NCBI GenBank assembly: GCA_903944085.1
Contig: CAJAQO010000265.1
Coordinates: 1 to 34,132, forward strand
DNA: 34,132 bases
Source: an uncultured Verrucomicrobia subdivision 3 bacterium
GTDB lineage: Bacteria > Verrucomicrobiota > Verrucomicrobiia > Limisphaerales > UBA11358
Direction: 5' to 3'
Below, piece after piece: positions 1-34,132 of the stretch (positions are counted from its first letter, which is position 1; the number at the start of each line of letters is the position of its first letter). A program made the position numbers and the translations under genes. The notes below the pieces were generated by a model. It ran no database searches and was not told the DNA's origin. It saw nothing but the letters and a program-made list of their open reading frames with translations.

Positions 1-4
1 CCGG

Positions 5-1261
5 CTAAAAATGCCAGCCGGCGGAAACGGAAATGGCGTGGCTGAGGAACGAATACGTGCCGTCCGCCGGATGGTAACCGGCCGGAAAACCCGGCGGCGT
101 GGCGCTGCCCGTCACGGTGTGATCCGGTCCGTAACCAAGCTGGTAAGCCACGTCGAAACTGAAATGCCGGCCTTTGTAGCCGGTGCCCAGGCTGAAAAAA
201 TGTTTGTCCATGTCCGACACCACCGGGGTGTAAGTGGCGTTCGGCACGGAATTCTCGTTGAAGATGTAGCCGGCGCTCACATGCCAGCCGTTGTCGAAAT
301 AACGCGTGGCCCCGAATTCATAATACCAGCTCGCCTGCCAGTCAAACGCCACCGGAATGCCGCTCAACGGCACAAGGTTCGGTGTCGCCTGGTGGATGGT
401 CAGGTTGCCCAAGTCGCTCCAGTCGGTGTATTCCGCGTCAAATTCGAAGTTCCACTTTTCCGTGGGCCGATAGGAGATGCCGGTTGAGAATTGCAGTGGA
501 AAAGGATAATCCAAGTTGGCGGGGCTGGTGTAAACCGGCGAGGGGCCGTATTGGGCATACGTGTTCCCGCTAAAATCCATCCGGGTCGCGCTGCGGAAAT
601 TGGCGCCCAGGGAAATTTGTTTCAGCGGCTGCCACATCAGGCCCAGATTATAGCCTACGGCCCAGGCATCGCCTTTGAACTGGAACAGATCGTTGTTGGG
701 GATGGGCGACAAGCCCTGTTCCAGATTGACGCTGGCATAATTCACCATCAAGCCGGCGGCGACGGAAATATTCCACGGCAGCTTGTAAGCGATGACCGGG
801 TTGATGGTGTAATATTTCAGCGAAGCTTCGATGGCCGACGCGCGAAAGCCCGTGTCCTGCGGCCATTTTTCGCTCAAGCCATAAGGCGAATAAACGCCCA
901 GCCCGAAGCTGACCGGCCAGTCTTTGTTGGCCACGCTGTAAGTATAAAAAAGCTGGGGGATGGCGTGGAGCCGATCCCGAGTATCATATGTATGGGAACC
1001 ACCCGGAGCCTGGTAGGTCGGGTCGAGATAAATGCCATACAGCCCGCCCCGCACATTGCCGCCTTCGAGCTGCGTGATGCCGGCCGGATTGTAAAAAACC
1101 GCCGACGGATTGTCGGCGGTGGCCACAAAAGCTTCGCCACGCGCGGTGGCAAAGGCGTCCTGATCCGGCAGCCGAAAGCCGCCGGCTTGAAGTGTTGCCG
1201 CGCTGCCAGCGACAGCCAATCCCATGACGACGGTTGATTTGATGGTCAGGAAAGGTTTCAT
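5..1261 (-). CDS. FadL/OmpP1/TodX-family outer-membrane transport protein
   Basis: This is a long-chain fatty acid or hydrophobic-compound porin of the outer membrane. I chose the ATG at 1261 because it gives a clean signal peptide of about 26 residues (MKPFLTIK, then a hydrophobic run ending LQA); an upstream in-frame start at 1339 would add 26 residues with no signal character. The mature protein begins with GGFRLPDQDAFATARG and then has the family hallmark DNPSAVFYNPAG. The rest is alternating aromatic/polar beta strands, and the protein ends in WHF, a terminal aromatic typical of beta-barrels recognised by the BAM machinery. The 418-residue length fits FadL proteins. It lies 49 bp downstream of the SDR gene on the same strand, so co-transcription is likely. 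The transported substrate cannot be read from the sequence. Confidence 0.9.
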   Translation of the reverse strand: MKPFLTIKSTVVMGLAVAGSAATLQAGGFRLPDQDAFATARGEAFVATADNPSAVFYNPAGITQLEGGNVRGGLYGIYLDPTYQAPGGSHTYDTRDRLHAIPQLFYTYSVANKDWPVSFGLGVYSPYGLSEKWPQDTGFRASAIEASLKYYTINPVIAYKLPWNISVAAGLMVNYASVNLEQGLSPIPNNDLFQFKGDAWAVGYNLGLMWQPLKQISLGANFRSATRMDFSGNTYAQYGPSPVYTSPANLDYPFPLQFSTGISYRPTEKWNFEFDAEYTDWSDLGNLTIHQATPNLVPLSGIPVAFDWQASWYYEFGATRYFDNGWHVSAGYIFNENSVPNATYTPVVSDMDKHFFSLGTGYKGRHFSFDVAYQLGYGPDHTVTGSATPPGFPAGYHPADGTYSFLSHAISVSAGWHF

Positions 1262-1310
1262 GTTTTGCCCAAAGAACACAAAATTGACTGGCTTGGCAAG
1301 CTTGTTACCG

Positions 1311-2144
1311 TCAGCGTGCCGTCCTTTTTCCGATTTCAACCGCCCGGCGGAAAAAATTGTCGGTGCCGATTTTTCCCGTCAGCCATTCGCCGCCGCGCGG
1401 AAACAATGCGGTGAATGCCAGCAGCGGGCGGATGGGAATCGGGTTCACGATGATTTCCGGGCGGTCGCTTTCCATGGCGCGCAGGACGGCCTGAACGACG
1501 GATTCCGGCTGGGAAGTCCCCAGCCAGACCGGAGCCGACATTCCGGTCAGCGCCTTGAGCCGGGAATAAATTCCCGCTTCGACAAAACCCGGCACGATGA
1601 CCGAGGCGCTGACGCCCAGGCTGCGGTAAGTCGAGCGCAATGACTGCGTGAAGGCAATCAATCCCGCCTTGGTCGCGGCGTAGGGCTCCTGAAACCCCGG
1701 GCCGGATTTGCCGGCCAGCGAGGAAATGTTGATGATGTGGCCCCGTTTCTGCGCCAGCATCGTGGGCAGGAGCAGCCGCGTCAGCATCATGGGCGCTTCC
1801 AAATTGACGCCGAGCACGGCGGCGATCTGGGCTTCGGACAGTTCGTGGTAAAATGCCGTGAACTCGATGCCCGCGTTGTTCACCAGCACATCCACCCGGC
1901 CAAAGCGATTCAATGCCGTCTCGACCAGCTTCAATCTTTGACCGGGATCGCGCAAATCGCAAATCATGTCAATGGACTCGCAGCCTTGTTTTTCAATTTC
2001 CGCGCGGATTTCCTGCAGGTCATTGCCGGGAAAAGCCGCCAGCACCAGCCGGACCCGGAGGTTGGCAAAGGCTTTGACAAAATGAATGCCCAAGCCGCCC
2101 GAAGCGCCTGTCAGCAAAACAACATCCCCGGATTTGATTTTCAT
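1311..2144 (-). CDS. SDR-family NAD(P)-dependent oxidoreductase
   Basis: A classical short-chain dehydrogenase/reductase of 277 residues. The cofactor-binding motif TGASGGLG is at residues 12-19, the NNAG structural motif at 89-92, and the catalytic Ser (about 141-142), Tyr155 and Lys159 (YAATK) are all present, so the enzyme should be active. The C-terminal 60 residues are hydrophobic and basic, as in SDRs annotated as membrane-associated or acyl-chain reductases. It starts 18 bp after the DAHP synthase stop and is followed 49 bp later by the FadL-type porin, so the three genes probably form one unit. Pairing with a lipid porin suggests a hydrophobic substrate, but that is inference. No clear Shine-Dalgarno sequence precedes the ATG. 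Confidence 0.88.
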   Translation of the reverse strand: MKIKSGDVVLLTGASGGLGIHFVKAFANLRVRLVLAAFPGNDLQEIRAEIEKQGCESIDMICDLRDPGQRLKLVETALNRFGRVDVLVNNAGIEFTAFYHELSEAQIAAVLGVNLEAPMMLTRLLLPTMLAQKRGHIINISSLAGKSGPGFQEPYAATKAGLIAFTQSLRSTYRSLGVSASVIVPGFVEAGIYSRLKALTGMSAPVWLGTSQPESVVQAVLRAMESDRPEIIVNPIPIRPLLAFTALFPRGGEWLTGKIGTDNFFRRAVEIGKRTAR

Positions 2145-2162
2145 GGGTTTAAGTTAATGAAT

Positions 2163-3215
2163 TCAGCCGGCCTTAGCCAGCGCCGCATAACCCCAGCGCA
2201 GCATCCGCTCGGTCGCTTCCCAGCCGATGCACGAATCGGTGATGCTCACGCCGTAGCGCAGTTCGTTCAAAGTTTTTGGGATCGGTTGGTTGCCTTCGTT
2301 CAAATGGCTCTCGACCATCAGGCCGATGAGCGATTTCGTGCCGCCGGCGCGTTGTTCGATGACGCTGCGCCACACCTCTTCCTGCTTGGCAAATTTCTTT
2401 TCCGAGTTCGCGTGGCTGCAATCCACCATCAGCACCGGCGGCAGTTTTTCGGAAATCAATTTTGCCTCCGCCGCTTTGATGCTCGCCGCATCGTAGTTTG
2501 TCATCGCGCGCCCGCCGCGCAGCACGACGTGCGCGTCCGGGTTGCCGTTCGTGCGCACAATACTCGTCACGCCGTCCTCGTTCATGCCGAGAAAACTGTG
2601 CGGATGCCGCGTCGCGCCCATCGCGTCAATCGCCACCTGCAGGCTGCCGTCGGTCGCATTCTTCAAGCCGACGGGCATGGACAGGCCGCTCGCCATTTCG
2701 CGGTGCGTCTGCGATTCCGTGGTGCGCGCGCCAATCGCCGCCCAGGTGATCAAATCCGCGATGTATTGCGGCACCACCGGATCGAGAAATTCCGTCGCCG
2801 CCGGCAAGCCCAGAGCGACAATCTCCAGCAACAGTTTCCGCGCAATCTTCAAGCCGGTTTCGATGTCCTGCGAACCGTCCATGTGCGGATCGTTGATCAG
2901 CCCTTTCCAGCCGATGGTGGTGCGCGGCTTCTCAAAATAAACACGCATCACGATTTCCATTTTGTCGGCGAACTCTTTTTGCAGCCGGCTCAAGCGGGCC
3001 GCGTATTCCAGCGCGCTTTTTTCGTCGTGAATCGAGCATGGCCCGATGACGACGAGCAGGCGCGCATCCTCTTGCCGCAAAATACGGATGATGCGTTCGC
3101 GACTGCGCGCGACCGTGGCGTTGATCGCCCCACTGACCGGCGTCAACGCCTTCATGGCGCGCGGCGAGAGCAGCGGGACAATTTCTTTGACGTGTAAATC
3201 CTGCGTCCGATACAT
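2163..3215 (-). CDS. aroF: 3-deoxy-7-phosphoheptulonate (DAHP) synthase, class I
   Basis: It catalyses the first step of the shikimate pathway, condensing phosphoenolpyruvate with erythrose 4-phosphate in the cytoplasm. Family blocks are intact: GPCSIHDE, MRVYFEKPRTTIGWKGL, INDPHMDGS, GARTTESQTHREMASGLSMP, GLKNATDG and DCSHANSEK. Starting at the ATG at 3215 gives 350 residues, the usual length of the E. coli AroG/AroF type; the in-frame upstream start at 3275 adds a 20-residue extension with no family support. Which feedback class (Phe, Tyr or Trp sensitive) it belongs to cannot be told, so the symbol only denotes the enzyme type. It is probably the first gene of an operon with the SDR and porin genes. 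No Shine-Dalgarno sequence is seen; a -10-like TACACT sits 7 bases before the ATG. Confidence 0.95.
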   Translation of the reverse strand: MYRTQDLHVKEIVPLLSPRAMKALTPVSGAINATVARSRERIIRILRQEDARLLVVIGPCSIHDEKSALEYAARLSRLQKEFADKMEIVMRVYFEKPRTTIGWKGLINDPHMDGSQDIETGLKIARKLLLEIVALGLPAATEFLDPVVPQYIADLITWAAIGARTTESQTHREMASGLSMPVGLKNATDGSLQVAIDAMGATRHPHSFLGMNEDGVTSIVRTNGNPDAHVVLRGGRAMTNYDAASIKAAEAKLISEKLPPVLMVDCSHANSEKKFAKQEEVWRSVIEQRAGGTKSLIGLMVESHLNEGNQPIPKTLNELRYGVSITDSCIGWEATERMLRWGYAALAKAG

Positions 3216-3222
3216 GAAAACC

Positions 3223-3228
3223 AGTGTA
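3223..3228 (-). promoter_or_regulatory. candidate -10 element (TACACT) before the DAHP synthase gene
   Basis: On the minus strand TGCTACACT, an extended -10-like sequence, lies 7 bases before the ATG at 3215. A transcript from it would begin at or next to the start codon and would be leaderless, which agrees with the absence of a Shine-Dalgarno sequence. No good -35 is seen. Confidence 0.3.
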
Positions 3229-3333
3229 GCACAGAACCGCCCGGCGAAAAGACGAAAGACTGGCCGCGCCGCCAAATGTCGGGCGGAACCAGCCGGCCGC
3301 GGCGGAAATTAAAATAACTTCAGCCGTTCCATT

Positions 3334-4149
3334 TCAGCCCTGCCCCAGCTTCCTGGATTTTTCCGTCGCGGCGCGGACGGCGCTGATCACGGTGGCGCGC
3401 AGCCCGCCTTTTTCCAGCTCATGCAAACCTTCAATCGTCGTGCCGCCGGGGCTGGTGACCTGGTCCTTCAGCGCGCCGGGATGCTGGCCGGTTGCCAACA
3501 CCATTTTTGCGCCGCCCAAAACGGTTTGCGCCGCGAGCTGCGTCGCAATGTCGCGCGGCAGGCCGGCGGCCACGCCGCCATCGCTCAACGCCTCGATGAA
3601 TTGATAAACGTAAGCCGGGCCGCTGCCGCTCAAGCCGGTCACGGCATCGAGCAAACTTTCTTTGACTTGCAGCGCCAGGCCGACGGCGGACAATAATTTT
3701 TTCGCCAGCTCGCCGTCCGCCGCCGTCGCGTTTTGGCCGAGCGCAAAACCAGCGGCGCCCGCACCGACGAGCGCCGGCGTGTTGGGCATCACGCGGATGA
3801 CGCGCGCGCCCGGCGGCAGCGCGTGTTCCAGTTTGGCAATCGTCACGCCGGCGGCGATGGAAATGAGCAGATGATTCTTGGTGAACGCGGCGGAAATTTC
3901 CGCGAGCGCGGCGGCCACCTGATCCGGCTTGGTGGCGAGGATCAAAACCGTCGCGCTCGCGGCGGCTTCGCGGTTGGCCGCAAAAGTTTTCGCGCCGGTT
4001 TCGCCGGTGAAATGTTTGCGCGCGCCGTCAAACGGGTCGGCGGCGCAAAGCTGGTTCGCCTTGACGAGCCGGGCGTTGACCAAACCTTTGGCGAGCGCGG
4101 TGGCCATCTTGCCCGCGCCGAGAAAACCGATTTTTAATTGGATTGCCAT
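3334..4149 (-). CDS. proC: pyrroline-5-carboxylate reductase
   Basis: It catalyses the last step of proline synthesis, NAD(P)H-dependent reduction of pyrroline-5-carboxylate. The N-terminal Rossmann motif GFLGAGKMATALAKGL starts near residue 8. The dimerisation and active-site blocks RVMPNTPALVGAGAAG, TGLSGSGPAYVYQFIEAL and DQVTSPGGTTIEGL are present. The ATG at 4149 gives 271 residues, the normal ProC length. The reading frame stays open far upstream, to 4983 across the Sel1 gene on the other strand, but that extension has no ProC similarity and I treat it as antisense noise. It is separated from the DAHP synthase gene by 118 bp. A -10-like TACAAA lies 6 bases upstream and no Shine-Dalgarno sequence is visible. 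Confidence 0.96.
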   Translation of the reverse strand: MAIQLKIGFLGAGKMATALAKGLVNARLVKANQLCAADPFDGARKHFTGETGAKTFAANREAAASATVLILATKPDQVAAALAEISAAFTKNHLLISIAAGVTIAKLEHALPPGARVIRVMPNTPALVGAGAAGFALGQNATAADGELAKKLLSAVGLALQVKESLLDAVTGLSGSGPAYVYQFIEALSDGGVAAGLPRDIATQLAAQTVLGGAKMVLATGQHPGALKDQVTSPGGTTIEGLHELEKGGLRATVISAVRAATEKSRKLGQG

Positions 4150-4204
4150 GCGGATTTTGTAACAGGCAATCCGCCCGCGCGGAAGTGAAAACGGTTTGAC
4201 CCGC

Positions 4205-4285
4205 AGTCTTAATCTTAATCGTAATCCTAATCTTAATCTGTTTGCCGGACGGATTCGGATTAAGATTAGGATTAAGATTAGGAAC
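4205..4285. repeat. hexamer-built imperfect palindrome (AATCNT words)
   Basis: The left arm is a run of six-base words AATCTT/AATCGT/AATCCT and the right arm a run of GATTAA/GATTAG. The 25-base arms (left ending near 4238, right starting near 4258) pair with two mismatches around a loop of about 19 bases. The element sits between proC (minus) and the Sel1 gene (plus), so it lies in a divergent upstream region. A related element is at 19113-19187. Confidence 0.85.
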
Positions 4286-4347
4286 AGGAGAATTCCCGGC
4301 TTGAAATCGGCGGTGCGGTCATTATGCTCTTGCGGCTTGGAAAAATA

Positions 4348-5046
4348 ATGTCCACCAACCGCAAATCTTGGGACTCGTTTGAGCTGCTGCGGGCCGCCGC
4401 ACAGGAAGGCGACGCGCAGGCGCAATGCTACCTCGGCGTCTGCTACCAAAACGGCCAGGGCGTGGAGCAGAATCATCAGGAAGCCGTGAAATGGTTCCGG
4501 CGGGCGGCGGATCAAAACGATTCCGTGGCGCAATGTTATCTCGGCGTCTGCTATTGGATGGGCCAGGGCGTGCCGCAGGAATTCGGCGAGGCCGCCAAAT
4601 GGCTGCGCGAGGCAGCCGAACAGGCCGATCCCGCCGCGCAGTTTAATCTCGGCATGCTTTACGAAACCGGCCAGGGCGTGCCGCAAAATTACGCCGAGGC
4701 AGTGAAATGGTATCGCGAATCGGCGGCGCGCGGCTACCCGGCGGCGCAATTCAATCTCGGTGTTTTTTACGAAACCGGCCAGGTCGTGCCGCAGGATTTT
4801 GCCGAGGCGGTGAAATGGTATCTCCTCGCCGCCGATCAGGAACTCGCGGATGCGCAGTGCAATCTCGGCCTGTGCTACCAGACCGGGCGCGGAGTGGAGG
4901 CCAATTCGTCGCAGGCGGTGCGCTGGTTCATCCGCGCCGCGCGCCAGGGCAACAAAACGGCGCAGCACAATCTCGGCCTGCATTACGCTTCGATGGAAGC
5001 GGCGGAAGCCGCCGCCGCCGAAGTCAACAAAAACACGCCGCGCTGA
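4348..5046 (+). CDS. Sel1-like (SLR/TPR-type) repeat protein
   Basis: A solenoid adaptor protein likely to act in protein-protein interaction. It has five complete 36-residue Sel1 repeats and a partial sixth, each with the pattern AQ-x-x-LG-x-x-Y-x-x-GQGV-x-x-x-x-x-EAVKWxRxA. I prefer the ATG at 4348 because GGA lies 6 bases upstream; an in-frame ATG at 4324 would add eight residues. Neither start gives a signal peptide or membrane segment, so the protein is predicted to be cytoplasmic. Four of the repeats are nearly identical in their central part, suggesting recent internal duplication. It converges on trpD with only 23 bp between the stops. The partner is unknown. Confidence 0.88.
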   Translation: MSTNRKSWDSFELLRAAAQEGDAQAQCYLGVCYQNGQGVEQNHQEAVKWFRRAADQNDSVAQCYLGVCYWMGQGVPQEFGEAAKWLREAAEQADPAAQFNLGMLYETGQGVPQNYAEAVKWYRESAARGYPAAQFNLGVFYETGQVVPQDFAEAVKWYLLAADQELADAQCNLGLCYQTGRGVEANSSQAVRWFIRAARQGNKTAQHNLGLHYASMEAAEAAAAEVNKNTPR

Positions 5047-5069
5047 GAAATCGTCCCTCCGAAAACAAT

Positions 5070-6122
<1,053 letters not shown>

Positions 6123-6248
6123 GGCGCGATGTTACGAGGTGTGGCGAAAGGCACAAACTGAAATTATCGGGCGGCCGGGGCGCTGCTTGCCCGCCGCCGC
6201 CCACGCCGCGCGCCGTGAGTTCCAACCGTGCCGCATGGCGGACACTTC

Positions 6249-6626
6249 GGGCAGTGTTAATGCGGCCACGGGAATCCCGCCGGCGCGTTGTGGCATCCTG
6301 TCGGACGAGGTTGGGAACGTGCCGGACCAGGTTGGGAGCGTGTTGAAGGAATACGGATTCCTGCCAATCGCCACGGGGAACGCCGCGAACGAGGTTGGGA
6401 CTTTGACGGAGCAACCGGGAACGCCGCTGGACGGCATTGGGACGGTGACGGACGACCTGGGGACCGCGCCGGACGGCAGTGGGATCGTGACGGAGGAACG
6501 GGGATTCCTGTAAATCGAGTCGGGAAGCGCGCCGGACAACCTTGGGAAAGCGCCGGACGATAGTGGAATCGTGATGGAAGGATGTGGATGCCTGTAAAAC
6601 CGGTCGGGCACGGTGTCAAACGCCTA
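6249..6626. repeat. 21-bp degenerate tandem array, 18 units (type I)
   Basis: Eighteen consecutive 21-base units begin at 6249, 6270, 6291 and so on to 6606 without one slip in register. The shared pattern is roughly TGGGAnCGTGnCGGAC followed by four or five free bases; the first five positions are best kept. Individual units differ strongly from each other, so this is an old or actively selected array rather than a fresh expansion. It fills most of the gap between trpD (start 6122, minus) and the flagellin stop (6781, minus). Because 21 is a multiple of three, long open frames appear on both strands with heptad periodicity; I do not regard them as genes. Confidence 0.92.
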
Positions 6627-6668
6627 AAAAACCCTGCCAGATGGCAAAAAGCACCGGCGGACGGGTTT

Positions 6669-6746
6669 TGGGAGTGCGCGGACACGTCCGTGCTTGGGAA
6701 CTGGGAGACATGTCTCCCCGTGGGAAAGCGGTGGCGTGTCACCGCA
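6669..6746. repeat. three 26-bp units, each TGGGA plus its own palindrome
   Basis: Units start at 6669, 6695 and 6721 with TGGGA. Each contains a dyad: the first GCGCGGAC-AC-GTCCGTGC at 6676-6693 (one mismatch), the second the perfect palindrome GGGAGACATGTCTCCC at 6703-6718, the third GCGGTG...CACCGC at 6728-6745. Dyad centres are 6684.5, 6710.5 and 6736.5, exactly 26 bp apart. Left and right arms differ between units but change together, so pairing is kept. A fourth short dyad, TGCCA-GA-TGGCA, is at 6635-6646. This block sits 35 bp downstream of the flagellin stop codon. Confidence 0.88.
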
Positions 6747-6780
6747 CGCCACAGGACGCCGGGCGATTTCCGCCCTTGAA

Positions 6781-7986
6781 TCAGCCGAGCAGCTTGAGGA
6801 TGGATTGCGGCATGGCGTTGGCCTGGGCGAGCATGGCGGTGCCGGATTGCACGAGGATATTCTCCTGCGCGTAATTGGTGCTTTCCTGCGCCACGTCCAC
6901 ATCGGTGATGTTGCTTTTGGCGGCGGCGAGGTTGTTGTTGAGCGTGCCCAACTGGGCGCTGGTGTAGCTCAACCGCTCCTCGTTGGCGCCGACGGTGGCG
7001 CGGTCGCTGGCCAACTGGTTGATGGCGTTTTTGATGCTGGTCATGGCCGACTGCGCGCCGCTGACCGTGCTGATGTCCAGCGCGCTGGTGGTCGTGGTGC
7101 TGGTCGTCGTTACCTGATGGGTCAGCATCGTGGTAAACGTTTCGGCACCGTTGTATCTGGCAGTCCAAGTAGAGCTGGAGGGGGTGAATCCCAAATCGGA
7201 CAACAAGTGTCCACTGCCACTATTCGTTGAATTAAAATCGTCTACAAGTCCATATTCAGACGTTGTCATGGAAAGCTGGCCGGTAGTTGAATTGTAACTG
7301 GCACTGTCTTCGCTAGTCGAGTTAAGGAAGTTTACCAAGTCATTGATCGTATCGCTTGGCGTAAAAGTTCGAGCATCTCCACCCGATTTAACAATCGAGT
7401 CACTACCGCCGCTGGCGAGTGAGGGGCTAAGAGTTCCCAACTGGGTATTACCCGCATCGGCCACGGTGCTGGTCGTGGACGTGGTCATGGTGACGCCGGC
7501 GGCGACATAGTCGCCGCTGATGCCGGTCATCGCGAACGAGCCGCCTTCGGAATCGGTGGTGACGTTCAGCGCGTTGCCGCTGAAGAGGCTCACGCCGTTA
7601 AAATCCTTGGTGACGGCGTCGTTGATGTAGGTGGCCAGCGTCTGGAATTCCTGATTGTAAAGTTTCCGGTCGCTGGTGGTCTTGGTCACGTCCTGCGCGG
7701 CCACGGTGAGTTCGCTCATGCGCGTCAGTGCGTCGCCGATTTTCTGCAAATAGCCATCCTGCGTCTGGCTGAACGAAGTGGCGTTGGCCACATTGGTGAG
7801 CGCGGCGGAATTGCGGCTGATCTGCGCGCCGAGTTTCATCGAGACCGCCAGCCCGGCGGAATCATCCGCCGGCTGCGTGATTTTGGAGCCGGACGAGAGC
7901 CGGGCGAGGGATTGCGCGAGCCGCTGTGAGGATTTTCCCAACTGCGTAGCCGCAGACTGGGCCGTAATATTTGTGTTGATGACCAT
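6781..7986 (-). CDS. fliC: flagellin
   Basis: This is the flagellar filament subunit, secreted by the flagellar type III system. The N-terminal D0/D1 region (about residues 1-140, MVINTNITAQSAATQLGKSS, LSSGSKITQPADDSAGLAVS) and the C-terminal D1/D0 region (about 320-401, ERLSYTSAQLGTLNNNLAAA, ending AMPQSILKLLG) match the family fully. The middle (about 180-300) is Ser/Thr-rich and includes a segment like a flagellin hook-IN motif (DTINDLVNFLNS...SYNSTTGQLSM). That middle is visibly richer in A+T than the ends, as expected for a variable surface domain. A strong Shine-Dalgarno GGAAGGAG precedes the ATG. No other flagellar gene is in the window, so the gene is isolated from a flagellar operon here. 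Confidence 0.95.
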   Translation of the reverse strand: MVINTNITAQSAATQLGKSSQRLAQSLARLSSGSKITQPADDSAGLAVSMKLGAQISRNSAALTNVANATSFSQTQDGYLQKIGDALTRMSELTVAAQDVTKTTSDRKLYNQEFQTLATYINDAVTKDFNGVSLFSGNALNVTTDSEGGSFAMTGISGDYVAAGVTMTTSTTSTVADAGNTQLGTLSPSLASGGSDSIVKSGGDARTFTPSDTINDLVNFLNSTSEDSASYNSTTGQLSMTTSEYGLVDDFNSTNSGSGHLLSDLGFTPSSSTWTARYNGAETFTTMLTHQVTTTSTTTTSALDISTVSGAQSAMTSIKNAINQLASDRATVGANEERLSYTSAQLGTLNNNLAAAKSNITDVDVAQESTNYAQENILVQSGTAMLAQANAMPQSILKLLG

Positions 7987-7991
7987 TGCTG

Positions 7992-8000
7992 ACTCCTTCC
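7992..8000 (-). promoter_or_regulatory. strong Shine-Dalgarno of the flagellin gene
   Basis: On the minus strand GGAAGGAGT lies five bases before the flagellin ATG at 7986. It is one of the few strong ribosome-binding sites in the window and fits a highly expressed gene. Confidence 0.8.
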
Positions 8001-8430
8001 ATGAGTCGTGGATGTTTTATTCAGCGGCATCCCGGCCGTCTGCGGATTTTGAAATGGGCACCCGCAATGCCCATCCGACGTTTTCCGGCGGTCGGACGCC
8101 ATTACTTCTCCAACCCGTTTTCATCGGTGAACCACACCGAGGTCAACACGTTGGACAAGTTAGCTATCGGCGGAAAATAAAAAGAGTTGAGCCGGACTTA
8201 TGTCTGCGCGAGCAGCTTGGCGGGCCAGGGCGCTGAAAGCGTCACGGAAATCAGCCGGGGCAAGCCGGGCGTTTGATTCGACATGTTCCGGGTTGCCGGC
8301 CCGAAAAAAAATATTGCCATCCGCCCCGGACCGGAGCAATTTCGTGACCGAACTCAGACGGAAAGGCACTTTTGGAAAAGCGTCCGTTTTTCCGCCTGGA
8401 AAAACAACCAGCAACCACTGACTCGTAGTT
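8001..8430. other. intergenic region upstream of flagellin, with two tandem hairpins
   Basis: No convincing gene is seen in this divergent gap between flagellin (minus) and the unknown gene at 8431 (plus). Two adjacent inverted repeats occur: ATGGGCA/TGCCCAT at 8054-8074 with a 7-base loop, and TCCGAC/GTCGGA at 8074-8096. I found no convincing sigma-28 or sigma-54 promoter. A 95-codon minus-strand frame at 8160-8447 overlaps the next gene's start and has no recognisable features. Confidence 0.6.
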
Positions 8431-9135
8431 ATGGAAAAAAGAATCATCCGCGAGTGCGTCAGTTTCGCTCACTCGCTTGTCTTCGCCAACGCCAACACCG
8501 CCGATATTCCGGCCACCAGCAAGGGGCTGGCGTATGTGGGCAATCTCACCGCCATCAACCAGCAACTGGTCAGCGCGGGTGCGCTGCAAAAGCCGGTCTC
8601 GGTGGCGGCGCAAAACGCGCTGATTCTGGCGCTGGAAACGCAGTTGGACAACATGGCGAACATCGCCAGCGCTTACGCGGCGGATGTGCCGGGCTTTGCG
8701 GATTTGTTTCCGCGGCCGGCGCATTACACGCCGGGCGATGTGGTGCGCACCGGCAATATCTATCTGGCGGCCTTGGTGCCGACGGCGACGGAGGACGCGG
8801 CGACGGTGGCGGTCAAGGCCGCGCGGGTGCAGGTGTTTGTGGATCACGCCATGGCGGTGACGCTGGTGGCGGATTTGCAGTCGCAGCTAAAAGAGATCGG
8901 CACGGTGGCCGGGACGCATGAACAAAGCCGGGAAAAAGGCGTGTTGAGCACGGAGGAAATCAACGTGCTGGTGCGCGCGGGCCGGAAGCAGCGGAATTAT
9001 CTGGATGCGATTTTCCGCACGGTCTATGCGAATAATCCGCAGAAGCTGGCGGCGTGGCTCAGCGCCAGCCGCGTGGAACACGACCGGAGTCCGGCGGCGA
9101 CCACGCCCGCGCCGACCGACCCGCGGACGAAATGA
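8431..9135 (+). CDS. protein of unknown function, paralogue of the gene at 19346
   Basis: A 234-residue, largely alpha-helical, Ala/Val-rich protein without signal peptide or membrane segment. I know no named family. Its last 45 residues (LDAIFRTVYANNPQKLAAWL, then SAS-x-V-x-x-D) clearly resemble the end of the protein at 19346-20029 (ILENIVPTVYKNDPAKLAEW, then TAS-x-V). A weaker match in the middle aligns VPGFADLFPRPAHYTPGDV with TPGLAGKFLMPHNNGDV. Both also end in a Pro/Ala-rich tail. The ATG at 8431 has no Shine-Dalgarno sequence; the first alternative start is well inside the protein. The gene is closed by a strong terminator 19 bp after its stop, so it is probably monocistronic. Confidence 0.75.
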   Translation: MEKRIIRECVSFAHSLVFANANTADIPATSKGLAYVGNLTAINQQLVSAGALQKPVSVAAQNALILALETQLDNMANIASAYAADVPGFADLFPRPAHYTPGDVVRTGNIYLAALVPTATEDAATVAVKAARVQVFVDHAMAVTLVADLQSQLKEIGTVAGTHEQSREKGVLSTEEINVLVRAGRKQRNYLDAIFRTVYANNPQKLAAWLSASRVEHDRSPAATTPAPTDPRTK

Positions 9136-9153
9136 AAAGATTTTCATGGCGCC

Positions 9154-9186
9154 ATGCCGCACTCGGAAGAGTGCGGCATTTTTTTT
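9154..9186 (+). terminator. Rho-independent terminator after the unknown gene
   Basis: An 11-bp perfect stem (ATGCCGCACTC with GAGTGCGGCAT) closes a GGAA tetraloop of the GNRA class and is followed by eight T residues. It is 19 bp after the stop at 9135 and points in the same direction. Confidence 0.95.
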
Positions 9187-9300
9187 GGCGGCGCCGCCCA
9201 CCGGAAAAATCCGAAACTAAAATTGCGGCGGCGGCGGGATTTGTCGTAACTTGTGGATTGCCAAAGCTGTCTCAAATGGGACGCAACGCAAAAATTATTT

Positions 9301-10572
9301 ATGGCTGAAAAATCTGGCGGTTGGTGGACATGGATCGTGCTCGTCGTGGTGCTCGCGGCGGCCGGCGGCGGCTATTTTTATTTCAGCCACGCCCGGACGG
9401 CGCCGGTGAATTACAATTCGACGGCGGTGGCGCGCGGCGAGTTGACGAAACTGGTGACGGCGACCGGCACGCTGAACCCGGTGGTGAACGTGACGGTGGG
9501 CAGCCAGGTGTCCGGCCGCATCAGCAAGCTGAACGTGGATTTCAATTCGATGGTGAAGTCGAATGAAGTCATCGCGGAAATTGATCCGGCCACTTACCAG
9601 GCCGCCGTGGAGCAAGCGTCCGCCGACCTGGCGAACGCGAAAGCCAACTTGGAATTGCAGCAAGTGCAGGCGACGCGCAGCAGCGAGTTGTTCACCAACA
9701 AGCTGATTTCCGGTTCGGATTACGACACCGCCGTCGCCAATTTGGACGAAGCCGAGGCGATGGTGAAAATCAAGCTGGCCTCGCTTAACAACGCGCTGGT
9801 GAATCTCAACTATTGCAAAATCCTGTCGCCGGTGGATGGCGTGGTGATTTTGCGCGCGGTGGAACTGGGCCAGACGGTGGCCTCCAGCTTCAGCACGCCG
9901 ACGATTTTCCAAATCGCCGAGGACATGACGAAAATGCAGATTGATTCCAGCGTGGCCGAGGCGGATGTGGGCGGCATCACGGAAGGCCAGAGCGTGGATT
10001 TCCTGGTGGACGCGTATCCGGAGCGGACGTTTCACGGCACGGTGAAACAAGTGCGCAATTCCCCGACCACCGTCAACAACGTGGTGACTTACGATTGCGT
10101 CATCGCCGTGACCAACGCGGATTACAAATTGAAGCCGGGCATGACGGCGAATGTTTCCGTCATCGTCGCCCAACGCGAAAATGTGCTGATCATTCCGAAC
10201 GGCGCGCTGCGGTTTCATCCGCCGGAAAGCGCCGGCGTGCTGACCAATTCAGCGGCCCCGATGGCGGCGGCGACTAATGGCGGCGGCAATTTCGCCGGCG
10301 GGACCGGCGGGCCGGGCGGCCATCACCTCGGCGGCGGTCACGCGCGCGGCGAGCGGCCGGTTACCCACACGGTATTTTTGCTGGCGGGCACCGGCAAGGA
10401 CGCAACCTTGCAGCCGGTGCAGATCAAAACCGGCATCAGCGACGGCATTTCCACCGAGGTGATTTCTGGCTTGGATGAAGGCGCACAGGTGGTCACCGGC
10501 GTGGTGTTGACGGGGGCACAGGCGGCGGCGCCGGCCAGTCCGTTCGGCGGCGGCGGCTTCCCAAGAAGGTAG
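9301..10572 (+). CDS. MacA-like periplasmic adaptor (HlyD/RND-MFP family)
   Basis: The adaptor subunit of a tripartite MacAB-type ABC export system, linking the inner-membrane transporter to an outer-membrane channel. One N-terminal membrane anchor (about residues 8-28, WWTWIVLVVVLAAAGGGYFYF) is followed by the first half of a lipoyl/barrel-sandwich domain (GSQVSGRISKLNVDFNSMVK), a coiled coil (about 100-155), the second lipoyl half (KILSPVDGVVILRAVELGQT) and beta-barrel domains. Starting at the ATG at 9301 gives 423 residues; a GTG at 9253 would place 16 non-hydrophobic residues before the anchor. Near residues 325-355 there is an unusual Gly/His-rich stretch (GGPGGHHLGGGHARGE) that could be a flexible or metal-binding insert. 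ATPase and permease genes follow on the same strand. Substrate unknown. Confidence 0.92.
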   Translation: MAEKSGGWWTWIVLVVVLAAAGGGYFYFSHARTAPVNYNSTAVARGELTKLVTATGTLNPVVNVTVGSQVSGRISKLNVDFNSMVKSNEVIAEIDPATYQAAVEQASADLANAKANLELQQVQATRSSELFTNKLISGSDYDTAVANLDEAEAMVKIKLASLNNALVNLNYCKILSPVDGVVILRAVELGQTVASSFSTPTIFQIAEDMTKMQIDSSVAEADVGGITEGQSVDFLVDAYPERTFHGTVKQVRNSPTTVNNVVTYDCVIAVTNADYKLKPGMTANVSVIVAQRENVLIIPNGALRFHPPESAGVLTNSAAPMAAATNGGGNFAGGTGGPGGHHLGGGHARGERPVTHTVFLLAGTGKDATLQPVQIKTGISDGISTEVISGLDEGAQVVTGVVLTGAQAAAPASPFGGGGFPRR

Positions 10573-10581
10573 AAGGTAAGC

Positions 10582-10689
10582 ATGCAGAACGAAGAAAAAG
10601 ACCTTGCGCCCCGCCCAAAATTTTTGCGCGGCGACCAGCGTGCCGGCAGCGAGCGCTAACCCACTTCTGCATTCTTCATTCATAATTCC
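10582..10689 (+). pseudogene. remnant of a second four-helix-bundle cassette
   Basis: The gap between adaptor and ATPase genes opens with a frame reading MQNEEKDLAPRPKFLRG and stopping at 10659. Its first 52 bases match the start of the four-helix-bundle gene at 11463 (MKNEEKDLLPRTKMLAR) at roughly four positions in five. The right end also matches: TTCTGCATTCTT at 10665-10676 is identical to bases in the right flank of the intact cassette. The interior (about 300 bases) is missing. This is best read as an internally deleted copy of the same cassette. Confidence 0.75.
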
Positions 10690-11448
10690 ATGAACCCCGT
10701 CATCAAGCTCGACAGCATCCACAAGACGTATCACACCGGCGAGGTGGACGTCCACGCGGTGCGCGGCATTTCGCTGGATATTTTTCCCGGCGAATTTGTC
10801 GCCATCATGGGTTCCAGCGGCTCCGGCAAAAGCACGCTGATGAACATGATTGGCGCGCTGGACCGGCCGACCGGCGGCCATTACTGGCTGGACGGCATTG
10901 ATGTTTCCACGCTGGACCGCGATCAGCTTGCGGACGTGCGCAACGAAAAAATCGGCTTCGTGTTTCAAGGTTTTAATCTTTTGTCGCGCACGTCCGCGCG
11001 GGAAAATGTGGAGATGCCGATGCTTTACAACCGGCACCGCATCCATGCGCATGAGCAGCACGCACGCGCCATGAGCGCGCTCGAACTGGTCGGGTTGGGC
11101 ACGCGCGCCGACCATCATCCGAACCAGCTTTCCGGCGGTCAGCAGCAGCGCGTGGCCATCGCCCGCGCGCTCGTCAACCGGCCGGCGCTGCTGCTCGCCG
11201 ACGAGCCGACGGGCAATCTGGACAGCCAGACGAGCATTGAAATCATGGGCGTGTTTCAAAAGCTCAACGAACAGGGCATCACGATCATCATGGTCACGCA
11301 CGAGCTGGACGTGGCGCGCTTCACGAAACGGATGGTCATTTTGCGGGACGGAAAAATCATTACTGACGAAGCGGTGCCAAACCGTTCAGTGGCGGAAAAG
11401 GAATTGCAGCGGCTGCGGGAAGAGCAACAGGCGGTCAAGCTGGGTTGA
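10690..11448 (+). CDS. MacB/LolD-type ABC transporter ATP-binding protein
   Basis: The ATPase that powers the export complex, bound to the cytoplasmic face of the permease encoded at 11866. Walker A GSSGSGKS is at residues 41-48, the Q-loop at Q93, the signature LSGGQQQR at 147-154, Walker B LLLADE at 167-172 and the switch histidine at 204, so it should be catalytically complete. The 252-residue length and the short C-terminal extension fit the stand-alone ATPase form; in E. coli MacB this domain is fused to the permease, here it is separate. It lies in an operon with the adaptor upstream; the space to the permease is taken up by the four-helix-bundle cassette. Confidence 0.95.
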   Translation: MNPVIKLDSIHKTYHTGEVDVHAVRGISLDIFPGEFVAIMGSSGSGKSTLMNMIGALDRPTGGHYWLDGIDVSTLDRDQLADVRNEKIGFVFQGFNLLSRTSARENVEMPMLYNRHRIHAHEQHARAMSALELVGLGTRADHHPNQLSGGQQQRVAIARALVNRPALLLADEPTGNLDSQTSIEIMGVFQKLNEQGITIIMVTHELDVARFTKRMVILRDGKIITDEAVPNRSVAEKELQRLREEQQAVKLG

Positions 11449-11451
11449 AGG

Positions 11452-11865
11452 AAGAGTGAAAAATGAAGAATGAAGAAAAAGATTTGTTGCCCCGCACCAA
11501 AATGTTGGCGCGGCGGATTATTCACCTTTATTGCAGCCTTGCAAAAACGGATACAGTGGCACAAGTCTTGGGCAAACAGGTTTTGCGGTCTGGCACTTCG
11601 GTTGGCGCAAATTATCGCGAAGCCAATCGCGCGCGTTCCAAGGCTGAATTCATTTCCAAAATGGGCGACTGCTTGAAAGAGGCGGACGAGACTTTATATT
11701 GGCTGGAACTGTTACTGGAGGAAAAAATTATTCCGGCAGCGAAGCTTCAATCGTTGACCGCTGAAGCCAGTGAAATTGTCGCCATATTCGTCACCATCAT
11801 CAAACGCGCGCGCGGCCACGAATGATCCCATTCTGCATTCTTAATTTTTCATTCTTCATTTCCTG
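11452..11865 (+). mobile_element. four-helix-bundle cassette with inverted-repeat ends
   Basis: The four-helix-bundle gene is bordered by an exact 14-bp inverted repeat: AAATGAAGAATGAA at 11461-11474 and its complement at 11848-11861. Both borders are made of seven-base words (GAAGAAT, CATTCTT). The left copy overlaps the start codon of the gene. The unit separates an ABC ATPase from its permease, genes usually adjacent, and a deleted copy lies at 10582-10689. No transposase is present, so mobility would be in trans or ancestral; this is inference. Confidence 0.6.
11463..11825 (+). CDS. four-helix-bundle protein (S23/23S rRNA IVS-type, bAvd-like)
   Basis: A 120-residue all-helical protein of the family first seen in 23S rRNA intervening sequences and related to the accessory variability protein of diversity-generating retroelements. 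Hallmarks are RSGTSVGANYREANRARSKA, EFISKMGDCLKEADETLYWL and a helical C-terminus. Members form pentameric barrels and are thought to bind nucleic acid; the role of free-standing copies is unknown. The start lies inside the left inverted repeat of its cassette, 14 bp after the ATPase stop. It has no obvious link to export by the surrounding MacAB-type genes and looks like a passenger. A deleted relative sits at 10582. Confidence 0.93.
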   Translation: MKNEEKDLLPRTKMLARRIIHLYCSLAKTDTVAQVLGKQVLRSGTSVGANYREANRARSKAEFISKMGDCLKEADETLYWLELLLEEKIIPAAKLQSLTAEASEIVAIFVTIIKRARGHE

Positions 11866-13071
<1,206 letters not shown>

Positions 13072-13089
13072 GGCGCGAATTTAATCCTG

Positions 13090-13133
13090 CTCATTCTCAT
13101 CGTCATCCTCGAACTCGAGGAATGAGGATGAGG
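13090..13133. repeat. hexamer-built palindrome (CTCATC words)
   Basis: Words CTCATT, CTCATC, GTCATC lead into a perfect core dyad CCTCGA-AC-TCGAGG, then into GAATGA, GGATGA, GG. The arms pair across the core with a few mismatches. It lies between the permease stop and sua5 and has the same design as the elements at 4205 and 19113, with a different word. Confidence 0.8.
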
Positions 13134-13148
13134 CTGATTTCTCGATAA

Positions 13149-14156
13149 ATGAACACGGAAATTCTTTCCACCCACACGCCGCCATTGTTTGCCGCCGCCG
13201 TGAAACGCGCGGCGGAATTGTTGCGCGCCGGCGAGGTGGTGGCGCTGCCGACGGAAACAGTTTACGGCCTCGCCGCCAACGCGCTCGACGAAAAAGCCGT
13301 CGCCAAAATTTTCCAGATCAAAGGCCGGCCGGCGCATAATCCGATTATTGTCCACGTCGCCGGCAACGAAATGGCGAAACGCTGTGTGAGCAACTGGCCG
13401 GCGCTGGCGGAGAAATTTTCAAAATCATTTTGGCCCGGCCCGCTCACGCTCGTTTTGCCGCGCGCGGAAAAAATTCCCGATGCCGTGACCGCCGGCGGCG
13501 AAACGGTCGGCGTGCGCTGGCCGAGCCATCCGTTCATCCAGGCGGTGATCCGCGAATGTGATTTTCCGCTGGCCGCACCGAGCGCCAATTTGTCCAACCA
13601 GATTTCGCCGACCAACGCCGAACATGTCCGCGCGCAGCTCGGCGGAAAAATTTCCCTGATCGTGGACGGCGGCCAGTCGCAGGTGGGCATCGAATCCACG
13701 GTTTTGGATTTGACGGTTTCGCCGCCGCGCGTTTTGCGGCCGGGCATGATTCACGCGGAATCGCTCGCCGCCGTCGGATTGCCCATTGCCCATTGCCAAT
13801 GGCCAATTGAACCCGGTTCGCTGAAAAGCCCCGGGCAATTGAAAAAGCATTATTCGCCGAAGGCAAAACTCCTGGTCGCCACTTGGGAAAGCGAGGCGTC
13901 GCTGGCCGCGCAAATTGGCAATTGGCAATTGGCAATTGGCAAGGTCCACATCATCGCGCACACGAGCATTCCGGCCAGCTTCGGCGCGGCGAACGTGAGC
14001 GTGATTCCGCACGACGCGGAGGCGTTTGCGCGGGCGCTTTACGCGGAGCTGCACCGCTGCGACGCGGCGGGCGCGGAACTCATCATCGTGGAAGCGCCGC
14101 CGGATTCGTCGGAATGGTCGGGCATCGCGGACCGGCTGCGGCGCGCGGCAGCCTGA
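13149..14156 (+). CDS. L-threonylcarbamoyladenylate synthase, long Sua5 form
   Basis: It makes threonylcarbamoyl-AMP from threonine, bicarbonate and ATP for the t6A37 modification of ANN-decoding tRNAs. The YrdC domain covers about residues 12-205: GEVVALPTETVYGLAANA, KGRPAHNPIIVHV, FWPGPLTLVL, GVRWPSHP, the LAAPSAN motif and DGG...GIESTVLDL. The C-terminal Sua5 domain follows from about 235 (SPGQLKKHYSPKAKLLV) to the end (SSEWSGIADRLRRAA). Two runs of seven-base words lie inside the coding region, encoding IAHCQWPI near 212 and IGNWQLAIG near 256; both keep the frame. The ATG at 13149 gives 335 residues, in the usual range. It stops 2 bp before the convergent glycosyltransferase stop. Confidence 0.94.
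   Translation: MNTEILSTHTPPLFAAAVKRAAELLRAGEVVALPTETVYGLAANALDEKAVAKIFQIKGRPAHNPIIVHVAGNEMAKRCVSNWPALAEKFSKSFWPGPLTLVLPRAEKIPDAVTAGGETVGVRWPSHPFIQAVIRECDFPLAAPSANLSNQISPTNAEHVRAQLGGKISLIVDGGQSQVGIESTVLDLTVSPPRVLRPGMIHAESLAAVGLPIAHCQWPIEPGSLKSPGQLKKHYSPKAKLLVATWESEASLAAQIGNWQLAIGKVHIIAHTSIPASFGAANVSVIPHDAEAFARALYAELHRCDAAGAELIIVEAPPDSSEWSGIADRLRRAAA
13778..13811. repeat. heptamer repeat (ATTGCCC/ATTGCCA) in the sua5 linker
   Basis: Two copies of ATTGCCC followed by ATTGCCA, ATGGCCA and a partial word lie in the codons joining the YrdC and Sua5 domains. They contain a small perfect dyad, CCATTG-C-CAATGG. The words are complementary to those at 13914, so the two runs could pair with each other. 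Confidence 0.85.
13914..13941. repeat. heptamer repeat (ATTGGCA x4) in sua5
   Basis: Four perfect copies of ATTGGCA lie in the part of sua5 coding for the C-terminal domain, adding residues of the type IGNWQLAIG. The word is the reverse complement of TGCCAAT in the run at 13778 and differs by one base class from the trpD word at 5409. Confidence 0.9.
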
Positions 14157-14158
14157 TT

Positions 14159-15979
14159 TTATTGGGTTTCCCAGCGCTGGCGGTCGGTCAGGAACAAACC
14201 GGAGAGCAGGCCGTAAGGCGCGGCTTTGAGCGGGAACTGCGGCGGGATCTGATTGGCCACGGCGGTTTTTAAGACGAAATTTCCCCAGCTGTCCACGCCG
14301 CCTTGCAAACATTCGGTGAACAGCTTGGCGTCGAGCGTGTTCAAAGTGAGGTAAAGCGCGCGGACCATTTTGACGTTGTCATGGAACGCAAAAAACTCGT
14401 ATTGCGAATTGCTGGTGGTCCAGGTGCATTGCCGGTCGCCATACCAGGCCACCGCCCAGGGAATATCGCTCATCACCAATTCGTCCGGCTGCATCCAGCC
14501 GCTGAATTTCTGAATCTCCGGCGGATAGTAAGGCGGGTAGGCGCTGGGTGAGGTTTTGGGCGGCAGCAGGGTCATGATGAATTGCTGGCACGCGAGCATG
14601 ACCACCAGCCCGACCACGGCGTAACGCACCTGCACCGCCGGGACGTTCATTTGGTTCAACAGCGTCAGAAAGAAAGCGACGCCGAAAATCACCACCAGCG
14701 GCGTCAGCAGCACCAGCGGATTTTCCGTGTTCATCTCCGGCGAAATCGCGCTCCAATGTGTCCGCCCCAGCGCCGTGACGACGAGGAACACGCCCAGGCA
14801 CATCATGGTGAAATAGCGCAGCCGGCGCGCAACCACATTGCGCAGGCCGAGCAGCAGGCCGGCCAGGAACAGGATGCCCATCCAGCCGCCGCCCAGCCGC
14901 AGGACATCGTCCTGTAGGATGGCGCGCAGATTAATCCATAGTTTGACCATGTAAGGAAAAACCCAATACGCCGAGGTCATGTCGGGCGTCAACGCCTGCA
15001 TCAGGCGCGAGCCGGGAAAAGCCATTGTCCCTTCCACCACCGCGTAGCCGGCGGTGCCGAAGAGCGTGCCGCTTACGGCGAGATTGCGCGCAATCCACGG
15101 CGCCACGGTCACCGCAAAAGCCAGAACTGCCGCCACGGCCAGCCCAGTTCGCCGCGCTCCGCCAAACAGGGTGAAGTAAAGCAGCACCGGCAAAATCACC
15201 CAGCCAAAGGAATAACGCGTCAACATGCCCAAGCCCGTCAGCAGCCCGGCGGACACCGCGAGGATAAAGCGCCGGCGGGAATCGGGATTTTCGGTGTCAC
15301 TCGTTTCCACCGATGCCAGACACCAGAACAGCCCCAGAAAAATCACCAGCAGCAGCAGCGTCGGCAGCCCGGACACGCTGAATTTCCACAGCACGTCCGA
15401 GCCAAGCACCAGCAGCGCCGCCAGCCACGCGGCGGGTGCGTCAAAGATTTTTCGCGCGACCAAAAAGGTCAGCCACACGACCACGAGCAGCAGCAGTTGG
15501 TTGAAAAGGGCGATGTAAAATTCCGGCTTGTAGCGCACGAACCGGCCGCCTTCGGACCAGAACGATTTATGCCGCTCCACCTGCCAGTCAGGCGTGTGCA
15601 GCGTCAGCAGGCCCGCCAGCACGAGCGGATACAGCGGCGCGTTGGCCAGGTCCGGATGCCAGCCCTGGATTTGCGCGTAATCCACGGCGTTGGTAGAAGC
15701 ATTTTTATCCGGCATCAGCGCATGGTTGTGCTTTTGAATCAGATAAACGCTGAACGGTCGGATGAATTCGGTCGAAAAACCGTGGCCGGCCGCCAGATTG
15801 CGCGCCACCTGCGCCGCGTCCATCGCTTCCGGCGCGTTGAAATTGCGGTAACAATGCAGGTCATACCAGACCGCCAGACTGAACACCGCCACCGACAGCG
15901 CCAGATAATTCGCCCAGCGCGCTCCGCCCTCCACTTCCAGCTTGTGGATCAACGTCTGAATCCGTTCGGACAACATCAT
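14159..15979 (-). CDS. multi-pass membrane glycosyltransferase-like protein (GT-C/PMT type)
   Basis: A 606-residue protein with about ten or more membrane helices in its first 460 residues and a soluble C-terminal domain. The layout (first helix, a periplasmic loop with AMDAAQVARNLAAGHGFSTE, then clustered helices) fits the GT-C fold of dolichyl/undecaprenyl-phosphate-sugar-dependent transferases such as the GT39/PMT families; the donor and acceptor are unknown. The ATG at 15979 is 3 bp after the stop of the response regulator, and GGAAGGA within the regulator's last codons provides the ribosome-binding site, so translation is probably coupled. A second ATG follows immediately. Family assignment rests on topology and the first loop and is less certain than membrane location. 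Confidence 0.75.
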   Translation of the reverse strand: MMLSERIQTLIHKLEVEGGARWANYLALSVAVFSLAVWYDLHCYRNFNAPEAMDAAQVARNLAAGHGFSTEFIRPFSVYLIQKHNHALMPDKNASTNAVDYAQIQGWHPDLANAPLYPLVLAGLLTLHTPDWQVERHKSFWSEGGRFVRYKPEFYIALFNQLLLLVVVWLTFLVARKIFDAPAAWLAALLVLGSDVLWKFSVSGLPTLLLLVIFLGLFWCLASVETSDTENPDSRRRFILAVSAGLLTGLGMLTRYSFGWVILPVLLYFTLFGGARRTGLAVAAVLAFAVTVAPWIARNLAVSGTLFGTAGYAVVEGTMAFPGSRLMQALTPDMTSAYWVFPYMVKLWINLRAILQDDVLRLGGGWMGILFLAGLLLGLRNVVARRLRYFTMMCLGVFLVVTALGRTHWSAISPEMNTENPLVLLTPLVVIFGVAFFLTLLNQMNVPAVQVRYAVVGLVVMLACQQFIMTLLPPKTSPSAYPPYYPPEIQKFSGWMQPDELVMSDIPWAVAWYGDRQCTWTTSNSQYEFFAFHDNVKMVRALYLTLNTLDAKLFTECLQGGVDSWGNFVLKTAVANQIPPQFPLKAAPYGLLSGLFLTDRQRWETQ

Positions 15980-15982
15980 AAA

Positions 15983-17341
15983 TCAAAATCCTTCCAAGTG
16001 ATACTCGTGCAGCTTGCGGTGAAACGTCCGCCGGCTCATGCCGATGTTTTGCGCCGCGCGCGTCCGGTTGCCGTCCGTTTCTTTCAGCGCGCGCACAATC
16101 AAATCTTGCTCCGCGTCCTTCACCGTCAAAGCTTTTCCAGGTGACGTTCTGGTTTCAACGGGTGCCCCGCCGGTGCGGACGGACGGCGGCAGATCGCGCA
16201 AAGAAATGCGCTCACTGCGGCTCAAAACCACCGCGTGCTCGATGGCCGTGCGCAACTCCCGCACGTTGCCCGGCCACGAAAAATTCATCAACGCTTCGAG
16301 CGCGTCCGCCGTGAAATCATTCACGGCTTTCCCGTTTTCTTTCGCAAATTCGCGCAGAAAACTTTGCGCCAGCAATGGGATGTCGCCCGTCCGCTCGCGC
16401 AGCGGCGGCAGTTCGATCTCCACCACGCGCAGGCGGAAAAACAAATCTTCGCGAAATTTCCCGGCTTTGACCAGTTCTTCCAGATGCTTGTTCGTCGCCG
16501 CCACCAGCCGCACATCCGCCGTCAAAGTTTTGTTCGAGCCGACGCGCTCAAAGGTTCGTTCGCCGAGAAAACGCAGTAGCTTCACCTGGATGGTGGCGTC
16601 AATCTCGCCGATCTCGTCGAGAAACAACGTGCCGCCTTGCGCCTGTTCAAACCGGCCGATGCGCCGCTCGTGCGCGCCGGTGAACGCGCCGCGCTCGTGG
16701 CCGAACAGTTCGCTTTCCAGCAGCGTCGGCGCCAGCGCCGCGCAATGCACCGTCACAAACGGCTGCGTCGCGCGCGGACTCAACTGGTGCAGCGCCTTCG
16801 CGATGAGTTCCTTGCCCGTGCCGCTTTCGCCCAGCACCAGCACCGAGGCGCGCGTGGGTGCCACCTGCTGGACCAGCTCAAATATTTCCGTCATCACCGG
16901 CGACCGGCCGATGATGTTTTCCAGGCCGAACTTGGCATCCAGTTGCTTGCGCAGCGAAACATTTTCCACCTCCAAATTCTGCTGCTTCAGCGCGCGCGCA
17001 ATCCGCATTTCCAGCTCATCAATCTGCAGCCGGCCTTTCGCGATGTAATCGTCCGCGCCGCGTTTCATCGCGTCCACCGCCAGTTCCTCGGAACCGTAGG
17101 CCGTCATCAAAATGCAGATGGGCGGCTTGGGCAGCGACTTCGCCCGCGCGATCAATTTCATGCCGTCCTCGCTTGGCAAGCGGAAATCGGTGAGCAGCAC
17201 GTCGAACGGTTCGCTTTCGAGCAGATGCATTGCCGACTGCGCGTCCTCGGCGATATAAACGTCATAGCGTTCTTCGAGCGCCGCGCGCAAGCCTTCGCGC
17301 GTCGGCTTCTCGTCGTCCACAATCAGCAAGGTCGGTTTCAT
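15983..17341 (-). CDS. NtrC-family sigma-54-dependent response regulator
   Basis: A transcription activator that works with sigma-54 RNA polymerase once phosphorylated. The receiver domain (1-120) has the acidic pocket D9/D10, phospho-acceptor D52, T80 and K102. The AAA+ domain has Walker A GESGTGKE at 171-178, the sigma-54-contacting GAFTGA loop at 218-223 and Walker B GGTLFLDE at 236-243, all intact. A Fis-type helix-turn-helix closes the protein (NRTRAAQNIGMSRRTFHRKL). The partner is very likely the PAS kinase encoded just upstream; the gap between them is occupied by a palindromic repeat. The downstream membrane glycosyltransferase may be in the same transcript. The target promoters are not evident in the window. 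Confidence 0.96.
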   Translation of the reverse strand: MKPTLLIVDDEKPTREGLRAALEERYDVYIAEDAQSAMHLLESEPFDVLLTDFRLPSEDGMKLIARAKSLPKPPICILMTAYGSEELAVDAMKRGADDYIAKGRLQIDELEMRIARALKQQNLEVENVSLRKQLDAKFGLENIIGRSPVMTEIFELVQQVAPTRASVLVLGESGTGKELIAKALHQLSPRATQPFVTVHCAALAPTLLESELFGHERGAFTGAHERRIGRFEQAQGGTLFLDEIGEIDATIQVKLLRFLGERTFERVGSNKTLTADVRLVAATNKHLEELVKAGKFREDLFFRLRVVEIELPPLRERTGDIPLLAQSFLREFAKENGKAVNDFTADALEALMNFSWPGNVRELRTAIEHAVVLSRSERISLRDLPPSVRTGGAPVETRTSPGKALTVKDAEQDLIVRALKETDGNRTRAAQNIGMSRRTFHRKLHEYHLEGF

Positions 17342-17353
17342 GAAATGTTTTTA

Positions 17354-17450
17354 GCCACAAATGGGCACAGCTGAAACACCGATGAAATTTTTTACTTGGC
17401 CAAAACCAAATTGATTTTCCATTTGGGTTTCATCGGTGTGCATCCGTGGC
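17354..17450. repeat. 97-bp palindromic element overlapping the kinase 3' end
   Basis: Left arm GCCACAAATGGGCACAGC... and right arm ending ...GTGTGCATCCGTGGC are imperfect inverted copies of about 25-34 bases sharing CACCGATGAAA and GCCAC ends. Between them is a second hairpin, CCAAAT/ATTTGG. The right arm encodes the last six residues (ATDAHR) and the stop codon of the histidine kinase. Confidence 0.85.
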
Positions 17451-18689
17451 CTGAATTTTATTTTCCAGCAACCTCGGTTTCCGCTCGTGCAGCGGCAGCC
17501 AGACGCGAAAGGTCGTGCCGCGCCCGACGTTGCTTTCCAGCTCGATCCGCCCGTTATGCGCGCGGACAATTCGTTGCACGATCATCAGGCCCAGGCCGCT
17601 GCCTTTTTTCTTGGTCGTGTAAAACGGTTCGAAAATGCGGTTGATCTGCTCCTGCGGGATGCCGCCGCCGGTGTCGCTCACGCTCACCCACACGTCGTCG
17701 CTCGTTTCGCCGGTTTGCAGCGTCAGCGTGCCGCCGGTGGTCATCGCCTGCATCGCGTTCTTCACCAGGTTCACCAGCACCTGTTGCAACTGCGTGGCGT
17801 CCACCGGCGTCGCGGTCAGGTTGCGCACCAGTTTGGCGGCCACTTTGACGCCGCGATTTTCAATTTCCGGCCGCAGCAGCTCCACGGTTTTCTCCACCAC
17901 GTCATTCAGCGAAAATAATTTCAACTGCACCGGCGCGGGCCGGATGGCACCGAGAAACTGCGTGACGATGTAATCCAGCCGGTTGATTTCGCCTTTCGCC
18001 ACGTCCAAATACTGCTCCAGTTTTTTGGCGATTTCCGTGGTGCCGGGCGCTGCGTGCGGCGTGACGCTGGAAGTTTTTTTGTCACGCATCACGTAGCCCT
18101 CGTCACGTTTCAACTTCTTCACCTCGCGCTCCATCAATTGCAGATGGATGTGCAGCGCGTTGAGCGGATTGCCGATTTCGTGCGCCACGCTCGCCGCGAG
18201 CAGCGTCAGCGCCTGAATGCGTTCGCTCTCGATGGCCTCGAATGTTTTTTGCCGCGCCTCGGTCGCATCGTGCAAAATCAGCGCCACGCCGGAACTGCCT
18301 TTCGCATCGCCATCCAGCGGCGCGGTGTAAAGCCGGAGAAAGCGCGGACGCGGATAATGAATTTCAAATTCGTGCCGCGTCACGTGCGCCCCGCCGGCGC
18401 GATCCGCGCGGGAAATTTTCCCCCAGTCCAACTCCGGCAGAATGTCCGCGATCCGCAAATCCTCCGCGCCCGGCTGCAAGCCGATCAGCCGCGTCACGGC
18501 CTGGTTGAAATAAATCACGCCGCCGGCCTCGTCCGCCACCAGCACGCCGTCTTCGATGGTATTGAACAGCGTGTCCAGAAAACTCCGTTCCTGCGCGAGC
18601 CGCTGGACGACGCTCTGCAAGCCTTCCGTGTCCAGCCGCCCGATGCGGCCAAGCACTTTGTCGAGAAAACTGGATTTGGTGACAGCCAT
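17430..18689 (-). CDS. PAS-domain sensor histidine kinase (NtrB/ZraS-like)
   Basis: The probable sensor of the two-component pair with the regulator at 15983. A short N-terminal coiled segment leads into a PAS domain (about 35-145: FNTIEDGVLVADEAGGVIYF). The phosphorylatable H170 is in the H-box ASVAHEIGNPLNALHIHLQLM. Next come the N-box NLVKNAMQAM, G1 DTGGGI, the F-box FEPFYTTKKKGSGLG and the G2 glycines. There is no membrane segment, so it should sense a cytoplasmic signal. Its C-terminal ATDAHR and stop codon come from a palindromic repeat, so the original 3' end has been replaced or extended. The start at 18689 faces the second 21-bp array, 90 bp away. Confidence 0.94.
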   Translation of the reverse strand: MAVTKSSFLDKVLGRIGRLDTEGLQSVVQRLAQERSFLDTLFNTIEDGVLVADEAGGVIYFNQAVTRLIGLQPGAEDLRIADILPELDWGKISRADRAGGAHVTRHEFEIHYPRPRFLRLYTAPLDGDAKGSSGVALILHDATEARQKTFEAIESERIQALTLLAASVAHEIGNPLNALHIHLQLMEREVKKLKRDEGYVMRDKKTSSVTPHAAPGTTEIAKKLEQYLDVAKGEINRLDYIVTQFLGAIRPAPVQLKLFSLNDVVEKTVELLRPEIENRGVKVAAKLVRNLTATPVDATQLQQVLVNLVKNAMQAMTTGGTLTLQTGETSDDVWVSVSDTGGGIPQEQINRIFEPFYTTKKKGSGLGLMIVQRIVRAHNGRIELESNVGRGTTFRVWLPLHERKPRLLENKIQATDAHR

Positions 18690-18779
18690 TGGTGAAAAAT
18701 CAAATTACTGAGTAGCAAAATGGCACAATCCAGTCGCTCGTCAAGCCTAAGCCAAGGGTTTTTATGGCACAACTCGGCT

Positions 18780-19009
18780 TGCGACGACCCGAATTCGACC
18801 TGCGACGGGCCAGATCGCACTTGCGACGCCTCACATTTGAGTTGCGACGGGTCAAATCCGAGTTGCGACGCCCCTGATCCGACTTGCGACGGGTCCAAAC
18901 CGACTTGCGACGCCTCGGATTCCATCTGCGACGGCTTGGACCGGTCTGCGACGGCAATAATGCGACTTGCGACGTCCCCAAACCGAGTTGCGACGGCTTG
19001 GCTTCCACC
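18780..19009. repeat. 21-bp degenerate tandem array, 11 units (type II, core TTGCGACG)
   Basis: Units start at 18780, 18801, 18822, 18843, 18864, 18885, 18906, 18927, 18947, 18968 and 18989; all are 21 bases except one of 20. Each begins with an invariant TGCGACG, usually preceded by T or C, then C/G and TC-rich bases; the remaining 10-12 bases vary. It lies in the divergent region between the histidine kinase (minus) and the unknown gene at 19346 (plus). The core is different from that of the type I array, but period and layout are the same. Heptad-periodic frames on both strands follow from the period and are not taken as genes. Confidence 0.93.
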
Positions 19010-19017
19010 CAAACCAG

Positions 19018-19087
19018 GCATTGCCCGCCGCCGGAGCGTCAGACGCGCAATGCCCCCGCAGCTTCGGAGTTCGCGTTTAACCGAAGC
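19018..19087. repeat. two hairpins after the type II array
   Basis: GGCATTGC at 19018-19025 pairs with GCAATGCC at 19047-19054, and GCTTCGG near 19060 pairs with CCGAAGC ending at 19087. They follow directly on the array and precede another palindrome; neither is followed by a T tract, so they are not simple terminators. Confidence 0.65.
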
Positions 19088-19112
19088 CAACGCAGGAAAC
19101 GAAGGTGCTGAC

Positions 19113-19187
19113 CTAATCTTAAGCTTGTTCTTAATCGTAATCGTGGTTTGCAGCGGATTAAGTTTACGCTGACGATTAGGATTACGA
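19113..19187. repeat. hexamer-built imperfect palindrome (TAATCG words)
   Basis: Left words TAATCT, TAAGCT, TGTTCT, TAATCG, TAATCG are mirrored on the right by GATTAAG, CGATTAG and GATTACG. It is a more degraded relative of the element at 4205-4285. Confidence 0.7.
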
Positions 19188-19345
19188 CCCTGCCGAAACG
19201 AAGGGCGACTGGCTTTTTCCAACGCGCGCGAAAACCGCCTTCGCGCTCCGTCCAAAATGGTTTGTCAATGGCAATCTTAAAAAAATGTTGCGACCCCGGA
19301 TGATCGGCGCATACTGCGGGTGAACCCGTAACGAATGGAAACAAT

Positions 19346-20029
19346 ATGAACGACCAAGAAAAAAGTCTCTTCACCGGCCTCACCACCACCGCCGCCTTCG
19401 GCGTCAAATATGCCGTGGACTTTACGTCCACCAGCGTCGCCGGACAACAATTCGCCATCATCAGTGACGCCATCGCCCAAACCGAAAAGCTCGGCGCGGC
19501 GCAATTTTCCGGCGCGGGGCAGAAGCACAGCGGCGTGATGACCCTGGCCACCGCGCGCCATCTGCTCCACGACGACCTGCGGGGCATCAACCGCGCCGCG
19601 CATTCGCTGCTGCTGCTTGGCACGCCCGGCTTGGCCGGCAAATTTCTCATGCCGCACAACAACGGCGACGTGGCGCTGCTCAACGCCGCCAATGCCTTTG
19701 CCACGGACGCCGTGCCGTTCACCGCCGCCATGATCAGCGTGGGCTTATCGGCGGATTTCATCACGCATCTGACGGACGATATTGCGGGTTTCAAAGCCGC
19801 CGGCGCCGTCAAGGGCGCAGGCGCGGGCGCGCAATCCGGCGCGACCGGCGGCCTGGGCGACACCTTGCATCAGGCGGTGATTGCCCTGCACATTTTGGAA
19901 AACATCGTGCCCACGGTTTATAAAAACGATCCGGCCAAACTGGCCGAATGGGTCACCGCCAGCCATGTGCAACGCCACGCGCCCGTGGCGCGCGCGCAAA
20001 AACCGGCCGCCCCGCCGCCGGCGAAGTGA
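19346..20029 (+). CDS. protein of unknown function, paralogue of the gene at 8431
   Basis: A 227-residue, Ala/Gly-rich, helical protein with no clear signal peptide and no named family that I recognise. The C-terminal segment ILENIVPTVYKNDPAKLAEW matches the end of the protein at 8431 in its TVY-x-N-x-P-x-KLA-x-W core and the following AS-x-V. The middle TPGLAGKFLMPHNNGDV also aligns. Both proteins end in a Pro/Ala-rich tail. A GGA eight bases before the ATG at 19346 is a plausible ribosome-binding site. The gene lies 336 bp downstream of the type II 21-bp array with no gene between, so the array may be in its regulatory region. A strong inverted repeat follows its stop. Confidence 0.75.
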   Translation: MNDQEKSLFTGLTTTAAFGVKYAVDFTSTSVAGQQFAIISDAIAQTEKLGAAQFSGAGQKHSGVMTLATARHLLHDDLRGINRAAHSLLLLGTPGLAGKFLMPHNNGDVALLNAANAFATDAVPFTAAMISVGLSADFITHLTDDIAGFKAAGAVKGAGAGAQSGATGGLGDTLHQAVIALHILENIVPTVYKNDPAKLAEWVTASHVQRHAPVARAQKPAAPPPAK

Positions 20030-20034
20030 AATTA

Positions 20035-20073
20035 TTTTGCCGCCATTCCCGCCCGCCGGCACTGGCGGCAAAA
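20035..20073. terminator. 11-bp perfect inverted repeat after the unknown gene
   Basis: TTTTGCCGCCA at 20035-20045 pairs perfectly with TGGCGGCAAAA at 20063-20073 around a 17-base loop, starting 6 bp after the stop at 20029. The plus-strand transcript lacks a T tract after the stem, so termination is likely but not certain; it could also be a repeat element. Confidence 0.5.
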
Positions 20074-20208
20074 CGTCCAAACGCCAGGCTCGCGAAGGTA
20101 TTTCAACCGAAAACAGATCAAACCATGAAGCGAGACCGGCGGCAAAGTTTGCAGCTAACTTACTATTAGGAGGCGGTGAGTCCCACCACAAACAATAGAC
20201 ACATAAAT
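20074..20208. other. leader region of the CTERM-type gene with a misplaced Shine-Dalgarno
   Basis: A perfect AGGAGG is at 20168-20173 but the preferred ATG is 36 bases further on and the only nearer start, GTG at 20176, is just 2 bases away. No open frame with a well-spaced start follows it. A -10-like TACTAT is at 20161-20166. Confidence 0.4.
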
Positions 20209-20910
20209 ATGAAAATAATAAAGACTGGCGAACTAATCGCGTTGGGTATGGCTCTATTAAACATTAGTGCCAACGCCATACCTATATCGGTCAATTATAG
20301 TGCGTCTGGATACGCGCTCGGAAGTGTCAGTCAGACCGCCACTATTAATTCAGGACAGCAGGATTTTATTTCACTTGGCCCAGATGGACAGCCCCTTTTC
20401 GATGTGAATTTTGGCACCAGTCTCATTACCATCACCGCCTTGAGAAGCTTGCAGGAGCCTGGTAGTTCAACTTATTTTCAATTTAATTGGGATTTTGGGC
20501 TGTCTCCTTCTGGGGGAATATATTTTGGTAACGCCAGCTTGCTTTCCTCCACTTTGTTTTCTGTCCCGCCATTTACGTTTCCAGTATATCCGAATGTCAG
20601 CCTTAATTCTGCTAATCAGGACTTAGGGGTATCCCTGTTTCTGACCGGCGGTGGCAACGGCTTCCCAACAGTAAATGGTGGTGGTGCGGCAGTTATAACC
20701 TACTCAGCTGTTCCTGATATATGTCCTACTGGTGTATTGTTAGCTGTCAGTATGATTTTGTTAATTATATTGAGATTCGTAGTGAAGCAGCCTAACCAGA
20801 GCCTGCCGTTGGCGCTGGCTGTTCCGCAGTTCACGCCGCGTGTCGGCGGTGGTTCAGCTTGCTACAGCAGCGGTGAGCAACTCACAACCAAAGCACAAAA
20901 CATAAAATAA
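20209..20910 (+). CDS. secreted protein with probable VPD-type CTERM sorting region
   Basis: An extracytoplasmic protein of 233 residues, body rich in Ser/Asn/Gly beta strands. The N-terminus (MKIIKTGELIALGMALLNISANA) is a signal peptide, so I prefer the ATG at 20209 to the GTG at 20176. Near the C-terminus VPDICPTGVLLAVSMILLII (from residue 168) followed by LRFVVK has the order short VPD motif, membrane helix, basic residues seen in exosortase substrates of the PEP-CTERM/VPDSG class. Unlike typical members, about 40 residues follow the basic cluster. The body is clearly richer in A+T than its neighbours while this tail is GC-rich, so the tail may be a later addition or read-through. Exosortase itself is not in the window. 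Function unknown. Confidence 0.7.
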   Translation: MKIIKTGELIALGMALLNISANAIPISVNYSASGYALGSVSQTATINSGQQDFISLGPDGQPLFDVNFGTSLITITALRSLQEPGSSTYFQFNWDFGLSPSGGIYFGNASLLSSTLFSVPPFTFPVYPNVSLNSANQDLGVSLFLTGGGNGFPTVNGGGAAVITYSAVPDICPTGVLLAVSMILLIILRFVVKQPNQSLPLALAVPQFTPRVGGGSACYSSGEQLTTKAQNIK

Positions 20911-20916
20911 AATCGC

Positions 20917-21135
20917 ATGAAAAAATCAATCCTTCCGGCATTGGTCGGTCTTTTGGCCATGACGCTGCTCACCAGCTGCGTGGGCGGCGTGGCTCTCGGC
21001 GGCGGCACGAAAACCACCACCAACGCCCCGACGGTCGGACAACAACTGATTGATTTGCAAAAAGCCAAAGCTGCCGGAGCGATCACGGACGCCGAGTATC
21101 AGGCTCAAAAGGAAAAAATTCTCAACGCGAAGTGA
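20917..21135 (+). CDS. small SHOCT-domain lipoprotein
   Basis: A 72-residue lipoprotein. The signal peptide MKKSILPALVGLLAMTLLTS ends in a lipobox (LLTSC), so it should be lipidated at Cys21 and anchored in a membrane. The C-terminal 28 residues (LIDLQKAKAAGAITDAEYQA followed by QKEKIL) are a SHOCT domain, a short helical module with the GAIT-x-x-EY core, often at protein ends and presumed to mediate oligomerisation. It starts 6 bp after the preceding stop, so the two genes are probably co-transcribed. Specific role unknown. Confidence 0.88.
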   Translation: MKKSILPALVGLLAMTLLTSCVGGVALGGGTKTTTNAPTVGQQLIDLQKAKAAGAITDAEYQAQKEKILNAK

Positions 21136-21198
21136 GCGCTGCCAACCCCGATCAAGCCCGGCCACGAATCATTTCCGGTGCTTCCGCTTGCGTGGCGT

Positions 21199-21356
21199 CA
21201 GGCATCCCTGCCCGACGTAGAGGGCGGCATCCCTGCCGCCCGGAAAAAAGTGCGGACAGGCAGACGACGAAACAATTTTCAACTCACTTGGAAATGCGCG
21301 CGGTTTTGTCCGCCGGGCTGGAAGCCCGGCTCTACGGCAGGCAGGATGCCTGCCGC
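21199..21356. mobile_element. 158-bp MITE-like element with nested hairpins
   Basis: The ends are inverted copies: the left arm has AGGCATCCCTGCC...CGTAGAG and the right arm the complement of AGGCATCCTGCC...CGTAGAG. Inside are perfect hairpins GGGCGGCA/TGCCGCCC (21222-21241, loop TCCC), GCCGGGCT/AGCCCGGC (21312-21330, loop GGA) and GGCAGGCA/TGCCTGCC (21336-21354, loop GGA). It fills most of the 276-bp gap between the lipoprotein and phosphotransacetylase genes and has no coding capacity of its own. Confidence 0.85.
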
Positions 21357-21411
21357 CACAACACCGTCAAATTGGTTTTGCAGTTTGCCATTTGACGGCT
21401 AACTTACGGCC

Positions 21412-22467
21412 ATGCGTTTCATCGGCAATGTCATCGAAAAATTGCAGCGGCACCCCAAGCGCGTGGTGTTCCCGGAAGGCGAGGAGCCGCGCATCTTGCA
21501 GGCGGCGCGGCAGTTTCAGGCGTTGCGGCTGGGCGCGCCCATCGTGCTCGGCGAACCGGCCAAAATCAAGGCGGTGGCCGAGGATTTGAAAATTTCCCTC
21601 GACGGCATCCGCATCATCAATCCCGCCACCAGCGAGGACGCGGAGAATTTTGCGCAGCGCTTTTACCGCGTGCGCCGCGAAAAAGGCCTGCGCCAGACCG
21701 AGGCGCGCGAGGCGATGCTCCAGCCGAATTATTACGGCGCGATGATGCTGGCGATGCATCAGGCGGACGGCCTGGTGTCCGGCGCGTCGCACATCACCGG
21801 CAGCGTGCTGCGGCCGCTGTTTCAGATCGTCCGGGCCGCGCCGGACATTGACGCCGTGTCGAGCTGCATGGTCATGGAGGTCGAAGACACGCGCATCGGC
21901 GAAAACGGCGTGCTCTTCATGGCGGACTGCGGGGTGATTCCCGAACCGAATGTGGACCAGCTCGCGGACATCGCCGTTTCCATGGCGCGACTCGCGCGGC
22001 ACATGCTCGGCGTCAAATCGCGCGTGGCGATGTTGTCGTTTTCAACGAAAGGCAGCAGCGGGGCGCATCCGTCCATCGGCAAGATGCAGGCGGCGACCGC
22101 GCTGGCCCGCAACAAGGCCGCGCTGATGAACATCGAGGCGGATTTCGACGGCGAGCTGCAGGTGGACGCCGCGCTGGTGCCGGAAATTGCGTCGCGCAAG
22201 CTGCACGACAGCCACGTCGCCGGCCGCGCGAACGTGCTGATTTTTCCCGATCTGAATTCCGGCAACATCGCCAGCAAGCTCGTCGGCCTGGTCGGCCACG
22301 CGAATTCCTACGGCCAGGTTTTGCTCGGCCTCAACCGCCCGGCCGCCGATGTTTCGCGCGGCTCCACGCCGCATGACATCCTCGGCGTGGCGGCGATTAT
22401 CGGCGTGCAGGCGACGGATTACCAAAAACTTTATCCGGGCGCGGACAAGCATCTGCCGGGCGAGTGA
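21412..22467 (+). CDS. pta: phosphate acetyltransferase (catalytic domain only)
   Basis: It interconverts acetyl-CoA and acetyl phosphate. At 351 residues it is the short, catalytic-domain form of the PTA_PTB family. Family blocks seen include VVFPEGEEPRILQAARQF, NYYGAMMLAMHQADGLVSGA, SFSTKGSSGAHPSIGKM, DGELQVDAALVPEIASRKL and VLIFPDLNSGNIASKL. In E. coli Pta this domain follows an N-terminal BioD-like and DRTGG region; here that region is a separate gene starting 93 bp downstream. A TAACTT resembling a -10 element is 6 bases before the ATG and there is no Shine-Dalgarno sequence. No acetate kinase gene is next to it. Confidence 0.95.
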   Translation: MRFIGNVIEKLQRHPKRVVFPEGEEPRILQAARQFQALRLGAPIVLGEPAKIKAVAEDLKISLDGIRIINPATSEDAENFAQRFYRVRREKGLRQTEAREAMLQPNYYGAMMLAMHQADGLVSGASHITGSVLRPLFQIVRAAPDIDAVSSCMVMEVEDTRIGENGVLFMADCGVIPEPNVDQLADIAVSMARLARHMLGVKSRVAMLSFSTKGSSGAHPSIGKMQAATALARNKAALMNIEADFDGELQVDAALVPEIASRKLHDSHVAGRANVLIFPDLNSGNIASKLVGLVGHANSYGQVLLGLNRPAADVSRGSTPHDILGVAAIIGVQATDYQKLYPGADKHLPGE

Positions 22468-22469
22468 CA

Positions 22470-22560
22470 ATGCAAAATGAAAAATTAAAAATGCAAAATG
22501 GAGAACGCCGTCCGCGCCTTTGCAATTTTTAATTTTTAATTTTTAATTTTTAATTTTTAA
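22470..22560. repeat. heptamer-word palindrome (AATTTTT / TGCAAAA)
   Basis: The left half consists of seven-base words TGCAAAA, TGAAAAA, TTAAAAA, TGCAAAA; the right half of TTTGCAATTTTT followed by five tandem AATTTTT words up to 22560. The halves are complementary over most of their length and are separated by a GC-rich core near 22502-22519. The last word abuts the TTG start of the next gene, so that gene's leader is made entirely of repeat. Confidence 0.85.
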
Positions 22561-23655
22561 TTGAACACCACCACGCCCCGCGTCTTCATCGCCGCCACGC
22601 GCCAGAACGACGGCAAGACCACCACGTCGCTCGGCCTCATCGCCGCGCTGCAAAAGCATTTTCCGCGCATCGGTTACATCAAGCCCGTCGGCCAGCGCTT
22701 CGTCGAGATTGAGGAGCAGAAAATTGACGAGGATTCCGTGCTGATGGATTCGGTGTATCAGCTCAACTGCCCGCTGGTGGACATGAGCCCCATCGCGGTC
22801 GAGCCGGCGTTCACGCGCAAATATCTTCAGTCGGCCAACAACGAGGCGCTCGTCAAAAAAATCCAAAATTCCTTCGACCGGGTTTCGTGGGAAAAAGATT
22901 TTGTGCTGTGCGAAGGTTCCGGCCACGCGGGCGTCGGCTCGGTGTTTGACTTGTCCAACGCGCAGGTCGCAAAAACGCTCGGCTGCAAAGTCATCATTGT
23001 TTCCCAGGGCGGCATCGGCAAGCCGATTGATGAAGTCTGTTTGAACCAGGCGCTGTTTGAAAAGGAAGGCGTCGAGATCATTGGCGTCATCATCAACAAG
23101 GTGCATGTGGAAAAAATCCCAGAGATCACCCGGTTCGTTCGCAGCGGATTGAAACGCAAAGGTCTCGACCTGCTTGGCGTCCTGCCGCACGAACAGCTCT
23201 TGTCTAATCCGACCGTGGACTTGATCCGCGAAGAACTGCGCGCCGAATTGCTCAACCAGCCGCCCACGCTCGACACGCTGGTCGAGGACGTGGTAGTCGG
23301 CGCGATGGGCGCGCAGAATGCGATGCAGTTTTTCAAGCGCGGCACGCTGCTCATCACACCCGGCGACCGCGAAGATATTTTGCTTGCCGCCGGTGCCACG
23401 ACCGCGCCGAACAGCGACGAAAAAATGGCCGGCATCGTTTTGACCGGCGGCTTGCGGCCGAGCGACAGCGTGTTGAAAGCATTGCAAACATTGCCGATTC
23501 CCGTGCTGCTGGCGAAAGCGGACAGCTATCAGGTCGCCTCCAAAGTTCACAACCTCACCGTGAAAACGCGTCCGACCGATGCCAAAAAAATCGCGCTCAT
23601 CCGCGACATCGTCGCCCGGCATATCAACGTCAAAAAAATAATTGATGCCCTTTGA
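22561..23655 (+). CDS. stand-alone BioD-like P-loop + DRTGG protein (Pta regulatory half)
   Basis: A 364-residue protein with an N-terminal dethiobiotin-synthetase-like P-loop domain (TRQNDGKTTTSLGLIAALQK, then GYIKPVGQR and LCEGSGHAGVGS) and a C-terminal DRTGG domain (about 215-330, including LLITPGDREDILLAA and IVLTGGLRPSDSVLKAL). This is the architecture found N-terminal to the catalytic domain in long phosphotransacetylases, where it is linked to regulation and oligomerisation. Its position after a short pta suggests it is the regulatory partner. The start is a TTG directly after a repeat; no ATG is available before the conserved P-loop and no ribosome-binding site is visible, so expression may be low or leader-independent. 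Confidence 0.85.
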   Translation: MNTTTPRVFIAATRQNDGKTTTSLGLIAALQKHFPRIGYIKPVGQRFVEIEEQKIDEDSVLMDSVYQLNCPLVDMSPIAVEPAFTRKYLQSANNEALVKKIQNSFDRVSWEKDFVLCEGSGHAGVGSVFDLSNAQVAKTLGCKVIIVSQGGIGKPIDEVCLNQALFEKEGVEIIGVIINKVHVEKIPEITRFVRSGLKRKGLDLLGVLPHEQLLSNPTVDLIREELRAELLNQPPTLDTLVEDVVVGAMGAQNAMQFFKRGTLLITPGDREDILLAAGATTAPNSDEKMAGIVLTGGLRPSDSVLKALQTLPIPVLLAKADSYQVASKVHNLTVKTRPTDAKKIALIRDIVARHINVKKIIDAL

Positions 23656-23659
23656 TTTT

Positions 23660-24748
23660 ATGTCACTACCGTTTAATCCGTTTCTAAAAACCTTGCCGAC
23701 ATACCAACCGGGCCGGCCGATCGAAGAAGTTGCGCGCGAATTGAATTTGCCGGTGCAATCCATCATCAAGGTCGCGTCGAATGAAAATCCGTTCGGCCCG
23801 TCGCCGCTCGCCTTGGCCGCGATGCAGAAGGCACTGCCCGGCGTGAATCTTTATCCCGATGGCAACGCATTTTATCTCAAACAAAAACTCGCGGCGAAAC
23901 TCGGCGTGGAAACGGCGAACCTCGTGCTCGGCAACGGCTCGAATGAAATCATCGAATTTGTCGGCCACGCCTTGCTCGGGCCGGACACCAATATCGTCGT
24001 GTCGCAATATTGTTTTGCGATTTATCCCATCGTGGCGAAAATGTTCGGCGCGCAGGTCATCACGGTGCCGGCGAAAAATTACGGCCACGATCTGCCCGCG
24101 ATGCTCAGGGCCATCACGCCGCGCACGCGGATCGTTTTCGTCGCCAATCCGAACAACCCCACCGGCACGCTCGCGTCGCGCGAGGAGCTGATCAAATTCG
24201 TCAACGATGTTCCCGATAACGTGCTGCTGGTGATGGATGAGGCTTACATCGAATTTCTGGACGAGCCGGTGGATTTGGTGCCGCTGATCCGTCTCGGCGC
24301 GCGGAAGAACCTGATTTTGATGCGGACGTTTTCGAAGATTTACGGGCTGGCCGGCTTGCGCATCGGCTACGGCATCGCCGCGCCGGAACTGGTTTCTGCG
24401 CTGGAAAAAATCCGGCAGCCGTTCAACGCCAACCTGCTCGCGCAGACCGCCGCGCTGGCGGCGCTGGATGACGACGAGCACGTCCGTCGGACGCGCCAGA
24501 ACAATTTCAACGGGCTGGAATTTTTCATGCAGGCGTTTCGGGAATTGAAACTGGAATACGTCCCGTCGTTTGCCAACTTCATTCTGGTGCGCGTCGGCGA
24601 AGGCCAGAAGGTTTTTGACGCGATGCAAAAGTCCGGCGTCATCACGCGGCCAATGGGCGGCTATCAACTGCCGGAATGGATCCGCATTTCCGTCGGCACG
24701 CCCAAGGAAAACGAACGCTGCCTGCAGGTTTTGAAAAGCGTGCGTTGA
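23660..24748 (+). CDS. hisC: histidinol-phosphate aminotransferase
   Basis: A PLP-dependent class II aminotransferase of histidine synthesis; related proteins may also act on aromatic substrates. Blocks seen: SNENPFGPSPLA, LYPDGNAFYLKQKLA, GNGSNEIIEF, ANPNNPTGT, VMDEAYIEFLD, and the Schiff-base lysine in RTFSKIYGLAGLRIGYG. The C-terminal RPMGGYQLPEWIRISVG is also typical. The ATG at 23660, 4 bp after the preceding stop, gives MSLPFNPFLKTLPTYQPGRP; an ATG at 23645 or a TTG at 23642, overlapping the upstream gene, are alternatives. The close spacing indicates co-transcription with the BioD/DRTGG gene. No other his gene is in the window. Confidence 0.93.
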   Translation: MSLPFNPFLKTLPTYQPGRPIEEVARELNLPVQSIIKVASNENPFGPSPLALAAMQKALPGVNLYPDGNAFYLKQKLAAKLGVETANLVLGNGSNEIIEFVGHALLGPDTNIVVSQYCFAIYPIVAKMFGAQVITVPAKNYGHDLPAMLRAITPRTRIVFVANPNNPTGTLASREELIKFVNDVPDNVLLVMDEAYIEFLDEPVDLVPLIRLGARKNLILMRTFSKIYGLAGLRIGYGIAAPELVSALEKIRQPFNANLLAQTAALAALDDDEHVRRTRQNNFNGLEFFMQAFRELKLEYVPSFANFILVRVGEGQKVFDAMQKSGVITRPMGGYQLPEWIRISVGTPKENERCLQVLKSVR

Positions 24749-24872
24749 CCCGGCCGGCGGCAGGTTTCCCCCTGCAACCGCAGCCAGTCAGCACAAACAA
24801 TTCTGCTGTCCGAATTAATCTTGCCTTGCCGCTGGTAAATTTGTATTTGCCCGGCAGTTTAGTGAGGCATTT

Positions 24873-26177
24873 ATGAATCCCAGCGCCATCGAAGGCCACC
24901 TGACGCTCGTTTTGATCCAGTGGATGATCATCATCGCCGCCGCGTGGGCGTTTGGCCGGCTCGGCAAAAAATTTCTCCACCAGCCGCTCGCCGTCGGCGA
25001 AATCGCGGCGGGCATCATCCTCGGCCCGTCCGTTTTTGGCGCGATTTGCAACTGGCTGGCCAATGATTTCAACTCGCCCGGCATCGGCGACCTGCCGGCA
25101 AGCATTTTTCCCAAGAGCACGCAGACCTCCATGCAACTGCTCGGCAAGCTCGGCCTGATTTTTCTGCTGTTCCAAGTCGGGATGGAATTTGATTACAGCC
25201 ATCTGCGTGCAAAATCAAAAACCGTCACCTCGGTTTCCATTTTCGGGATGATCATGCCGTTTCTGTGTGGTCTCGCCATCGGGCCGTGGCTGCACAAAAC
25301 CTTCGCGCCGGAAACGCCCCAGTTCGGCTTTCAACTTTTTCTCTGCGTTGCGCTGTCCATTTCCGCGCTCCCGATCATGGGACGGATTCTTTTGGAGATG
25401 AACCTCGAGCGCACCGCGCTCGGCGCGATGACCGTCAGCACGGCGGCGATTGACGACGTCATCGGCTGGGTGCTGCTCGGCGTCGCCACGGTGCTGGCGA
25501 CGAATCAATTCAATTGGTGGCATCTGCTGCTGCAAATCGTGCTGATCGCCGGATTTTTTCTGCTGCTGCAAAAAGTCATCGGCCCGGCGCTGCGCAGCTA
25601 TTGGTTTAAACACGTCCACGATGCCCGCGAAAAAGGGATGCCGAATTCCTTTCTCGCGCTGCTGCTGGTCGCACTGTTCGCGAGTTGTCTCGTCACGCAT
25701 TATCTGGGCATTTTCGTCATCTTCGGCGCGTTTTTGTTCGGCACCTGCCTGCATCAGGAACCTGGCATTGTGAAAGCCTGGCGCGACCGTTTTTCCGGCG
25801 TGGTGCTGGTGGCGTTCGTCCCGATTTTTTTCACGAACACCGGCTTGAATACCAAGATTGGCGGGCTGCAAACGCCGGCAGCGTGGTTCGCGTGCGCGCT
25901 GATTCTCGCCGCCGCCGTCGCCGGCAAACTGGGCGGGTGCTATCTCGGCGCGCGGCTGACCGGCCAGACGCCGCGCGAGGCGGGCAGCATCGCCGCGCTG
26001 ATGAACACGCGCGCTTTAATGGGCCTCATCGCCATCAACGTCGGGCTGGAGTTGAAATTATTGACGCCGGAACTATTCACCATGCTCGTCATCATGGCGC
26101 TGGCGACGACCGCGATGTGCGGTCCACTGCTCCGCTGGTGGCTGCCGAAGGATTTGAAGGCGCTGGTGCCCAAATAG
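24873..26177 (+). CDS. CPA2-family cation:proton antiporter
   Basis: An inner-membrane Na+ or K+/H+ antiporter of the Kef/NapA type with about 12-13 membrane helices in 434 residues. Family hallmarks: QPLAVGEIAAGIILGPSVFG in the second helix, the acidic ion-binding pair in TAAIDDVIGWVLLG, and NTRALMGLIAINVGLELKLL near the end. There is no C-terminal TrkA-N nucleotide-binding domain, so it is the short form without obvious ligand gating. The ATG at 24873 is preceded by GAGG at a proper distance. The gene is monocistronic: 124 bp separates it from hisC and a terminator follows. Ion specificity cannot be deduced. Confidence 0.93.
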   Translation: MNPSAIEGHLTLVLIQWMIIIAAAWAFGRLGKKFLHQPLAVGEIAAGIILGPSVFGAICNWLANDFNSPGIGDLPASIFPKSTQTSMQLLGKLGLIFLLFQVGMEFDYSHLRAKSKTVTSVSIFGMIMPFLCGLAIGPWLHKTFAPETPQFGFQLFLCVALSISALPIMGRILLEMNLERTALGAMTVSTAAIDDVIGWVLLGVATVLATNQFNWWHLLLQIVLIAGFFLLLQKVIGPALRSYWFKHVHDAREKGMPNSFLALLLVALFASCLVTHYLGIFVIFGAFLFGTCLHQEPGIVKAWRDRFSGVVLVAFVPIFFTNTGLNTKIGGLQTPAAWFACALILAAAVAGKLGGCYLGARLTGQTPREAGSIAALMNTRALMGLIAINVGLELKLLTPELFTMLVIMALATTAMCGPLLRWWLPKDLKALVPK

Positions 26178-26261
26178 CCAACGCCGGCGGCACCGCCAAG
26201 GGTTTTCCGGCAAAATGCGGCTCTGTAAAAACTATTTTCTGGCAGGCACGCCTTCAAAATC

Positions 26262-26294
26262 AAAAACCCCCGCCCGTTTCCGAGCGAGGGTTTT
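26262..26294. terminator. bidirectional Rho-independent terminator
   Basis: A GC-rich stem (AAACCCCCGCCCG pairing with CGAGCGAGGGTTTT, G-U/one mismatch) with a short TTTC loop and T runs on both strands separates the convergent antiporter (plus) and aminotransferase (minus) genes. Confidence 0.88.
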
Positions 26295-26326
26295 GCAATT
26301 GGCTGTCGGCCCGTGGCGGCTCGCCA

Positions 26327-27415
26327 CTATTTCTTGCCGTAGAATTCGGCAATGGCGTCGCAGACTTTGTCCGCCGCGTCCAAACCCATTTCTCCATGGA
26401 TCGGCAGCGACAGAATTTCCTTCACCGCTTTTTCCGTGTTCGGCAATTTCGGAATGTAAGGGAACAAACCGACGACTGCCGGCTGCAAATGATTCGGCTT
26501 CGGATAATGCACGCCCGTTTCGATGTTTTTCTCTTTTAGAAATTTCTGCAAATCATCGCGGCGTTCGCAGCGGGTGACATACATGTGATACACCGGCGTG
26601 GCCCATTCGCGCACCGGCGGAGTTTGCACGATGCCTTTGAGGCGCTCGTTGTAGCGCGCCGCGATCTTGCGGCGGTTTTCGTTGAAGCCGTCAAGGTGCT
26701 TCAACATCACACGGCCGATGGCGGCGTTGATTTCGTTGAAGCGAATGTTGTAGCCGGTAAATTCATGATCGTATTTGCCCTGGCGACCGTGATTGCGCAA
26801 CATGCGCAGGCGGTCCGCGTAATCAATTTTGTTCGTCGTGATGCAGCCGCCGTCGCCGAGCACCGTGAGATTTTTCGACGGGAAAAAACTGAACGCACCA
26901 AAGTCGCCCATGCTGCCGACGGTTTTGCCTTTGTATTTCGCGCCCTGCGCCTGCGCGCAATCTTCGATGACCCACAATTTATTTTTCTTCGCGATGGCGA
27001 GCAGCTTGTCGTTGTCAATCGGATGGCCGTAAAGATGCACGCCGATGATGCCGACGGTGCGCGGCGTGATAAGCGATTCAACGTGTGCCAAATCCATGAC
27101 GAACGTGTCGTCAATGTCGGCGAACACCGGCTTCGCGCCGAGGTGAATCAGCGGCTCCATTGTCGGAAACGCGGTGTGGCTGGGCACGATGATTTCGTCG
27201 CCCGGCCCGATCCCTTGCAATTGGTGCAAACAGTAAACGATCATCGTCCACGAGCTGCCGAGGACGCATTGCGCGGTGCCGGTGTGCGCCGCGAGTTCGG
27301 CCTCGAACGCGGTGGATTCTTTGCCAAGGATGTATTGGCCGGAGCGGATGGCGCGCAGCGCGGCTTCCTCGACTTCGGCGTTCACGAAACATTTCGATAA
27401 TGGGATTTTGCTCAT
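26327..27415 (-). CDS. DegT/DnrJ/EryC1/StrS-family aminotransferase
   Basis: A PLP-dependent sugar aminotransferase acting on nucleotide-linked keto-sugars, for surface polysaccharide or glycan synthesis. Blocks seen: LGKESTAFEAELAAHTGTAQ, PGDEIIVPSHTAFPTMEPL, VIEDCAQAQGAKYKGKTVGS, the Schiff-base lysine in FSFFPSKNLTVLGDGG, and GYNIRFNEINAAIGRVMLKH. The 362-residue length is typical. The Idh/MocA-type dehydrogenase lies 81 bp upstream on the same strand; such pairs make 3-amino-3-deoxy sugars (for example the WlbA/WlbC or WbpB/WbpE type). The gap between them contains a palindromic repeat. The exact sugar is not known. Confidence 0.93.
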   Translation of the reverse strand: MSKIPLSKCFVNAEVEEAALRAIRSGQYILGKESTAFEAELAAHTGTAQCVLGSSWTMIVYCLHQLQGIGPGDEIIVPSHTAFPTMEPLIHLGAKPVFADIDDTFVMDLAHVESLITPRTVGIIGVHLYGHPIDNDKLLAIAKKNKLWVIEDCAQAQGAKYKGKTVGSMGDFGAFSFFPSKNLTVLGDGGCITTNKIDYADRLRMLRNHGRQGKYDHEFTGYNIRFNEINAAIGRVMLKHLDGFNENRRKIAARYNERLKGIVQTPPVREWATPVYHMYVTRCERRDDLQKFLKEKNIETGVHYPKPNHLQPAVVGLFPYIPKLPNTEKAVKEILSLPIHGEMGLDAADKVCDAIAEFYGKK

Positions 27416-27431
27416 AAATTTTCTAAAACTA

Positions 27432-27494
27432 TTTCACGCAAAGACGCCAAATCGCAAAGTTTTTTTCTTCGCGGCTTTGCGCCTTGGTGAGAGA
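27432..27494. repeat. palindromic element (TTTCACGCAAAG... ends)
   Basis: Left arm TTTCACGCAAAGACGCCAAA and the following CGCAAAG pair with the right arm CTTCGCGGCTTTGCGCC and TTGGTGAGAGA around a T-rich centre, with a few mismatches. It occupies nearly the whole gap between the dehydrogenase and aminotransferase genes. Confidence 0.85.
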
Positions 27495-27496
27495 TT

Positions 27497-28486
27497 TTAT
27501 TTTAACTCAACGGCCTTGCCAGTTTTCACCGATTCCAGCGCGGCGTTCAGCACGCGAACGGCATCGTAGCCAGACCACGCATCGGCGCGCGGCGTGGCGC
27601 GGGTTTTGATCGAATCAACGAATGCGCGCAGTTCCGCCAGCAGCGGTTCTTCTGGCGGCGTTTCAATTTGCGTCACGACGCCTTCGGTGGCCTTGAAATC
27701 TTTGCCGCCGGCGGGCGCGTGGGTGTTGGCGTAGGTTTTGATTTTATATTGCGCGACATTGTAATCGCACACCGCGCTCAATTTGTCGCCGCAGACAATC
27801 ACTTCGCGGTATTTTCCGGGAATAAAATATTCCGCTTCCACCGTGGCCCAGGTTTTGCCGTGCGGCGTGTCGTATTCCAGCGAAACCAAAGAAACGTCCT
27901 CCATGCCGCGCCCCATGAAATCGTGGTTGATGGCCTGCACCGACTTGGGCTGCGCGCCGAGAATGAAATTGAACAGGTCCACAAAATGAATGCCGTCGGC
28001 GAACATTACGCCGCTGTCGTTGCGCGGGCGCTTGAAACCGCCGAAGTGGCCGCGAATCATGTTCACTTTGCCGAACTCGCCGCTTTGCACCGCGTCCCGC
28101 AGCCAGAGCGTCGCCGGATCGAAGCGCAAAATGTGTCCGACTTGCAAAATGCGTTTGTGCTTGTCCGCCAGTTCCGCGAGCTGCTTCGATTCGTCGTTGG
28201 CGAGCGTCAGCGGTTTTTCGACGAAGACATCTTTGCCGGCTTCGAGGAATTCTTTGCACAGCGGAAAATGCGATTGCGCCGGCGTGACGACCACCACGCC
28301 ATCCACTTTGGAAATAAAGTCTTTGTAATTGGTCGTGAGCCGCTCGGCCGGCAGGCCCAGCTTGCGCGCCGGTTCGAGCTGCTTGTCGCCGACTTCGGCA
28401 ACGTAAAGTTCAATCGGCAGATTGTTCAGATTGCGCAAATGGTTCGCGCCCCAACGGCCAAGGCCGAGCAAAAGAATTTTTGTCAT
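27497..28486 (-). CDS. Gfo/Idh/MocA-family NAD-dependent sugar dehydrogenase
   Basis: An oxidoreductase of 329 residues. The N-terminal Rossmann domain has GLGRWGANHLRNL at residues 8-20, VVVVTPAQSHFPLCKEFLEA and the catalytic-site lysine motif DVFVEKPLT. The C-terminal half has the GGFKRPRNDSGVMFADGIHFVDLF substrate-binding segment. In context with the DegT-type aminotransferase it probably oxidises C3 of a UDP-hexosamine derivative so that the next enzyme can add an amino group; this is inference from the pairing. A TATAAT box lies 52 bp upstream and suggests this is the first gene of the two-gene unit. Confidence 0.92.
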   Translation of the reverse strand: MTKILLLGLGRWGANHLRNLNNLPIELYVAEVGDKQLEPARKLGLPAERLTTNYKDFISKVDGVVVVTPAQSHFPLCKEFLEAGKDVFVEKPLTLANDESKQLAELADKHKRILQVGHILRFDPATLWLRDAVQSGEFGKVNMIRGHFGGFKRPRNDSGVMFADGIHFVDLFNFILGAQPKSVQAINHDFMGRGMEDVSLVSLEYDTPHGKTWATVEAEYFIPGKYREVIVCGDKLSAVCDYNVAQYKIKTYANTHAPAGGKDFKATEGVVTQIETPPEEPLLAELRAFVDSIKTRATPRADAWSGYDAVRVLNAALESVKTGKAVELK

Positions 28487-28537
28487 CAGTAAAATAGAAT
28501 CGAACGCGCACGATCGCGCATTGGAAACGGATGGTTA

Positions 28538-28543
28538 ATTATA
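28538..28543 (-). promoter_or_regulatory. candidate -10 box TATAAT of the dehydrogenase-aminotransferase operon
   Basis: A consensus TATAAT on the minus strand lies 52 bp upstream of the dehydrogenase start in an A+T-rich stretch. The -35 region is weak (ACTTGG with a 17-base spacer). Confidence 0.5.
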
Positions 28544-28584
28544 CAATTTTGTGAAGAAAACCAAGTCGAAAATAAGCGGGCGGG

Positions 28585-28965
28585 CTATTTTTTGGCGTGT
28601 TTCCAAATGGGCACGTCGGCCTTGAGCCGGTCAATCAGTTCACCCATCAGCGCCAGCGCTGCCTGCCGGTGCCGGGACAAAACACTAATGAACAAAGAAG
28701 CTTCTCCCACTGGCACAAAATCCAGCCGATGGATGAACGAAATCTCCTGGCATGGATGTTTGGCCAAAAGTTCCTGGAAAATTTTTTCAAGCTGTGACCG
28801 CGCCATCGGCTCGTAAGCCTCATAAAACAGACCGGGGATTTTTTTGCCGTCCTCCAGTTCGCGCACGATGCCAAAAAATTCCAGCCGCGCGCCAAGCTCG
28901 CGCGTGGAAAAATCCGGTGCCGGCGGCGCAATCGGCGCGCGCGTGAATTCGATGCGCGTTTTCAT
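28585..28965 (-). CDS. moaE: molybdopterin synthase catalytic subunit
   Basis: The large subunit that inserts the dithiolene sulfurs into precursor Z (cPMP) to make molybdopterin. The family pattern is present: FFGIVRELEDGKKIPGLFYE, the conserved YEPMA segment, HRLDFVPVGEASLFISVLSRH, and the catalytic lysine region LKADVPIWKHAKK at the end. Length is 126 residues, slightly short because the C-terminal tail after IWK is brief. The stop of moaD and the ATG of moaE are one base apart, so translation is coupled and the two subunits should be made in step. Confidence 0.93.
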   Translation of the reverse strand: MKTRIEFTRAPIAPPAPDFSTRELGARLEFFGIVRELEDGKKIPGLFYEAYEPMARSQLEKIFQELLAKHPCQEISFIHRLDFVPVGEASLFISVLSRHRQAALALMGELIDRLKADVPIWKHAKK

Positions 28966-28966
28966 T

Positions 28967-29221
28967 TCAGCCGCCGCTCACCGGCGGGATCAGCGCCAGC
29001 TCGCTCGCCTCGCCGATGGGCTGGTCCCAGTCGGCATATTCGCGGTTGACCGCCACGCGAATGATTTTGCCCGGATCAAACTGCGGCGCGAGTCGGCGAA
29101 AAATTTCGCGCGGCGTCTCGCCTGGCTCGCACTCAATTGTCTTTTCGGCGAAGCCCAGCTGCGTGCGCGTTTGCGCGAAAGTGAGGATGGTGATTTTCAC
29201 GTCAGTAATGGGCACCGGCAC
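28967..29221 (-). CDS. moaD: molybdopterin synthase sulfur-carrier subunit
   Basis: The small ubiquitin-like sulfur carrier of molybdopterin synthase. It ends in the obligatory Gly-Gly (ALIPPVSGG), whose terminal glycine becomes a thiocarboxylate. The core ITILTFAQTRTQLGF and ITHE-like hydrophobic pattern fit the family. The start is uncertain: GTG codons occur at 29221, 29215 and 29200; the one at 29215 has AAGG at a usable distance, and the one at 29200 gives the most typical N-terminus (VKITILTFA). The gene begins within 8-29 bp after the moaA stop and is coupled to moaE. The activating enzyme (MoeB type) is not in the window. Confidence 0.88.
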   Translation of the reverse strand: MPVPITDVKITILTFAQTRTQLGFAEKTIECEPGETPREIFRRLAPQFDPGKIIRVAVNREYADWDQPIGEASELALIPPVSGG

Positions 29222-29229
29222 CTTGCCAG

Positions 29230-30213
29230 TCAGCCGCCGATGGCCGTCATCACGCGCTGCGGCTGGTAATTATTGCGGAACAAATGCTCCGGCGGCTTTT
29301 GCGTGAGCGTGGCGCGGAAAAGATTTTTCAAATGCGGCTCGTCAATTTGCGGCCGCAGCGCCGGTTTCAAATCCGTTTCGAGATGGTTGCCGAGACACGG
29401 GCGCAGCTTGCCGTCGCACGTCAGCCGCATTTTGTTGCAGCGCTCGCAAAAATGCAGGTCGCTCAACGCGCCGATCAGCCCGACGGTCACGCCGCGTTTT
29501 TTCAGCCGGAAATATCGCGCCGGACCGTAGCCGTGAAACTCGCGCAATTCCTCCAGCTCGTCTTCGCGCCGCAGGAGCGCCAGCACTTCGGTCATGGGCA
29601 TAAAATTCGTTTCGTTCAGCATCTCGGTGAGGCTCACGGGCATCAATTCGATGAAGCGGATGACCACGTCGTGTTTCGCGGCGAAGTCCAGCAGCGGAAA
29701 AATTTCGCCGTCATTTTTCCCGCGCATGAGCACCGTGTTCAGCTTCACCGAATCATAACCGAGTTGTTTCACCGCGCGGATGCCGTCGAGCACCGGCGCA
29801 ACGTCGCCGCCGGTGATCGCGCGGTAAGTCGCGGGGTTCAGTGCGTCGAGGCTGATGTTGACGCGGCGCAATCCCGCGTCGAACAAAGGCCGCGCCAGTT
29901 CCGGCAGCCGCGTGCCGTTGGTCGAAAGCGGCACGCACTCCACGCCCGGCGTGGCGATAAGTTCACCGATGAAATGGACGACATCCTTGCGCACGAGCGG
30001 CTCGCCGCCCGTCACGCGAAATTTTTTGAAGCCGAGCGCCACCGCCGTCCGCACGACCGCCAGCAGTTCCTCGTAGCTCAAAATTTCACCGCGCGGCAGC
30101 CAGTTCGCGTAATTTTCCGGCAGGCAGTAGAGACACCGCTCGTTGCAGCGGTCCGTCACGGAAATCCGCAGGTAATCCACCGGCCGGCCGTTGGGGTCAA
30201 TCAGTGCGCTCAT
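29230..30213 (-). CDS. moaA: GTP 3',8-cyclase (radical SAM)
   Basis: It catalyses the first step of molybdenum cofactor synthesis, radical-SAM cyclisation of GTP. The N-terminal [4Fe-4S] cluster motif is CNERCLYC with cysteines 23, 27 and 30. The C-terminal cluster motif CERCNKMRLTCDGKLRPCLG is intact. The protein ends in the conserved Gly-Gly (MTAIGG). SAM and GTP binding segments RVTGGEPLVRKD and PLSTNGTRL are present. The 327-residue length is normal. It is the first gene of the moaA-moaD-moaE arm and is divergent from moeA with only 62 bp between the starts. Confidence 0.97.
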   Translation of the reverse strand: MSALIDPNGRPVDYLRISVTDRCNERCLYCLPENYANWLPRGEILSYEELLAVVRTAVALGFKKFRVTGGEPLVRKDVVHFIGELIATPGVECVPLSTNGTRLPELARPLFDAGLRRVNISLDALNPATYRAITGGDVAPVLDGIRAVKQLGYDSVKLNTVLMRGKNDGEIFPLLDFAAKHDVVIRFIELMPVSLTEMLNETNFMPMTEVLALLRREDELEELREFHGYGPARYFRLKKRGVTVGLIGALSDLHFCERCNKMRLTCDGKLRPCLGNHLETDLKPALRPQIDEPHLKNLFRATLTQKPPEHLFRNNYQPQRVMTAIGG

Positions 30214-30261
30214 TTAGGAAACGAATTTATCTTGTAAGATGGCATTTTTCAGCGGCAGCGC

Positions 30262-30267
30262 TAGAAT
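30262..30267 (+). promoter_or_regulatory. candidate -10 element (TAGAAT) before moeA
   Basis: TAGAAT lies 8 bases before the moeA ATG at 30276, so a transcript from it would be leaderless or nearly so; no Shine-Dalgarno sequence is present. A near-palindrome ATCTT-GT-AAGAT at 30229-30240 lies in the middle of the divergent gap and could be an operator. Confidence 0.35.
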
Positions 30268-30275
30268 TTTGTCGC

Positions 30276-31466
30276 ATGATTTCACTGGCCGAAGCCCGCG
30301 CGCTGATCGCCGATAATATTTCGCCGCTGCGCGCAACGTCCGCGCCGCTGGCGGGAGCATCCGGCCGAGTATTACGCCAGGACGTCCGCGCGCCGGAAGA
30401 TTTGCCGGCCTTTGACCGTTCAGCGATGGACGGTTACGCCATATTCGCGGATGACGCTTCGGAAAAATTTCGCATCGTCGCGGAAATCCCGCCGGGCGCA
30501 GCGCCACCAATAAAAATCAGACGCGGCGAATGCGCGCGGATTTTCACCGGCGCGCAAATTCCTGCCGGCGCATCCCAGGTGCTGATGCAGGAAAATGTCC
30601 GCCGCGAAAATAATTTCATCGTCCCGCTGGAAAAAACCCGCGCCCGACACATCCGTTTTCGCGGCGAAGATGCGCGCAAGGGCGATTTGCTGCTGAAATC
30701 CGGCACCCGGTTGGGCGCGGGCGAACTGGCCTTGCTCGCCGGTTTGGGGGTCGCGCAACCGAAAATTTCTCCGGCTGTGCGCGTCGCGCATTTTGCCACG
30801 GGCGATGAACTCGTCGCGCCGGAAAAGAAATTGAAGCGGGGCCAAATTCGGGATGCCAACAGCTCGCTCGTCGCCGCGTTTGTCCGGCAATTCGGGGGTG
30901 AAATGGTGCGTCAAGAACGCGTCGCGGATGATTTTGATTTGCTGTGGCAACGAACCCGGACACTGGAAAAAAACTTTGATTTGCTGCTGCTTTCCGGCGG
31001 CGCGAGCGTGGGTGATTACGATTTTGGAAAAAAGCTGCTGACCGTGCTCGGATTCAAAACTCATTTTACCGCCGTCAATTTGCGCCCAGGCAAGCCACTG
31101 GTGTTTGCCACGCGCGGCAAACAGGCGGCGTTCGTTTTGCCGGGCAATCCGGTTTCGCATCTGGTCACGCTGCACGTCGCCGTGCGGCTGGCGCTGGAAA
31201 AATTTTCCGGCGCAAACGCCTCATGGCCGCTGGTGAAAATCCGGCTGGCGGAAAATTTTGAAACCAAGCCCGCAAATCGCGAGACGTTCTGGCCGGCGCG
31301 GGTGGAGATCCGCCACGGCGAACTTGTGGCGCGCCCGCTGCGCTGGCAAAGTTCCGGCGATGTGACCGCCCTGGCCGGCGCCAACGCGCTGCTGCAACTG
31401 GCCGCCGGCGCGCAACCACCAAAAGCCGGCAAAGATATTTTAGTTTTAATGCTCGAAGTGCCATGA
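30276..31466 (+). CDS. moeA: molybdopterin molybdenumtransferase
   Basis: It inserts molybdate into adenylylated molybdopterin. Starting at the ATG at 30276 gives 396 residues beginning MISLAEARALI, a typical MoeA N-terminus; the in-frame start at 30204 overlaps moaA and adds 24 unrelated residues. Blocks seen: DLPAFDRSAMDGYAI, RIFTGAQIPAGASQVLMQE, RFRGEDARKGDLLL, ATGDEL, LLSGGASVGDYDFGKKLL, and LRPGKPLVFATRGKQAAFVL followed by PGNPVS. The short 4-bp overlap (ATGA) with moaC indicates coupled translation. It is divergent from moaA. Confidence 0.95.
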   Translation: MISLAEARALIADNISPLRATSAPLAGASGRVLRQDVRAPEDLPAFDRSAMDGYAIFADDASEKFRIVAEIPPGAAPPIKIRRGECARIFTGAQIPAGASQVLMQENVRRENNFIVPLEKTRARHIRFRGEDARKGDLLLKSGTRLGAGELALLAGLGVAQPKISPAVRVAHFATGDELVAPEKKLKRGQIRDANSSLVAAFVRQFGGEMVRQERVADDFDLLWQRTRTLEKNFDLLLLSGGASVGDYDFGKKLLTVLGFKTHFTAVNLRPGKPLVFATRGKQAAFVLPGNPVSHLVTLHVAVRLALEKFSGANASWPLVKIRLAENFETKPANRETFWPARVEIRHGELVARPLRWQSSGDVTALAGANALLQLAAGAQPPKAGKDILVLMLEVP

Positions 31467-31909
31467 AAAAATTTTCGCACCTGGACGTGGAAGGCCGCGC
31501 CAAGATGGTGGATGTCGGCCACAAGCCGGCACAACTGCGCATCGCGATTGCGGAGGGATCGGTTCGCTGCCTGCCGGCAACCATCGCGGCTTTGCGCGCC
31601 AAAAGCCTGCCAAAGGGCGATGTTTTCACCGTGGCCAAAGTCGCGGCGATTCTGGCGGCCAAGCGCGTGGATGAATTGATTCCGCTCTGCCATTCGCTGC
31701 CGCTGGACGCGGTCGAAGTAAATTTTTTTCTCAAGAAAAATTTCGTTCGCATCACCGCCGAGGCGCGCACAACGGCGAAAACGGGCGTGGAAATGGAAGC
31801 GTTGACGGCGGTGAGCGTGGCGGCGCTGACGATTTACGACATGTGCAAGGCGGTGGACAAAACGATGGTCATCGAAGGCGTGCGGCTGGTTTCCAAAATC
31901 AAAAAATGA
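31463..31909 (+). CDS. moaC: cyclic pyranopterin monophosphate synthase
   Basis: It converts the MoaA product to cPMP. Blocks seen: KMVDVGHKPAQLRIAIAEG, the KGDVFTVAKVAAILAAKR segment, LIPLCHSLPLDAVEV and the active-site EARTTAKTGVEMEALTAVSV with YDMCKAVDK. It starts within the last codons of moeA and its stop overlaps the mogA start by 4 bp, so the three genes are translationally coupled. Length is 148 residues. Confidence 0.95.
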   Translation: MKKFSHLDVEGRAKMVDVGHKPAQLRIAIAEGSVRCLPATIAALRAKSLPKGDVFTVAKVAAILAAKRVDELIPLCHSLPLDAVEVNFFLKKNFVRITAEARTTAKTGVEMEALTAVSVAALTIYDMCKAVDKTMVIEGVRLVSKIKK

Positions 31910-32394
31910 AAATTGGGCGCGTCACTTTGAGCGACCGCGCGAGCGGCGGCATTTACGAGGACCGCAGCGGCCCGGAAATCGAGCGCGTGCTGCGCGAGTC
32001 GTTTGCCGAGGAAATTGAATTCGAGCGCGTGCTGCTGCCGGATGAGGAAAAGCAAATCGAGACGGCGCTGAAACATTTGTGCACGCTCGGCTGCGACCTC
32101 GTGGTCACGACCGGCGGCACTGGGCCGGCGGCGCGCGACGTGACGCCGGAAGCCACGCGCGCGGTGCTGGAAAAAGAACTGCCGGGCTTTGGCGAAGTGA
32201 TGCGCGCCGTGTCATTCGCGAAGGTGCCGACGGCAATTTTGTCGCGCGCGACGGCTGGCGTGCGCGGAAAAACTTTGATCGTCAATTTGCCGGGAAATCC
32301 GCGCGCCATCGCCGAGTGCCTGCCGCCGCTGCTGCCGGCGATTGCCGAGGCGATTGACCACATCGCCGGTTTCCGCCCGAAATTGAAACTTTAA
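31906..32394 (+). CDS. mogA: molybdopterin adenylyltransferase
   Basis: It adenylylates molybdopterin before metal insertion by MoeA. The ATG at 31906 overlaps the moaC stop (ATGA) and gives 162 residues. Family blocks: VTLSDRASGGIYEDRSGPEI, LVVTTGGTGPAARDVTPEAT, SRATAGVRGKTLIVNLPGNP. The presence of moaA, C, D, E, moeA and mogA in one place gives nearly the full cofactor pathway; no molybdoenzyme or molybdate transporter gene is in the window. Confidence 0.93.
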   Translation: MKIGRVTLSDRASGGIYEDRSGPEIERVLRESFAEEIEFERVLLPDEEKQIETALKHLCTLGCDLVVTTGGTGPAARDVTPEATRAVLEKELPGFGEVMRAVSFAKVPTAILSRATAGVRGKTLIVNLPGNPRAIAECLPPLLPAIAEAIDHIAGFRPKLKL

Positions 32395-32436
32395 AGTCCC
32401 GCGCAGCGTCCAGCTTTTGCCAACCGAAAACCGAAA

Positions 32437-33423
32437 ATGAAAACCCGTTTTGCCCGCCGCCTAGCCATCGCTTGTTTTTTTGCCGCCGCCAGTTTTTTGC
32501 GGGCGGCGGATTTGCCGCTCATCCAACCGGGCGCGGTTTGGCCGGATGACCGGGGCCAGCATGTGCAGGCGCACGGCGGCGGCATCCTCAAATTCGGCGA
32601 CACCTTTTATTGGTTCGGCGAAGATCGCGGACAAAACCTAGACCGGGGCAGTTGCCATGTCAGTTGCTATGCCTCGACGAATCTCGCGGACTGGAAATTC
32701 TGCGCCGACGTTTTAAACATGGTCGCGCCCACGAATTTCGGCCGCCGGCTTGTGCTCGAACGGCCGAAAGTATTTTACAACGCCCCCACGAAAAAGTTCG
32801 TGATGTATTTTCACATGGACGACGGGCGCTACAAGGTCGCCAGCGTCGGCGTGGCGGTGAGCGACTCGGTGGCCGGCGATTACCAGTTCCTGAAATATTT
32901 TCGTCCGCTCGACCATGAAAGCCGCGACATCGGCCAGTTCGTGGATGACGACGGCACGGCGTATTTGATTTTTGAGGATCGGCCGTTCGGCTTTCGCATC
33001 GCGAAATTATCCGACGATTATTTGACGGTGGAAAAAGAAATTTGCCTGATCCCGCAGCACATGGAAGGCGGCGCGCTGGTGCATTTGAACGGACTTTATT
33101 ATGTGATCGGTTCGGCGCTGACCGGCTGGAATCCAAATCCAAATAAATATGCCACGGCGAAATCGCTCGCCGGGCCGTGGTCGGAATTCAAGGACATCGC
33201 GCCACCGGAAACGAACACCTACGGCGCGCAATCCACGCTGATGCTGAAAGTCGTCGGCACGAAAACGACGACGGTGATTTTCATGGGCGACCTTTGGAAG
33301 CCGCGCACGCAATGGGATTCGCGCTACCTCTGGATGCCGCTGCAAATCGGCGACGGCAAGCTATGGCTGCCGGAGCCGAAGCCGTGGACGCTGGATCTCC
33401 AGACGGGCGAGAGTAAATTTTAG
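32437..33423 (+). CDS. secreted GH43-family glycoside hydrolase (galactosidase/galactanase-like)
   Basis: A five-bladed beta-propeller glycosidase of 328 residues. A signal peptide (MKTRFARRLAIACFFAAASF then LRAA) directs it to the periplasm or outside. The order of blocks matches GH43 enzymes related to exo-beta-1,3-galactanases: QAHGGGILKFGDTFYWFGED, LERPKVFYNAPTKKFVMYFH, SRDIGQFVDDDGTAYLIFED, EGGALVHLNGLYYVIGSALT followed by GWNPNPN, and QSTLMLK...FMGDLWKPR. The Glu in EGGALV is the likely proton donor and the Asp in VDDDGTAY a likely active-site acid. It lacks any carbohydrate-binding module. It starts 42 bp after mogA but is functionally unrelated. Confidence 0.85.
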   Translation: MKTRFARRLAIACFFAAASFLRAADLPLIQPGAVWPDDRGQHVQAHGGGILKFGDTFYWFGEDRGQNLDRGSCHVSCYASTNLADWKFCADVLNMVAPTNFGRRLVLERPKVFYNAPTKKFVMYFHMDDGRYKVASVGVAVSDSVAGDYQFLKYFRPLDHESRDIGQFVDDDGTAYLIFEDRPFGFRIAKLSDDYLTVEKEICLIPQHMEGGALVHLNGLYYVIGSALTGWNPNPNKYATAKSLAGPWSEFKDIAPPETNTYGAQSTLMLKVVGTKTTTVIFMGDLWKPRTQWDSRYLWMPLQIGDGKLWLPEPKPWTLDLQTGESKF

Positions 33424-33485
33424 AACCGCAGTCTGGAAGCGCCGGCGCATAAACCAAATCCGCCACCGCCGCCGGTTTATGGTTT

Positions 33486-33547
33486 AACAACCAAGTAACC
33501 AAGCAACCAAGTCGGCAAACCTTTGTTCCTTCGTTCCTTTGTTGTTC
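33486..33547. repeat. octamer-word palindrome (CCAAGTAA / TTTGTTCC)
   Basis: The left half reads CCAAGTAA, CCAAGCAA, CCAAG; the right half TTTGTTCC, TTCGTTCC, TTTGTTG. The halves are imperfectly complementary. The right end runs into the stop codon of the protease pseudogene at 33546-33548. Confidence 0.75.
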
Positions 33548-33700
33548 AATAAACGAGAACCAAAACCGCCGCGTCCTGCGCCGACTTCACCACATCCTCA
33601 AACGATTCATCCTTCGTGTTCGGTTCCTTGAGTTTTGCGGCCACGTCCGGCACCGATTCGAGGAAGCTCAAGAGCAGGCTGCTCTCCACCGCGTAATTCA

Positions 33701-33722
33701 CATGGTGGCCGTCCGCAAGGAC
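33701..33722. repeat. 22-bp repeat, copy A (CATGGTGGCC...GCAAGGAC)
   Basis: Identical over 22 bases to copy B at 33899-33920. It breaks the protease frame between PE and NYAV. Confidence 0.9.
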
Positions 33723-33748
33723 TCCGGCAGCGACCCGGTGGCCGCCAA

Positions 33749-33807
33749 CCCCGTGAAATAATTCAGGGCAAAGCCTTGCCGCAACCGTGAAAACCTATTT
33801 CACGGGG
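33749..33807. mobile_element. 59-bp palindromic insertion with perfect 12-bp ends
   Basis: CCCCGTGAAATA at 33749-33760 is repeated exactly inverted at 33796-33807. A smaller hairpin GGCAA-AGCC-TTGCC lies at its centre. It interrupts the protease coding sequence between ALA and ATGSLPE and supplies a TGA stop. Confidence 0.88.
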
Positions 33808-33898
33808 CCAGCGCCGCCGCCGCATCCAGCTTGGCCGCCACGATGCCCACCACGTTGCCGCGCGCATCTACCAATGCCCCGCCGGAATTGCTCGGCGG

Positions 33899-33920
33899 CA
33901 TGGTGGCCGTCCGCAAGGAC
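33899..33920. repeat. 22-bp repeat, copy B
   Basis: Identical to copy A. It sits between PRFFQ and SNSGG of the protease, where family members have about seven conserved residues that are missing here, so it replaced rather than simply split the sequence. Confidence 0.9.
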
Positions 33921-33971
33921 CTGGAAAAAGCGCGGGTCATCCGCCGCGCCCGCCAGCGACGCGATTTCCCC

Positions 33972-33993
33972 CGTGGTGGCCGTGCGCCAGCAC
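33972..33993. repeat. 22-bp repeat, diverged copy C
   Basis: Matches copies A and B at 18 of 22 positions (CGTGGTGGCC...GCCAGCAC). It lies at the first frame break of the protease, between GFAPKV and TTGEIAS. Confidence 0.7.
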
Positions 33994-34132
33994 CTTGGGC
34001 GCAAACCCCTGCAACCCGATGTCCGGGAAATCCACCGTGGCCACCGTCCCGCCCAGTTTCACCGTGCGACTGGCGGCAATAGGCAGCGGTGCAAACCGCC
34101 CAACGGCTTTCAACAAAGCCAGATCATTCGCC

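Follow-up and report, generated by a model that had tools for sequence, protein, structure and literature searches.

An open reading frame on the minus strand of the window, by which we mean the whole stretch of 34,132 nucleotides analysed here, encodes a protein that we take from its sequence to be a flagellin. Just past the stop of this gene, as the original prediction had placed them, lie three dyads whose centres (6684.5, 6710.5 and 6736.5) are separated by exactly 26 bp, again as had been described (Table 1). The three units do occupy positions 6669 to 6746, the span first given for them, but an inverted terminal repeat, ATTTGGAGT...ACTCCAAAT, encloses all three and widens the feature to 88 bp. 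Each unit had also been said to start with TGGGA. That word was found at 6669, 6695 and 6721, with an additional occurrence at 6702 within the second hairpin (H2), but the consensus unit starts of 38 copies of the family are TTTGGAGT, TTTGGAAC and GT[CG]GGAAA; the word common to the unit starts is approximately TNGGA, and exact TGGGA belongs to the worn copy in the window. The short word is shared with an intergenic array of 21-bp repeats (approximately 6302-6608) to which the units had been tied, but the array looks separate. A further intergenic 21-bp array, with a differing unit, was observed at 18778-18934.

Table 1. Features of the three-hairpin element and its immediate surroundings, in positions of the window
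Feature	Sequence	Position	Strand	Basis
Whole element: one copy of a degenerate three-hairpin repeat, very probably REPIN-type		6667..6754	+	R1 covariance model, alignment
Left head / terminal repeat	TTTGGGAGT (family form ATTTGGAGT)	6667..6675	+	Sequence, family alignment
Hairpin 1 (H1), left REP palindrome	GCGCGGACACGTCCGTGC, core GACACGTC	6676..6693	+	Sequence, family alignment
Linker	TTGGGAAC (family form TTTGGAAC)	6694..6701	+	Family alignment
Hairpin 2 (H2), central palindrome	TGGGAGACATGTCTCCCC, core GACATGTC	6702..6719	+	Sequence, family alignment
Linker	GTGGGAAA	6720..6727	+	Family alignment
Hairpin 3 (H3), right REP palindrome, inverted	GCGGTGGCGTGTCACCGC	6728..6745	-	Sequence, family alignment
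Right head / terminal repeat	CTGTGGCGT, with GTGG head (family form ATTTGGAGT on the minus strand)	6746..6754	-	Sequence
Flagellin gene (presumed); end 26 bp from the element		6781..7986	-	Open reading frame and gene call
Terminator-like hairpin and T-run, past the element		6622..6649	-	Site scan

A covariance model (R1) was built from 38 copies in the window's own genome, and the window copy, itself one of these 38, scored 85.7 bits over positions 1-88 of the model. H3 differs from the consensus by a compensated change (GGCG..CGCC to GGTG..CACC) and by another that affects one arm only, and in H1 a one-sided change gives a G-T wobble. In DNA folding, H1 alone formed a hairpin of -6.1 kcal/mol (z -1.5), and the lowest-energy DNA fold of H3 plus its head, taken alone on the minus strand, was a different, overlapping hairpin. 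Two folds compete in the element, one long hairpin and a three-hairpin clover. Because a terminator-like hairpin and T-run lie past it, the element is probably within the 3' UTR of the flagellin gene, between the stop and that hairpin; terminator-like sites were no commoner in the region than in shuffled sequence (4 found compared to 3.0 by chance). Of 27 flagellin loci elsewhere (two in its own genome, 25 in 14 relatives), none had the element, and the flagellins of the relatives were 58-74% identical over the aligned part. A strong hairpin in the presumed 3' UTR could protect the end of the flagellin mRNA; most likely, this copy next to the flagellin gene has no dedicated job.

The element is one of many in its genome. 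When the 5.79-Mb draft was searched with the 15-mer TGGGAGACATGTCTC at up to two mismatches, 45 forward and 45 reverse matches were found, window included, compared to 0 forward and 1 reverse matches for the reversed-pattern control; the initial 15 bases of H2 have 44 other forward sites at the same stringency. Forty-two copies were excised and 38 were aligned, giving the consensus ATTTGGAGT-GCGCGGACATGTCCGCGC-TTTGGAAC-TGGGAGACATGTCTCCCA-GTCGGAAA-GCGGCGACGTGTCGCCGC-ACTCCAAAT. In its plan, two inverted REP-like units (head TTGGA[GC]T, palindrome and CTTT) stand around a third, central palindrome; the REP-like unit more generally is a TTGG or GTGG head, three nucleotides, a GC-rich palindrome and CTTT, and the central palindrome has the same core as the outer ones. 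The R1 search of the draft, in which 150 of 4064 first-look candidates were scored, returned 93 rows representing at least 47 sites, and 46 of 47 sites matched on both strands. One fixed three-palindrome unit dominated the copies found with this model, which favours that form; two-hairpin forms were present at C187:21799 and C315:354, and an apparently single-hairpin form at C316:22385. Among the 80 ends of 40 copies, the head was TTGG in 38, GTGG in 15, TGGG in 10 and another word in 17, and some copies showed a faint outer consensus of approximately GGCAGNGNCNTA.

With genes predicted by a home-made codon-usage caller, none of the 44 copies examined overlapped a predicted gene by more than 30 bp. 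The 34 copies with both neighbours lay between convergent (11), tandem (18) or divergent (5) genes. Gaps holding an element were more often convergent than other gaps of the same genome (11 of 35 compared to 2 of 27, p 0.028, with a small control), and a neighbouring 3' gene end was within 100 bp of the element in 29 of 45 cases, compared to 15 of 33 neighbouring 5' ends. No general signal of target-site duplication (79 copies) or of a flanking inverted extension was found among the copies. The C282 copy (G000:C282:6295-6382; L026/L071) has a 21-bp direct repeat directly at both ends, unlike the other copies examined in its genome, and one copy in the relative G015 has a 12-bp flanking direct repeat.

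A search for further examples of the unit in other genomes had been proposed as a test of the original prediction, and many were found. R1 matched 48 of 146 genomes (its own included), belonging to 24 of 73 genera, and of 28 among the weaker matches, 20 also passed a stricter E-value. One of the bearers, G015, is a relative within the window's own genus. Among 387 genomes drawn from the phylum, R1 matched 9, namely its own and 8 from other classes. What is common across the phylum is the inverted pair of TTGGA[GC]TGCG-palindrome-CGCTTT, and the middle is variable. A single REP unit used as a pattern was present in 83 of the 387 genomes (its own included), compared to 8 matches in 7 genomes, by our reading of the table, for the reversed control. 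Matches to one exact pattern fell on 41 stretches, and those with a name came from metagenome-assembled genomes of Verrucomicrobia, Verrucomicrobia subdivision 3 or Limisphaerales and from one Chloroflexi-labelled contig (PMXR01000041.1), on which the copy is well preserved and may reflect mis-binning or transfer. In the copies inspected, the central hairpin mostly changed its core together with the outer pair from one genome to the next: the core was GACANGTC in most cases, with GACGCGTC found in G157 and G263 and a AGCTAGCT type in G210, and the central core differed from the outer pair in G197 and G390. Half-elements, consisting of one REP and the central hairpin within a longer repeat GTAAACTCACCGTCACGGCCAAACT..., were observed in G041 and G008 (e.g., L115, L132, L141 and L136).

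The arms of the units had been described as changing in concert, so that pairing rather than sequence is kept. At the level of the family this held. With shuffles that ignore relatedness, and whose fractions are not probabilities, the five inner stem pairs were 86.7% Watson-Crick in a set of 84 distinct REP units taken from other genomes, compared to 47.7% when the 3' letters were shuffled, and doubly changed cells numbered 121 compared to 33.2 (0 of 1000 shuffles as high). In 32 distinct central hairpins from other genomes, 86.9% of pairs were formed compared to 50.2% (0 of 1000 shuffles as high), with 50 and 19.4 doubly changed cells, respectively. The evidence from its own genome was weaker. 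In the 38 aligned copies, the paired percentage was reached by 61 of 500 shuffles and the number of doubly changed pairs by 16 of 500; for the long-hairpin fold the corresponding numbers were 74 and 83 of 500, and the central hairpins gave no covariation signal (431 of 1000 shuffles as high). Fourteen REP units of its own genome were 94.3% paired compared to 73.2% after shuffling (0 of 1000), an excess that mainly reflects the left and right units being two types. Covariation within this genome was rejected as sole proof because it is too weak. Changes in one arm without the other, which the original prediction had named as evidence against it, do occur; they are mainly an oriented G-A mismatch adjoining the core (17 GA compared to 1 AG among the 84 units, oriented relative to the head). 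These findings show that the arms co-vary strongly between genomes and weakly among the copies of one genome.

Transposase genes were found among the units in relatives. When 24 element-bearing genomes were searched with Pfam Y1_Tnp, weak matches in G014, G015, G041, G121, G370 and G488 had element copies or REP units on either side. The six Y1 proteins from these genomes are 175-178 aa long and carry NHYH and YVHxNP motifs. Three that were tested scored 24.7, 24.8 and 31.4 bits with Pfam Y1_Tnp (cut-off 23) and 77.2 (L118), 91.6 (L202) and 79.1 (L238) bits with NCBIfam NF047646, the REP-associated tyrosine transposase (RAYT) family, two of them marginally below its cut-off of 80. The one RAYT searched against the PDB matched TnpA-REP 4er8 only (E 0.04), and an AlphaFold2 model from three sequences had a mean pLDDT of 40.8 and was unusable. 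At E 1e-8 a RAYT profile matched 81 of 146 genomes (its own included), many of the matches being other Y1 domains. At 159 bits or more, 40 genomes had a RAYT, comprising 20 of the 48 element genomes and 20 of the 98 others (p 0.01 by our own tally); the remaining 28 of 48 element genomes include the window's own.

REP units were present at 24 of 30 RAYT loci (114 units in 102,010 bases), or at 20 of 26 when the 4 seed loci are set aside. Among the controls, units were present at 1 of 28 loci of other Y1 genes (89,768 bases) and at none of the 27 flagellin loci (87,114 bases). At 22 of the 30 RAYT loci, units lay within 400 bp on both sides of the gene. Six loci had no unit by the strict rule, and same-head inverted repeats were seen at 4 of the 5 of these that were examined. 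The NHYH HUH motif and the catalytic-tyrosine column were kept in 32 of 32 RAYTs, and the following NP in 19. On the tree of these 32 proteins, the class of palindrome core changed 7 times, compared to a minimum of 6 and a shuffled mean of 18.5 (0 of 200 shuffles as low); the classes were assigned after the cores had been viewed and include "none found" and "other". The palindrome core tracks RAYT phylogeny.

The window's own draft genome yielded no cognate RAYT, even at E 1, where the only match was a 47.8-bit Y1 domain within alaS. Since the draft is approximately 96% complete and in 335 contigs, loss of the transposase and an assembly gap both fit. Four other Y1 proteins of this genome (120-171 aa) were considered as partners of the element and rejected: their motif, Y[IL]xxQxxHH, suggests another IS200-type group, no R1 match was found at their loci, and the inverted repeats there are unlike the REP unit.

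The RAYT-like Y1_Tnp domain in alaS is in frame, and Pfam placed such domains within alaS at L100 (G000:C239, the window's own genome) and, in four relatives, at L274, L278, L283 and L284. The site of the domain within the enzyme varies, and the L283 protein contains it twice. By eye, alaS-like sequence also directly precedes the Y1 domain at L276, L277, L279, L281 and L282; L275, L280 and L285 share the same domain start, and no alaS context was recognisable in the piece inspected. A 21-bp array is translated, as 7-residue repeats, within the alaS of L100. Y1_Tnp was likewise in frame within dnaE (DNA polymerase III alpha; L101, G000:C52), where the insert is flanked by protein direct repeats VARASRPCEQSKELTGETPVPL resembling a translated palindromic repeat, and within priA (L241, G174:C3). 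No account of alaS-embedded Y1 domains was found in the open-access literature.

Because the copies are dispersed and intergenic, the outer units form an inverted pair, the arms covary between genomes, RAYT genes of relatives are flanked by the units and the core corresponds to the RAYT, the feature beside the flagellin gene is very probably one old, degenerate copy of REPIN-type non-autonomous mobile DNA. It has in common with REPs and REPINs a GC-rich palindrome with a head, an inverted pair forming a hairpin, many extragenic copies, a RAYT gene flanked by the repeats (in relatives) and a repeat type that coevolves with the RAYT. The unusual traits are the mostly TTGG rather than GT[AG]G heads, the third hairpin, the wide spread in the phylum and the lack of any detected cognate RAYT in the draft. 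If it works as E. coli TnpA-REP and the IS200/IS605 enzymes do, the RAYT, an HUH-tyrosine transposase that acts on single strands, would recognise the head and the hairpin in single-stranded DNA such as the lagging-strand template, and would cut and rejoin it, so spreading the pair of units to new intergenic sites. Since the units flank RAYT genes, the hairpins are expected to act as single-stranded DNA in transposition. We further suggest, as a guess somewhat more apt to fail than to hold, that a RAYT lineage spread throughout the Verrucomicrobiota recognises a TTGG-type head together with the innermost hairpin bases, leaving the stem letters free if they are paired, and that the central hairpin is a third transposase site, which would make the element a three-site REPIN.

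A structured RNA family was one of two readings offered by the original prediction. In such a family the hairpins would act in transcripts, for instance as an attenuator or to stabilise a 3' UTR, and pairing would be selected in RNA. The predicted RNA fold of the window copy is strong, exceeding shuffles by 4.4 SD for the plus strand and by 3.0 SD for the minus strand, and the closeness to 3' gene ends, the excess of convergent gaps and the terminator-like site past the window element all agree with a role in transcripts. However, the near-universal match to both strands gives no strand preference, the whole flagellin 3' region with the element folds merely 1.7 SD better than shuffles, and the element is absent at the other flagellin loci. 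The window holds no Rfam family at gathering score (at one of four other loci, L118, four sub-threshold miRNA/snoRNA matches were set aside). A structured RNA also leaves the flanking of transposase genes unexplained, and is not the best reading; we regard it as improbable. The alternative offered with it, dyad sites for related dimeric proteins, would have dimers of an operator-binding or nucleoid protein on three dyads of constant pitch. Near-perfect dyads, the constant 26-bp pitch and the conserved core GACANGTC would suit such sites, but head and core are kept while the arms vary freely between genomes with their complementarity retained, the core itself shifts with the RAYT clade, and the oriented mismatch breaks the dyad mostly one way, leaving the proposal unsupported and very hard to credit.

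Equally little probability is given to a classical MITE whose terminal inverted repeat would be the substrate of a DDE transposase. Such an element would account for the 9-10 bp terminal inverted repeat, for the direct repeats flanking the C282 copy and the one in G015, and for the words of 8 or more bases shared by both flanks in 9 of 79 copies, where approximately 3 were expected. However, these words vary in length and position, 70 of the 79 copies resemble the control, no target-site duplication of constant length, a trait of DDE-type MITEs, was found in the 79, and the units flank RAYT genes of Y1 (HUH) type. A different explanation, which does not exclude REPIN-type mobile DNA, concerns the complementarity of the arms. 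Template switching can "correct" palindromes, and hairpin-templated repair of imperfect palindromes, instead of selection, could keep the arms complementary. Covariation that is clear between genomes and weak within one genome speaks for such repair, whereas the persistence of the oriented G-A mismatch by the core and the cores that follow RAYT clades speak against it; we consider it unlikely, with roughly the standing of an outside chance worth keeping in mind.

Read as REPIN-type mobile DNA, these repeats represent a large lineage of REPs and RAYTs from hosts other than the well-studied Proteobacteria, a lineage in which head, core and hairpin number vary along the transposase tree. They would offer a panel for studying how single-strand HUH transposases read hairpins, and genomes with many repeats and no detected transposase would be useful for learning how REPIN populations persist. 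In the open-access literature, a scope outside which most subscription journals lie, no account of a Verrucomicrobiota REP with a TTGG head was found.

Among known systems, enterobacterial BIMEs are similarly arrays of alternately oriented REPs; compared to them, one fixed three-palindrome unit dominates the copies found in the window's own genome with a search model that favours it. In the account of REPINs, or REP doublets, by Bertels and Rainey (2011; PMC3116915), inverted REPs and a spacer likewise form intergenic, multicopy elements that cluster next to a RAYT gene and fold as a long hairpin or a "clover" (legend of Figure S11). Compared to the REPINs of that account, the element described here has a third, near-perfect palindrome of the same core in the spacer, a fixed 26-bp pitch, TTGG as its commonest head and hosts in the Verrucomicrobiota. 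Di Nocera (2013; PMC3733652) described GTAG- and CGTC-tagged REPs and TIRYT elements, with GTAG repeats in Opitutus terrae (Verrucomicrobia); like the present set, those elements include tagged palindromes, and the paper describes tyrosine transposases that carry terminal inverted repeats; the strings GGAG, TTGGA and TGGAG are absent from the main text of that paper. The RAYTs resemble the RAYT/TnpA-REP proteins of Nunvar (2010; PMC2817692) and of PMC6006769 in the HUH motif NHYH, the tyrosine motif YVHxN[PA], a length of approximately 175 aa, the inverted REPs flanking the gene and a REP type that tracks the RAYT clade. Their motif set equals no subclass in Table 1 of PMC6006769; by motif, not by tree, the nearest is subclass 2.8 (NHYH, W[YH], YIHYNP; Cyanobacteria). 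In one RAYT, most of the GTAG-contact positions given there appear changed in a weak pairwise alignment to 4er8 (E 0.04). Because section 12 of the same paper counts repeats that lack GT[AG]G among those linked to RAYTs, that head is typical of REPs and not strictly defining.
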